NCBI RefSeq assembly: GCF_001625195.1
Contig: NC_054390.1
Coordinates: 806,001-870,000 of the forward strand
Reading direction: 5' to 3'
Source: Drechmeria coniospora
Taxonomy: Eukaryota > Ascomycota > Sordariomycetes > Hypocreales > Ophiocordycipitaceae
DNA length: 64,000 nucleotides
Part shown: piece after piece, positions 1 through 64,000 of the stretch
Numbering within the stretch: position 1 is the first letter of the stretch
Layout of the letters: each line of letters begins with the position of its first letter
The notes under the pieces: model-generated
The model's input: the letters and a program-made list of their open reading frames with translations, nothing else
Database searches by the model: none
Told to the model about the DNA's origin: nothing
Made by a program: the position numbers and the translations under genes

Positions 1-508
1 GAGCAAGAGGGGTGGTGGGGAGGGAAGAAGCAACGGAGGAGTGACGGAGGAGTAATGAATGTTACGTCTGGCTTCGCCAAACGGGCCCCACGTCGGCGCG
101 GATCCTGCAGGTGCCGGCGGAAGGAACAGTCGAGGCGGGCCTCGCGGATGGTTCATCAGACGATGCATTATTAATATGTCGGAGCAAAGCATGACGGCAG
201 CGCCGGCAAGGGTACGCAGCAGCTACTCCTCACCATTGTACACCACGGCGACCGGGCACCTGGCCTGCGCCGGACGAGTGCGCCTGGAGGCATGCATCAT
301 GCAGTCGAGATACAAAATTCACAAGTACCGTCCGGGGGACCGTACGCCTACTTGCATGTACTGTACGCTCACAACTAGTCACCACCAGGTACCTACTAGG
401 TAGGTACCTGGTGCAGGTACAGGCACTCCTCCGCACTCGGCACCAAGACAACGAAGCGTCAGGTACGGAGTACGGACGGACAGAGTACCTAACCTAGTAC
501 AAAGGGAT

Positions 509-570
509 GACAAAAATGTCGATTCAGTTTGTAGGAGCGGCGGCACCAAAACTGAACCGTCACTTTTGTC
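509..570 (+). mobile_element. Palindromic mini-element, copy 1 (MITE-like)
   Basis: About 62 bp with imperfect inverted ends: it begins GACAAAAATGTCGATTCAG and ends with the near-complement CTGAACCGTCACTTTTGTC. The centre is a short GC-rich spacer. The same ends and spacer recur at 2099, 2960 and 3249. It has no coding capacity; a non-autonomous element is an inference from the repeat and symmetry. Confidence 0.55.
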
Positions 571-2098
571 GAGTGACCGTAGCGCTCTCTTGGTTGGGTC
601 GGGTGGTGGGTCGCCAGCATGCTTCGCGCCGACGCCAGCGCTAGCTCGTCCGCCCGCCGTGCTGCCGCCATGCGTGGGTGGTGTCCCTGATGGCGATGGC
701 ATCGGTCCCGCGGCGAGACGGCGACGCTAGGGTAAGACAGGCCGTCGTCGACCGGGCGCCTCGCTGCCCGTTCGGATTCCGATGGGCCGCCACGCCCTCA
801 GCCCTCCTCTGCGGCAAAACAATTGGCAAGGCCTCTTGTTGGCCCGTCACCGGCTCCCGCATGCTTCCGCCTCGTCGACCGGGGCAACCGGACGAACGAG
901 CGCATCCGTCCGGTCGACGACGGTGCTTGGCGAGGGCGGCGGTGGCAGGCCGACGACGACGACGGCTCGCGCACGTACGAGTCAGCGGGGCGGCGAGACG
1001 GAAGGAAATGGCCTGCCACGGCGGCTCTGCCGGACGACTGGGTAATGCCGCGCACACGCAGATTGATGATCCCCACAGCAAGCAGCGCATCGTATTCGTG
1101 CGGCTCGTGGTGTCGGAGATGCAGTAGAAGTACAGTACATGGGACAAGAACTTGCTAGTTGGTACCTTGACCATCTGTGCAAGTTGACCTACGGAGTGCA
1201 GTGAGGAGTAATTACAGTGGCAGGGGAGTGCAAGTTGGTAGCAACACGGCACCTGCATACAGTACTGTTACTAGGTGTGATTAGGTACGGAGTAATTACA
1301 GTACATACAGGTACCTAGTTGGTCGGTACCTAGGTGCCTTGGTACTACGTCTAGCACCAAGTAATACGGCCCAGAGTCCTCCGTATGGGTACATGGAACT
1401 GCAGTTGCCGCAAATGCAGCACAAGTACCGTATCAGCGCAAGCACGTACAGGTAATAATACAGCAATGACAAGAACGGGGCAGCACTTGTGTTGACTGCA
1501 ACCCTCTGCTTGCAAGCACATGCGGCGGCTGCCTTGGCCAACACATGCATGAATCAGCACCAAATGAGGAGCATGCAGGTGGACGAAAAAGGACGGAGAA
1601 AAAAGTCGTTCGTCGCGCGAACGCAATCCCTCTCGGATCCGGCCCGCATTCGCAGGCCAAGGAGTAGAGATGCTCGAGCGCCAGTCGCTGCTTGGACGGC
1701 GATGGTGCCGAGTGGACGAGATCCGTGCTGCTGGCAACTGCAGTTTCGGCGCATGAATCAACTTACGAGGCGAGTCAATGCACTAGCGAGTAAGGGAACG
1801 ACCGGATGGATTGGGCCACCATTAGGGCCGCGGCGAGGCCTTGCGGGTACCGAATGCGCTGCCTGAACTACGGCACACCAACGACGCCCAATACGGAGTA
1901 CATGATGGCACCAAGTACGGAGTACATATGCCGCACTTGCAGCACTCTGCACTCCGTATTACCACCTACCTGTACTCCGTACTCTTGGACTACTTGCACA
2001 AGCATTCTAGCGCTTGAAGGTGTACCTAGTAGCGGATGATGAAGGCTTGCCGCACCGCAAGTGCATGTAATCTGCTGGGCTCGTGCTACGGTGGGGTG

Positions 2099-2159
2099 GC
2101 AAAATTGTCGATTCAATTTGTAGGAGCGGCGCCACCAAAACTGAATCGTCACTTTTGTC
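2099..2159 (+). mobile_element. Palindromic mini-element, copy 2 (MITE-like)
   Basis: Closest relative of copy 1 and in the same orientation, with the shared spacer TAGGAGCGGC. The inverted ends are GGCAAAATTGTCGATTCAA and CTGAATCGTCACTTTTGTC. Confidence 0.55.
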
Positions 2160-2959
2160 AAGCACTGCAGGACGGCAGCGTACACCTACTACTGCACCTA
2201 CGTGCTGGGACGGCAGCGCACACCTACTACTGTACCTACAGTACGTGCTAGGACGGCAGTGACACCTACTACCGTGCCTACAGTACGTGCTAGGACGGCA
2301 GTCTACACCTACTACTGTACGGAGTACCTGGTAGAACCTAGCACCTAGGGACTAACCTAGCGTCAGCAAGGCCTGCATCCACGATGCCAGCGCTCTGTTC
2401 TCCGTACTTGCTCGAGCACACCGCATCGCAGGTGAATGAGCATTCATCGTCATCGGGCCGGATCTGTACGAGAGCAAGTGCCAAACGGCCGTCAGGAGCG
2501 ATCGCGGACGTCTCGGGGACGCGTCTTGCATGCTCCGATACGAGAACCATTTCCCGTATCCAGCGTCCCTCCAATCCGCCTCTCCCCTCTCGGCAGCCTC
2601 GTGGCTTTGCTCGTCAGAGCTCTCCATCCGTCTTGGAGCTCTGCGTGCGCATGCACTTGGGGGTGCCGGCGATGCGCCGTCTCGGGGATGAAATCAATGG
2701 TGCCGTGCACGAATCTTCAACCACTCCGATGGTCGCATTGTGGAGGGCGTGAGGCGGATGGTTCGTGTTCGTACCGGGTCGACGCCAGTAAACGAGACGC
2801 AGCCGCGAGTGCGCTCCGTCATCGCTCGGCAAAGTGGGCTCACAGGCCATTTTCCCCAGCTGGTTACTTAGCAGGTAAGTACCTGTTACATGCACCTGCA
2901 GGTGGTACGGTGCGGTGCAGTATGGGTGCCTGTATGATACGTATCACGAGTGCCCTCTT

Positions 2960-3015
2960 GTCAAGTGACGATTCAGCGCAACGTGATGACTGCACATTGC
3001 ATCGGCACTTTTGCC
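2960..3015 (-). mobile_element. Palindromic mini-element, copy 3 (degenerate)
   Basis: Carries the end motif AAGTGACGATTCAG and a degraded opposite end CATCGGCACTTTTGCC, in the orientation of copy 4. The centre is poorly conserved. Confidence 0.4.
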
Positions 3016-3248
3016 GCCCCCACTGTACCGACCAACGCACCTGAAAACCATGCATGTGGACTACGAAAGTACGAGCACAGCTCTACCAGCATACTACGGC
3101 ACCTGGTCACTACCAACCTGCTAGTACCCTTGGACGTGCACCTACAGCACATGGGCGTGGTACTAGATACTAGGTACCTAGTACCTAGGTTGGTAGGTAC
3201 TAGGTAGGTTATAGGCATGCTGTTACTCGCACCTATGGTACAGTCAGT

Positions 3249-3312
3249 GGACACAAGTGACGATTCAGTTTTGGTTGCGCTACCACTATAAAGTGAATCG
3301 ACACTTTTGCCA
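3249..3312 (-). mobile_element. Palindromic mini-element, copy 4 (MITE-like)
   Basis: Reverse orientation relative to copies 1 and 2. Its complement reads GGCAAAAGTGTCGATTCAC at one end and ACTGAATCGTCACTTGTGTCC at the other, aligned over its length with copy 2. Confidence 0.5.
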
Positions 3313-4196
3313 CCCCAGTATATGTGTGCTGCGTACAATGTATTAGTCGGCATGTACGGAGTACGGAGTACATACATGCGCAGTGCGGAATACATGTCCA
3401 CGGCCATACTTGCACTCATGCGTACCAACCAGACGGGCATGTGCCATGCTGTAGTCTCAGCACATGTACTCCATTGCTGGCTGGACAGTACTGTATTCGT
3501 GTCGGTGCATGTAATTGCATGTGTGGTGTGCCTACTCCGAATTGCTTGCTTCCACTTGCCTGTACACTTGCAAGTGTCCATGCCGAGGCGTCCATGACTG
3601 GCAAAGGCACGCCGTACTTGTGATGCCGGATTTTACAGCATCGGTACGTTGTGCAGGCGTGGCGTGCAGTATACCTACAGAAGTGTGCGCCGAGTGATTC
3701 GCCGTGCACGACAGGATTGCACTTTACAGTGTGTATGCATGGAAATACCGAGCACAAGTACGGAGTACTCCGTAACTTTTCCGTCTACAGTGGATTTTAT
3801 TGCAAGTAATACAGCCCCTGCGCGCGCAAACTTGTAGTCACGAGCACCCTTCACATTCTTGATCAAACAATTAATACGCAAGAGGCACCCTTGTTCCGCT
3901 CACTCCTCGCACATCTCGACGTCACGAGTCGGAACGCGAGCAATGCAGGGTAGTCTCCCAAGCGTTGTCAACGGGCTGCCATCTCCGAGCGATTGTGCGG
4001 TATCCTCGGGTGGAATGATTGACAGCGACCACATTCGACTCCATGGGGCTGTTTCGTGGCAAAGCGGCATCTGCTTGGCGATGGCTTCACAAACGGACTT
4101 TTGGCCTTGTCTGGTCGCTTGCGGACGCCTGTATGCATTGGGTTACAGTACGGAGTACGGGGTACATCTACTTACTAATAGTAGGCAAGTGTTGTA

Positions 4197-4240
4197 AGTC
4201 GGACCCCCCCAAGATGGGCACCCCCCAAGATGGGCACCCC
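4197..4240 (+). repeat. Left 44-bp terminal inverted repeat
   Basis: Identical to the reverse complement of 6017-6060 and contains an internal tandem duplication of a 16-bp unit around AAGATGGGCACC. Confidence 0.95.
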
Positions 4241-4537
4241 TCACGACGACAAGGCGGCAGACTTTAAAGCCGAAAAAAGCAGCATTTTCAGTACTGCAAT
4301 ATTAAAATAAAATATCTAGAGTATTTATTCAAGCTGCCATTCAAAGCAAAGGCTCTTAAATTCGTAACTAGACGTTAAGGCGGCTATTGGGGCCGGATCT
4401 AGCACCCGTTGTAGTCTTACTCGAGTCTCAACGATCTGTTCAATCTGTGCGAAGCGCTCGTTAGGATCTTGGGCTACTTTTTGCTTCTTTAGAGGCTTAA
4501 GTCGATAGATTTAATATTCCAATTAAGCGATTTTAGC

Positions 4538-5917
4538 CTAGGCCTCTGCAAGGGTAGTGTTTTGGGCATTAAGGCCCCGGCCAATCTTCCAAAACAGCCG
4601 CCTAGCAGCCCGATTAACTTGGCCGGGCGCGTATACCTTTGCAATAAGGACTTTAACGTTATATAATCTATAGGGTGTTCGGAATAGATCGGATTCCTCC
4701 TTAAGCTGCCTTTGTAGGGCCTCGGCTTCTAGAACGGCTGGGGGGTCGGTCTGTAATAGAAGGCGGCTCATTAGAGGCTTTACTATATTAACGGGCTACA
4801 ACCTAGATCCCTTCCAGCCTCCCTTAATATTCCGTTCCGTAAGACCTTCCGTATGGGCCTTGTAATAGCATTGCAAAAAGGTAGCCTTACCGATTAGCGT
4901 TATATCGTTACTACCAGCTAAAAATACAATAGCTTTAATAGCCCGGCGGTAGGCAGCCTTAATAGGTAAAAAACACAATACGTCGAGAGGCTAGAGGACG
5001 TATAAGGCGTGTGCCGGTAGGAATAGTAGGAAGATACTATTATCGAAGCATTCGTACATAAAATTATCTATCGTATGGCTTCCGTACCTATCAACAATAA
5101 GTAGCTGTTTATTTGTTTTCGATACCTTCGTCCCGGGGATAAAGACCTCTTTTAGCTACTTTAATGCAATTGCATCGCTAGTCCAGCCCTTATCGGTTGC
5201 TGTAAAGCGCTATTAATCCAAATAGGCCAATTTCTCCGGAAACCATTAGTGTTAAAGGTCTTTACCCTTAAAAAGGACCAGCGGCATTAGGGCCTAGCCC
5301 GTTGCAGAGACGCACTCTACAATTATAGTCCAACAATGCGATCTAAGCCGTTTTTTCAGCTGTATCTTCTTCTCTAAGCTCCCTAGTATAAGACCGTTGC
5401 TGCCGAGGCCTTCTAGGATCCCTATTTCGTCCATATTCCATCGGTGTTAGGGTAAGATAGCCTGCAGTACTGGTAGCCTTAGTAAATTAAACCAGGACTG
5501 GATCCAAGGGATAGTAGTACTATTTAAACGGGCGCATTCGATAGACTTGCCTCGTACGGTACTAACTTCTGGGTTACGACGCAAAAAGCCGGCAATCCAG
5601 TTCTTACCGAGAGGTTTAAGGTCTCCTCCAGCAACGAGGATCCGGGCGGCAAAGACCTTTAGTTAATAATGTAACGGCGGTAGCCCTAACGCGCTTTGGG
5701 CAAGGACCCAATTGCGTAGGTGCTTTTCTTAATTATTTAAGAGCCTTTGCGATATCTCTTTTGCATCTTTTATTGGAAGGCGGCCGCGTAATCGATGTTA
5801 GAGCGTAGCGCGCGGAATTCCATACTGTCGGGCAGCCTGGATTTGCAATAGTCCGTTTCGAATAGCGTAGAGAGCTAACTGGACCGTTTCTTCGGAATAG
5901 GTAGGTAGCCTAGCCAT
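4538..5917 (-). pseudogene. Pogo/Fot1 transposase (HTH plus DDE), RIP-like nonsense mutations
   Basis: Reading from the ATG at 5917 to the stop at 4538 gives exactly 460 codons with no frameshift but several internal stops. In order one sees an N-terminal HTH (start MARLPTYSEETVQLAL, near 5917-5780), NMDEIGILEGLGSNG (near 5420) holding the first catalytic Asp, PLVLFKGK (near 5270), KGWTSDAIALK (near 5190), the IVDRYGSH block (near 5100) with the second Asp, PLDVLCF (near 4990), and the C-terminal NIKGGWKGSRL and RTP blocks. Family conservation indicates that stops replace Gln or Trp, for example directly before PLDV and after KGWTSDAIALK. That is the C-to-T pattern expected of repeat-induced point mutation. 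DRY replaces the usual DGH at the second Asp block. No active product is expected. Confidence 0.88.
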
Positions 5918-6016
5918 TGAGAAAGCCGTATATAGCTTTTTTAATTAATTGTAGTTAAAATGCACGAGAAAACGCGGTTGTAATATCGTAGGTTGATGTG
6001 GATAAAGGTGCTAAAT

Positions 6017-6060
6017 GGGGTGCCCATCTTGGGGGGTGCCCATCTTGGGGGGGTCCGACT
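6017..6060 (-). repeat. Right 44-bp terminal inverted repeat
   Basis: Mirror copy of 4197-4240; the adjacent TA at 6061-6062 completes the target-site duplication. Confidence 0.95.
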
Positions 6061-6062
6061 TA

Positions 6063-7477
6063 AGTACGGAGTAGAGTAAGTGCATGGATCAAGTACACGC
6101 ACTGCACACCTACTTGCAGTACATGAACTGTACTTGCATTGACCCCCTACAGCTGGGCAGGGAGTGCCGAGGACGGACACTGAACTACCAGTTCCAGCGG
6201 CTGCCATGGCACCGACAGTGCAGCCGATTCCAGCCATGCTTGCGCGTGCATGCATGCAAAGTGCCCTGCGCGTACTCCGTACTCCGTACACGACCTGCAA
6301 GTACATGCACCGAGAGCATGGCAAACGCAAGTGCGGCATACATCTACCTGCGGTGCAGAGTACAGTCGTCGTCCTGGTAGATTCTGCAGATGACCAGTGT
6401 GCTGAAGCGAGGTCACTCCGTACAGAATGTACATGCAAGTGCTATTATTCGGGTGCGTCTCTCCACCTCTCCATCAGACACATCTCCCTCCCAAGGCGAC
6501 AAAGCAGCGGTGTACATGAGGTAATCACAGATGCATTGCACTGTGGGAATAGGTTGCTGGGCGTGGAATTATTCCCATCGGAGCATCAATTCAACGAATA
6601 ATCCTCGTCCTGCATTATTGTTCTGTGCAGTCCAAAGCATGTGCTAGGACGTACGGAGCACTGCTCATATAATAATACTGTACTGTAGGTACTGACACTT
6701 GCAAGTAATGTACTGTATTCTGTCCGCAAGTACAAATCAGTAATACTCCGTATGAATAATAATGAATAATACTCCGTAATCCGTACTCCGTACCTCTTTT
6801 GCGCCTGTGCAGCCCAAAGTATGTGCTAGAACCGTACGGGGCACTGCTCATATAATATTACTGTACTGTAGGTACTGATACTTGCAAGTAATGTATTCTG
6901 TCCGCAAGCACAATTCATTACTGTAATACTCCGTATGAATAATACTCCCTACTCCGTACCTATTTTGCACGTCGCCAGCCGCCGCAGCGTCATGTACTTG
7001 CTGCACTTGCTGTACATGTATTTGCTGTACTTGCTGTGCATGTATTTGCTGTCCTCTCTTGCTGTACTTGCTGTACTTGCTTGCTGTGCTTGCTGTGCTT
7101 GCTGTGCTTGCTGTACTCGCTGTACTCGCTGTACTCGCTGTATTTGCTGTGCTCGCTGTACTCGCTGTATTTGCTGTACTCGCTGTAATTACTTGCTGTA
7201 CTTGCCGTACCTGCCGTGCTTTCTGTACTTGCCGTACTTGCTGTATTTGCCGTACTTGCCGTACTTGCTGTACTTGTACTCCGTGTACATTTACATGTGC
7301 TTACCACTACAAGTGTACTTACTCAAAGTACATGGAGGTAGAGGTGCACCAGCACCCATATTTCGTGAATTATTACGTAATAATATCACAGCACCAAGTC
7401 CGCTTAGTCACCCGAGCTCACCCCTCTCGTTCGTGACGACGGCAAACGCCCACACTCCCAACCTGCAAAATGAAGCC
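6063..7477. other. Intergenic repeats upstream of the dynactin gene
   Basis: No gene is supported. A segment of about 185 bp is duplicated in tandem (about 6620-6793 and 6806-6965; shared words include CATGTGCTAG and CACTGCTCATATAATA). It is followed by a nine-base array listed separately. TACTCCGTA words are frequent. Confidence 0.6.
6990..7285 (+). repeat. Nine-base minisatellite (TTGCTGTAC type)
   Basis: About 30 tandem copies of a 9-mer varying between TTGCTGTAC, TCGCTGTAC and TTGCCGTAC. Because the period is a multiple of three, several frames stay open and give artificial Cys/Leu-rich or Ser/Thr-rich translations. The array ends about 190 bp before the dynactin p62 start codon. Confidence 0.85.
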
Positions 7478-9221
7478 ATGACGCCCTCGCCCCCCTACAC
7501 CTACATCCAGTGCCCCTGCTCGGACCGCTCCGCCGCCGACGGCAGCGATGCCTCGCTCGACGATGCCGACGATGCCGACGAGCGCACCTTTGATCCCCGC
7601 GCGCCGCGTGCCAACTACAGCCTCTTCCCCCTCGAGTACCTCCTCTACTGCGAGGACTGCCAGCAGATCCGCTGCCCGCGCTGCGTCAAGGAGGAGACGG
7701 TGACCTACTTCTGCCCCAACTGCCTCTTCGAGGTTCCCAGCAGCAACATCCGCGGCGAGGGGAACCGGTAAGCAAGCGAGCCGCCCCGGCCGCCCCCGAG
7801 CACGCGCCGCCCGGGAGCTCACCCGTCCTCTCCGCAGGTGCACTCGCAGCTGCTACCAGTGTCCCGTCTGCATCGGGCCCCTCCAGACGAGCGCCGTGAC
7901 GCCCCGGGCCGCCGACGACGGCGAGGCCGAGGCCGGCGCCGCGCCCTGCGCCCTCTTCTGCACCCACTGCAACTGGTCCTCGCGCGAGACCGGCATCGAG
8001 CTCGATCGCCCCGGCGGCATCCACGCTCAGCTCGCGCGCCTCGGCAACGGCGGCCGCGCCAAGATCACGGCCCGCGATCGCGAGAAGCGCCGCAAGGACA
8101 ACCCCGACGAGCCCCCGCTGCCGGACGAGCTCGTCGACGGCGACCTGCAGTTCGCGAGCCTCAAGGCCTTTTACGCCCGGCAGATGGCCGAGGCCTCGGC
8201 CGGCCTCGGCGCCGTCTCCCTGCACGACGCCGCCGGCTTCTCCTCGCCCGCGGCCCTCTCGCGCATCATGTCGCTCTACACGGGCCGCGGCCACGCCGGC
8301 CGCCCGCACCCGCGCCGCCCCGACGTCTTCCGCGAGGCCCTCTCGACCGACGAGGGCCTGAAGCTCGCCCAGCTCGACGACTCGCCGCTCGTCGGGAAGC
8401 TGACGCGCGACGGCTGGCACGCGACCAGCTCGCGCGAGCAGCGCGAGGCCCAGCCCGAACCCGTCCGCTTCCAGGACCAGCTGCGGCCCATCCCCTGCCT
8501 GCTCCGCACCAAGCGGTCCAAGCGATGCTCCGTCTGCCGCCACATCATCTCCAAGCCCGAGAGCAAGGTCACGTCGACGCGCTTCCGCATCCGGCTCGTC
8601 GCCAAGTCGTACATCCCGACCGTCGCCATCCGGCCCATGGTCCCGACCGCCGCCGTCGTGCCCATCACCTCCCGGCCGGCCCGCGCCGACGAGGCCGCCC
8701 TCGCGCCCTGCAGGCCGCACCAGTACGTCTTGACCTTTACGAACCCGCTGTTCGAGGCCATCAAGGTCACGCTGGCGACGCCCAACGCCACGCCCGGACG
8801 CTTCTCCAGCAGGGTCACCATCCTCTGCCCGCAGTTCGACGTCGACGCCAACACGGACATGTGGGACGACGCCCTCCGCGACGACGGCAGGGACAGGACG
8901 ACCCGCAAGGGAGACGACGCGACGCCCGCCGCCGCCGCCGAGGCGGGCAAGATCTGGGAGCGCGGCCGCAACTGGGTGAGCATCGTGCTCGAGGTCGTGC
9001 CGCCGTCGCTGCGGCCCGATAACCGGACGGCGGGGAGCGGCGGCGTCGTGGACCGCAGCCCGGTCAAGGCGGGCGAGGACATTCTCGAGATACCCATGTT
9101 TGTGCGCATAGAGTGGGAGGCCGACGCCCAGCACGACGTGACCAAGGACAAGGACGCGCGGGAGAGGAGGGAACTGGCCTACTGGTGCGTCCTCGGCGTC
9201 GGTCGCATCAGTCACGAGTAA
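7478..9221 (+). CDS. DCTN4: Dynactin subunit 4 (p62)
   Basis: Subunit of the dynactin pointed-end complex that couples cytoplasmic dynein to cargo and the cortex; in filamentous fungi it supports nuclear migration. The model is join(7478..7767, 7838..9221), 557 residues. The intron runs GTAAGC to CCGCAG and restores the zinc-binding series across the junction. The ATG at 7478 starts MTPSPPYTYIQCPCS, the typical fungal p62 N-terminus. Cysteine pairs CEDC, CPRC and CPNC lie before the junction, and CYQCPVC, CTHCNW and CSVC lie after it, as in the family's N-terminal zinc region. A basic linker and a beta-rich C-terminal half follow. Upstream in-frame codons belong to a simple repeat and were not used. 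The length is in the family's usual range. Confidence 0.93.
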
Positions 9222-9468
9222 GCGTCGCCGGGCACACCCTCGCAGCAAGCAAGTGTCTGGTGAGTGCAAGTACGGTGAGTGCAAGTACGGTAGGTGTGGA
9301 CGGCGGACGGTGGAGACGGATCGGAAAGATGCAATCGGCAAGATACCCAGATGTGGCATGAGTGAAAATCAGCAAGCAGCTCGTGTCATTAGCAAGCTAC
9401 AAACAGCAACGCCGACCCGTTTTTGGACCCAACTCATGCACGCCAGCCCCCGATGCCATGTGGAACGC

Positions 9469-10365
9469 CTAGTACTCGGCGGCAGCCTGAGGGAACTCAA
9501 AGTTGACGTTGCGGCCCGTCAGGCGGCGGTAGACCTCGGAGTAGGTGTCGAGCCTGTAGTCGACGCCGCCGCGCTCCTTCTCGTCGAGGACGACCTTGAG
9601 CGTCTTGCTGCCGTCCTCCTTGGTGCGGATGCGCTTGCCGACAATCTCGACGGGGTAGGTGAGGTCGGCGAGGATGGCGTCGTGGACGGCCGTCAGCGTG
9701 CGGGAGCGGGGGCGCTTCTGCTTCTGCGTGTTGCGCGAGCGGGCCGAGCGCTTGGGGCGGGGCAGGATGCGGCGCGAGGCGAGGATCAGGACGTGGCGGT
9801 CCGAGAACTTCTTCTCGAGCTCACGGGTGAGGCTGCACATCTCGGTCAGCCGACGAAGCCTCGCGCGCCGCTCGAGCGAGCGGGGGAGGGGGTTCAAACG
9901 TACCGCTGCTGGACGCGGTGGAAGCCCTGCAGGGACGGGACGGGGACAAAGATGACGATAGCCTTCTTGCCGTGGCCAACTTCGATCTACGCCGAGACCA
10001 CAAGTCAGCATGCGAGCTCCAGGACGACGCCTGGACCGCTTCCCGTCCTGCCGCGCAAGTCAGTGGTCTCGGCTTCGGCGCCCCGGCCGACTCTCGGAGG
10101 GGACAATTCTCTCGAATCTCCGCATCGAGGGGCGCCGTCGCCGTCGCACAGATTGGGACAGGATTCGTTTCGGGCGGTCCTAACGCTGGTTCACGTCGCT
10201 CGCTCTCACCTCGCGAGCCGAGACGAACTGCAGAGGTCGCAGGGCAACCTTGAGGTCGGCCGTGTTGGTCTCGAGATCGTACAGAGCCTGGGCAATGTTC
10301 TGCTCCAGCTCGGAGGGGTTCTGCCTCGAGGGGCTGTTGGCGGCGATCTTGTTCTGGGCGCTCAT
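9469..10365 (-). CDS. RPS7: 40S ribosomal protein eS7
   Basis: Small-subunit ribosomal protein. The model is complement(join(9469..9832, 9904..9986, 10210..10365)), 200 residues, the normal length. Exon 1 starts [20 protein letters not shown]. Exon 2 gives [20 protein letters not shown]. Exon 3 gives [19 protein letters not shown] followed by the strongly conserved [17 protein letters not shown] block and ends [13 protein letters not shown]. Introns of 223 nt (GTGAGA to CGTAG) and 71 nt (GTACGT to TGCAG) leave the frame intact; a long first intron is common in fungal ribosomal protein genes. The gene is convergent with dynactin p62, with about 250 bp between the stop codons. Confidence 0.96.
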
Positions 10366-11748
10366 CTTGACGGTGGTTGCTCGACGTGATGATGGTCGGT
10401 CGTCTGGAGGAGAGTCGCCAAGTTTTGGGAATTTTGCCAATTGGGGTTTTCGTGCCCTCGGGTGGGTCAGGGCTCCCCGGCAAGCTTGCCGCCATTGGTC
10501 CGCAGCGGGGGTGGGTTGAGTGGGCCGCCCAAGAGAGTGTCACGTGCTGGGCGAGTGGATGGTTGGAGCGCAGAAGGCCTACCAGCATTGACAGCAACTA
10601 ATTATTATACAGGTCTGGTAAATACAGAGTATTAATACTTACTTTGTACAGTGCTTGTAATTACAGTACTTGTGCTTGCACTTATAGTACTTGTGCTTGC
10701 ACTTATAGTACTTGTGCTTGCACTTACAGAGTACACTTACTTACGGTACAGTATTCGGTACAGTATTATTCGGTACAGTATTACTGTACAGCACCTGTTC
10801 CTAACAGTAAGTAAGACCTACTTAGGTGTTGTCATACGGCGCAAGTAAATACAACAACGCTCCATTATTACAACGTACTTGCGGAGTACTTGCAACTTAC
10901 AGGCAATAAGCAAGTAATTCAAGTACTCTACTCTGTTGGTACGTAAGTAAATACAAAATACACTTTTAATACTCCCTACTGCAGTAGGTACCCCACCGTG
11001 CCTTTTCGGAGTAATATACTTGGTGTATTGCGTGCAAGTACTGTATGTGCAAGTACTGTATGTGCAAGTACTGTATGCGCAAGTACTTGTGATACTTGCA
11101 GAGTATTCTGCACGCTTCGGTGAATGACTCTCCCGACACTCTGGGACCGGAAATTCTCCCCAGCGGCACCACCATGAGCACCTTCATGGTTTGAGGTTTT
11201 AATAGAGATTCAAGCACATGCGTTTCGATCGACCATGTGTCCCCGGCCCCGTCAATCCCCCTGTCAATCCAGACATGAAGAGAACATGCGGCTGCGCTGA
11301 CGTCGGCACCATCCGTAGTGCCACCGTCCAAGGTCTGTCCAGTGTCGTCGCGACAGCACGCCCGACCTAGAAGCATACCGAGCTTGTTCTTGCCCCCTAC
11401 TTGTCTCTTCATTCTCCGTGAGGCAGACTCCTTACCCTGAGCATGACTGTTATATAGGGTTCCTTTGCGAAAAATGCTTGGATAACTCGTGAGCTTGTCG
11501 TTCTTGCCGTTTTGAACCATTGGACGTGGTGGTGTGAGTGAGCGTGCAATGAGGGAAGGCGCCTCGCCAACACTTGCCAAATAGCCTCTGCCATCGTTGA
11601 TGCCCATTTTCTTCTTCTCTTTGCGTCCCTCTGCTTTTCCTTTTCTGCTCCTCATCCTCACTCCTCATTCATATCTTCTTGTGCGGGCATACGTCAGATC
11701 CTCCCCTTGGACTCCCATCCAGGCACCCACGCATCAACGCCCGTCACG
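10366..11748. other. Intergenic, repeat-bearing
   Basis: No gene is supported. The region includes three to four copies of a 21-bp word (AGTACTTGTGCTTGCACTTAT, about 10657-10730) and four copies of a GCAAGTACTGTATGT word (about 11034-11085). A long open frame on the minus strand across 10966-11661 ends inside these repeats and has no recognisable domain, so it is not called. Confidence 0.5.
10657..10730 (+). repeat. 21-bp tandem repeat
   Basis: About 3.5 copies of a unit containing TACTTGTGCTTGCACTTAT, directly followed by TACGGTACAGTATT words. Confidence 0.75.
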
Positions 11749-12874
11749 ATGGTTGTTGTCCTCGTCATGGCCATTCTAGGCGTCACCGGTATCCTCGCCC
11801 AGATGGTTCACCACGTCCCTTCGTTCACGTATCTCGGTTGCTCCAAGGTCGATCTGACTTGCTTCGGCAAGCCCATGACGTTCTCCAACGGCCTGACCCC
11901 GGAGACTTGCCAGAGAGCCTGCCAGGGCCATCTGCTTGCCGCCATCTTCCCCGAGTTGGTCCACCCGCCCGAGCCCTTGCCGGCCCATGACTGACCGCTC
12001 CAGCTCCTGCCGCTGCGGTGACGATGCAAACTCCATCACGATAATCGACGAGAGCGTTTGTGACCACCCCTGCATGGGCAACGCGGCTCTGGGAGCCTGT
12101 GGCGGCGCGCGTCCTGACGAGGGCCCTGGTATCGGTAATGTCTATGGACGAACTGGCTCCGCAACGCAAGTGCCCAGGCCTGTCACCACGAACACGGTAA
12201 AATCCCTTTCCCTCTCATTTCCTTCTGCTGCATACTCGACTTGCTCGGAGCGCCCGGCGTCGCTGGCAACCTCCCAGGCGGCATCGCCAGCCTCGCCGCT
12301 CGGGCCAGCTCCGGGCGTGCCAACGGCGTTCCCGGCCCACTCGGCTCTCCCATCCGCTCCCGCGCTGCCATCCTTTCCACCGGCTTCGAAGTCGAGTGAA
12401 TGCCCCGAGACTCCCTGTTCGGAGGCGGAGGCGTCCACGACCAGACCATCAAAGTCCCTCACGCCATCGCCGAAAAGTCCAGGCCAACCTGCGGAGCCTC
12501 CGTCCTACGGAGCGCCCACCTTGCCAACGCCGGAGACGGTTGTCACAGACAAGCCCAAGACCAAGACTCGTGTGCATCCACATCCATCTACCCATCCCCG
12601 ACACGCGGCCTCGTCTTCGGCACCCTCCTGCAGCCCCGACACGCCGTCCCAGAGCGCCAACGACGACACATCGGCCGGAGGCAACTGCACCTCGATTGAG
12701 TCGGATTCGATCCCTCCCGAGACGACGCTGTGGCCCAAGGCGCCCGATGGCTTGGAACCTCAAGTCCAGCCACCAGCTCCCTCACAGGTGCCCGGCTCCG
12801 AGTCGACCCACAGCCATGTCCCGCTCTTTACGACCATCGGGGGGCTGGCCTTGGTCGCGGCGGTGATGATGTAG
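11749..12874 (+). CDS. WSC-domain cell-surface protein, frame broken
   Basis: Probably a wall-anchored carbohydrate-binding surface protein. The N-terminus MVVVLVMAILGVTGILAQ is a signal peptide. It is followed by half of a WSC domain (FTYLGCSKVDLTCFG, then GLTPETCQRACQG), after which this frame closes at about 11994. The rest of the WSC domain (SSSCRCGDD, ESVCDHPCMGNAALGACGG) continues one base out of phase from about 12000. A Ser/Pro/Thr-rich stalk follows to 12874, ending in a short hydrophobic tail (PLFTTIGGLALVAAVMM) that could be a GPI signal or a membrane end. No GT-AG intron reconciles the halves: the only plausible one (GTCCAC to CTCCAG, 45 nt, with an ACTGAC branch) keeps the wrong phase. 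Either a one-base indel, an assembly error or a non-canonical intron must be assumed. WSC assignment is firm; integrity is not. Confidence 0.6.
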
Positions 12875-13598
12875 GAGTCGAGACGACATGCAAGCAGCTG
12901 ATATCTCGTTGGGGGAGATTTTTTTGGACTCTACGTTATTGCTGGAGGACGGGCCGAGTAGAGGATGAGCATCGTTGTAGGGCTGCTAATTGGCGACGAG
13001 ATGATGTGCTTGGTCGACGTTGCACATGGATTCACCGGCAACAGCCGTTTCATGCCCATGTACGTGACAGGGCTCTGTGTTTTTTTCACGGCATGAGCCG
13101 AGTGGTGGAGCATTGGTTTTTAATCTGTCGCATCACATTTGAAGAGAAATGTGCCCTTGACTTGTTCCGACACCAAACGGACGTGATGTGGTGATGTGGT
13201 GATGTGGGGTGAGGCTTGAGATTATGAGATTTCGCCAATATGGAAGCTGTTGAACACCATTATGCTGCCTGTCACATACTTGGTGCCGCTCGATGAGCTT
13301 CAGGGGCCCTTGCGACAGCTTCTTTTCTTTCTCTGTCCGCAGATATTCAACATGCGGCAGGCAAAAGATAAAAATAAATAAGTAAAAAATAAGAATAAAA
13401 ACTCAAATCCTCATGGTGATAATTGCCTGAGGCACACCATGAAGCCGAGGTGTAGGGTAGGGAGGTGATGCCTCAGTCAAAACATTCCGCCATGGCGGGG
13501 TAACGTACGTGTGCAGCTTCTAGCTGTGGGAGCTCTCCGTCTTGCCAACCCATTTCAAACGGCACTGCATCGACTTCAACAGGAACAAATCGGTCACC
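12875..13598. other. Intergenic, no features recognised
   Basis: Spacer between the WSC gene and twinfilin. It contains A-rich and T-rich runs (for example near 12920, 13085 and 13365-13405) and a small GATGTGGT duplication near 13184, but nothing that looks coding. Confidence 0.5.
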
Positions 13599-14704
13599 AT
13601 GCAGTCCGGAATCTCGGGTGCGTCCTGCTCGGCCGGCTGGATCGGCCATGCTGACCCGAGACAGCTTCGGAGGAGCTCCAAGCTCAATTCAACTCGCTCT
13701 TGTCGTCGACGAGCGACTTTGCCCTCGTCATCACCATCGAGCGCGAGGCCCTGGTGCCCGTGGCGACGCTGCCGGCCAAGTCGTCTTCTTTTGTCGATAA
13801 CCTGCCGAGCATCCAGGAGCATCTCAAGCCCAACGCGGCCCTGTACATGATCATCCGTCGGTACGACACGGCGCCGCGGTTCGTCGCCGTCACCTACGTG
13901 CCGGACGCGGCTCCGGTGCGGCAAAAGATGCTGTTCGCCTCGACGCGGCTGACGCTGGCGCGCGAGCTGGGGACGGAGCACTTTCGGGAGACCATCTTCA
14001 CGACGACGACGGAGGAGCTGAGCGAGGCCGGCTTCAAGAAGCTCGACGCCCACAACCAGCTCGAGGCGCCGCTGACCAAGGTGGAGCGGACGCTGGGCGA
14101 GGTCAAGAGAGCGGAGCAGGAGGCGGGGGCGGGAACGGCAACAAAGGAGATTCATCTCAGCAAGAGCCTGACGATGCCCGTCGCCGAGGACGCCATCGCG
14201 GCCATGAGGGACGTCGGCCAGGACGGCGGCCGGTTGGTGACGATGCTGGTCCGTCTCCCCAGAACCCGGGGGCAAGTCTCGGCTTGCCGACAGCGCTGAC
14301 GGGAGCAGAAAATCAACGGCGAGACCGAGGTGGTCGAGCTCGTGGCCGAGTCGCCGAAGCCGGCTTCGATCGGCGAGCTGTCACGGGCCATCTCGTCGAC
14401 GGAGCCCCGATTTACGTTTTATCGATTCACGCACACGCACGACGGGAGGGAGGAGAGCCCGGTGCTCTTCTTCTACACGTGCCCGGCGGCCGAGGGCAGC
14501 AAGTCGATCAAGAAGCGGATGATGTACCCGCTCATGAAGCGTGCGGTGCTGACGATTGCCGCGACCGAGGCGGGGCTCACGCTGGCGAAGAAGTTTGAGG
14601 TCGAGGAGCCGAGCGAGATTACGGAGCAGATGGTGCTCGACGACCTGCACCCCAAGGCGGCGGCCAGACAGGGCTTCAGCCGGCCGAAGCGACCCGGGCG
14701 GTGA
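13599..14704 (+). CDS. TWF1: Twinfilin (two ADF-H domains)
   Basis: Actin monomer-sequestering and capping protein of cortical actin turnover. The model is join(13599..13617, 13665..14236, 14309..14704), 328 residues, the usual size. A 19-nt first exon (MQSGIS) splices through a 47-nt intron to ASEELQAQFNSLLSS, the start of ADF-H domain 1 (to about residue 140, with LYMIIRRYDT and LTLARELGTEHF). A linker with LSKSLTMPVAEDAI leads to ADF-H domain 2, where the second intron (72 nt, GTGACG to GAGCAG) joins DGGRL to KINGETEVVELV. The second domain contains PRFTFYRFTH and SIKKRMMYPLMKRAVL, the actin-binding long helix. The C-terminus is basic (FSRPKRPGR), as in twinfilins. It is convergent with the carrier gene at 14824. 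Confidence 0.93.
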
Positions 14705-14823
14705 GGCGACGGAGCTTTGACGGCACCATGGCACGACGACGGACGGAGGACGGATCGGGTCGACGTGCAAATGCATTGAACGAATATGCCAAACAGCAAT
14801 GAGACGGGCCAGCCCCCTCCACC

Positions 14824-16011
14824 CTACTCCTCGTACTTGCCACCGGTGGCGGAAAAGTTGCTCCGCTCGAGCTTCTCCTTGAGGAACTCGTAGACGGTAA
14901 AGGTGACGGCCTGGCCGGGGGCGACGCGCATGATGCGCGGGGTGATGCCCTTGTAGAAGGCGTGGAAGCCTTCCTGCCTGTCGACGGAGCGTTCTCGTCA
15001 GCGATGCCGCCTCGGCGGAAGGGCGGGAAGGCGAAGCAGGGGGGACGCGTCTCCTCACCTGAACATGTCGGTCGAGATGCGGCTTATCCTCGTCCACGCG
15101 CTCACGCCCGGTTCGGCGGGCGTCTTCTGCAGGCGCGTCTTGATGGTGTCGATGGGCGCGTTGCTCAGGGGCCCCATGGCTCCGCTGACGAGACCGATGA
15201 CGGTGGTCTGCCAGCTCGGCAGGTTCGTGGACGCGTACTCGGGCTGGAAGTCCTTGAGCCACTGCTTGAAGTAGGCGTAGGCGGTGAAGTTGACGGCCTG
15301 GTTGGAGCCCTGGCGCAGGGCGGTGAGGCTGACGCCGCGGTAGAGGGCGCCGAAGCCCTCCTCGCGGACGACGGTGTAGAGGGCGTGGGCGGCGTTGCGG
15401 TACTTGGGGATGTCGAGGGGGTCGGCCATGGAGTGATGCTGGGCCTGGAGGCGGATCTTGATGACCTCCATGGGCGTGACGACGGCGACGGCCTCGGTGA
15501 CGCCGGCGGCGAGGCCGGCGAGGAAGGTGGCGCGGCCGGAGACGAGGCCGGTGGACTTGTCGGCGAGCAGCTGCTTGTACCACTCGAAAGAGGTGAAGCG
15601 GATGGCCATCTTGGGCACGATGCCGGTGAGGACGGCGCCGAGGCCCTTGTAGAGACCGAGGGGCGTCTCGCGCTTGACGATTTCGACGCCGGTGCGGACG
15701 AAGCCGCGCTTCGGGGCGCCGGGCTGGCGGGCGCGTCGCGAGAGCTGCATGCGGACCTTGATGGTGTCTAGGACGGCGGGCGTCAGCCGGCGAGGAGGCT
15801 CGGGGGGGGGGGGGGGGGGGCTTCGGAGGAGTCGAACGTACCGAGGGGATGACAGGCGAGGGCCTCCATCATGCCGGCGCCGCCACCGGCTGCGGCGGGG
15901 AGAAGACGGTCAGCGAAGGTCGGTCGGAGGGAGGGAGGGGAGGGCGGACATACCGATGAGGTTGATGGCCGCCGTCGGCGGTTTCTTGCTGCCATCGTTG
16001 GCGCGCGGCAT
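14824..16011 (-). CDS. SFC1: Mitochondrial succinate/fumarate carrier
   Basis: Inner-membrane antiporter exchanging cytosolic succinate for matrix fumarate; it links the glyoxylate cycle to gluconeogenesis. The model is complement(join(14824..14977, 15059..15767, 15842..15889, 15954..16011)), 322 residues. Three SLC25 repeats carry the signatures HPLDTIKVRMQ, TPMEVIKIRLQAQ and APIDTIKTRLQK, and YKGLGAVLTGIVPKMAIRF is characteristic of the Sfc1/Acr1 branch. Exon 1 begins MPRANDGSKKPPTAAINLI, and the tiny exon 2 (48 nt) supplies AGGGAGMMEALACHPL. All junctions preserve the frame. The intron between exons 2 and 3 contains an unbroken run of 19 C on the coding strand just after the donor. The C-terminus is RSNFSATGGKYEE. 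Confidence 0.94.
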
Positions 16012-17029
16012 GGCTGCGGTGGGAAGGGAGGACGACGGCCGATTTCTTGCCGCTTCGACGCGAGGAGGGGGAGGGCCGCGTATTTGATCGGATGCCTCTC
16101 CGTCGTGCGTCCACCGGCGATGCAGACTGTCGACACCCTGCTCGCTGGCCGCGGAGGGGGCGAGGACGGTGACGGAAGTGGTCGGTTGCGTCGTCGTGGG
16201 GGCGACTTTCACGTGCGAATGGACGACGGTCGACAACCGAACGGCAACGCGACAACGGCGGCGCAGAAACGAGCAACGGGTCGAGCAAAGGCGGGAAGAT
16301 GGTTGAACAAGGACGACGAGAGAGTCGGGAGACGCGAAGAGGGAGAAGGGGATCGAAACGAGTCACGCGGGAGCTCGTCGTCGGCCTTGACATCTGATTC
16401 CGTATCCGGGGCCGGGGCCGGTTCCCTCTCGTCCCTTGGCCCTTGGCCCCAAACGGGCGATGGGGGTGCAAGTACACACAAGTACAGCACAGGTACCCGC
16501 AGCGGCTCGCGCGCGGTGACGGTACCTACGTGTACCCGCGTGTACACCTCGCCGGTCGGTACCTCGAGCCGCCACGGGGGTACGGCGCAGGTGCCGCGGC
16601 GCGCCGCAGCGTCCGACAAGAGCCGAAAAAGCAAGCTAGGAAGGCATGAGGTCGGGGCGAGGGTGCGTGCGATGGATCTGGCGGCCTCGTAGGCGCAGGC
16701 GAGGGAGGGCAAAGGAGGGCAGAGGAGAGCAAACGATGGTTCCGCTTCGGCCATTGGGCTCGCGCCGCCGCGTCTGTCCGGCGGGTTCCCCATCCGGGAG
16801 AGGGGAGAGGCACCCCACCAAGACGCCGGGCGAGCGGGAAGCCCGTTTTCGCCGGGCTAGCGCGGCGGAAGTGCTTACAGCACTGTACTCGCGTGCGGCA
16901 CATGCAAGTACAGCAAAGTAGCGCGCCGTACCGCCCCCACAGTGGCCGTACTGGCATGTACCGAGGACAGTGCGGTAGGTGCTCGTTCAGCGCTCATACA
17001 GGCAATACTGCCACGGCACTGGTCAGTAA

Positions 17030-17760
17030 ACTGGGGGAGTATAGAGGACAGTGCGGCACGCATTTATTTGTTCAGTGCTCAGTGCAGTAAATGCTGCCAC
17101 AGCTCGTTCAGTGCTCATACAGTCAATACCGCCACCGCACTGGTCAGTAAACTGGCCGAGTATAGAGGTGCAGCAGGTGCTCGTTCAGTGCTTATACAGT
17201 CAATACTGCCACAGCACTGCAGGGTAAATGTGCCACAGCACTGCACAGTAAATACTGCTACAGCACACAGTAAATACTGCCACAGCACCGCACAGTAAAT
17301 ACTGCCACAGCGCCGCACAGTACATACTGCTACAGCACACGGTAAATACCACTACGGCAGTGCACAGTAAAAATCCTGCCGCAGCACTGCACAGGAAAAA
17401 TACTGCTACAGCACTGCACAAGGAGGGGTGCTACAGCACCGCATAGGTACCTAGGTAGTAGGTTGTAGTAAATACTGCCACAGCACTGGTCAGTAAACGG
17501 GCGGAGCATGGAGGACAGTGCAGCATGCAATTACTTGTTCAGTGCTCTGTACAGTAAACACTGCCACAGCACTGCACAACAAATACCGCCGCAGCACTGC
17601 ACGGTAAATACTGCTACAGCGCTGCACAGTAAAAATACCGCCACAGCGCTGCGCAGCAAACAATGCTACAGCACTGCACAGCAAGTACTGCCACGGCATT
17701 GCACAGAAATACTGCCACAGCAACCTGTACAGTAAATACCGCCACAGCAAAATGCTGGCA
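17030..17760 (+). repeat. Minisatellite of CAGTAAATACTGCCACAGCAC type
   Basis: More than 25 imperfect copies of a unit of about 21-30 bp built on CAGTAAATACTGC, CACAGCACTGCA and their variants, with occasional longer spacers such as GTTCAGTGCTCATACAG. Period length and sequence drift, so this is a minisatellite and not a CRISPR array. Confidence 0.8.
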
Positions 17761-19919
17761 CCGTACTCGGCACAGCAACTGCCAGCACGGTTCTCAGCAC
17801 AGGAAATGCCGGTACCGCACTCCGTGCAGCAGGTACTTGCACAGAAACCCGTGCAGCAGGTACTTGCACAGACACCCGACTGCAGGTACTTGCACAGACA
17901 CCCGCACTGCATGTACTTGCGCAGAACCCCGTGCTGCAGTGCAGGTATTGGTACTTGTGCAAACTCCGAGCGGCGAATACCCAAGTACCTTGGCAAAACG
18001 CCGTACAGTGCGGAGTGCAGCTAGTACACGCACAGCCACAGTGCCCGTGCCGCAGCAAGGAATGCACCGTGCAAGACAAGACGCCTGCTCTACGGAGTCC
18101 GCTACCAATCATTCTTGCCCTCGCCGCTGACCATGCCGTTGCAACTATTCCATCCTTCTACGCGAGGGTTCGAATTGATTACGGCTGCCAACTTCTATGC
18201 TCCCCTTTTGCGCATGTTGTGCCATGTTGTGCCGTTTCGTACCTCGTCACGGCGACGCCGAAACTAGCCCGCTGTGACGCAATGGCACCATTCGCCAAGG
18301 GTACACTGACGCTGCAAGTACAGAAGCTGTACGGCGTACTTGTGTGCGCTGGTACGGAGTGCTGTACTGTAAGTACTAAGGCGCGCAATATTAAGTGTAC
18401 ATGTGCTGAGGGAGTGAGTACATGTTCTGTGCTTTCAGTACAAACAAGTACATGTTCCGTACCCGTAGGCGCAAGCGCTCGTTCGGGTCTATTCCGTACT
18501 AGGCTAGTGATCTGATAATATCCAGTACCTACCGAGTGCTGTGCGAGTACAGCAAGTACTTGTACAAGTAAGTACTTACTGCAGCTGCACGGAGCACGGA
18601 GTACTGTACCTGTACTTACTTCATAGTACTGTCACCTCCTCGTACAGAGGACTGCGTGCCGACAAGTATGCATGTATAGGACATGTACTCCCTGAAGCCT
18701 GTGACACGCGGAGGTACTTGCCTGTACATGCGCACGTCGCCGCGCAAGCTTGTGATATTGCGGGGGACTGACTCCTGCTCTGCTGCTACGGAGCCGAATT
18801 ATTCCGTTCCACCCCCAACTCCCAACCCCCCCCCCCTGACGGCATTGCTTTCTACATCCCTCGAGCCGAGTGCAGGATCCTCCGTGATGCAACGCCACCT
18901 GCACCTAGGAAGCGAAAGCCAGATGCCTACGTCACCTGGCCGTGCCGTGGGAGCGGCCGACGACCAATCCCGGCCGCCCCCTCGGTCGTCCGTCGCCAGG
19001 CCTCGCCGGATCCTCGTCGGCCGGTGATTTGCCGCAACGTGCCGAGGCAACGGACGGACGAAGCGTCGAGGTCCCGCGTGACGCCCGACCCTGGACCTGG
19101 ATGCTGCTCCTTGGCTGACATTGGACGGACAGGCTGAAAGCGTGGCAAACGTGCGTCGGACCCGCCCATCTACCGTCGAACCCGCATCTACCATCGAGCC
19201 CGGCGTCCACCGTCGTTCCCGACTCACCTGACCCGAGATCCTCGGCCGACGATGCGACGGATCCTGCAGGCTGCGCGAGGCAGTGCTGATCTCGCGGCCG
19301 TGTATATGCCGTCACTCGTCCGGCGTGCAGGACTCGTCGTGGATGGCAGCCGTCGATTCCGGCGTCGTCCAATGCCGGTAAAAGCCTCCGAACCTACCCT
19401 GCACTGCATGGAGAGCATGGTTACCGGCAATCCTCGCAAGCTGCTCTGACAATGTCCGGATGCATGTGGCAGTGCCGTCTAGTGCATCCGACCGTTGTGG
19501 ATGGCAGCCGTCGATTCCGGTGCCGTCCAATGCCTCCGAATCTACCCTGCGCTGCATCGAGAACATGATTACCGGCAATCTTCGCAAGCAACTCTGACAA
19601 TGTCTGGATGCATGTGGCAGTACCGTCTAGTGCATCCGACTGATGGTAGAGTCCAGCGGTAGATTTTCGCAGTAGATTCCTATGGTGGACTCCCGCATCA
19701 TGCCAACGAGAACGGATACCCCCGACTCTACGCTGCCTCTGTGTGCCGACCACGTTCATCACTACACCCCGCAAGCTACGCGTACGACGGATGGATGCAT
19801 ATCCCATCACTCGTCCGGCATCGAAGACGAGTCATAGATGGCGGCGGTAGATTCCAGCATCATACCGATGCGATCAAGGTCCCCGACACCACCCTGCCTT
19901 TGCACGTAGGACGTGGTTC

Positions 19920-20430
19920 CCATCCTACGCGACATTGCCTGCAGGCGGTGAAAGGCAACGACTGGCCGTATATTCCAGCGGGAATTCAAGCGTCATGCCA
20001 ATGGCAATGAATTACTACGACTCTGCCCTGTCTCTGCAGGGAGGACGTGCCGACTCTGCCCTGCCTCTGTACAGAGGACGTGCTGACGCGACCCTGCCTC
20101 TATATGGAGGACGTGGTTCCCATTATACGCAACATTGCCTACAGGCGGTGACAGGCAACGACTGGCCGTATATTCCAGCGTCATGCCAATGGCTATAAAG
20201 TACTCCGACTCTGCCCTGCCTCTGTATGGAGGACGTAGTTCCCATCATACGCAACATTGCCTGCAGGCGGTAACAGGCAACGACTGGCCCTATATTCCAG
20301 CGTCATGCCAACGGCAATGAAATACTCCGACTCTGCCCTGCCTCTGCGTGGAGGACATGGCTACTTTCCCGGCATGGAGGACATGGCTACTTTCCCGGCA
20401 CGGAGGACATGGTTACTTTCCCGGCACGCA
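19920..20430 (+). repeat. Nested tandem array, about 122-bp unit
   Basis: The word GACTGGCC(G/C)TATATTCCAG recurs near 19970, 20160 and 20282. The last two are 122 bp apart; the first interval is longer because about two extra 34-bp subunits (CGACTCTGCCCTGCCTCTG followed by GGAGGACGTG) are inserted. A related, older duplication with a period of about 158 bp (GGCAGCCGTCGATTCCGG) lies at 19340-19660. Confidence 0.75.
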
Positions 20431-20875
20431 CGCTCACGACAGTTAGATGCATTCGCTCCATAGAAAATACAAAGGGTAGCTTCGATTCCGGCATCATGCC
20501 AACCCAACGCCAACGAATGACCCCGGTCCGTGCCGCGGCAAAAAAAGACGTCGCTACACTCTGCCCCCAACGAACTCGCCTTGCGTGGATGCGTACGTAC
20601 AAAATGTGGTGATATGTGACAGGGGAGAGGAGAATGGGAAAAGCAAAACGACACGACGGCGAGCAAAGCCCTTCGGGGGCGGCGCGTCGCACGCTGGTCA
20701 AAATAGCAGCCAGTTCGTGGGTGCGGTGCTGTGGTATCCCCAACGCCGAGCAGTGCTTCGAGCCAAAGAAAAGAACAAAAAAAGGGACAAGAAATATCCA
20801 AGCAAAGGCGGCCAAGGTGCGTCGCATCCGTCCGTGTGGTGTCTCGTCGTCGCCTCGTCCTCGGTCGTCGCCCCC

Positions 20876-23331
20876 CTACGACGGCGTCCCCCTCTCCTCC
20901 GTCACCTCCCCCTCGAAGCTGTAGAGGCGCACCTCGCCGTCCTCGCTGCCGCTCGCCATGCGGCTGTCGCTGAGCCCAACGCACGTCACCGGCCCCGCGT
21001 GCCCGGTGAAGCTGCGGTCGCATTTGCCCGAGCGCGGCTCCCAGATCTTCGTCATCGAGTCGTTGGCCCCCGTCACGACGCGCAGCGTGTCGCCGACGAG
21101 CCCCCAGATGCCCTCGACGTGGCCAAACATGCTGCGGATGCACCGGCCCGTCTCCACGTCCCACAGCCGCACCGTGTTGTCGAGCCCGCCCGTGAGCATG
21201 TACCGCGGCGGCAGCGGCCGCGACGGGTCCGACGCGAAGCACGACCCAAACGACGCCCGCGCGTCCGCCGCCGTCCTCCCCGCCGGCTCCGCCACCGGCG
21301 TCGCGCTCCGGCTGCTGTGCGCCGACGCGCCGTCGGCCGCCGTGCTCTCCTCGGCCGGCACCTCGTCCGGCTCAAAGTCGGGCGGCATCAGCAGCACCTG
21401 CTGCACCTGGCCGACGTGGCCGCGGAACGTCTTGACGCACTGCTTCGAGTCGAGGTCCCAGAGCTTGACCGTCATGTCGTCCGAGGCCGAGAAGATGGTC
21501 CGCGACGGCGAGTCGATCCTCACGTGGTTCACCCAGTCGGTGTGGCCGCGGAAGCACCACGTCTGCTTCGTGTCAAAGTTGAAGATCTTGACCGTCCGGT
21601 CGATGGAGCCCGAGGCGAGGGTGCAGCCGTCGTAGTGGACCGAGAGGACGCCCTCGGTGTGGCACTGCAGCGTGCTCAGGCACTCGCCCGTCTGCCAGTT
21701 CCAGATCTTGATGGTCTTGTCGAAGCTCCCGCTGATGAGCTTCGAGTCGTCAAACTGCAGGCAGCGCACCGTCGACGTGTGCCCGCGCAGCGTCCGGATC
21801 ACCTCGCCCGTCTCGATGTTCCAGATCTTGATGGTCGTGTCGTACGACCCCGTCGCGAGCACGTTGTCGTCAAACTGCAGGCACGTCACGCCGTTCTCGT
21901 GGCCCTTGAACGTCTTGGTCGTGCACCGGCCCGTCTTCCAGTTGTAGCCGACCTTGTACCGGTCGCGGTAGACGTCCTTCCACGGACGAAACTTGCGTTC
22001 CACCTCGAGCTGGGACCGCGGCGGCGTCCCTCCGTCGAGCCGCGGCCGCTTCGCCGGTCCGTCGTCGTCGTCGCCGAACAGCGGCCGCTTGCTCGACTCG
22101 CGCGACGCCGCCGCCGCCGCCGCCTCGTCGTCCGTCTCGACCGCCGCCTCGTCCCGGCCGGCGGCGGTGTCGTCGTCGCCGTCGTAGCGCGCCTGGTCGT
22201 GCCGGTGGTGGGCCGTCTGGTGTCGGCTCCACGCCACGAGCTTCCTCTTCTCCAGCAGCGGCAAGCCCCAGCCGCACTTTGTGCACTTGCGGTCGATGTG
22301 CTGCTCGCACATGCGGTGCCAGACGACGTCGTCGTCCGCCAGCGTCCTCCAGCGGACGCTGACCTGCGCGGCCTTGCAGAGCGAGACGGTGTCGAGGTGG
22401 CAGAGGATCTTGTAGGACAGCTCGGGCGGCAGGGCGGCGAGGAAGTCGATCTTGAGCTGCTCCGACACCTCGCGCGAGACCGTCGAGAGCTGGGGGAAGC
22501 AGCACTGGGTGATGATGCCCTGGAGCATCAGCTCGCGGTGCTTTGACGGGGCCGCCGAGAAGAGCGACCAGACGTGCGTGATGGCTTCCTGGTCGGCGAC
22601 GGGGAGGCTGTTGAGCTCCTGCGAGAGAGGGCGATGTTAGCACCGCATCGGCCAGGCGAGTGGAGACAAGGCAAGGCAAGGCAAGGCAAGGCAAGGCAGG
22701 GCAAGGCAGGGCAAGGCAGGGCAAGGCAGGGCAAGGCAGGGCAAGGCAGGGCAAGGCAGGGCAAGGCAGGGCAAGGCAGAGAAAGGCAAGGCAAGGCAGA
22801 GAAAGGCAAGGTAAGGCAGGGCAAGGCAGGGCAAGGCAGGGCAAGGCAGGGCAAGGCAGGGCATGACAAGGCGAGATAAAAGAGGAAAAAAAAAACAAAC
22901 AGACGGGGCGAGGGCGAGGGCGAGGACAAGGACAAGCGGTGGAGGCGTACACTCTGGATGAAGCCCATCTTGCTTTCGTCGGCGGCGCGCCGACACTTGG
23001 AGTCGGGACGGTGGCGATAGCAGTACCTGGTGTTGGGGTCCGTCTTGCGGACCTGGTCGGTGCCGGCCCCGTCCCTGTGGCCCTTGCCGACGGGAGCGTA
23101 GATGCCGGGAATGTGTTCCTTGAGAAAGGGGCTGACCGTCTTGGTGACGAGCTCCGTCGGCATCTTCTTGCGTCGGATGATGTCCTCGTCCGGCCGTCGT
23201 CGCTCGCAGTTGTCGCGAAGGGGTGCCTGGTTGCCGTTCAAGAGCGGACTGGGGTCGACGGCATCGTGCGAGGATGAGAGAGAGGATGATTCGTGGTCGA
23301 TTGCCCGTCGAGCCTCGCCGTTTTGCTCCAT
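20876..23331 (-). CDS. sconB: Sulfur controller SconB/Met30, F-box WD40 protein
   Basis: Substrate receptor of an SCF ubiquitin ligase that turns off the sulfur-assimilation bZIP activator (Met4/MetR/CYS-3 type) when sulfur is plentiful. The model is complement(join(20876..22618, 22951..23331)), 707 residues. Exon 1 contains TPFLKEHIPGLYAP-like SPFLKEHIPGIYAPVGKG and NTRYCYRHRPDSKCRRAADESK, hallmarks of SconB. The splice GTACGC to TCGCAG joins FIQS to ELNSLPVADQEAITHVWSLF. The F-box is at about residues 185-230 (DFLAALPPELSYKILCHLD), followed by CTKCGWGLPLL, an acidic and Ala-rich insert, and seven or so WD40 repeats from about 325 to the end (for example TFKGHENGVTCLQFDDNVLATGS). The 332-nt intron is unusually long because it carries a decamer repeat. 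Confidence 0.95.
22672..22866 (+). repeat. Decamer microsatellite GGCAAGGCAG inside the sconB intron
   Basis: About 195 bp of GGCAA and GGCAG pentamers, mostly alternating as a decamer. On the coding strand this is an uninterrupted pyrimidine-rich CTTGCCCTGC ladder that fills most of the intron. It is not translated in the spliced model. Confidence 0.92.
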
Positions 23332-26300
23332 GATGCTGCGTGTCGTGACGCGGAGGCACGTCTAGATATGGCAGGCGGCCGGGCGGTCAGGGAACGCATC
23401 CGTTTCGGGTATCGGCAGTATTTGTGCTCGCGCAAGCCTCGGTGCGAGTGTGCGTGCGAGTGCGATGACGGGGGCGGCGATGACGTGCTGTCCTGTCTCG
23501 CTCGTCGTCGGGTGCGAGAAATGAAAGGATATTACTCCGTACGGCAGAAGGGGATGGATGGATGATGACTGTCGTGGTGGTGCGGCCTCAAACACTCGCA
23601 GCGGGACCGACGAGGTTTGGCCTCTGGCGGGGCGGACGGCACTGGAATCCCCGCCAATTGCCGTACAGTAGCCTCCTCGTTAGCAGCCAGTGCGTGGCCA
23701 TGTACTCGGTACGACGCCAGATCCTGGAACAGGGTAATTTCGCAAGCGCATAGTTGCCTTGGTAGGCTAGGTTCGAGAAACTAGCGCCAGGATGAGCAAG
23801 TACCCGGCGAGGTATACGTACAATGTTTGCCGAGTGAATTCACGCCGGTGGCAGGTACCCAGTACAACTTGCCGCCAGCTCCTCCGTGTACTCCAGCTCT
23901 CACGCTACTGGGGAATTATTGTCAGTGAATGCTCTTTTCTTGTACTCTGTACTTGTGCACGGTGACGGTACATACCTACAGTACTTACTTACAGTACAGT
24001 ATGGAGCGTGTGAACATTGCCACCTCTCCCCAGCTCGCTTCCATCTCCTGGACAGCAACGAGGGAGGCACATGGAGTCAACATCATGTACATGCGCATGC
24101 GTATTCCTGCTCTTGGGTCCATATTGGTGTCTGGCAGTGAAGGGAAAGCCGCTGGCGATTTGTGCATGCCTCCGAGTGCCTGTGATGAAGCCGTAGCGCG
24201 CGTACCTGACATTGCCTGACATTCAACATGCGGCGTTCGCTGCGGCACGAATGCGGCGACCCGGTCGCTGGCCATGACAGGACAGGCAGGCCCTGAACGA
24301 TGGCGTGCCAGCAGCCGGCCGTCCCTTGTCCGACGCTGGGATCAATCATTGCTGGGGGCCAATGCCCGGCGACTAGCATTTCCGCTTGGGTGCTTTGGGG
24401 CTAAAATGGCGTTATCGCATCGTCGAATTTTGTGCCGCGAGCTCGTCATCGATCCCTGCGAGGTACGCACTAGGAACGCTGGACCCTGTCAAAATACCCC
24501 TTACCCAGCACTGGTGCGCAGCAGCAGGTCGGTGTGAGTAAGTACAGTACTCCGTGCAGTACATGTAATTTCTCCGTACACTTGTCACTAAGCATACCCA
24601 CTGCACGCAGCGGATAGGTGCTTAAGTAATTACTGTACAAGTACGGAGTACCGAGCAAAGTACTGTACAGTATGGAGTACTTACAGTACATGTACTCCGT
24701 AGCACAGTAAGTACTTAAGTAGTTGTATCATTACTTCCCAAGGGTACGTACTTACGTCGCAGCCGCCCGAGTCAATGTCCGTCAGCAATTCCTTAGTCAG
24801 GTCCGTTTTCTGGAAGCGTCTTGTTCACCATGGCACCGTCTGGGCGTACTTGTAGGCATCAAACTGATCTTGCACATCCTCACGGAACCGAATGTTGCCG
24901 ACCCGGTGCTGCCCTCCTGAGTAATGCTTACATTTTCAAACGTAGCTTCTGGCACTTGGCTCACGATGGACGAATCGCATGAGCATTTCTGAGCAGCGTT
25001 GTTGAGTCTTGTTATGGGGTATTGTACAGTACGTACTTACTTAGGCACGAAGTACATGTACAAGTTTGTGCGTGCACGGAGTACTTGCTGAACAAGCAAG
25101 GTGAACTCGCCCGGAGTACTTACAGTACAACTACGGTACTTACTTACAGTACAACGCAGGGAATGTTTGGAGCAGTATCACGTGAGGGTCCTTCACACCA
25201 ACAAGGCGTACCAGACCAGGACGCTGACTCAGCAAGTGGTAGGGTATATAGGTAAAAATAAAAGGCCAAACATTGCCTTCGGGCATATGGTCTTTTGAAA
25301 CGATACAGAGAAGATGTAAGCTGAAGCTCGCGCGTTCGAACCCGGTCACAGTCACTAATACCCGCACAGTAGCATGGCCCCTGCACTAAGGATGACACGC
25401 AAATCAAAGAGAAGCAAACTATTTTTTTGCCCTTTTTGACGTCTTGATTTTTTTTTGGCCTCTCGGATGACGAGCTTGTCTCTCGTTCGTAGCAGGTGAC
25501 GACGAGCTGACGCATCTGCGCTTGCAGCGTACATCGTTTTACTGCACAGGTGACGACGAGCTGACGCATCTGCTCTTGCAACGTACATCGTTTTACTGCA
25601 CAGCTTCCTCTTGCATTTTCCATTTGCCACGCGTGGTCCGCCCCTCTCTCACACCGGCGATTGCTTTGGCGAGCCCGTCCCATCATCGTCAGTTTTTCTG
25701 GGAGCGACTCGTCTTGCTCCGACCTCTGGGGATGCGTTCTCATCAAGAACATGTCGTGATACGCCAACTCAATCATGACAATGGGCGCCGTGAGCTGCGT
25801 TGAGTGTCGCCCGCCCACCTACGCATACACCGTCACGAGGTAGTGCTTCCCTGCGAGGGTTCTCCCACCCCACGGCCTGACAGGAGGGAATCGGAACAGG
25901 CTGCATTTCAGGCCTTCATACACCGTCACGAGGTGGTACTTCCCTGCGACGAGTGTTCTCCCACCCCACGCGTGGCCTCACAGGAGGGAATCGGAACAGG
26001 CTGCATTTCAGGCCTTCATACACCGTCACGAGGTAGTACTTCCCTGCGACGAGTGTTCTCCCACCCCACGCGTGGCCTCACAGGAGGGAATCGGAACAGG
26101 CTGCATTTCAGGCCTTCATACACCGTCACGAGGTAGTACTTCCCTGCGACGAGTGTTCTCCCACCCCACGCGTGGCCTCACAGGAGGGAATCGGAACAGG
26201 CTGCATTTCAGGCCTTCATACACCGTCACGAGGTAGTGCTTCCCTGCCAGTGTTCTCCCACCCCACGGCCTGACAGGAGGAATCGGAACAGGCTGCATTT

Positions 26301-26815
26301 CAGGCCTTCTGCCATCGAGTCCTTGCCGAGACGGCCCTTTCACCATGACTATTAATAGTTTTACGGTGCTAAATACCGTTCTGAGCCAGGGTTTCATCGA
26401 CCCTGCGGGGGCCTGTTCCGCCTTGCCATGTCAGCAATCCGCCAACCCACCCGCTGCTATCACTGCTCCCTGCAATACCGACAAACCGGCGACTGGTCGC
26501 GGCTGTTGCTCAAGTGGCGACGGGTGCTTGCTCCGTCGCTAATGCTCCCATCGCCGACCTAAATCCAACTTGCGAGCGCGCTTGTTCCGTACGGCAACGA
26601 TCAAGCATGAACACGAGCACCGAGGAGACGATCTGGACGTGCCCTAAAAGGCTTTCCCATCCTCCGGACGGAATCTGGCTGGCACCATCGTCCAAGTTCG
26701 GCGCCGTACCATATCCACTCGTGCTCGCCCCGGCTCGTACACGGACTTGCGTACAGTGCAGTTGCCGTCGCTCCGTCGTCACCGCCGTCCCTTGCCCGTG
26801 CACGTCGACGCAGCC
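23332..26815. other. Intergenic, repeat-rich, upstream of the RiPP cluster
   Basis: About 3.5 kb without a convincing gene. TACGGAGTA words cluster near 23935-24000 and 24530-24730, a 50-bp duplication with GACGACGAGCTGACGCATCTG lies at about 25497-25600, and the last 500 bp hold a 100-bp minisatellite. A short stretch near 26540-26600 (NAPIADLNPTCERA when translated) faintly resembles the ectodomain of the membrane protein at 51523, but the frame is not sustained. Confidence 0.5.
25824..26310 (+). repeat. 100-bp minisatellite, about five copies
   Basis: The word TTCCCTGCGACGAGTGTTCTC occurs at exact 100-bp steps (25941, 26041 and 26141 for its internal TCCCTGCGAC), with shortened first and last copies. 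Three internal copies are almost identical, so the amplification is recent. The unit is not a multiple of three and codes for nothing. Confidence 0.93.
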
Positions 26816-27803
26816 ATGCATCACCAAAGGGAGGGGAGCGCGTTGTTGCACGCAGAATATTGCAGCACGGAGGAAAAGGAAAATGGACATTGTCAAGATG
26901 GTACGTCGAGACGACGACGCCATTGGATGCTGGGTGCCTCCGTCGCCCTCAACGTCCTCCTGCTCTCGGTCCTTGGCTTGGGTCTCTGGACCGTGTCCCG
27001 CACAAAATGCCCGGCGGCGGCGGATGCACGACACGACCAAAAGGCGCTCAACGGCGACCTCAAGAAAACGTCATCCTACTGTAAGCAGCAAGGACGACGC
27101 AAAGTAGGACCGCTCGGGCCGCTAACACGACGCAGCGCCCCTGCTGGATCTCGTCAACCTCGAACCGCACGCCGTCCGGTTCAACGGGCGACTTCACGAC
27201 AACACGTCCATCTATCGGCTCGACCCCTCTCCCGAGGTCGACAAGGCGTGGGATGACATCTCGGCCGAGGGATTCGAAGTCATCACCGTCGACGAGGCCG
27301 CCGTTTTGCAATCAGGCAAGTCGCCTCGGCTCAGCGTCAAGGCACCGGAGAGCTGGGGCCTCGGCGACGGCGCGTACCTCGCCCAGGTCGACGTCTTTCA
27401 CCAGATTCACTGCCTGAACGAGCTCCGCAAGGAGATTCACTTCGACTACTACTACGGCGGCGACGGCAGGCTGAACGGCACGTCGCGGCCGGCGGATCAC
27501 CTGCATCACAAGAAGCACTGCATCCACATGCTGCTGCAGAACCTCATGTGCCACGCCGACGTCGACATCATCACCCACAACTGGGTGCACTACGAGCACA
27601 TCAACCAGCCGAACCGACCGTACGCGGAGCCGTTTGCCGACTTTAACCTGGTGAAGCAGTGCCGGAATTTCGACGCACTGCTCGAATGGACGCGGAAGAA
27701 TGCGCTGGACAAGCTCGCGGAACGTTGGCATGGGTTGGAAAAGCCAGAGGGCACCGAAATCGTCCAGGGCGATGGTTACTTCTGGCAGGGTGTGAAGCCA
27801 TGA
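26816..27803 (+). CDS. UstYa-family (DUF3328) oxidase A of the RiPP cluster
   Basis: UstYa-type proteins are membrane-anchored, probably copper-dependent enzymes that oxidatively cyclise fungal RiPP cores. The model is join(26816..27080, 27136..27803), 310 residues. The splice GTAAGC to CGCAG, with branch GCTAAC, joins TSSY to SPLLDLVNLEPHAVRF, matching the family's post-membrane YSP motif. A basic RRRRH stretch precedes one membrane span at about residues 37-60 (MLGASVALNVLLLSVLGLGL). Both signature motifs are present: HQIHC at 177-181 and HKKHC at 213-217, then MCHADVDIITHNWV. The C-terminus is DGYFWQGVKP. The start codon is chosen as the last ATG before the basic anchor and is uncertain. 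It is the first of three such genes here. Confidence 0.88.
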
Positions 27804-28556
27804 ATGACGAGGCACTCGCGAGCCCATGTCATTGCTTTTCATGCCGCACGGAAAACACGGTTTCTTGACACGTCCCAGATGCTGACGGCCGGTTACCTGG
27901 GCGGCCCGATGTGCGATGCCTGCGGCCAACTGGGACAGCCTGTGGCCCGATGGCTGTCTCGGGAAAAATTGTAGTACTGAAGTCGGTTCACGTTCCATGG
28001 TATTGCAAGATGCTCTACTCTACTGTGTCTACGTACAGTATGAATTACTTGCATCATCCCGTGCTGTAGTGCAGTGCTCAGCGCGCGGTCTACAGTATTC
28101 CACCACTATTGGCACGTTGCTGTAATACTCCGTAGGCCAGCCGCCATCACTTGGCCTCTGGTGCTTAGCCACGTGACGCCGAGCTGCTTTGAACCCCCCC
28201 CCCCAGTTGGAAATAATGAACATGTTCCGACTCGCCACATCGCTGCGTCGACTCGAAGCAAATCTTACAAACTCGTCGACGATCGTGCATTTGATGTCGA
28301 GTCCGATTTGAATGGATGGTACCTCGTAAAGGGGCATGCGAATGGCAGAAGCGTGCCACCGACAGCGCCGCTTGCTCGACTCGCTCGACGACTTCGCCAG
28401 CCGGGACGAGGCGGCCTTCGCGAGGACTCGACGGGCGAGTTTGACGAGACTGACAATTATTCGATCAACCCTTCCTCCCGTTTTCAAACGAGATCGGGTG
28501 CCATATTGTTTCCATCATCATCCGCCGACGACGTTTAAATGATCATCAAGTGAAGA
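27804..28556. other. Intergenic between UstYa-A and the F-box gene
   Basis: No gene recognised. A run of ten C lies near 28195, with TACTCCGTA words just upstream. Short open frames on both strands show no domain. Confidence 0.45.
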
Positions 28557-29627
28557 ATGGATGATGACCTTCCGCCTCCGAGTTATCGCTCCGCTACCGA
28601 ATACCCTATCCAAGAGGAGCAGACGAGCGCCATAATTCGAACGGCCTCGTACCATCGTGAGGATTTCTGCCGCTCCGTCATATGGTTCTCACCCCGCGAG
28701 CACGTCGGCATTCGCTCGTCCATGGCAGAGTCATTCCAGCGCACCGCCGAAGCAGGGCTCGGTTCCCTCAATCGGCTGCCGCTGGAGCTCTTGCACGACG
28801 TCTTGCTACGGCTGGACACGCAATCTCTATTCAATTTTCGACAAACGAATCTCCGATCGAGGCAAGTGCTCCATTCTATGAAGCAATATCGGATCGTCAT
28901 CTCTCACGGGCTCAACCTTCTCTGCGCCTTGCTGCGGACACGACTTGCCGTCACTGTCTCACTCTTTGACTTTTACTACGCACTTTGCACAAAACTTTGC
29001 ACCACCTGCGGCGAATTCGGCGGATTCATGTCACTGTTGGCCTGGAACCGATGCTGTTTTGTATGCCTTCAAAATGCTCCAGAGTGCCAAGTGAAAACTC
29101 TTGCATCGGTGCGGAAGCAATTCAACATGACCAAGGCCGAAGCAGTCCGGTTGGAGTCTTTCAAAACCCTGCCTGGAATATATTCGATGGAGGAGTCCGC
29201 CTACAGATCCCGCGTCACCGTCGTATCGGCTCATCAGGCCGCCATCTCGTCTCGCCAACAGCGACTGCATGCATCGGCGCAAGTGCCGCCGGCTAACGGC
29301 GGACGAAATCAAAAATTGAACTTTATGGCCTCATGCGCGCTTCCCTACTACGATGGACGGACAGGCAAGGTAGAGCACGGAATATCGTGTGCCGGCTGTC
29401 AACTGGCTTTCGAAAAAGGCATCACTCATTCCCGGGGTGAGCGATGGGCGGTCATGGCTCGCGACAAGGTGTACGCACGAGATGACTACCTCGGCCATTT
29501 TCGGTGGTGTGAACAGGCGCAACTCCTGTGGAGAACCAGCGCCGATGGGAAGCGTGAGCCCCCCGAGCTTCCCGAGCTGGCTCGGCGAGGGGGCTATTTC
29601 TCCATGATCGGAGAATGCTGTCATTGA
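28557..29627 (+). CDS. F-box protein with cysteine-rich motif
   Basis: A 356-residue single-exon frame. Residues 6-10 are PPPSY, a PPxY motif of the kind bound by WW-domain ubiquitin ligases of the Rsp5 family. An F-box lies at about 69-110 (LNRLPLELLHDVLLRLDTQSLFNFRQTN). It is followed by CTTCGEFGGFMSLLAWNRCCFVCL (a CxxC then CCxxC pattern common in fungal F-box proteins), then helical sequence and a second group near the C-terminus (ISCAGCQLAFEKG, HFRWCEQAQLLW). It is likely a substrate receptor of an SCF ligase with unknown target. Such genes are numerous in these fungi, so a role in the neighbouring RiPP pathway is not implied by position alone. An alternative start at 28722 would remove the PPxY motif. 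Confidence 0.72.
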   Translation: MDDDLPPPSYRSATEYPIQEEQTSAIIRTASYHREDFCRSVIWFSPREHVGIRSSMAESFQRTAEAGLGSLNRLPLELLHDVLLRLDTQSLFNFRQTNLRSRQVLHSMKQYRIVISHGLNLLCALLRTRLAVTVSLFDFYYALCTKLCTTCGEFGGFMSLLAWNRCCFVCLQNAPECQVKTLASVRKQFNMTKAEAVRLESFKTLPGIYSMEESAYRSRVTVVSAHQAAISSRQQRLHASAQVPPANGGRNQKLNFMASCALPYYDGRTGKVEHGISCAGCQLAFEKGITHSRGERWAVMARDKVYARDDYLGHFRWCEQAQLLWRTSADGKREPPELPELARRGGYFSMIGECCH

Positions 29628-30016
29628 CGCGAGTTCGAGCCAAGACCTTTCGCCCATGCATCCACCCCGCACGCTCGGAGAGTTGTTAGTTGTTGCATGG
29701 AACGAAAAGAGCGATTCAATCAACAATTATGCACTTGGGCGTCTACATAATGTACAACTAACGAGTGCATTGTTACTTCACAGCCTGAGCCGCGATTTTC
29801 CCGGCTAACCGCTCATCTATTTTCGTGAGGGGTTCGTTGGTTGGCTGGTTTCCTACACATGCATGACAGTATCGAGCGGGAAAACAGTGCAGGGAAAGGG
29901 CCAACCAACGAGGAATGGTGACGAGTGAGCAGATATGCTTATAAGAAAGCGACATTTCTCTCAGATCCATCCCTCGTCTTCCCACGCACTTGCTCACCTT
30001 CTTTCTACAACAAACC
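29628..30016. other. Intergenic, no features recognised
   Basis: Spacer between the F-box and kinase-like genes; moderately AT-rich with no repeats of note. Confidence 0.45.
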
Positions 30017-30847
30017 ATGATAAAGCATGATACCACGGACTCGGCGATGCAGCCAACCATCCTGTCCATGGAAGTGGATGATGACGATTCTTACCAAAGC
30101 GAATATCGAGTGCGAATCGGCAACCAGGTAAAATATCTCGTCGTTGCTCCCGGAACCTTTGACAGGGACACCCTTTCGTTACCCCTCGGATCCTTGCCCC
30201 GGTTGCCTTGCGACGAGGAATGGACCGTGGCCTACATCTCTCGTGACAAAACCAGCGGTGGTTTGAAAACGTCCCTGACGAACCATACGTTGGCCGGCGT
30301 CGAGAATCAGTGGCACCACACCACGGTAGATTGCTTCGAGTTGGAAAGAACCAAGCAGATCACAGGAGCGGCATTCGAAGCCATCTGCCATTCCGTCGTT
30401 CCGGTCAACTTCTCATCGGCAACCCCCATCATTGTCAAGATGGCCCGGTTTGAATGGGAGGTGCCACGCATCGAACAAGAAACGAGAGCATATCAGCTGC
30501 TGGAAGGCTCCGGGTTGGCTCCACGCTTCCTCGCTCATGTGCACGAGAATGGACGCGTCATCGGCTTCCTGTTGGAGAAATTGGAAGGAAGATTTGCTTC
30601 GCTGCACGATCTGGACAACTGCAAAGCAGCGCTGGGGAAACTGCACCGTCTAGGGCTTCTGCATGGAGACGTAAACAGGTATAACTTTCTCGTGACGGAC
30701 GACGGGGTGAAACTCGTCGATTTTGAAAACTCTCAGGAGGACCCTGACCCAGAGTTGATGAGGAATGAATTGAAGAGTTTGCCTGCCAAGTTGGTGGATG
30801 AGTCGGGACTTGGCGGCGGCTTCATTTTCACAGGCGATGATGTATAA
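30017..30847 (+). CDS. Protein-kinase-like (KLD/APH-type) protein
   Basis: A 276-residue single-exon protein of a kinase-like family common in fungi (often mislabelled as alpha-galactosidase A precursor). The N-terminal 130 residues have no recognised domain. The kinase-like half shows IIVKMA with Lys141 as the likely ATP-binding lysine, IEQETRAY with Glu154 as its partner, HGDVNRYNFLV with a catalytic Asp218 and Asn223, and LVDFE in place of DFG/DFD (Asp235). The protein ends soon after, so the C-lobe is short. It could be a small-molecule or protein kinase or a pseudokinase. It lies within the UstYa gene group, about 285 bp from the 3' end of UstYa-B, with which it is convergent. The start could also be 29990 or 30047. 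Confidence 0.72.
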   Translation: MIKHDTTDSAMQPTILSMEVDDDDSYQSEYRVRIGNQVKYLVVAPGTFDRDTLSLPLGSLPRLPCDEEWTVAYISRDKTSGGLKTSLTNHTLAGVENQWHHTTVDCFELERTKQITGAAFEAICHSVVPVNFSSATPIIVKMARFEWEVPRIEQETRAYQLLEGSGLAPRFLAHVHENGRVIGFLLEKLEGRFASLHDLDNCKAALGKLHRLGLLHGDVNRYNFLVTDDGVKLVDFENSQEDPDPELMRNELKSLPAKLVDESGLGGGFIFTGDDV

Positions 30848-31131
30848 GTGAGCATCAAGGGTCGATACGGGTCATCATTGAGATGGCTATATGATATTCA
30901 AGTTTGTCTGGGAAGCGTCCAGCAGCAGGTAGTTTCGGAAGCCGGCGTGAAACTGGATTCGCGTTGGTGTTTTACAAAGTTGACTGACAATAGTTTGACA
31001 ATAGTTTCACAATCTCGACAAATCTTTGTTGACAATTCTTCCATTCTATAGCCAAGGCGACGTCTCGATGAGAAGACTCTGGTATTTTATTTGCGAAAAA
31101 GGGAGACATGTACGAATACAAAATGAACGTC

Positions 31132-32063
31132 CTACGCATCCAAATCATCCGGCACGTACGTCTTTCTGTCAAAGTGAACCACTTCTCTTTCTTTCGCCCA
31201 CGTCTTGATGGCGTCAAAATCCCGGCATGTATGGGCAACCTGAGCCACCTCCTTGGATTCCTGTGCGGCTTCTACCCATTGCCACGGAAGGGGGGTGATG
31301 TCGGCCGAACACATCAGGCTTTGCCGAAGAGCGTCGTAGCAATGCTCCAGATGCTCGATCCCCATGAGCTCGTGGTCGGGCGCATAGTCTTGCTTGCTGT
31401 AGAGTCGCTTCCGAAGCATATTCTACAACCAGCATTAGCCAAATTCTCGTCTTGTGAAGGGGCAAGGAAGACACGGACGAGGCAATGCAGTTGATGAAAT
31501 ATGTTCAGTTCAACGACGTAACTGCCCTTGCTCCCCGGGAGAGGAACCGTTTTATTAACAAGTTTAGCGGCCGACTCGCGCGGTATACGACTGATGCCAA
31601 CTTGATACACGATCAGTGACAGTCCAGATTGGAGCGTCGGGATAGCCTACAGGAATACAGGTCATCCCAGAGAGCATCACGCTCCGGCGTCGGTGGCCCC
31701 TGGTACGCAGTTCGCTCGGAACCGAAGCCGCTGGTAAAGACGACGTTCTTGTGCCTGATAACATCCATAGCAGGCGCTGCGTAGTGTAAGCAAGGGGAAG
31801 GGAATGCCATGAAACATTTCCATCAACTTACAGTACACCTGTCCTGGGAATATTGGTGTCGAGTATTGAAGACGCACGACCAGTGCAAAGCAAATCACGA
31901 CGAGGACGACGATGACGACGCCGAATGCGACGATAGCTCGCTTGAGCCTGGCGATTTTTCTTTCATCAACCTGCTCGATGACCCTTTCTCCCGATTCATC
32001 GGATAGGAACGGTCTGTCAACACTGGAGCGACCGTCAACGGCGGAAGCGGAAAAGTAGCCCAT
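31132..32063 (-). CDS. UstYa-family (DUF3328) oxidase B of the RiPP cluster
   Basis: The model is complement(join(31132..31422, 31479..31600, 31651..31776, 31832..32063)), 256 residues, and all introns are 49-56 nt. After a polar N-terminus with an acidic and basic stretch, one membrane span lies at about 42-66 ([21 protein letters not shown]). The first splice (GTAAGT to CGCAG) creates VYSPAMDVI, the second joins LYSF to [13 protein letters not shown], and the third (branch GCTAAT) joins HQLHCL to [13 protein letters not shown]. These are the family's usual intron sites. The signature motifs are HQLHC at 155-159 and HLEHC at 184-188, then [13 protein letters not shown]. The [15 protein letters not shown] block is typical. 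The gene is divergent from UstYa-C, sharing an 805-bp upstream region. Confidence 0.9.
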
Positions 32064-32868
32064 CGTCGCCAATTTCTTAATGTTGAGCCGTGAGAAAATC
32101 TGGTCGACAAACAATGGAATTTTGGAAGAGTCAGTCGCAAGGAGAAGAGGTTTGCACTTGAAGTTTTGGGCACTGGTCAGTCGCAAGGAGAGGAGTTTTG
32201 CACTTGAAGTTTTGGGCACTGGCAAGGCACAAAGTGATGGATTGAGCCCCTTGCCGAAACATGGGAATCGTTATCGCCAAAGCCGCGATACTACATGCTA
32301 TCCAGTAGATAAAAATATCATTAGAGCTTTAGGATACATCACCGAGCCGGTACGAGGGGCCCGAAGACGAGACCATCTGAAGAGCAATAATTGCTGTAGC
32401 TATATGCTATAGATGGAAATTTCGGACGGTAGTATCCCGTATTTTCGGCTTACTTGCGGATGCAGGGGGGCTTTGGATATGGCTTGGAATTCGAGTATAG
32501 TTGTAATTACAGTTGTACATGATCCATGCTCCGGATTCCCGACCCCGTTCCCCGGACCCCATACTCGCAGGATGGAGGATTTGCATGTCAGAAAGTGCTG
32601 ACGATGCGGAACCGCCTCTTTATTCGGACATGACCCGCACGGATTGGAAATAATAGCAGTGGCTATACGGAGTACTGATTAAATAATGGGGCAGGTCATA
32701 TCAACGACCAAGGCTCAGTGAAGATGATCAGATTAGAACTCGGAACAGTGCCCAGGACTCGGGTTTATTTGTCGGCTGCATTCAATTCTCTGCAGCCCAT
32801 TCTTGAAGAACCCGAGACTCTTGCAATCTTGTGCTTCCTATCTTTGCTGGCTCCATTTTGATTCCAAC
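32064..32868. promoter_or_regulatory. Shared divergent upstream region of UstYa-B and UstYa-C
   Basis: An 805-bp interval between two divergently read UstYa genes is the natural place for co-regulation of the pair. It contains a direct tandem duplication of 46 bp (32131-32176 and 32177-32222; shared words TTTGCACTTGAAG and TTTTGGGCACTGG) close to UstYa-B. A regulatory role is inferred from position; no known factor site is claimed. Confidence 0.45.
32131..32222 (+). repeat. 46-bp tandem duplication upstream of UstYa-B
   Basis: Two adjacent copies starting TCAGTCGCAAGGAGA, differing at a few positions. They lie 68-159 bp upstream of the UstYa-B start codon, probably in its 5' leader or core promoter. 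Confidence 0.85.
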
Positions 32869-33898
32869 ATGGCCGCCAAGTACACCAAGATTCACGAGGT
32901 CGGGGATCACTGCGCGAGCCCTTGCAGCAGTTGCGCAACATTGTCCAACGACAGATGCTCGGATTTAGAAGATGTTTCGATGAAGCTGGAAGGACAGATA
33001 CTGGATGACCGCCATAGCTGGAGACGAAAGAGCCTTCGAACGGGCTTGCAGGCGATTGTATTGATCGTCCTATCCGTTGCTTCCTTTTTCGCCGGACGTT
33101 CACTTCATCGTGTCGACGAAAACGCATGCCTCGACACAGCATGGGGTAACAACTCTTCTTCTTGACCGACCGAGTGATTTATACTAAAAATGGTGGCTAG
33201 ATGAGGTACGGAAGGACGTGCGATTCAAACGAACAGAGTTCAACCCTCGGTTTGTGGGACCCAAGTCGCCATACATGGGGCCTCCTACGCCGGCCAAGGA
33301 CAAGCTCTGGTACGACCTCGCGGCACGTACGTTCTCCATCTCCAACAGTCGCTTGCACTTGTCTGCTCCCCGTCTTCGCCACTGACACTCGCTGGGAATT
33401 CAGTACGAAACTTTGGTGTCGACAAGCCAACTCTGCAGGCTATGAATCGGAGCAAAGGCGCAGTAGAGTTTCCCGGCCTCGGCGGCCGATTTCAGGTGGG
33501 AATGGAGGCCTTTCACCAGCTGCATTGTCTGGTGAGTGCACATGACAGGAATCTCATGCTATCGGGCATCGAACGGCTGACCAGTTCAGAACTACGTTCG
33601 AATGTATACCTACCAAGACCATTACGGCACCGTCGACTACGACATGATTGCTGAAGGGCCAAAGGAGCGGCAGGAGCACAAGGATCACTGCGTTGAGGTC
33701 CTCCGACAGCGATTGATGTGCAATCCAGACCTCAACGTTTACTCCTACCACTGGACGCAGAAAAACAAGGTGCCGTTTGGAAACCTCTACACGAGCCACC
33801 AGTGCGTCGACTGGGATCGATTCTACGCATGGGCTGAGAAAAATGCCGTTTCTTCGCCCCCCCTGACGAAACCAGAAGGCGCCGAAGTTTGGTCATAG
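32869..33898 (+). CDS. UstYa-family (DUF3328) oxidase C of the RiPP cluster
   Basis: The model is join(32869..33145, 33201..33326, 33404..33531, 33590..33898), 279 residues. The N-terminus is cysteine-rich (CASPCSSC) and precedes a membrane span at about 56-80 (LQAIVLIVLSVASFFAGRSL). Splices join AW to DEVRKDVRF, LAA to LRNFGVDKP and HQLHCL to NYVRMYTYQDHYG; the last of these sites corresponds to the third intron of UstYa-B. The HxxHC motifs are HQLHC at 172-176 and HKDHC at 207-211, followed by RLMCNPDLNVYSYHW. The GPPTPAKDKLWYDL block matches UstYa-B, so B and C look like diverged paralogues. The product is expected to act in the secretory pathway on the cluster's precursor. Confidence 0.9.
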
Positions 33899-35900
33899 TT
33901 GATTCTACACATGTACAGCGGCCGTGTATAAGAGAGACGGCAGTGAGGGATGTTAGGCCATGGTTTCTATTTTGCAATATATCCCTAGAGACATTTACAT
34001 GTCCATGATAATTAGAAGTGGAACAATTACAGAATTAACATGTGTTTTATGATAATCAAGCCTGGACATGATGTACTAGCGGACCGCCCCCTAGCCGGTG
34101 GTGATGCTCACTTGTGGAGTCTGTAAAAGCATAGCACCTCTGAAGCTTCAACCAACGTATCGTCGCATAAGATGCCTCATCAACCACGTTTTGTCGAGAC
34201 CTCTTCCACATGGTGCATAGGAAAAATACTAACAAGGTACGATTATGCTAGAGATGGCGCAATGGAGAAGACTCCACACTGGAAAGGGGTTGTTACCAAA
34301 TTTGGCGAGGAAACGCCCTCGCAATCCTTCACATCTCGGCCACATCGCTTGGCACAAACAGTCTGACCACTCCTCCCAGGCTATCGGCTCTCGCAGGGTA
34401 CAAGGAATCACCGGAAGTGGGCCGAGCTTATCGGGGTCCAGATGTTCCAGATGTTCCATGGGTAGGTACACCCACAATACGACTTGGATATGCACACAGG
34501 AGTGAGTCCCTTACCTTGACCTCCAGCCAGGGGTCATCTCATTTTCTCGCCATTAGCGCTATTTGAGAGCACATAGGCAAGAAAACGGAAATTATCCAAT
34601 TCAGCCGTGGGCTATCACACGCAGTTTGAGATATTCGATCCGACCTGTTCAAGACTAAGATAAGAGGACAAGGGGTGGCGTAGAACAGAGCGAGATGTTT
34701 CTGGTACGCATGCTGACGCAACAATTCAGGTGACATGCGTCAAGGTCAGGAATGAAGAGGATTCCTACCTGGCTGAACTTGCCCTGCCCATGCTAAATTT
34801 ATACTCGCGCATGATGAGCTTTCGGGTCATCATGAATGAGCGAAAAATCAAATACACTCCACACAGACATGTAGGTAGCATTGATATCTCACTATTCGGG
34901 CGGGGGTACAAAGGATCAAGTGACGGACGAAATACTCGTGTATTAAATTCCGAGACAAAAAGAAACATTTTCAGGCGGCAGACCGCCGGCGTCGCGGGCC
35001 GACATCCGGCACATTTCGAACCGCGACCGCGGCTACGGTACCGAGTGGATATTGGAGTTGCATCGGGCGCCTATGGGACCCGCCAGATGAGCAATGCGTT
35101 GGCGTAGCATTGCTTATTTCATCGTGGACGAGTAATACTTGTAAGTGCACTCTAGATGTGTAGAGTTAAGCAAGCTAACAACGGCATCTGTATGTGGACT
35201 CATCCATTTAATATATTCCAGCCAGGGTTTTGTTCAACGTCTAGCCAGAGACACGACACATGCCCTCGAAATTAAAGAATTGTTTTCCTATAGGAATCAT
35301 AGCTACCAGCTAGATGTGCCAAATCAGCAGTAACATATGTTGGGGCGATACCGTGGAGCTGTGAATAAGAATTGGATAATACTGAGCCTTGATACTCTAA
35401 GGACCATACGATGTGCACTCTAACATGCTGCGAGATGGCCAAAGAAATATTCAGCGATGTTTTACTTGGAGTAGTTGCCGATGTGGATTGTTATATCTGA
35501 TGATAAACAACCAACTCATCTAGATGAATTATGTTGGCCTCGTAGTATTTATGTTGATCGTCCAACCCTATGGAAATGATGAGCCAGCGATGCATGACGC
35601 AATCAATTGCCAAACTGACATAGTATTCCCTTCTGATGCAATTTTATCCATCTCGATGAAATATTGAACAAAGCAGCCTTCTATTTCTGTACCAGAAAAT
35701 AGGAGACTATCCATCGTCAAAGCCTTAGGCGATTGACCTGAGCCTTGACACACCTCTCTCACTGGAGCCCCCAAGAGTGCTGATAGCTTAAATCTGTTGT
35801 TCCCAGTGCTGCATATTGGGCCTTGACGACATCCTCCTCAACCACTAGTGTAGAGCAACCACTAACCCGCGACATCGACATCGTTCTGCGCAGGCTCATG
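33899..35900. other. 2 kb gap between UstYa-C and the precursor gene
   Basis: No complete gene recognised. On the minus strand at about 34229-34495 a frame with HLEHLDPDKLGPLPVIP and CLCQAMWPRCEGLRGRF has natural-looking composition but no identified domain or partner exons. AT-rich sequence dominates 34500-35750. Confidence 0.45.
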
Positions 35901-36702
35901 CTAGACGTAGAGCCAGCCGCTTCGAGTAGCGGCCACATCAACATGGTTCTCCTTCGCCTCGACATGTGCCTCATCACGCTTGGAATAGATCCATCCGCTT
36001 CGGGTGGCCGCAACATCAACGTGATTCTCGTTCGTCTCCGCAGGAGCAGCATCACGCTTGACATAGAGCCAGCCACTTCGTGTAGCCGCCACATCAACGT
36101 GGTTCTCCTTGCTGGCCTGCATAATCTGTCAGTATGGATTGGCCATTTAGGATAGATCTCAGTGGTCGGAACGCACATCAGACTTTGACTCGGCAGGAAT
36201 CGACTCTTCCGTGGAGTCACGCTTGACGTAGAGCCAACCGCTGCGAGTCGCGGCCACATCAACATGGTTCTCGTTGGCCTCGACTGGTACAGCTTCGTCA
36301 CGCTTGACATAGAGCCAGCCGCTTCGAGTTGCAGCTACGTCAACATGGTTCTCGGCCGCTTCGGCCGCCACGTCAACGTGGTTCTCCTTGCTGGCCTAGG
36401 GGTTCGGTCAGCGTCCATGCAGTCATTTTGAGCAGTTGATGGTTGCAACAACGTACGTTGGCCTCAGCAGGAGCGGATCCTTCTGTAGAGTCACGCTTGG
36501 AATAGATCCAGCCGCTTCGGGTAGCCGCTACATCGACGTGGTTCTCCTTGCTGGCCTTTATACCAAGTTAGCGGCGGGCTTAAGCTTTGGGATGGTCACG
36601 GTTGCAACGCACATCAAGGCCTGCTTCGGCTGGTGCAGGAACGGGCGAGGCCATGACGGCAGCGACCATGGCCGTCGCAGCAATTGAGGAGAGGAACTTC
36701 AT
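35901..36702 (-). CDS. Secreted multi-repeat RiPP precursor (dikaritin-type)
   Basis: The model is complement(join(35901..36116, 36177..36395, 36457..36555, 36613..36702)), 207 residues. Residues 1-19 (MKFLSSIAATAMVAAVMAS) are a signal peptide. The rest is repeats built as ENHVDVAATR, then a core, then KRD, then a variable acidic spacer. Six cores are present: SGWIYS (exon 2), SGWLYV twice (exon 3), then SGWLYV, SGWIYS and SGWLYV (exon 4). The first five are followed by Lys-Arg, a Kex2 site; the last is followed directly by the stop. Exons 2, 3 and 4 each start with ASKENHVDV and every intron is phase 0 and about 60 nt. This is the layout of ustiloxin, phomopsin and asperipin precursors: signal peptide, repeated core before KR, UstYa genes nearby. 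The core itself is unfamiliar. Tyr and Trp are the likely cross-linked residues (inference). Exon 3 also holds one repeat without a core. Confidence 0.9.
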
Positions 36703-38764
36703 GGTTCTGAAAAGGTAGAGGAAATGCCCTTGAGACGAGTGCAAAGTTCTTCGAGGTGGAATATTGTTTGGTACGTTTGTGAAAGATGAAGGGGAAAGGC
36801 TTTCATGTACTTGGGCGCTTGTTGCACCTTTATAATTGTCAATGACACCACAAAGATGCTGACAGATCTCCACGAAGTTGAAAAGACTCGCTCCCTACTA
36901 CGAACACTATTATTAGATCAAACCAGAGCAGTTGAATCACTACCAGGAGGAGTCCATGGCGTCCAGAAACCTCGGTCCGGATGTCACGCCCATCTAGTCT
37001 CATAGCTTTGAACGGTGTACGGTTCCTGCGAGAATTTGGCTTGAGTTCCTGTAAGCCGACTAATCAAAAGCCCCCGTCTCCAAGGTTCTCGTGCTACCGT
37101 TCTCCAGACACAATATTTCGGGCGCAAACTTGCTTGGCACAGGATCCGGGAGCATGGACGAACCGGGTACGCATTCCGGCCATTGACAGGAATCTGTATG
37201 ATTTCTGGAGCCCAAAAAAGACCCATGGTGATCGAGAGTGCCGCGGCCGTCCTTGGCTTCAGAGCCCTTCCGAGCCCTTCCGAGCCCTTCGGACAGTCCT
37301 ACCCGTTGCCTTGATCAAGATATCACGGTAGATGACAACATATGTCCTTATACGAATAGTAAGCAACAACGTATTGCTGCAAGTGGACCCGTCCGATAGC
37401 CGACTTCCGACGCAAGGACGGCGGTGTTCGAATATCGGCGAGTGAACCTCGGGGGTGGAGCCCGGGACCCTCCGTGGGGGGGCATGTAAGAAAGGATTCA
37501 AGGTTTATTACCAGCAAACATATAATACTTTGCATAACGATAAAGCAGGTACGGCAAGCAAGAAGGATTTCCGGGTTTTACCATACTCGTACAAGTGTGG
37601 ACTACTATTCTCCACTGCCCACACAACTACTCTGGAGCTGGGCGTAAGTTCGGTCTCGACTCTCGAGTCCGCGGGTCTCCGTGTGCGAAGGAGCGATGAC
37701 GAGCGACAGGCAATCTATCTATCGAGTATTGTGCACCTGTTGGTTTAAGTGCAAGGGGACGTATTCGTGTACCGCTCTCCGTGTGGATATGCCTACTTCC
37801 TCAATGTGCCCTCTGCCCGTCTGGCTGTTATGTCGACAGTGTGCATGGCATGGTCAAGAAGGCACCAGTTCTCTGGCATCCTGACTGACTCTATTCTCAT
37901 TCTACTCATCCCCTAGCCCCGGATAAGTTCCGCCACGCAACTAGCCTCCTTGATCAAAATCGAACGCATCAACCAGCCTTGGATCAGCCCTACAAGTTGA
38001 ATTGCATGTTTTCTGCACAACGCTGAGGCAAAACTATTACAATGGCATGAGGAAGTAGTTGGTGGGGGCAGACAGGGATGTGTTTGTACTGTCCTAGCCA
38101 ACATGTGCTAAATATACCTACTGTAATACTCCTTACAACGAAGGTGGATTCTTGTGTTCTTGTCCTTTCCATCAAAAGTAAATACTTACATGTCAATACG
38201 GTGTACACGCAGTCTGTACATGTATGTTCTTACTGCACGGCAAGTATTGTAGACGAGTACTACTACCTACCTGTGGTGCATTATTGCTTGGGGAAGCTAT
38301 CGTAATGCCCACAGAAATACGGTCTCATCACCAGAGAGTTGATGACGGCAAGATTTGCCTTTGGTGGGACCTTCAATTTATCAACGAGGCTACCAGACCT
38401 GAGAGAATGCACATCATCGATCCCATAACGATCCCATAAACGTCCTGATCATGTCAGGTGCTAGATCAACCTTTGAATGGACGTGCAAATGAAAGAACCC
38501 TGAGCCCATCTTGGAATCCTAGCAACTTGTTCGTACAATCCCAGTGTATGTTTACATAGTAGTTAGTGTCTGCTCAAAGTAGGCTTGCACGGAAGTTGCA
38601 AACAAATTTGTTCCTTTAGTCAGCCCTGAGCAGTGGTAGAAACCAAGTATAAAGGAGCTGATACATACGGGTTGCCCCTCCGTCTCAACCTCTCTCCCAT
38701 TACCCCTCCCTCCCCGTCCCAACGTTTAAGAAAGTCACACACACAAACTATCACAGACGCCGTC
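36703..38764. other. Intergenic, cluster edge
   Basis: 2 kb without a supportable gene. A small triplication of GAGCCCTTCC lies near 37260-37292. The stretch 37320-37560 has the look of an old retroelement edge but no matching partner repeat was found in the window. Short open frames on both strands show no domain. Confidence 0.45.
36829..36834 (-). promoter_or_regulatory. Candidate TATA box of the precursor gene
   Basis: TATAAA on the coding strand lies about 127 bp upstream of the precursor ATG, leaving room for a 5' leader of about 100 nt. It is the only such site in the near upstream region. Function is inferred from position. Confidence 0.4.
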
Positions 38765-40158
38765 ATGAACGTTAACCAGGAAGGGTTTGACCGTCGATTG
38801 GTTGTTGTGAAGCAGATCCTGCAGTGCTTTAATTTGAAGGTGCGATGCAGAACCCAACTTTTGCCCGTGCCTACTGCTAAGTCAAAACACCAATAGTCCA
38901 CACAAGTCACACCCCTTGCCTATGCTGAACGTTGCCCCTTTCCTTACAACAACTTCTCCTTCAAGGTGGACCTGGCTTGTCCAGCCACGTGCGCATCTTT
39001 TCCTGGAAGACAGCCGGGGACCTCGGTCCTTCCCCCGGAAGGCGTATCGACGCTCGTTGTCCGCCTTAGCAACCCCCTCGCCGAGGGTCTGAACAACATC
39101 AACCGCGTGCAAAATGAAGTAGCGTCTCTGCATCTCGCGCGCCAGTCTTTCGAGGCCTCTGGGCTTCCTCCTGTGGTCCCTGCTGTCTATGCCTGGGCTG
39201 GCCCTACTTTTCCTGACGTGGCCGGCGAGGAGGGATTCGGTTGGCTAGTCGGCGAGTTCAAGCCAGGCGCCGACTTGGACACCCAGTTTCCTGCCCTCTC
39301 CATGGGGGAGAAGGAAGCCGTCCTTTGGCAGATAGCGGAAATTGTTTCCGCGTTGCAGCGAGTGGCACTTCCTCAGTCCGTCACCGAATTCGGCGCCCTC
39401 ACCTTTGACGAGAATGGCCAGTTGGTGAGTGGGCAAATGCCGCTTCTGAAGGGGGGGCCGTGGAGTTCGTACGATCAAGTCTGGACCAAGAAGCTTCTGT
39501 CCCAGCTGGAAGATGCAGACAAGAGTTCTCTGCTTCAGGGTTGGAACGGACGAGATGTGAGGAAGCAAATCAATGATTTCCTAACTGCTGGAGGCGTGAC
39601 CAGAGTCCTCCATGAAGTGGACACAACCCAGCGGGTTTTGATTCACGGAGATCTGAGTACGTCGGGATAAATCTAGCCTCCGTCAGAGCATGCTAACGAC
39701 GGTTAGCGATGAACAACATGCTATTCGACAACACCACCAAGCGCATCACCGCTCTCCTTGATTTTGACTGGGCATGTGTTTCACATCCTTGCGACGAATA
39801 TCTGTCCGGCCTTTGGGACATTGGGGGCGGAATCCATGATGAAGTGCAGAAGTTTCAGTCCAGCATCATCACTGGGGACTACTCTAGCCCCCCCAGTGAC
39901 CTCAGCGACGAGGAATTAGAGGAATGGAAAGTATCTAGAGCTTGGAACTCTGCCATCTCCAAGGCGAGAGCAACAAGGCCAAGCACAATCGCAGGCGTCA
40001 AGGGCATCCAGGCGCTTCAAGAACTCGGAAACCTACTCTGTCCATTCTCGCTAGGAAACGAGGTCATGTTGAAGAGAATGCCTGATGAGGAAAAGAGCAA
40101 GAAGAAGGAGGATACTGAAAATCAGATCCTGGAATGGCTCCTGAAGCACAGCGCATAA
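38765..40158 (+). CDS. APH-family phosphotransferase
   Basis: A 428-residue aminoglycoside-phosphotransferase-fold protein of the large fungal APH family; the substrate is unknown. The model is join(38765..38839, 38897..39656, 39707..40158). The first intron (GTGCGA to CCAATAG) joins FNLK to STQVTPLAYAERCPFPYNNFSFKVDL, the conserved N-lobe entry. The second (GTACGT to GGTTAG, branch GCTAAC) reconstitutes HGDLTMNNML. Visible motifs are the VVRLSNP strand, the helix glutamate in VQNEVASLHLAR, the catalytic HGD with Asp277 and Asn282, and LLDFDWA with the Mg-binding Asp297. It ends with a charged helical tail (EEKSKKKEDTENQILEWL). It lies 2 kb beyond the RiPP precursor; a link to the cluster is possible but not shown. 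Confidence 0.85.
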
Positions 40159-41113
40159 TAGATTAGATTGGAGACTGGATGACAGGGTATTGTGTTGTAT
40201 CGAGGCGGCCCGAGCGAAAATATTAATGTGATTGAATGGTTGCCCCTGGAACAGTACGGTGGGTGCAGTAACCCATTATTTTGTTGACTGGAAACTCCAG
40301 ACGTTGCATTTCCAGCAGCCAGTCCGAGGGAGCCAGATATTCGGTTCAAAGCCAGGAGGTTGATTCAAAAGCCAGGATTGCACGGCGTTGGATGATACGA
40401 GCAAACTCTTGCGGGCTGGCCAGGATTAAAAATTAGGAGAAACAATGGCGAATGAACCTCACTTCCTCTGGCCCGCTTGCGGCCTCATGATCAACATTTC
40501 ATTGTATGCAATGCCCGGTTCGGTTGAGCTGCTTGTCCGACCAGCCAATGAGATGGACGGCGAGAATGATGTCTTGGGGTTCAATTGCACTCTCACCTGC
40601 GACAATAAACGATGTCTACCACCTGAGACGGCTCGGCACAGTGGCAGTGTACCAAGTGCTCCGAAGCCGCGGTGGGCGACTCGAGCGTTTGAAGCATTTC
40701 CCAGGCATCGTGACTCGGCAAAAACAGCGGGCTTGGAACGCGACTATCAGCAGTGGCCGACTAGTAAAAGAATGGGAAAGGATCGGCGCAACAGAAAGCC
40801 AAAGAGGCCAGGATGCTCTACTTTGCCGCAGACGGTTCTCATTCGGCATGGTGGTTGGTGACTCAGTGCGGTGCGACATTGACCTCAACTCCATTCCAGC
40901 CAGAACCCATCTCACGATGAAGGCTCTGGCTCAGCAGTAGGCGCGAGGGAAGTCGAAGCAAAAGGCTCGCAGTTCGCTCGCACGCCGTGCTGAGCTGTTG
41001 CCTCCAGAATTCGGCCTGCAGGAACTCGAACGACGACACGATGCAGACTGAACATTATTGTTGATCGACGTAGGCGTCGCCTCGCTTGGGCGCACCACAG
41101 GGCGCGCCTCAAG
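40159..41113. other. Intergenic, no features recognised
   Basis: Spacer of about 950 bp. Frames at 40445-40940 have coding-like GC but no domain, start context or splice partner that would support a gene. Confidence 0.4.
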
Positions 41114-41987
41114 ATGGACGCCGCGGCACCGCCAATGCGACAGCCGCTGCCGACTCTGTCGACCAAGGGACTTCGACGCGCTTCTGGTCCCTACAGCGCG
41201 ACGACGCTGGTAGGGAGCGAGCCGCCGAGTCCGCAACAGTCGTCACCGCACGCCGACGAATGGGCGTCGCCGGCAACGGCATGCCAAGAAGATTCGACGC
41301 CGGACGCGAAGAGCAAGGCCAAGAAGAAAAAGACGCTGCTCATCCGACTTCTCTCGTCCATTTTCATCACCGTCCTGGTGTCATTGTTCGTCGCCGCAGT
41401 CGTCGGCAGAATCCACGACCAGGGCAGCAGGCAGGGGAACGACAGCAAAGCGAGCGATTCCGCCGAGACGTGAGCGTCGGCAGCTGCCACCATCGACCGT
41501 GCCGAGACTGACACCGGGCAGGCCGGACACGGAACGATTCACCATGAGATCAATGCCGACGACGCCAGGCGCCAACGCCGACAGGCGAAGCTCGAGAAAA
41601 GACGCAGCAATCGAGTCGCCGCGTACAATGGGGACACCCAGCAGGACGTCCACGGCCCAAACTGTCTTTCCACCGTTGACGACGGTTGACTGCGTGTCCA
41701 TGGCCATGCTTACGGACGCATCGATGGTGACGAGCATCGGTCAAGCGACGCCTCCCTCCAGCAATCCTCAGCCTTCGTACACGGCAGCCTCGGCGATGTT
41801 GGGAATTGTGGTGTACTCTTTCAACGGATGTCTCTGGGCACAGTCGACAGACAGATGCGGAATGGACAAGCCGATGTCTCTTCGCTGCAAAACGATATGC
41901 CCGGAAAGGAATCTGGGTGAGGAATCTGGAGAAGACAATTCGGCCGTCGAGGTTTTCATGAATGACTGGAAGTCGAATTGCGGCTGA
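41114..41987 (+). CDS. Putative single-span membrane protein, unknown function
   Basis: The model is join(41114..41469, 41522..41987), 273 residues. The first exon encodes a Pro/Ser-rich N-terminus, a lysine-rich stretch (KSKAKKKK) and one membrane span (LLIRLLSSIFITVLVSLFVAAVV, about 78-100). The 52-nt intron (GTGAGC to GGGCAG) keeps the frame and joins SAET to PDTERFTMRS. The second exon gives a Ser/Thr-rich stretch and a C-terminal part with cysteines (FNGCLWAQSTDRC, SLRCKTICPERN, MNDWKSNCG) that would face the lumen or outside if the basic side is cytosolic. I recognise no family. It lies about 370 bp upstream of PUS1 on the same strand. Confidence 0.6.
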
Positions 41988-42357
41988 TGGAGGAGGGATG
42001 CCGATGATGCCAAAGACATGATTGATATAATTCGTCAGGTATGCGTAATGAGCTGTGCATCACCAGGGGACCGGAAAAGGAACAAAATGGAGGAAGAAGA
42101 GGAAGCGATGGCGATTGTAGACGCGGGATCGATAGATGCAGAGAGTAAGTGTAGGTGTAAGTGATTCTCCTGTGATGATCATGGGATGCACTGTGCTGCA
42201 CCGTGCTTAGTTGCACTGTGTGCAAGTAGTAGCCTGAGGCGTCCAGGTGCTGGTCTGGCCCCACTTCCAATTCAGTGATGAAATTCTCTGCTTCGATGCT
42301 CCTCGTCGAGGCCATATAATCACCCTCGTCCAATTCCGCTCCCACGCCAATGCAAGC

Positions 42358-44264
42358 ATGGCGACTGACAATGAGACCCGTCCAGAGGATGGCGCCCCTG
42401 CTGGAGAGCGCAGCGAGGCCTCGGCGGTTTCCAACGACACGCCCAGCGACTCTCAGCCGATGTCGGGCACCGACAAGGACACTGAGCACGAAGGCAAAGC
42501 ACGAAACCGCAACGCCGGACGGGCAGAGCGAAAGTAGGTCCGCCGGCGGCACGGAGCGACACACGCCAACGGCGCTGACAGCTTGCAGGCGCGAGAAGAT
42601 GAGCGCCAACAAGCGCAAGAAGCAAGACGACTGGCGCGAGTGGAAGCGGCGCAAGGTCAACGCCATGGGCGACTCGGTCGAGGGCGACAGCAAGAATCCC
42701 TTCTCCAAGGAGGAGATTGAGTCGGAGGAGCGACGGCCGAAGCGAAAGGTGGCGGTCATGATCGGCTACTCGGGCACCGGCTACAAGGGGATGCAGGTCA
42801 ACGGCGACGAGCCGACGATCGAGCGCGACCTGTTTAAGGCCTTCATCGAGGCCGGGGCCATCTCCAAGGCCAACGCCGACGACCCGCGAAAGTCGAGCCT
42901 CGCACGCTGCGCGCGCACCGACAAGGGCGTGCACGCGGCCGGCAACGTCATCAGCCTGAAGCTCATCATCGAGGACGACGACATCGTCGACAAGATCAAC
43001 ACGTTCCTGCCGGAGCAGATCCGGATATGGGGCATCCAGCGGACGAACAACAACTTCAACTGCTACCAGTACTGCGACTCGCGCTGGTACGAGTACCTGC
43101 TGCCGAGCCACTGCCTGCTGCCGCCGCACCCGCAGACGTACCTCGGCCGGAAGCTCGTCGAGCTGAACGAGGAGTACGGCGCGTCGGAGGCCGTGGCCGG
43201 GAGGATGGCCGACGTGAAGGACTTTTGGGCCGACGTGGAGGAGAAGGAGGTCAAGCCGATGCTCGCGGCCCTCAACCCCGAGATCAGGGCGGCCGTGCTC
43301 GAGCGGCTGCACGTGTCCGAGTACGAGCTCGAAGCGCAGGAGAGGCGGGAGGCGGAGAAGACGGCCGAGGAGAAGGCCGGGGAGCAGGCCGGGGAGCAGG
43401 CCGGGGAAAAGGTCGGGGAAAAGGCCGGGGAGGCGAGCAGGCCGACGCTCGTGAGCCACAAGCCCAAGAAGGGCGAGCTCGGCCCCGTCGACTTTGCCCT
43501 CCGCGACGTCAAGGCGGCCTACATCGCGGCGAAGCGCCGGTACCGCATCAGCACGGAGCGGCGGGAGCGTCTCCAGGCGGCGCTCGACGAGTACGTCGGC
43601 ACCAACAACTTTCACAACTTTACGGTGCAAAAGGCCTTTGGCGACGCCTCGTCCAAGCGGCACATCAAGTCCTTTGTCGTGAACCCCAAGCCGATCCTCA
43701 TCGGCGACACGGAGTGGCTCTCGCTCAAGGTGCACGGCCAGAGCTTCATGATGCACCAGATCCGGAAGATGGTCGGCATGGTGAGCCTGCTGGTGCGCTG
43801 CGGCACGACGCTCGACCGGGTTCGGGAGAGCTACCGGAACATCAAGATTGCCATCCCCAAGGCGCCGGGGCTCGGGCTGCTCCTCGAAAGGCCAGTCTTT
43901 GTCAACTACAACCGGCGGGCCCAGGATCAGCTGAACCGGCCGTGCATCGACTTTGACCAGTACGACGAGCGGCTGGAGGCCTTTAAGGAGAAGCACATCT
44001 ACACGCGCATCTTTGACGTCGAGGAGAAGGAAAACACGTACGTCGCCCCGTGCACGGCGGCGATGGCGACGGACAATGCTGACGCGGACAAACAGATTCC
44101 ACGCCTTTTTCAACCAAATAGACCAGTTCAAGTCGAACCACTTCCTATGGCTGACGGCCGGCGGCGTAGGCATCGCCGACATATCCCGAGGCGACGGCAA
44201 GGCGCAGGATGTCGACAAGCAGCTGGGCGACGAGAACGAAGACCCCGAGGGCGGTGAAGGTTAG
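42358..44264 (+). CDS. PUS1: tRNA pseudouridine synthase 1
   Basis: TruA-family enzyme that isomerises uridines at several tRNA positions (and in some other RNAs) in the nucleus. The model is join(42358..42533, 42589..44037, 44096..44264), 597 residues. Exon 1 is a disordered polar N-terminus. The first intron (GTAGGT to TTGCAG) leads to REKMSANKRKKQDDWREWKRRK, a basic nuclear-targeting stretch. The core has VAVMIGYSGTGYKGMQ, the catalytic Asp in RCARTDKGVHAAGNVISL (about residue 170), GTNNFHNFTVQK and GQSFMMHQIRKMVGM. An acidic repeat insert (EKAGEQAGEQAGEKVGEKAGE, in part) sits in the middle. The last intron (GTACGT to AACAG) restores the conserved tail TFHAFFNQIDQFKSNHFLWL; without it the frame runs into Arg-rich nonsense. 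It is convergent with MED22. Confidence 0.94.
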
Positions 44265-44354
44265 GCGAAGGAGCTGGATGCGGCGAAGAAGCTGGATGTG
44301 ACGGGACGATGGTTACCCCGGAAAATGCATGGTAGATGTGGCATTGGACAAATT

Positions 44355-44560
44355 CATGGTCAAATGAGCCCATGTGTAGCAGACGTGATGAAACCCATGC
44401 TCAAAGGAGTCCATGTGCAGCAGACGTGTTGAAATTCATGGTCAAATGAGCCCATGCGTAGCAGACGTGGTGAAAGCCATGCTCAAAGGAGTCTATGCGC
44501 AGCAGACGTGTTGAAATTCATGGTCAAAAGATCATGTGGAGCAGACGTGGTGATGTGCAT
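44355..44560 (+). repeat. 41-bp tandem repeat between PUS1 and MED22
   Basis: About five copies; the word CAGACGTG recurs at 41-bp steps (about 44380, 44421, 44462 and 44503, then 39 bp). It lies just downstream of PUS1 and may be inside its 3' untranslated region. Confidence 0.85.
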
Positions 44561-44773
44561 GGCTAAACGAGCACATCAGCATAGGCATGTTGCGTCCACC
44601 GGTAGGAAACAAGCGCAAAGTGGCAAAATGTATTGATGGATGGAACGCGTGGCATAGCTCGCCGTCTGTCCACCACGTGCGTGCACAGCTATGCCGGGGT
44701 ATCTCTTGCTCGGCCCAAAGGGTGGATGGATGGCGAATAGAAAAGCAAAGGGAAGCAAAGGCCAGCCGTCGGC

Positions 44774-45366
44774 TCAGGCTGCCGTCACGGGCTCGCTCGC
44801 CACGGCAGCGTCGGGCTCGCCCTTTGCCAGCCTCTGCCAGGTGCCGCCGAGGCGCTCGGCGAGCTTCTTCATGGCGGCGTCGTCGATGTCGTTGACGAGC
44901 GCCGCCACGTGGGCGACGTCGCGCTCCATCTGGACCTCCTTGGCCCGGCGATCCGAGTCGTCGCTTCCGAGAGGGCCAAAGACCCAGAGCTCCTTGATGC
45001 GGCGGGACAGGGCGAGGAGCTCCTTTACGGACGAGTACTGCACGAGGCGAGTCAGCGTCACGGCGCCAGCTTCGGCCGCGTAGGAAAGGGAGCGGCGCAC
45101 GAGACCATCGAACTCGAGCTTGATGGATATGCCCGTGACGGCCATCGACTCGGGCGTGGCGTTGTTGTGGTCGCCCGCCTCGGCCTGGACGGTGGCGAGC
45201 ATGACGAGGGTGCGGTACCGCGTGAGGATGTCGGCGGTGAGACGGTTGTGCATGTCTGCCTCGGGCGTTAACCTTCATGGCCGCGTCGAAGCACGCCCAT
45301 CGGGACAGAGGCGGCACGGAAAAGGTTACCCATGATGTTGGACGACGCGAGTTGGGAGCGGTCCAT
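44774..45366 (-). CDS. MED22: Mediator complex subunit 22 (Srb6)
   Basis: Head-module subunit of Mediator, the coactivator that bridges transcription factors and RNA polymerase II. The model is complement(join(44774..45037, 45101..45255, 45330..45366)), 151 residues. The short first exon MDRSQLASSNIM joins D and MHNRLTADILTRYRTLVMLATVQAE, the conserved Med22 helix. A second, 63-nt intron (GTGCGC to GTGCAG, branch GCTGAC) is a multiple of three and stays open. Removing it joins LEFDGL to YSSVKELLALSRRIKELWVFGPLG without a 21-residue insert, which fits the family better. The remainder is two helices and an acidic to Ala-rich tail. If that intron is retained, the protein is 172 residues. Confidence 0.85.
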
Positions 45367-47454
45367 GGATGCTCGTGCGATGACGGCTCGCGAGGGGTCG
45401 ACGGTGGAGGGTGACGGTCGGGGGTGACGGTCGGGGGTGATGACCGGGGGTGATGGCCGGAGGTGAGGTTGGAAGGATTTTGATGAAGCGAGGTGAAGCT
45501 GTTGAAAGAATTTTGATGAAACGAGGTGAAGCTGTTGGTGAGGGATGCGTGCGAGTGTTGGCCACCAAGAATGAGTGAGGAGCGGCGGGGTACATCTACC
45601 GCTACAAGTGGTGTACATGTAATCAAGTGCCATGCCATGCTTGCCAGACGTACCGTAGCGGTACTGCACAGTGTATCACAAGTACACCTGATATAGCCAT
45701 AGCCACAAGGTGCTGCACCTTTTTCGAGTCGGAAAGGAAGCCCTAGAAAAATAAAATGACGACTGTACGTGCGGATGAAATCGATCGACAGATATCTCGT
45801 CGGCATTGCTGCAGTAGTCCTGGGGGCTGAGGAATAATTCGCAACGTTAAATCAGGTTGTCGGCGTTGCTGGCTGTGTTGTCGACTGTCGGCAGTCCAAG
45901 GCGCCAAAGCGGTCACACCTCAAACATCTATTGGAATCAATCCTTTATTTTTACATGCTCGCATAGCGTATGTATTGTGTAAATATAGATTAAACATGAT
46001 GGAAAATAAATATTTTGGCTGTTGTATGTGTTTGCCAATAGAGTGTCTTGCAGTATTAGAAAACTTGGTAGAAGGTACAAAGGCTGGCCTGGTAGACCCA
46101 TGAAAATATACCCCACAAAGTTCTAATACTTTTGCCTACAACCAGTACTGTTACGGAGTCACTAAGCAGCTGCTCCAAGTAGGAATCTCAATGAAGTTTA
46201 TTAAAAGACTTGAAGGAAGAAAGACTGCTTGTCCGTTAGGGCTTCCTTTTCTGTGTGCACCCCTTGGGTGGGTATGTTGTCTCCTCTCGTCTTATGTCGT
46301 ATAAGTACAGTCGGGCTAAGCCCGATACCGGAACGCTTACCTAATACTCCGTACAATACTCCGTACTTCCCTGTCTCTGTGTTGTATGAAACAGCGCAAT
46401 TGAAAAACGACTCAATCGACCAATGCAACGCAAACGTCACAATGGGGTTTAGCACGTTTTCTTACGATGCAAGCCATCAAGTCGTTATATGCCAGCCATG
46501 CAGGACCTGTATAGGGCCTAAGGAAACGGCTATAAGAAGCCATCTCCGGGCAGAGCCGTTAGTAACTGGGCAAAAGGTGCAATCTTGCAATACGAGCCAT
46601 ACAATTGCAATGGCAGATGCGTAATTACAATGTATGGAGTACGGTTACGATAAATGCAGTGCGATTAACGAAATATACGGACAGGACTGCAAATGCAATG
46701 GTAACGACTGTACGGAGTATAGCTTGGGATGTAATAGTTATCGGCTTCTTCCGATCAATCCATTGGTCCGTCCACTTGACCATTCAGCTTGGGCTGTCAG
46801 CTGCTCGATCAGCCACTCCGAATGACCTGCTAGTTTTTCCCGTTTGGTAGCTCTAGGCAACGAGCTGGTCGGTGCAACTTGTCATGGACGGGTCCGTTGA
46901 GAGACAGTTAATCGTGAGGTTGTATTCAAGACTAAGTAAAGCTGGGCAAGCTTTCACGATGCTGTGCCTTTTGTGTAGCTGTCACACTATACGTTGCTTT
47001 ATTGAATAGGAGCATACGTCTCAACAAATGAAATAGCATTGATTTCTACAAAAGAGATTGCGGCCATAGTGGCCTTTTCTAATGAGCGTTTTCCTCACTG
47101 TAGGCCTGCTTGGACACTGTTCTCTGGCAAGAAGCTTTGCGCCGCTTGTGGGGCTGTTCGGACTAAACCTATTCCGAGCCCCTATGCATCTAATCGTATC
47201 ATTAGTGTGACAGTAGCAGTTGTGAGGGCAGGCTCCACTCTCTTAGGCCTGCGCCAGCTCTCGGCCTAGCCAAGCTTTACCCTTGCGTCTAGCCTTACGT
47301 ACATTATTGTGCGATATGACGACGCATAAATCTATAAATAACATATACCAATTCAGTTTCTGCCGACAAACCATAGGATTCGATTGCATTCAACTAATTA
47401 CATTAAAAAGTTACAAACGCCAAGAGAGTGAGTAAAAATAGTAGAATATAACAG
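45367..47454. other. Intergenic, minisatellite then AT-rich decayed repeats
   Basis: 45405-45560 holds small tandem repeats upstream of MED22 (GGGGGTGACGGTC and GATGAAGCGAGGTGAAGCTGTTG words). From about 45830 the sequence turns AT-rich. It probably includes old retroelement sequence continuous with the gypsy relic; no long terminal repeat pair could be identified by eye. Confidence 0.45.
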
Positions 47455-48530
47455 CATATTCGTAGTAATCGATCTGCTTACAAAGTACGGGTACTTTATG
47501 CCGGACAAGGAAGCAAGTAACGCAGAAGATCTCGCCTACGTGTTCCTATAAACAATTTTCAGCAACTACGGGCTTCCAAACGAGATTGTCTCTAACAGAG
47601 GAAGCATATTTACTACAAAATTCTAGCAAGCGCTTAAGTATAGTACAGCTTAAGACGAAACACAAGCTCAGTACTCCGTACTGCATAATACTACCCTTGA
47701 AAGGATGGGACAGAACTTCTAAATTAGACGCTCAAACAGTACCCACACTCGTGCATTAATTGTTCCCAACAGGACGAATTGGGGTAAATACTTAGTTAAT
47801 TACCTACTCCGTACTCCGTACAGTACAGTACAATTAGCTTAAAATAGATCCATTACAGAATCCACCAAAACTTGACCAGTATTATGATGCAACAGAGGAA
47901 AAAGGGGTCCGCCCTGACTAGGGCTACAACGAATCAAGGATCGTGAGATGGGTCAGAATCAATCTATTGGTGTTCTTCTTGATGATGTTGTTGCCAACCA
48001 CAAGGTGTCCTTTGGGCCTGCTTAAATAGGCGCAGATGTGGACACCGCTACGTAACTAACTACCCGGACTTTAACCCCGTCACAGGCCTGTTGACGCGTC
48101 GGCGCGACATATTATTATACGCTGATTATAGAGGGAGACATGGTCTACCAACTCCAGCAAGACTGCACAACCAAGCGACAAACTGAATTTTAAGAAATTT
48201 GGATTATTTAGAATCAACAAACCCATTTCAAAATACAACTACTCGTGCTACGCCCTACCACCTATTGGTAGTAGCACGTGGTACGAGTCCGAGTTCTCAT
48301 TATTCATTCAATTCTCCATATTTTACAGGAACCCTAGACCGCAAATCAAGGCCAAGACCAAAGATCAATAGGAATACGAGGTCGAAAAAATGTTCAATAC
48401 GAGGAAACGAGGCCAGAAACAAGAATACGTCATCAAGTGGAAAGGATACAGAGGAAAAGACTTAGGAACCACTCCAAAGCTTGGCACATTGTCGTACGAT
48501 ATCACGACAGTTCCACTGGGACAGACTTGT
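47455..48530 (+). mobile_element. Decayed Ty3/gypsy chromovirus fragment
   Basis: Around 47462-47640 the plus strand translates to an integrase core: VVIDLLTKYGYFMP, then ASNAEDLAYVFL, NYGLPNEIVSNRGSIFTTKF. Nonsense codons fall where the family has other residues, including a stop in place of the Trp after KF, and Asn replaces the catalytic Asp of the SDRG motif (SNRG here). Both changes are G-to-A or C-to-T. Around 48376-48460 it translates to a chromodomain (YEVEKMFNTRKRG followed by EYVIKWKGY), the C-terminal mark of chromoviral integrases. The intervening part is unreadable. The element is dead, its true ends are unknown, and it may begin upstream of 47455. Confidence 0.85.
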
Positions 48531-48710
48531 CGTGTAAATCCACAAACAAAATGTACCAATTCAGCTTCCACCGAATTGTCAAACATAAAAGGACGAACCC
48601 CCCCCCCGGGGGGAGACCAGGTTCAGAAGCTCAACGACGACAAACTCTCCAAAGTACCGTCTCTTCAAAAGAAAAGCCCGGCATCCACCCACGGCAGTAA
48701 CTCTTCCAAC

Positions 48711-49400
48711 ATGTCGAGCCACGTTACCATCCTCGCCGGCATCGTCGCCGCCTTCGGAACCCTCGCCGCAGCCGAGAGCTTCACCGGCCGTTCGCTGGCG
48801 TACCGACTCCCGAACTCCGTGTTGGGCGATGCCTGCCACCCTAACCCCGACGCGTCCTTGACCCTGGGGGACATCAGCATCATCCCCGCCTGCTTTGCCG
48901 AGCAAAGGATTTCGGAAAAGTGCGAACTCGACACGGGCGCCCTGGCGGACTTGAACAACGCCGCCAAGATGAACGCATATCGGGACTGCCTCTTCGGCGC
49001 CGGCAGCACCTACCAGAACGACCGCAATGCCTGCCTTACCTGCAAAGTCGAAAACGGCATTCACACTGCTGCCCAGGACCAGTTCTGGATCAACATTTAC
49101 AAGAAGTCTGATGCCATGTTCCAGAGCGCCAATCCCTTGAACAAGGGCCTTTGGCAAATGACTCTGGCACTCATCGGTGACTGGTCCACGTACCCCCAGC
49201 CGAACGCAAAGCCAAAGGCCGGATACCGTGCTAGTCAGGCCCGCTCTCATGAGCTGCAGAATGTTGGCAGCTACAGTCTTGCTCGCCGATCGAAGAGATC
49301 TGACAAGCAGGCTTCTGCTTCCCCCGCATGGAAGCTTGATGTTGAGGAGGCCTTTGATGCCAATGACGTCGTCATTGCCGCCTCGGCTAGGTGGTACTAA
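48711..49400 (+). CDS. Predicted secreted protein, unknown function
   Basis: A 229-residue single-exon protein. MSSHVTILAGIVAAFGTLAAAES is a clear signal peptide. The mature part has six cysteines in spaced pairs (GDACHPNP, PACFAE, EKCELD, YRDCLFGAG, NACLTCKVENG) followed by a helical QFWINIYKKSDAMFQ region. Near the C-terminus LARRSKRSDK contains a dibasic Lys-Arg, a possible Kex2 cut that would release a tail of about 33 residues. I recognise no family; secreted effector-like proteins have this look. The open frame extends upstream in phase through the chromodomain relic, but the ATG at 48711 before the signal peptide is the sensible start. Confidence 0.7.
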   Translation: MSSHVTILAGIVAAFGTLAAAESFTGRSLAYRLPNSVLGDACHPNPDASLTLGDISIIPACFAEQRISEKCELDTGALADLNNAAKMNAYRDCLFGAGSTYQNDRNACLTCKVENGIHTAAQDQFWINIYKKSDAMFQSANPLNKGLWQMTLALIGDWSTYPQPNAKPKAGYRASQARSHELQNVGSYSLARRSKRSDKQASASPAWKLDVEEAFDANDVVIAASARWY

Positions 49401-51522
49401 AAGAGACGGGGCTGGGGCAAGCGTTCACGTCATGTGGACGAGACGCTTCCTACAGGACGGAGCAGGCATATGGCAATATGCCGGGTGCCTACCTAGCACA
49501 CTGTAGTTAATCACAGTACGGCGTACATCGAGAGGCCCGTAGGGGCAGGTGTGCAAGCAATACAAGCAACTATCCCCCCCTTGAAGTACGGAGCACACCC
49601 ACAGTAGCTGTGCATCTACACACCTACAGTACGTTGGCACGCAATTACTCGTAGGTGCAGAGCACGGAGCGCAGCACACCTTGCTCCGTGCTACCCTGTA
49701 ATTACACGAGAGGACTGCGGAGAAAGTACAGCGATGAGCACGCCGTACGCACAAGTACTGTACGTACAATACACTTGCATTCCGCGCATCGCTCGAGTTG
49801 ATTACATACCGTAAACATGTCGATTTAGGTGTGCATCCGCGGTACGGAGAGCTGCCCTTGCAAGGCTCGCTTTGCCGCGGCTTAGAACGTCGAGCCTCGA
49901 GCCGCATGAGCCGTCATGGCAAAGCCGCTGGCGAGGCGCTGACGTAAAGCAAAGGTACAGTGCGAAGGAGCTCCCGCACCGTTGCATTATCATGGGGGCC
50001 AATACGTCGGGGCGCCTATGCGAATGGCGACGGGATCAGCTGGTAACACTCCGTATGCGGCACATGCACTGCAGTCGGTGCGCGTGCGTGGTGTCTCGGA
50101 ACTTGCATCTTCAAGTAGGTGTACAGTAACAGTGTAATACTCCGTGCTTGTAAATGTGAGTTTGAAGCACTTGAGCCGGTGAAGATGTACGCTGTAATGA
50201 CAGTACGTGCTGTAGGGTGGCACTGTCACGTGGTGTCGCGTGAACGGTACTGTACGTAGTTGCACTGTGTTACTGCGGTACAAATAAGGAGTATAATATT
50301 GCAGGCGGGGGAGGTTGGTTCTTTACAGTGTATTTACTCTTACAGTACAGCATTATTACTATTACTCTTTAAAGTTAGCTGCTGGTGCATCCACGTTCAC
50401 CTGCAAGTACACTTCAATGCCTGTACTTATAATGCATGTACTTGTACTTACTCCGTACATTAACAGGCCTATATTACTCACAACTACAAAGGGCAGCTCG
50501 AAGTAAAGAGTCTTGCTGGTAGCGATCGACTTCGCCGTACTCTGCTCGCACTCGAGCAGCTGCGGGTGCATGTAAATGTTGCAAACTTGCCGGGCCCTTC
50601 CCTTTCTCCAATCGAGCTCGGCACGCCATCATCTGCACCGTCCTCACGAACATGCGCATGATGGAGTATGCCAGGGGCGCCATATCAGGCACGGAGACAT
50701 GCAAGTACTTGTACTTCTTTCCGGGTGCATGCACGTACATGTACAGCAAGTATTATCAGTTGTACTTGACAGTACTTGCATGCTTGCGGTAGGCAAGAGG
50801 AAATACTTAGATAATATTAATTAATACTTGCAGGGTGCGGGCATTAGTGCTGACGCGCGGCCGTTGCCACATATTACTTACTCTACATGCACAAGGAGCC
50901 CTCACCAGCATCGTCTCCGCTTGCCCCGGACAAGACGGCAACGGAGATCGTCTCCAAGATCCGAGTCATCGACCGGGAACTGTACGTGTACCTGCACTCG
51001 TTCTCTCTACTCCGTACCGTCGCCAGAGATGTCGTTCGGCTGACCGGGAAAGCAGTCGATACGTCGCGCCGTCGCCTGGCCGAGTCGAAGCAGCGGCCAA
51101 GCTCCTCGTCGAAGCAGCCCACACGACGGTCAAGGAGCCGTCGAGAAGTTCGAGGGCGTCTGCTGCCACGTACGTCTAGGTACTCATGGAGCGATACCAC
51201 CCCATCCTGTAATTAGCACGACGACGGCGACGGTACTAATGGGTGGCCTGTCGTGGTATGCATGCTCCCAGGCCGTCGTCGTCTCCACCGAGGATGCATA
51301 TAACTGCTCGCTAATAGCAGTCGCCGTACCGACCGACCAACTGCTGCATGGCCGACCTGCGGCTTGGCCGCGCGCCATGCCACCTCCTCTCTCGACCCGG
51401 GCTGGTGAGCTCTGCTCCCGCAACATGCTCCTCGACACCCTCGGATGAGCGTTCCTCGCCTCGTCTCACTTATGCCGCAAGCTCGTTCGAAAGTGCGCTT
51501 CCGACGACCGAGATAGACCATC
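49401..51522. other. Intergenic, no gene supported
   Basis: About 2.1 kb rich in TACTCCGTA and GTACTTGCA words and CA/TG-rich stretches, with no frame of natural composition. The stretch 50880-51220 is GC-rich and open on several frames, but no domain or start context supports a gene. Confidence 0.5.
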
Positions 51523-52374
51523 ATGTCGACCACGACCACCGCCTCGGCCACGGCCACGACCCCGGGAAGCGTCGTCACCTCCTTTGCGAGCAAGCCTCTC
51601 ACGACATCCTTTTCCCGACCGTCGGACTGCTCCACCGCCCTCGAGCTTCTGTCAGGATCCATCCCCATCCTTGACCTGAATCCCACCTGCCTCCCCGAAG
51701 GCATGCAAACCTCGTCCGACTCTTACTTTTCCCCCGGACTCGCTTGCCCGTCCGGCTACCTCAAAGCCTGCCACGACAACGGAGGCGTGTCGTCCGTCAC
51801 GACCGCCGTCTGCTGCCCCACCTTGAACGGTGACATTTCCTTGTCCTGCGCCGACATGGCCACCAACACGGGCGCCTGGAAAACGCTCTATTGCGGCTGG
51901 ATGCCGCCGCCGGGCCTCACCACGACATTGTCCTTTACGGTGAGCAGGAACAACGGCACCACCAGCACGTCCGTGGTGGCCATGACGAGGCCCATCGCGC
52001 TCAACGCCTTTGGCGTGCGCATGGTATACCAGAGCACCGACGTCATGACGGCGACGGCGACGGCGACGGCGGACGGCTCTCCGAGGATATCCGTCTCCTC
52101 GGGAGTCGTGCCTGATTCTTCCTCTGGCTTGTCGACGGGGGCCGAGATCGCCATCGCCATCGTCATACCTCTCGTCGCTCTTGCCGTCCTCCTTGGCGCG
52201 TGGTTGACGTGGCGAAGACGGCGGCGACGGCAGCCGCAGGGGGTGCAGCTCCAGACGAGCGAACCGAAGGCGCCGGCGAAAACCGTGTTGCATCCGGAAA
52301 ATTTGCCCGAGATGGAGGGGACTCCCGTGGGGGAGGTGGCGATGCTGGCGGACACAAGTCGCGAGTCTAAATAG
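51523..52374 (+). CDS. Single-span cell-surface protein, unknown function
   Basis: A 283-residue single-exon frame with the topology of fungal wall-sensor-like proteins. A Ser/Thr-rich N-terminal part contains eight to nine cysteines (DLNPTCLPEG, LACPSGYLKACHD, TAVCCPTLNG, SLSCADM, LYCGW). A Thr/Ala/Ser-rich stalk leads to one membrane span at about residues 208-230 (IAIAIVIPLVALAVLLGAWLTW), then RRRRRR, and a short cytoplasmic tail. No cleavable signal peptide is visible, so an upstream signal exon may be missing or the span may act as the signal anchor. I know proteins of this general build in many ascomycetes; no function can be named. Confidence 0.68.
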   Translation: MSTTTTASATATTPGSVVTSFASKPLTTSFSRPSDCSTALELLSGSIPILDLNPTCLPEGMQTSSDSYFSPGLACPSGYLKACHDNGGVSSVTTAVCCPTLNGDISLSCADMATNTGAWKTLYCGWMPPPGLTTTLSFTVSRNNGTTSTSVVAMTRPIALNAFGVRMVYQSTDVMTATATATADGSPRISVSSGVVPDSSSGLSTGAEIAIAIVIPLVALAVLLGAWLTWRRRRRRQPQGVQLQTSEPKAPAKTVLHPENLPEMEGTPVGEVAMLADTSRESK

Positions 52375-52833
52375 ACCATCTCTCACCATGTCCGTCTGAT
52401 CTTCGATTCGTGGAGCGTCCGTTTATTTTAGTCTTGGACGACATGTCTCGCACGGAAGATGAGCACAATGGCGACAGGGACAATTCTCAGGGGCCGTCGA
52501 GTGGTTGAGCAGCGCTCGCGTGACCATCATGCTCTCGACGGGAATCATTCGCCAGCAGTAGTCGTCTTCTTGTCGAGGCGAGAAGCGAGGGCGGCAAAGG
52601 GATCCTCGTTGCTCGGCAGCATGCACATGCTCGCCGACGAAACTCGCAGGTGTCAAATGCGCTGCGGCCATTCATCCGTTTCACCAGCAGCCAACGCCGT
52701 CTGTGCCTTGACCTTGACGCCGCCCCTCTCCCCTTCGTTCACGCGCCTTTGGTGGAATCGTCACTTCGCCTGTCGGCTCGGCTCGAAACCACTGCCCAGG
52801 AGCACGGCGACTGCGGTGCGCACGCAATCCGAG

Positions 52834-53577
52834 ATGGACGAATACCCCGCATGTCCGCCGTCAAACGCGCAAACGCACCGGTGGTACGCAGCCGTCAAGG
52901 AACTCTGGTACGAGTTGGAAGGTCGGCTGCGCGATGAGGACAGGCAGCGTTGGTTCGACATGGTCGGCAAGCTTCCATGCAGCAAGACGACCGCCACGCC
53001 CTTTAATCACTCCATCGGACGCAATGCCCGAATGACGGGAAACTGGTTTTCCTGGCTCTTCCTCAGGGCCATGTTCGGTCATGAGCGAATTCGATCGTGC
53101 AAAACGGCAGCCGCCGTCGCCCAAGCGAACCCGGGTACAGATCTCGAGTTCGACGTCTTGCCAAAAGGATACTTTGCCGAATTCATGGATAGCTCAAACA
53201 TGTCCGTGTTTGCCACCTTGGATGCACATCCCGAAGCTGATGGTTGCCTCGATAGAGAATCGTCGTGGACGTGCGACGAAGACGTGACATCCGATGCCGA
53301 GGGGACACTTGCCGATGCCGACGGCGCCATCAGATGCAAGCGCACGGCCGAGCATGGAACCGGCCGCGGGAGGGTGGCAATCAAGAAAGCCAGAATACAC
53401 GGCCAAGAGAGGATGTACGACGAGCTCCGGAGCATAAAGGCGAAGATTGCCAAGATGGAATCGGTCCACCGGCAGCTGGATAAGCGGATGGAGGAGCTTC
53501 TCGCCCAGCAGACGCGGCTCTGGGACCTCATGAGAACGCAGTTTGATGCCTATCTCGACGAGATCAAGTCCAGATGA
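52834..53577 (+). CDS. Uncharacterised protein with C-terminal coiled coil
   Basis: From the ATG at 52834 the frame gives 247 residues: MDEYPACPPSNAQTHRWYAAVKELW at the start, a Trp-rich conserved-looking block (NWFSWLFLRAMFGHERIRSC), an acidic middle, a basic patch (CKRTAEHGTGRGRVAIKKAR) that could be a nuclear signal, and a C-terminal heptad region (MYDELRSIKAKIAKMESVHRQL and following). The frame is open further upstream to 52459, but that part has poor composition. The length, acidic domain and coiled coil suggest a nuclear or regulatory protein; no family is recognised. Confidence 0.5.
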   Translation: MDEYPACPPSNAQTHRWYAAVKELWYELEGRLRDEDRQRWFDMVGKLPCSKTTATPFNHSIGRNARMTGNWFSWLFLRAMFGHERIRSCKTAAAVAQANPGTDLEFDVLPKGYFAEFMDSSNMSVFATLDAHPEADGCLDRESSWTCDEDVTSDAEGTLADADGAIRCKRTAEHGTGRGRVAIKKARIHGQERMYDELRSIKAKIAKMESVHRQLDKRMEELLAQQTRLWDLMRTQFDAYLDEIKSR

Positions 53578-54054
53578 TGCCGCGCAAAGGGGCGGCGATG
53601 GAGCGGGTGCCTTTCATTCACACGCAGGTACGAGAGGCGGGGCGGAGCAGCAAGGACGGATCATGCCCCCCCCCCTCCGGCGTCCCTGTACGGAGGAGAT
53701 GATGTGATGGAATTTGGCGACTGCGGTGGATATGAATGAGTGAATTCACATGGGCCAGCACCGCAGGAACGACGTGGAGGACATTCTTGACAGATCCAGC
53801 CGCTGGCATTAAACGCCGGCAACATTGTATTGTCCCCCTCCGACTTCTGCTCGGCGGCCGTCGAGGATGAGTGCCAGACCATAGGACCGGTGTGTAAGAA
53901 ATTCTCGACAGGTGCCGCCGCTGGCGTCGGACGACGGCCACCTTTCAGCAGTCTCCCGATTGCACTATGACGTTCCAGTTCTACGGGTGAAATATCTGAC
54001 CGCTGTACAAATTCTCGACAGGTGCCGCCGCTGGCTTCGGACGACGGCCATCTT
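53578..54054. other. Spacer holding a duplicated gene end
   Basis: Contains the first copy of a 110-bp tandem duplication (53899-54008). That copy matches the last coding bases plus trailer of the secreted-protein gene at 54055-54783. Nothing else recognised. Confidence 0.6.
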
Positions 54055-54118
54055 CTAGCAGTCTCCCGATTGCACTATGACGTTCCAGTTCTGCGGGTGA
54101 AATATCTGACCGCTGTAC
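53899..54118 (+). repeat. 110-bp tandem duplication at a gene 3' end
   Basis: 53899-54008 and 54009-54118 are two copies starting AAATTCTCGACAGGTGCC and ending CCGCTGTAC. The second copy contains the final 20 or so codons and stop of the minus-strand secreted protein; the first is an untranslated duplicate that also ends in a stop (TGA in place of TAG). Confidence 0.9.
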
Positions 54119-54783
54119 ATGGCTTCCCCGCAAACGGCGGTGATGAAGTCGGCGCCGTTGACAATGTCCCGGTAGCTTCCGAGAGTCTTTGTCGTCGGCT
54201 CCTACGAAGCCTCTCCATCAGCCGACGGGGCGGGCAGGTTCTCCTCGAGCATGCACTGACATCGTTGCACCACCAGATGGCGGCGCCGCTGCTGCAGCTC
54301 ACCTGGCCGCACTTTCGAGGGCCGGCCGGCAGGGTCGGCTGCACGTGATCCCACTGCCAGGAATTGAGATCCATCCTCGCCTCGTAGATGGCGCGATGGT
54401 CGGCGAGCGGAAATGTGTTGCAGTGCAGCTCTATGTGGCCCTTTATCTTGTCGAACGGCCCCGCAGATCGGTCAATGGTGCTCATGCTGGCAGACGGAGC
54501 GTGCCAATCCAGGAGAGCCTCGGCGCGGACTTGCTGAGCAGTGCCATGAAGGACGGTGGTGTTGCCTGTCGTAAATTTGACCATGCTTGGAGGGGTGACG
54601 GGGTCATGGGCAGGATGTGCGACGGCGCGGCCGTTCTCGAGCGGCCATTAGCGAATACTCGGCACAACCATGCAGGCACAAGCCCATGCGACGACGGGTG
54701 CTTCAACCAGCTAGACGGCTTACACATACTCCCGGGGCGAGGGGGAGGGAGAGGAACCCAATGAGATGGGTCGACTGCATCAT
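54055..54783 (-). CDS. Small secreted cysteine-containing protein
   Basis: The model is complement(join(54055..54186, 54261..54635, 54730..54783)), 186 residues. Exon 1 (MMQSTHLIGFLSLPLAPG) is a signal peptide. A GTATGT donor and a CTCGAG acceptor, with a GCTAAT branch just before, lead to NGRAVAHPAHDPVTPPSMVKF. Exon 2 has few cysteines until the block PRKCGQVSCSSGAAIWWCND, which resembles a motif I know from many small secreted fungal proteins (CxxVSCSxxxxIxxCND). A 74-nt intron (GTCAGT to CAAAG) leads to TLGSYRDIVNGADFITAVCGEA and the end VIVQSGDC. All junctions are phase 0. Role unknown; effector-like. The gene end is duplicated downstream. Confidence 0.75.
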
Positions 54784-56223
54784 GAACGTCGTTGAACGTG
54801 GGAGGAGTGTGCGCCGACAATCCTGCAGAAGCCGTGCGCAACCTCGAAGAATGGACTTTACGAACCATCCAATGGCGAGTGAGGAAAAGGGTGAAGCGAC
54901 GACCGCATCCCATAGCGATGACGCACTGTTTAGGGCCGCTGCGGTGCGATGCTGCGGTGCGATGCTGCGATGCTTGGACGCTGCCCAGGCTCCATTGCCA
55001 CGACGTCAGCCATGGACAGGCGTGCCCATCGTGGACGGAAAGTCGTCAACGCGACAACGGAGTACGCCAGTGAGACGTGCATGACGCAGCACTGTTCATC
55101 ATAATGTTTCTCATTTGTCCATGCGAGGACATGATGAAGTCGAGCGAACGGCAACTGACGTCCCCTAGCCCGTCAGCGAGAACATTGGCGTCATGGGAAT
55201 CCCGTCATGGGCTGATATCCTTGCGATTGAATGTGGCAGTGGCGTGTCAATGGATTGCCAGAGAAGCGATTGAATGTGACGTCCAAGCAGCACGTTTCAT
55301 GCCGTGTTCTTCATTCTGTCCATGGAAGACGGAAAAGTCCAGCGTGGCAGCTGGCGTCGCAGGCGTCGAAGCCGTCATGCACAATGTGTCCAAGTGAATC
55401 TGTCCATTGCCAACCCCCCAAACTCGTGTGTACCGACCATGCAAAAGGTCTTGGTGCTCGTCATTTCCATGGTATTGGATGGTTGGCTGAACGGTTGGTT
55501 TGCTTTTCTGTGCACTGTTTTCTTTGGACGCTGCCAGGGGGAGGAGAGCGTCGTTGGATTGGCCGCAAAAAACACCCTTGTCGGCAGAGCTGGGCAGGGC
55601 GATGAGCGGCCAGCCGTAGCGTCGTTGGGACGGGAAAAGAAGCACCCAAATCTGGCCGCACATGCTGTTCCGTGGGATGCCCCTGGTAGTCGATGTGCCT
55701 GTGCCCAGACGAGGACACGAACCTGAGAGCCGGGACTTTTGGGGGACCACGGGAGGATGGTTTCACCCGAGATGCTCTCGGACTCGGCCCCGAGAAGACG
55801 CGGCAAGCGATCACGTGTCGGAGACGGCCTCGGGAAACAAAACGTGCATCAAGTTTTCGACGACGTTTCGTGCTTCACCCAAGTAAAAAAATGGTCGAGC
55901 CAAGATTCCCAAGTGGTGGAGGGTTGTGTAGCGAAGAAAAACAAAACGGCCCATGAAACCGCCACGCATAGCGCCACCTGAGACGGCTGACCGCCCGAGG
56001 CGAGGCTGATGAACCAGGGACATTCTCGCCTCACGTGCACCTGCTGCCAACCCCTATACGGTGCATTCTGCCTCCTATATCAGGTATCCATACGGAGCAC
56101 ACAGGTGCACCTATATATCGGCTCGTGGCCCATCGTCTTACGTTTCATGCGAGCCAAGATCACATCTCCCACCTCATCTCTCGGCATGATCATTGCGTGC
56201 TGGTGACCCCACGCTTGACGACA
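54784..56223. other. Intergenic, no gene supported
   Basis: About 1.4 kb. Includes a three-copy GCTGCGGTGCGAT repeat at about 54938-54975. Overlapping open frames on both strands have no domain content. Confidence 0.45.
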
Positions 56224-57542
56224 ATGCTGCTGGCCCTCCTGGTCGGGCTGCCCAGCTGCGTGCTCGCCACGACGACGGCAAAGAAAATCACCATCACGGA
56301 TCGGGGCGATGTGTGCAACTCGTCTCCCACGCTATTTTCCATACATTTTCCTCAATGTCCGGTCCAAAGGGACAGGCTCATTCAGCATGCCTTGCCATGC
56401 GCGTTGCCTCCCCGTGCCGGCCTCTGCCCGACAAAGTGCTTGACCGCTCACGAGGCAGATAAGCTCTACTGCACCTACACGTCGAGAACGTTTGCCGCAG
56501 GGCGAGGCATATCCATCATCACGAGCCCGCAAAACATGGAGACGTTTCGGAACGTACCGGCCTTTGCCGACGCCGAAGTGCCGGCCTGGGCAAACCAAAA
56601 CTCGTCGCTGCCTTGCCGCGAGGTCGAGATTCCCGGCAAGGGCCGGGGCTTGGTGGCGAGCAAGATGCTCCATCGTGGCGATCGGATACTGGCTAGCACC
56701 CCTCTCGTACTGCTGCATCTCCGTTCCCGGCAACCTCTGGACGGCCCCAATTTCCTGGAGCTGAAGAAGGCGGCCGTCGACGGACTGCCGTCGAGAACGA
56801 AGAAACTGTTCTGGGACCTGTACTCGTCCCCCGGCATGGATCCGATCGATGGCAGGATCCACCCCAACGCCTTTGACCACAGCGAAGATGGCATGGCCAT
56901 GAGCGGAATCTACCCGGAAATAGCGGCAAGTCCTTTGCCGCGGCCCTTTGCCAGTGTCACGACGGACACGCCACGGCTGACCTCGCGAAGCGCATCAACC
57001 ACGACTGTCGGCCGAACGCGGCGTACTTCTTCGACCCGGAAACATTCACGCACCACGTGCACGCGCTGACAACCATCCCGACGGGCACCGAAATCACCGT
57101 CTCGTACATCGACCCGTCCATGCTCCGCCGCCGCCGCCGCGACGAGCTGTTTTCGACCTGGGGCTTCCGCTGCTCCTGCAGCTCCTGCACGGCGCATCCG
57201 GCCCTGACGACGGAGTCCGACGACCGCCTCGAAGAGTTGGCGTCTCTGCAGGAGCAGCTCGAGGAAGAGTGGCCCACGGCTCCGCCCGAGATGGCGGAGA
57301 CGCTCATCAGCCTCCACGAGCAGGAGCGCCTGCACGGGCCCATCAGCTGGGCCTACCAACTGGCGGCCCTGACGCACTGCGCCAACGGAAACTACTGGAC
57401 CACGAAAAAGTACGCGCGGCTGGCCATCGAGGTGGGAACGCTGGACGTCGGATTCGGAATCCAAGAGGACGACCAGCTGAGGGTCTTGGCCGAGAGGCCG
57501 AAGCAGGAGGCCTGCTGGCAGCGGCGGATGCTGGTTGACTAA
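56224..57542 (+). CDS. SET-domain protein with signal peptide
   Basis: The model is join(56224..56925, 56991..57542), 417 residues. MLLALLVGLPSCVLATTTAKK is a signal peptide, and a cysteine-containing N-terminal part follows (CNSSPTLF, FPQCPVQ, LPCALPP, LCPTKCL, YCTYTSR). The SET domain begins CREVEIPGKGRGLVASKMLHRGD. The intron joins SGIYPEIA to RINHDCRPNAAYFFDP, rebuilding the SAM-binding NHxCxPN motif. VSYIDP and the post-SET cysteines WGFRCSCSSC follow, then a helical tail. The intron starts GCAAGT, a GC-AG donor with otherwise perfect consensus, has a GCTGAC branch and ends GCGAAG. Without it the SET domain is frameshifted. SET proteins normally methylate protein lysines in cytosol or nucleus; a secreted or ER form is unusual, although similar ascomycete genes exist. 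The substrate is unknown. Confidence 0.85.
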
Positions 57543-58282
57543 TGCTCTCGACATCATCACCGTCGGATCGGCCAGACGGCGAGACCGATGGGTTTCAAGG
57601 CCGGCACTGCTCGACAGGACTGCCTGCCATGGTGCCGTGCGACGGGCACTCTTAGCTTCACAATGCACTCACTCACTCGTACCGTGTTGCGTGTGCTCCA
57701 CAAATGAAGCCGTCACCAGCTTGTGCGGCCCGTCCCGTCGACCCGCAAAATGGCGGCGACGAATCATGTTCTGCCTCCGCAATTGACATATAAAGTCGGC
57801 CTACGGCCGCTCGATGCGGCGTCGTCGCGCTTGCTTGCGCGTTCCATGCAGCATTGCTGTGCGTTCCAGCAAGAATAGTGTAAACACCGCAGGACAGCGG
57901 TTTTCTGAGACAACCCGGCCTTCTCGACGGGTTCATGACTCCATACCCAGACCGTAGCAATGATGTTGCCTCGAAGCTCCTTGCGATACAGCGAGATGTC
58001 GCAGGAGAAACCGTTGTTGCGTTGCCATGGTACCAAAGTCTCGCCATCAACTTGCAGGGGCTGAAGTGCAAATGGCCCTTTACCATCTACCACTATTCTG
58101 CGCAATTGACCCTGAACCCAGGATTTATTCACTTCTCTTGCCAGAGAAGCAAACACTTGCAGGGTGCTATGATACGTGAGCCGAATGATGAGCCGAATGA
58201 TCTCTTCGCCCTGACACTCTGCCAAGGACATGGTGGGACCGGTGCAACGGTGACGAGCAAAAAGAACTCGGCCGTCAGCATC
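57543..58282. other. Intergenic, no features recognised
   Basis: Spacer between the SET gene and the tRNA gene with no repeat or frame of note. Confidence 0.45.
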
Positions 58283-58287
58283 AAAAA
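58283..58287 (-). terminator. Pol III terminator of tRNA-Cys
   Basis: Five consecutive T on the coding strand, 11 nt past the tRNA 3' end; a standard RNA polymerase III stop. Confidence 0.75.
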
Positions 58288-58298
58288 GAATACTGTCA

Positions 58299-58370
58299 GC
58301 TCGAAACCGGATTCGAACCAGTGACTTCAAGATCTGCAATCTCGCACGCTAACCACTGCGTCACCCGAGC
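58299..58370 (-). tRNA. tRNA-Cys (anticodon GCA), intronless
   Basis: 72 nt. The acceptor stem pairs GCTCGGG with TTCGAGC, with G-T wobbles at two positions. The D arm is ACGC/GCGT around AGTGGTTA, the anticodon stem is CGAGA/TCTTG around loop TTGCAGA with GCA in the middle, and the T arm is ACTGG/CCGGT around TTCGAAT. The internal A and B boxes are intact. No intron is present, and a T5 terminator follows. Confidence 0.93.
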
Positions 58371-59192
58371 TTTTTTCGACGGAATCCATGGCAACAAAAC
58401 AGGCCTTTGATGCTACCGACATTGCTCCCCACTCATCGCCAGGTGTGCAAGCTCGTCGGATAGCAATACTTGACATCACCAACAAGACCTCGCAGCAGAT
58501 ATGCCTGAGCGCTCGCTCACTCGACGTCCTTTGTTTTAGAGCATGATTTCATGGCTACTGCGATCAAGGCCTGCCACTTTACCCCGGCAATGATGATATG
58601 TGTACCCCGTCCGTCGGTGGGGGGGCGACAGTGTGGCCGTGTTGCCGCAATCCTACCGCTCCTTTCGCTTCTGCATTCTCAAAGGCCAATAGGTGCACAC
58701 GCCGTCGGAATCCAACCGAAATCGGCGTCGTCCATTTCTCCCATAGACGGACGGTTAGCATTTTCCCCCATCTTTTGCCTCTCAAGACGGAACATGACGT
58801 GCGTGATGCCGACGCACTTGTCCGTGGCCTGCCCCTGCCCAAACTGTCTCATGATGCTCTCGAAACCGCAACGCTCGACCTCCTGTTTCCCTTCTCGCGC
58901 GAGACGTCGCAGGCGCCGGCTCCCTTGCGAAATCCGTCTCCGCCGCCAGTCGGCTGATGGACTCGTCGTATCGGTGCCTCAAGGAGTGGCGTTGAGACGC
59001 GAGGCCGTCTCTCCGAGTTGGAGAGCGACGAGTGTCCACCAGCGGTCATGCTCGTCGTACTTACATCCATGGTTCGCCGCATTTTCCGGACGCAATATTG
59101 CTTCCTTTTTCTGACGTGACGCGCGAGGTAGCAGCCGGCCTGCTTCATCGAGCCATCTCTGCCCTTGTCTTTCTTCTTTCGCGGCACCCTTT

Positions 59193-59914
59193 TTGGTTCC
59201 GGAGACGATCTGCGCAGGCCGTTCCTTGCTTGCGCGGCCGATGACCATGGCACCCCGGGTCGGAGAGGGTGCGTGGAGGAGGACGCCGGAGGTGGGACAC
59301 GTCGAAATCGAGGCCCGGGCACCTATCGTGACCATGTCGCACGCCATCGTCGAGGACGTGACGACGAGCCTCCGCCTCTCGTCGCGCACGGCAACACCAC
59401 CACCTCTGCTGGTGGCACAGACGACGACGACGACGGCAACGCCAACGTCACCAACCTTGTCGGTGTCGCGAGCGGCAACGACGGCATCGACATCACCACG
59501 CTTGTCGGTGCCACAAACGACGGCAACACCAAGCTCGCCAACCTCGTCGGTGCCGCAAGCGTCGACGACGAGCCTCGGGGTGGAGCAGTCGGCATCAACC
59601 TGGACCGCGGGCCCATCCTCCCAGCCGACCTCGTCCCTCGTCCTGTCGATGTCGGCGGCGCTGGCGCCAAGCGAATCCTCGGCCGCCGACCCGGCATCCG
59701 ACGCAGCGGTGCCGGCCGTCAGCTCCAGCGTGTCTGCCGGCACGGCCGTGGGCACCTTTGGTAACGAGGAGCCTTCTCGAGCATCGTCGGAGGAGCATGG
59801 CCGCTGACCGCAAACGCAGCCGCCTTTGCCGGCGTCATCATCGCCGGCGTCTTCACCTACAAGCGCAAGTCGAAGGCGAGCAGGCAAAGAAAGGAGACGA
59901 CCCCTGCGCCGTGA
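59193..59914 (+). pseudogene. Ser/Thr-rich membrane-protein relic, frame broken
   Basis: One frame (59193-59807) gives a Thr/Ser/Pro-rich stalk ending GTAVGTFGNEEPS. In another frame, beginning about 59785, the sequence reads PLTANAAAFAGVIIAGVFTYKRKSKASRQRK to a stop at 59912-59914, which is a membrane span plus basic stop-transfer. The two halves resemble the build of the gene at 51523 but need a frame change near 59765-59790. The only GT-AG option there is 21 nt, too short for an intron. Confidence 0.35.
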
Positions 59915-60982
59915 CGAGGGGACAGGGCGAGGCGGCGACGTGACAAAGGTGACGACGGAGCGAGTGCGGGCGTTGGGGGGGGGGGGATCCCAACCGACGT
60001 GACTGCCCAGTGCGAAGTAGGTGGACGAAGCGTGCGTGGCCTGAGCCACACAGTGCCAGCATGGAGCTGTCGACGGCACCCCCAGCACCTGACCATGACG
60101 GTACGTGCAATCGACACAGCGGTTCACAGCGGCTTCGACTTGCCTCCAGCGTACCGGGCGGCAGGTGCCTCGCACGGCCAGCACCGTACGAGTTGCCGTC
60201 CGTAACTCTACGTGTGCGCACTGTGCAGGACCGTCGGCTCTACGGAACCGACGAGTCAGATATCCCATGCCATTTGCCCATGCGAGAGGGCATTCCCTCC
60301 GAGTAGCACTTGATGCATGTCGTTGCACATCTTCTCTTCAACAGACGCCTCCGGTTTCGGCCGCCGACGTGGGACAAGGCCTGGTGCGTGCGTCGACGAC
60401 GATGGTTTGCATACGGCAGGTGTACAATCGGCGTCCTATAGGTTCGTCCCATGCCATTGGCGGCACCTACAGCTACTGTAGGTCATCTGAGCAATTTAAA
60501 GACAATACAAGACGGGTTCTCTCTCCCTTGGTGGCTTCAGGGTCACGATGCATCGACGATGTCGAGTCACAGAGGTGCGAGCATCGGGAGTACACACGGT
60601 CCGCATCGTCGACCGCCCGGCGACGAAGTAAGCAAAAGGCGTGACGAACCAACACGGAGGAGGCCAGTTTTGAGCATGAATTATTAATACGAATTATTAA
60701 CAATTATTAATAATTATTAATAATACATTTGAAATGCCAACACCACTGCGAGTGCATGTTGGTGACTCGCACCGACGCGGGCGAGAACACGGCGCTACGG
60801 CCTACTAGTATCGTAGTCCGGGCCGCTGTGGGGCGTCCCATGCCTAACCAACAGCGCTGCTCCGACGACGCCAAGGGCATAAATCATCGAGACGCCAACC
60901 TTTCTCCTTGCTTTTACTTCCTTCATCATCCCCAACCTCGCGCCAGACGACGGCGCCGCGAGGACTCGCCCGCTCCGGATCC

Positions 60983-61149
60983 TCCCGTTTCTCTTGGTCC
61001 TCCTCTTGGTCCTCCTCTTGGTCCTCCTCTTGGTCCTCCTCTTGGTCCTCCTCTTGGTCCTCCTCTTGGTCTCCCTCTTTGTCCCCCTCTTGGTCCCCCT
61101 CTTGGTCCTCCTCTGGGTCCCCCTCTTGATCCTCCTCTTGGTCCTCCAT
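60983..61149 (+). repeat. 12-bp repeat GGTCCTCCTCTT before the MFS gene
   Basis: About 14 copies, with single-base drift in the last ones (GGTCTCCCTCTT, GGTCCCCCTCTT). The ladder ends 40 bp before the MFS start codon, so it probably lies in the 5' untranslated leader or core promoter as a pyrimidine-rich tract. Confidence 0.92.
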
Positions 61150-61189
61150 TGCGCCGAGCTCAGCGCCATTCTAGCAGCGCCATTCCATC

Positions 61190-62650
61190 ATGGCCCCGAC
61201 CTCGGAACGGCAGCGACGCGATGCGGCCGAGACGACGCCCCTGCTCGCCGACGGCCGCCTCGTCCCCGACGCCGACGCCGACACCGAGGCCGATGCCGCC
61301 TCCTCGAGCGACAGCGTCCTCAAGGATGGCCGGTCGGGCAAGCCGCTGCCCAAGGGGCAAATCTTCCTGCTCTGCTACGCCCGCGTCATGGAGCCCATCG
61401 CCTTCTTCTCCATCTTCCCCTACATCGCCCAGATGGTGCAGCGCAACGGCCACCTGCCCGAGTCCGACGTCGGCTTCTACAGCGGCCTCATCGAGAGCCT
61501 CTTCAGCGCCGCCCAGATGGTCGTCCTCCTCTTCTGGGGCGGCCTCGCCGATCGCCTCGGCCGCAAGCCCGTCCTCGTCACGAGCCTCGTCGGCATGGTC
61601 GTCGGCCCCGCCCTCTTCGGCCTCTCCCGCACCATCGGCCAGATGATCCTCTTCCGCTGCCTCGCCGGCGTCTTCTCGGGCTCGAGCCTCGTCATCCGAA
61701 CCATGATCAGCGACCACTGCACGGCCGACACCCAGGCCGTCGCCTTCAGCTGGTTCGCCTTTGCCGGCAACGTCGGCATCTTCCTCGGGCCCCTCATCGG
61801 CGGCGCCCTCGCCGACCCCGCGACCCAGTATCCGTCCCTCTTCGGCGCCGTCCGCTTCTTCGCCGACTATCCCTTTGCCCTGCCGGGCTTCGTCGTCGGC
61901 GCCATCTGCGCCACGAGCACCCTCACCTCGCTGCTCTACCTCGAGGAAACCCTCGACGGGGAGCCGGCCGAGGTCCCCGGCGACCAGGAGCGGCGGCGGC
62001 ACATGTCCATCTGGCAGCTCGTCCGGGCCCCCGGCGTCGCCGTCGTGCTCTGCGTGTACGGCCACGTCATGCTCCTCGCCTTCGCCTACACCGCCGTCCT
62101 GCCCGTCGTCCTCTTCACGCCCGTCGCCCTCGGCGGCCTCGGCTGCGACTCCTTCCAGATCTCGCTCTACATGGCCGCCCTGGGTGCGAGCCAGGCGCTG
62201 TGGACGCTGCTCGTCTTCCCCGTCCTGCACCGCCGCGTCGGCACCGTGGGCGTCCTGCGCCTCTGCGCCGCCTGCTACCCCTTCTTCTTCGCCGGCTTCG
62301 TCGTCATGAACCTGCTGCTGCGGGAGGGGACCGAGGCCTCGGTCGTCTGCTTCTGGGTCATCGGCACCGTCGTCTGCTTCGGCGGCCCGGGCGTCTCCAT
62401 GGCCTTTACCGCCGTCCAGCTGGCCCTCAACGAAGTGTCGCCCGACCAGCACCACATGGGCACCCTCAACGCCATCGCCCTGACGTGCACGAGCGGCATT
62501 CGATCCGTCGCACCGGCCGTCACGACGGCAATGTACGCCGTGGGCGTCCGGGGTCAAATCTTGGGTGGCCATCTCGTCTGGGCGCTGCTGGTGCCCATCT
62601 CGGCCGCGCTGCTGCCCATGCTGCGATGGTTTCCTCGCGGCAAGGACTGA
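61190..62650 (+). CDS. Major facilitator superfamily transporter
   Basis: A 486-residue single-exon protein with about 12 membrane spans, of the proton-antiport drug and metabolite exporter type (ZIFL/tetracycline-resistance-like branch; substrate unknown). A 70-residue acidic, disordered N-terminus contains a dileucine-like ETTPLLADG motif that could target the vacuole. Span 1 is LLCYARVMEPIAFFSIFPYIAQMV. The loop 2-3 signature reads WGGLADRLGRKPVLVTSLVGMV. Later markers are FRCLAGVFSGSSLVIRTMISD, the span-5 motif GNVGIFLGPLIGGALADP, and YPFALPGFVVGAI. The central loop is LEETLDGEPAEVPGDQERRRHMSIW in part. It ends in PMLRWFPRGKD. The start before TSERQRRDAAETTPLL fits this family. Confidence 0.9.
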   Translation: MAPTSERQRRDAAETTPLLADGRLVPDADADTEADAASSSDSVLKDGRSGKPLPKGQIFLLCYARVMEPIAFFSIFPYIAQMVQRNGHLPESDVGFYSGLIESLFSAAQMVVLLFWGGLADRLGRKPVLVTSLVGMVVGPALFGLSRTIGQMILFRCLAGVFSGSSLVIRTMISDHCTADTQAVAFSWFAFAGNVGIFLGPLIGGALADPATQYPSLFGAVRFFADYPFALPGFVVGAICATSTLTSLLYLEETLDGEPAEVPGDQERRRHMSIWQLVRAPGVAVVLCVYGHVMLLAFAYTAVLPVVLFTPVALGGLGCDSFQISLYMAALGASQALWTLLVFPVLHRRVGTVGVLRLCAACYPFFFAGFVVMNLLLREGTEASVVCFWVIGTVVCFGGPGVSMAFTAVQLALNEVSPDQHHMGTLNAIALTCTSGIRSVAPAVTTAMYAVGVRGQILGGHLVWALLVPISAALLPMLRWFPRGKD

Positions 62651-62926
62651 ATCCGACGACCCTTTTGCGTTCGGCCCATCATGCACATTCTGAGAGCGAT
62701 TGTTACATGGCAAGCGAAACACGGTCACGCACTGGACGAATCGATGACTGGTGGACGGTGCGGCACTCGGCGGCGTCTATTTGCGTGCTTTGTATGTATA
62801 CGACGTTGCGTCGCTGAACTCTGCCTGTACTGTGGTGTAATGTAATTTGCTTTTCCCGGACACGACCGTGACCGTGGTGCCATGTGAATCATGTGGCAAG
62901 GTATCCCTGCTCGACCGACGCACGCG

Positions 62927-64000
62927 TCAGACCATGGCAACTCCGTTGACGCTGTTCGCCGTGCTGTTCGCCGTGCTATTCGGGCCGCTACCCTTGCTCC
63001 AGCCCTTGCGCATCTCAAACGTCTTGTGGGGCTTGTTCCTCAGCGCGTCCCGCAGCCGGTCCTCGCTGCGCTGCATCCAGACGCTGATGGGCGCCGAGCT
63101 GACGGGGTAGAGCGGTATGTTTTGGCTGCTCATGTGGAAGGACTCGGCGTTGCGCTTGTCGTACGAGGCGATGATGTCCAGGTCGGCGGCGATCTGGTCG
63201 CAGTAGTTGTCGAGCGGCAGGTCGTTGACGTCCTGGCCAAAGGGGTTCTCGATCTCGCGGCCGATGAAGAGCAAGCCGAGGATGATGAAACTAGCACCGA
63301 TCGTGGCGGGGATGGTGATCCAATCGAGCAGCCGAACGAGCTGAAAGGGCAGGAGGATGACGTAGAGCCAGGTGATTTGCGAGATGAGAATCGAGTCTGG
63401 TCACGTTAGAGAGCTCGCCGGAGCGGACGGGGCACGGGGCACGGGGCACGGCACGTACAAGCAATGGGGAGCGGCGTGCAGAGGATGCGCTCGGTGCCGA
63501 CGAGGGCGTCGTTGAGGGCCGTGAGGTTGTTGTAGGCGAGCGTCTGCTGCATGGGCACCTTGAGCTGCTCGTTCCGAACGAGCATGTCGAGGGTGACGGC
63601 GATGTGGTTGAGAATCTCGAGGGGCAGGTTGCCGAGCGGTCGGCTCGCCCGCTTGAGCGTCTTGCGGGGGTTGCTGGCGGCAAAGGAGATGCCCAGGTAC
63701 TCGCCGACGTCGCGGAAGAAGTGCCGCTTGCGGCTCGCGACGGCCTCGGGGCTGCCGTCCGTGGCCGCCTTGGCAAAGGTGTCGAGGTGGCCGATCAGGT
63801 GGCCGAGGTCCGGGTAGGCCGTGTAGGGCTCGAAGCGCAGGCTGTGCTTGAGCGCGAGGGCAAAGGCGACGACGAGGTTCATGGAGCTGATCTTTTTGAG
63901 CATCTGCTCGCGCGCGTCCTGGTCGGGCCGGTCGACGGCGTGGATCCAAAAGATGCGGCCGAGCACCTGCGAGGCCTGGACGAGGGCCGACCAGTACTTG
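62927..64000 (-). CDS. Bestrophin-like chloride channel, 5' part outside window
   Basis: Member of the bestrophin/RFP-TM family of membrane anion channels (UPF0187). The model is complement(join(62927..63396, 63459..>64000)); the N-terminus lies beyond the right edge. The visible part reads KYWSALVQASQVLGRIFWIH, then LVVAFALALKHSLRFEP, HFFRDVGEYLGISFA, and TPLPIA. A 62-nt intron (GTACGT to GACCAG, branch CTAAC) completes TPLPIAYSILISQITWLYVILLPFQL, the conserved end of the family's membrane region. LLFIGREIENPFGQDVNDLPLDNYC is the signature of the cytosolic segment. The last 40 residues are low-complexity (NSTANSTANSVNG). It is convergent with the MFS gene, about 275 bp apart. Confidence 0.92.

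What the first reader, a model, noticed from the sequence alone, without database searches (positions are those of the whole stretch)
26816..36702. Apparently new UstYa-type RiPP gene cluster
Three UstYa/DUF3328 genes (27, 31 and 33 kb), each with a membrane anchor and two HxxHC motifs, lie within 10 kb of a signal-peptide protein made of near-identical repeats whose cores abut Lys-Arg sites. Seen in the sequence: the motifs, repeats and splice structure. Known: ustiloxin, phomopsin, asperipin and epichloecyclin systems pair exactly such precursors with UstYa oxidases. Inferred: the cluster makes a cyclic peptide from the SGWLYV/SGWIYS cores. I do not recognise this core from known systems.
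Basis: partly seen in the sequence, partly recalled or inferred. Interest (0 to 1): 0.95.

Follow-up and report, generated by a model that had tools for sequence, protein, structure and literature searches.

The report
Fungal Trp-Tyr cyclic peptide cluster
A nematode-killing fungus carries a small gene cluster in which a secreted protein made of repeats is probably cut into short Trp/Tyr peptides and oxidised by three copper enzymes; a related fungus has the same precursor, so this looks like a new, testable family of an already known kind of fungal peptide.

Summary
The window is from Drechmeria coniospora (Ya1 is identical to RJ55_07454 over 273 aa). Three genes match Pfam UstYa at 162-190 bits (cut-off 25), each with one hydrophobic segment and two HxxHC motifs. 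About 2 kb from Ya3, on the minus strand, lies a four-exon, 207-aa repeat protein with six cores (SGWLYV x4, SGWIYS x2); five are followed by Lys-Arg, the sixth by the stop codon. New here: the homologous precursor exists in Paramyrothecium foliicola, fused in its gene model to a Ya3 homologue, with seven repeats of xNxVDAAATRAGWLYx. Ya1 and Ya3 homologues appear to share a contig in five other genomes or contigs. So this is a conserved UstYa-type (dikaritin-like) RiPP family whose core I did not find in the papers searched. Two corrections: Lys-Arg is not conserved as the cut site (P. foliicola has KER or RER after 5 of 7 cores), and ENxVDxAATR before the core is as conserved as the core. Cyclisation, transcription and product are untested. 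Verdict: real; new member of a known kind.

The parts
26816..27803 (+). Ya1: UstYa/DUF3328 oxidase, 310 aa, exons 26816-27080 and 27136-27803; HQIHC and HKKHC
   Evidence: Splice model; Pfam PF11807 190 bits; identical to RJ55_07454 of D. coniospora over 273 aa; motifs and hydrophobic segment
31132..32063 (-). Ya2: UstYa/DUF3328 oxidase, 256 aa, exons 32063-31832, 31776-31651, 31600-31479, 31422-31132; HQLHC and HLEHC
   Evidence: Pfam PF11807 187 bits; splice model placed by hand and checked for frame (a first choice of the second intron, broke the frame)
32869..33898 (+). Ya3: UstYa/DUF3328 oxidase, 279 aa, exons 32869-33145, 33201-33326, 33404-33531, 33590-33898; HQLHC and HKDHC
   Evidence: Pfam PF11807 162 bits; splice model chosen among four in-frame ones; 99% identical to RJ55_07457 over its 162 aa
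35901..36702 (-). Precursor, 207 aa, exons 36702-36613 (signal-like N-terminus), 36555-36457, 36395-36177, 36116-35901; six cores SGW(L/I)Y(V/S)
   Evidence: Splice model and translation, repeats and codon changes, hydrophobic N-terminus, homologous to the C-terminal part of P0118
36457..36555 (-). Exon 2: first core SGWIYS then KRD
36177..36395 (-). Exon 3: a repeat that has lost its core (ENHVDVAAEAA), then two SGWLYV cores each followed by KRD
35901..36116 (-). Exon 4: SGWLYV-KRD, SGWIYS-KRD, and SGWLYV ending at the stop codon
35862..35900 (-). Frame behind the precursor's stop reads HEPAQNDVDVAG then stop: looks like a worn-down further repeat
   Evidence: interpretation by eye
28554..29624 (+). 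F-box ORF inside the cluster; role in the pathway not shown
   Evidence: Pfam F-box 27.2 bits, cut-off 20.5
29945..30844 (+). APH/kinase-like ORF inside the cluster; role in the pathway not shown
   Evidence: Pfam APH 31 bits, cut-off 23.2

Best explanation
This is a compact ribosomal-peptide (RiPP) cluster of the UstYa/dikaritin type in Drechmeria coniospora. The precursor is made with a signal peptide and enters the secretory pathway (inferred from its hydrophobic N-terminus). In the Golgi its repeats are cut after the Arg that follows each core, by the kexin encoded elsewhere in the genome (inferred), and basic residues are trimmed by a carboxypeptidase (inferred). Three membrane-anchored UstYa proteins, binuclear copper enzymes by analogy with CctR, oxidise the W-(L/I)-Y part of each core, most likely joining the Tyr or Trp side chain to a carbon of a neighbouring residue and perhaps desaturating one (inferred). 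The conserved ENxVDxAATR stretch before each core is either the recognition sequence for these enzymes or part of a longer product; cutting after its Arg would free SGWLYV and SGWIYS. Shown: gene structures, family membership of the three enzymes, intact copper motifs, repeats, conservation of the whole block in a second fungus, and probable linkage of Ya1 and Ya3 homologues elsewhere. Inferred: secretion, cleavage, oxidation, ring and function.
For: UstYa matches and motifs. In an alignment of P0002 (Ya1) with 45 of its 108 other hits the His, His and Cys of both HxxHC motifs are invariant, as are two further Cys, C190 and C227. Precursor structure and repeats. P. foliicola P0118 = Ya3 homologue fused to a precursor with seven repeats; BLASTP to our precursor 149 bits, E 2e-47 for the single comparison. 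In 13 repeats from both fungi 10 of 16 block positions are invariant (N, V, D, A, A, T, R, G, W, Y). Ya1 and Ya3 homologues carry the same species name and the same longest-contig length in Xylariales sp. AK1849 (locus tags 617379/617373), Penicilliopsis zonata (17,174 bp), P. foliicola and Rhypophila sp. PSN 637, and the same source and contig length (1,578 bp) for P0090/P0117: 5 of the 12 Ya3 hits outside D. coniospora. Three of the five UstYa regions of this genome have a repeat precursor beside them (this one). One kexin-type P-domain match in the genome. DUF3328 as binuclear copper oxidases: PMC12435403 (parts 1 and 2 of 3 read). DUF3328 proteins needed for cyclising ustiloxin, asperipin-2a and phomopsin cores: PMC7329392 (section 7) and, for ustiloxin and asperipin, PMC6514808 (passages).
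Against: No transcript, proteome or metabolite data were available. No tyrosinase, S41 peptidase or P450 match lies in the window in whole-genome searches (only the best candidates are scored there), so a ustiloxin-like set is not seen. No signal-peptide predictor was on hand. Lys-Arg is not conserved in P. foliicola (5 of 7 sites are KER or RER), which weakens the simple Kex2 model. The precursor gave no homologue in the protein search (one non-significant hit, E 3.0, with only the 7994 best candidates scored); P0118 at 456 aa lies outside that search's length limit. An F-box ORF and a kinase-like ORF stand between Ya1 and Ya2, so Ya1 could be a neighbour and not part of the pathway, although its pairing with Ya3 elsewhere argues otherwise. 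Same longest-contig length is an indirect sign of linkage, and 7 of 12 Ya3 hits show no such partner. In two of the five UstYa regions of the genome no clear repeat precursor was seen, so UstYa genes need not imply one.
Confidence: 0.83

Rival explanations
1. The repeat protein is a secreted Kex2-processed repeat protein whose linear peptides act as signals (pheromone- or hormone-like), and the UstYa genes nearby serve another product.
For: Most Kex2-processed repeat proteins, 6120 of 7878, have no DUF3328 neighbour, and yeast alpha-factor is linear (PMC7329392, abstract and section 7). DUF3328 enzymes also act on non-ribosomal peptides such as cyclochlorotine (PMC12435403).
Against: A precursor homologue is fused to a Ya3 homologue in the P. 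foliicola gene model, so the two genes are neighbours there too. No NRPS family showed among the 27 window ORFs scanned (27 of the 158 ORFs of 130 aa or more counted). The precursor lacks the WCxxxGxPCW pheromone pattern (recalled motif; the genome search with it found 0 matches, so the fungus's own pheromone gene was not located).
Confidence: 0.1
2. The product is not the hexapeptide but the longer Kex2 fragment (about 26-27 aa where no intron lies between, D...ENHVDVAATRSGWLYV), modified near its C-terminus.
For: ENxVDxAATR is as conserved as the core between the two fungi. No kexin, S41 or S10 peptidase match lies in the window to remove it. The last repeat stops right after the core, so the C-terminus is the fixed end.
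Against: For ustiloxin it is thought that Kex2 releases 13-14-residue pieces whose flanks are removed by proteases still unknown (PMC6514808, passages), so a conserved flank need not be product. An Arg stands directly before the core in all 13 repeats.
Confidence: 0.25
3. The precursor or a UstYa gene is a decaying remnant that makes nothing in this strain.
For: One repeat has lost its core, the last ends in a stop with a worn repeat behind it, and the protein search returned no deposited D. coniospora precursor.
Against: All four open frames are intact with consistent splice sites, the six core blocks vary almost only synonymously, and Ya1 and Ya3 are 100% and 99% identical in a deposited D. 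coniospora assembly with another contig length.
Confidence: 0.06

Closest known systems
Unnamed precursor plus Ya3 homologue of Paramyrothecium foliicola (P0118)
   Different: Seven repeats with constant 28-residue spacing; cores AGWLY(I/A/T/V); cut sites KER (4), RER (1), KKR (2) in place of KR; deposited as one fused protein named 'Cyclochlorotine biosynthesis protein O'
Asperipin-2a (aprA/aprY)
   Same: Hexapeptide core, small cluster, UstYa homolog as oxidase, four genes with no tyrosinase among them (PMC6514808 passages)
   Different: Core FYYTGY; one UstYa gene, a transporter and a reductase; here three UstYa genes, nearest transporter match at 61 kb among the 27 ORFs scanned, core with Trp
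Ustiloxin B and phomopsins (classical dikaritins)
   Same: Signal peptide, repeated cores, Kex2-type sites, UstYa enzymes
   Different: YAIG-type cores (ustiloxin), a tyrosinase also required, S41 peptidases in the clusters (PMC7329392 section 7, PMC6514808 passages); no tyrosinase or S41 match in this window
Epichloecyclins (gigA)
   Same: Secreted repeat precursor with imperfect 27-residue repeats and a DUF3328 neighbour (PMC7317419 passages); here spacings 44, 27, 35, 26, 26
   Different: The four-gene gig cluster holds its own kexin gene and one DUF3328 gene; here the only kexin-type match is 3.4 Mb away and there are three UstYa genes
CctR of the cyclochlorotine cluster
   Same: DUF3328 binuclear copper enzyme with HxxHC(x)nHxxHC and one transmembrane helix (PMC12435403)
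   Different: Hydroxylates a non-ribosomal peptide

Membership tests
UstYa/DUF3328 oxidase family (PF11807) | Score over the curated cut-off of 25 bits | tested here: met
   190, 187, 162 bits
UstYa/DUF3328 oxidase family (PF11807) | Two HxxHC motifs and one N-terminal membrane helix | tested here: met
   helix judged by hydrophobicity, and by a helix at residues 3-26 in the predicted model of P0002
UstYa/DUF3328 oxidase family (PF11807) | Copper-dependent oxidation | not testable with these tools
   by analogy with CctR only (PMC12435403); no significant solved relative by sequence or fold
Kex2-processed repeat protein (definition of PMC7329392, section 13) | Signal peptide | tested here: inconclusive
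   hydrophobic N-terminus; no SignalP available
Kex2-processed repeat protein (definition of PMC7329392, section 13) | At least 3 tandem repeats of at least 8 aa between KR/KK/RK/RR sites, none over 100 aa | tested here: met
   six repeats, five KR sites, spacings 26-44 aa, judged by eye and not with the paper's own program. The P. foliicola homologue has dibasic sites after only 2 of 7 cores
Dikaritin | DUF3328 enzyme with two HxxHC next to a repeat precursor (definition as told in PMC12048977, passages) | tested here: met
Dikaritin | Tyrosinase and S41 peptidase of the original clusters | tested here: not met
   3 tyrosinase and 3 S41 match places in the genome, none in the window; asperipin-2a also lacks a peptidase gene (PMC12048977, passages)
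Dikaritin | Oxidatively cyclised product | not testable with these tools
   needs mass spectrometry
Epichloecyclin | kexB in the four-gene cluster | tested here: not met
   the only P-domain match is at C2:4278551
Ascomycete alpha-type pheromone | WCxxxGxPCW core (recalled) | tested here: not met
   absent from the precursor (sequence) and no exact match in the genome

The most novel reading that the evidence does not exclude
A so far undescribed, widely spread dikaritin-like family defined by the block ENxVDxAATRxGW(L/I)Yx: two or three UstYa copper oxidases build a Trp-containing cross-link (for example Trp-Tyr or Trp to the Leu/Ile carbon), guided by the ENxVDxAATR stretch repeated before every core, and the product is cut out at single Arg residues on both sides and not strictly at dibasic Kex2 sites.
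Probability: 0.3. Interest if true: 0.75.

Novelty: new member of a known kind. Interest (0 to 1): 0.58.

Why it matters
A 2022 review says that only five dikaritins had been reported from filamentous fungi, although 22% of Kex2-processed repeat protein genes sit by a UstYa gene (PMC10512285, passages). This cluster offers a compact case: one precursor, three oxidases, a Trp-Leu-Tyr core unlike the cores named in the passages I saw, and a second species whose precursor separates conserved from free positions. D. coniospora is used as a laboratory pathogen of C. elegans (PMC7500977, passages), so a deletion and its effect on infection can be tested. In the two genome papers of this fungus the passages that I saw count NRPS, PKS and DMATS genes, and the words RiPP and ustiloxin do not occur in their main texts.

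Tried and rejected
Protein search with the precursor: nothing significant. P0118 was out of its length range, and no D. coniospora entry came back, so the gene is probably not annotated, or is modelled at another length, in the deposited proteins. Solved-structure search by sequence (one hit, E 0.96) and fold search with the AlphaFold model of P0002 (mean pLDDT 79.3): no match (0 of 29 fold matches at E <= 0.001). Pheromone idea: pattern absent. Introns as copies of each other: weak, since shuffles reached the local alignment score in 3%, 1.4% and 61% of 500 for the three pairs, so I claim only shared phase and shared exon starts. Tree of Ya1, Ya2, Ya3 with their hits (125 rows): Ya1 and Ya3 fall in separate groups with their own hits; Ya2's long branch makes its place unsure. 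Pfam hits of the precursor to VasX_N, TbpB_A, SH3_9, SH3_16 and DUF7440 I take for repeat artefacts, as none has a stretch that passes on its own. Searches of papers for SGWLY, SGWIY, GWLYV, GWIYS (1 paper) and GWLY, AGWLYI, TRAGWL, AATRAGW, AATRSGW (21 papers): judged from titles, none concerns this fungal core; one is on a bacterial P450 RiPP. Supplements of the Kex2 surveys could not be read. While checking this report I found that I had overlooked a third repeat precursor beside a UstYa gene (L019); one search corrected that.
Full report
What is there. The window is G000:C2:806001-870000 of a 32.8 Mb genome in 28 contigs. Ya1 is identical over 273 aa to RJ55_07454 and Ya3 99% identical over 162 aa to RJ55_07457, both Drechmeria coniospora, a nematode-parasitic fungus of the Ophiocordycipitaceae. 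The deposited proteins lie on an 11.6 Mb contig while this contig has 10.2 Mb, so the genes are present in at least two assemblies of the species.

Enzymes. Three spliced models score 190, 187 and 162 bits against Pfam UstYa, cut-off 25. Each has one hydrophobic N-terminal segment and two HxxHC motifs. In an alignment of 46 of the 109 proteins found with Ya1 (P0002 itself included) the His, His and Cys of both motifs and two further Cys are invariant. The three enzymes are only about 29-32% identical to each other, so they are not recent copies. The work on CctR (PMC12435403, parts 1 and 2 of 3 read) shows a binuclear copper centre at this motif in a membrane-anchored dimer that uses O2; I apply that by analogy. 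A review passage says that three UstYa homologues of phomopsin are needed for cyclisation and desaturation (PMC10512285).

Precursor. On the minus strand, 36702-35901, four exons joined by three phase-0 introns give 207 aa with a hydrophobic start MKFLSSIAATAMVAAVMASPVPAPAEA. Exons 2 to 4 each begin with the same words ASKENHVDVAA, as if whole exons had been copied. Six blocks ENHVDVAATRSGW(L/I)Y(V/S) follow at spacings 44, 27, 35, 26, 26. Five are followed by KRD; behind the sixth stands the stop codon, and the frame behind it still reads HEPAQNDVDVAG, a likely worn repeat. One block in exon 3 has lost its core. Within the six blocks, 12 of 16 codon columns vary only synonymously and two vary in the amino acid (L/I and V/S); of 21 distinct nucleotide changes 3 are non-synonymous, 15.7 expected, 0 of 20,000 random draws as low.

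A second species. The Ya3 search returned 13 proteins, one of them D. coniospora's own. Another, P0118 of Paramyrothecium foliicola (Hypocreales, Stachybotryaceae), is a 456-aa gene model in which a Ya3 homologue runs into a second precursor: seven repeats xNxVDAAATRAGWLYx at a constant 28 residues. It aligns with our precursor at 149 bits. Over the 13 repeats of both fungi the positions N, V, D, A, A, T, R, G, W and Y never change, L changes only to I, and the residues before GW (S/A) and after Y (V/I/S/A/T) are free. After the core P. foliicola has KER in 4, RER in 1 and KKR in 2 of 7 repeats, against KR at 5 of 5 sites here. So the constant feature is an Arg before the core and an Arg two or three residues behind it, not a dibasic pair. 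This was found because the model is fused; the precursor search itself could not see it, as P0118 is longer than that search allows.

Linkage elsewhere. Of the 12 Ya3 hits outside D. coniospora, 5 share a source or species name and a longest-contig length with a Ya1 hit: Xylariales sp. AK1849 (locus tags 617379 and 617373), Penicilliopsis zonata (17,174 bp), P. foliicola (507,297 bp), Rhypophila sp. PSN 637 (159,683 bp) and a 1,578-bp metagenome contig (P0090/P0117); the other 7 show no such partner. I read this as a conserved Ya1-Ya3 pair; the contigs themselves could not be opened here. I did not search Ya2.

Surroundings. Whole-genome family searches, which score only the best candidates, place no tyrosinase (3 places), S41 peptidase (3), P450 (53) or S10 carboxypeptidase (22) match in the window, and the one kexin-type P-domain match is at C2:4278551. 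Of 158 ORFs of 130 aa or more I scanned 27 with Pfam: between 24 and 41 kb an F-box ORF and two APH-like kinase genes show besides the cluster; outside lie housekeeping genes (WD40/F-box protein at 20.9-22.6 kb, pseudouridine synthase at 42.3-44.3 kb, Med22 at 44.8-45.3 kb) and an MFS transporter at 61.2-62.6 kb. The cluster core is thus four genes: precursor, Ya1, Ya2, Ya3.

The rest of the genome. Of the five UstYa regions, three have a repeat precursor with a signal-like start beside them: this one; C2:6.69 Mb with GGCYNYI/SGCYTYI cores; and C3:7.266 Mb with eight QQMPYEKEFPN(V/S) units, seven of them followed by KR. In the 10-kb stretches around the other two (L017, L018) I saw none that is clear. 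Only this genome's three precursors were compared by eye; they share no core.

Mechanism. Most likely: secretion, cleavage after Arg by the genome's kexin, trimming, and oxidation of Trp-Leu/Ile-Tyr by the three UstYa enzymes. In asperipin-2a and phomopsins the bond is an ether from Tyr to a neighbouring side chain (PMC6514808 passages), while victorin is closed between Phe and Leu (PMC9233826 passages); here Trp is as constant as Tyr, so a Trp-containing bond is possible. Which residues are joined, in what order, and whether the ENxVDxAATR stretch is removed are open.

Comparison. The set is like asperipin-2a in size and in having no tyrosinase, but has three oxidases and another core. It meets the working definition of a dikaritin (DUF3328 with two HxxHC beside a repeat precursor, as told in PMC12048977, passages) but not the older one with tyrosinase and S41 peptidase. 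It differs from the epichloecyclin cluster in lacking its own kexin (PMC7317419 passages). The core was not found in the full texts searched, nor in the main texts of the two Kex2 surveys; their supplements were not readable, so a listing there cannot be excluded. The passages seen of the D. coniospora genome papers mention no such cluster.

Verdict. A real, conserved UstYa-type RiPP cluster with a core new to me: a new member of a known kind, worth a deletion and a mass spectrum.

Noticed in passing
L016:747-1157 (+), G000:C2 about 6,693,750-6,694,160, with UstYa matches at 6,685,278-6,692,164: A second repeat precursor in the same genome: repeats KRGGCYNYIKRDGVQYAVPEGCPEAAPDAKV with KR on both sides of a GGCYNYI/SGCYTYI core, a signal-like exon upstream (MQMSKILSILAVAIVSTAAAPTPD) and several UstYa matches next door. 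Probably a second UstYa RiPP cluster, with Cys and Tyr in the core.
   Followed up: partly
L019:6348-6679 (+), G000:C3 about 7,266,350-7,266,680, with UstYa matches at 7,264,190-7,264,909 (-): A third repeat precursor: eight 14-residue units QQMPYEKEFPN(V/S), seven followed by KR, behind a signal-like start (MRIETAIKFTAVAAASSVLSAPMAAPKA), about 1.4 kb from a UstYa gene; the DNA unit is 42 bp, 97% matches.
   Followed up: partly
window 35862-35900 (-): Behind the precursor's stop the frame reads HEPAQNDVDVAG and stop, a likely worn repeat.
   Followed up: partly
window 25820-26280: Five direct copies of a roughly 100-bp unit upstream of Ya1.
   Followed up: no
precursor and P0118: Pfam VasX_N (and DUF2198 in P0118) score over their cut-offs on these repeat precursors without any single stretch passing: an annotation trap.
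   Followed up: partly
P0118 (Paramyrothecium foliicola): The deposited gene model fuses a Ya3 homologue with the neighbouring precursor; similar fusions may hide other precursors. A scan of the 123 proteins held found no second one.
   Followed up: yes
G000:C2:344532-345483 and 9993739-9996079: Further UstYa genes; no clear Kex2-type repeat precursor was seen within the 10-kb stretches L017 and L018.
   Followed up: partly
window 38897-40155 (+): A second APH-like kinase gene in two neighbouring open frames beside the cluster; only the first piece is over the Pfam cut-off.
   Followed up: no
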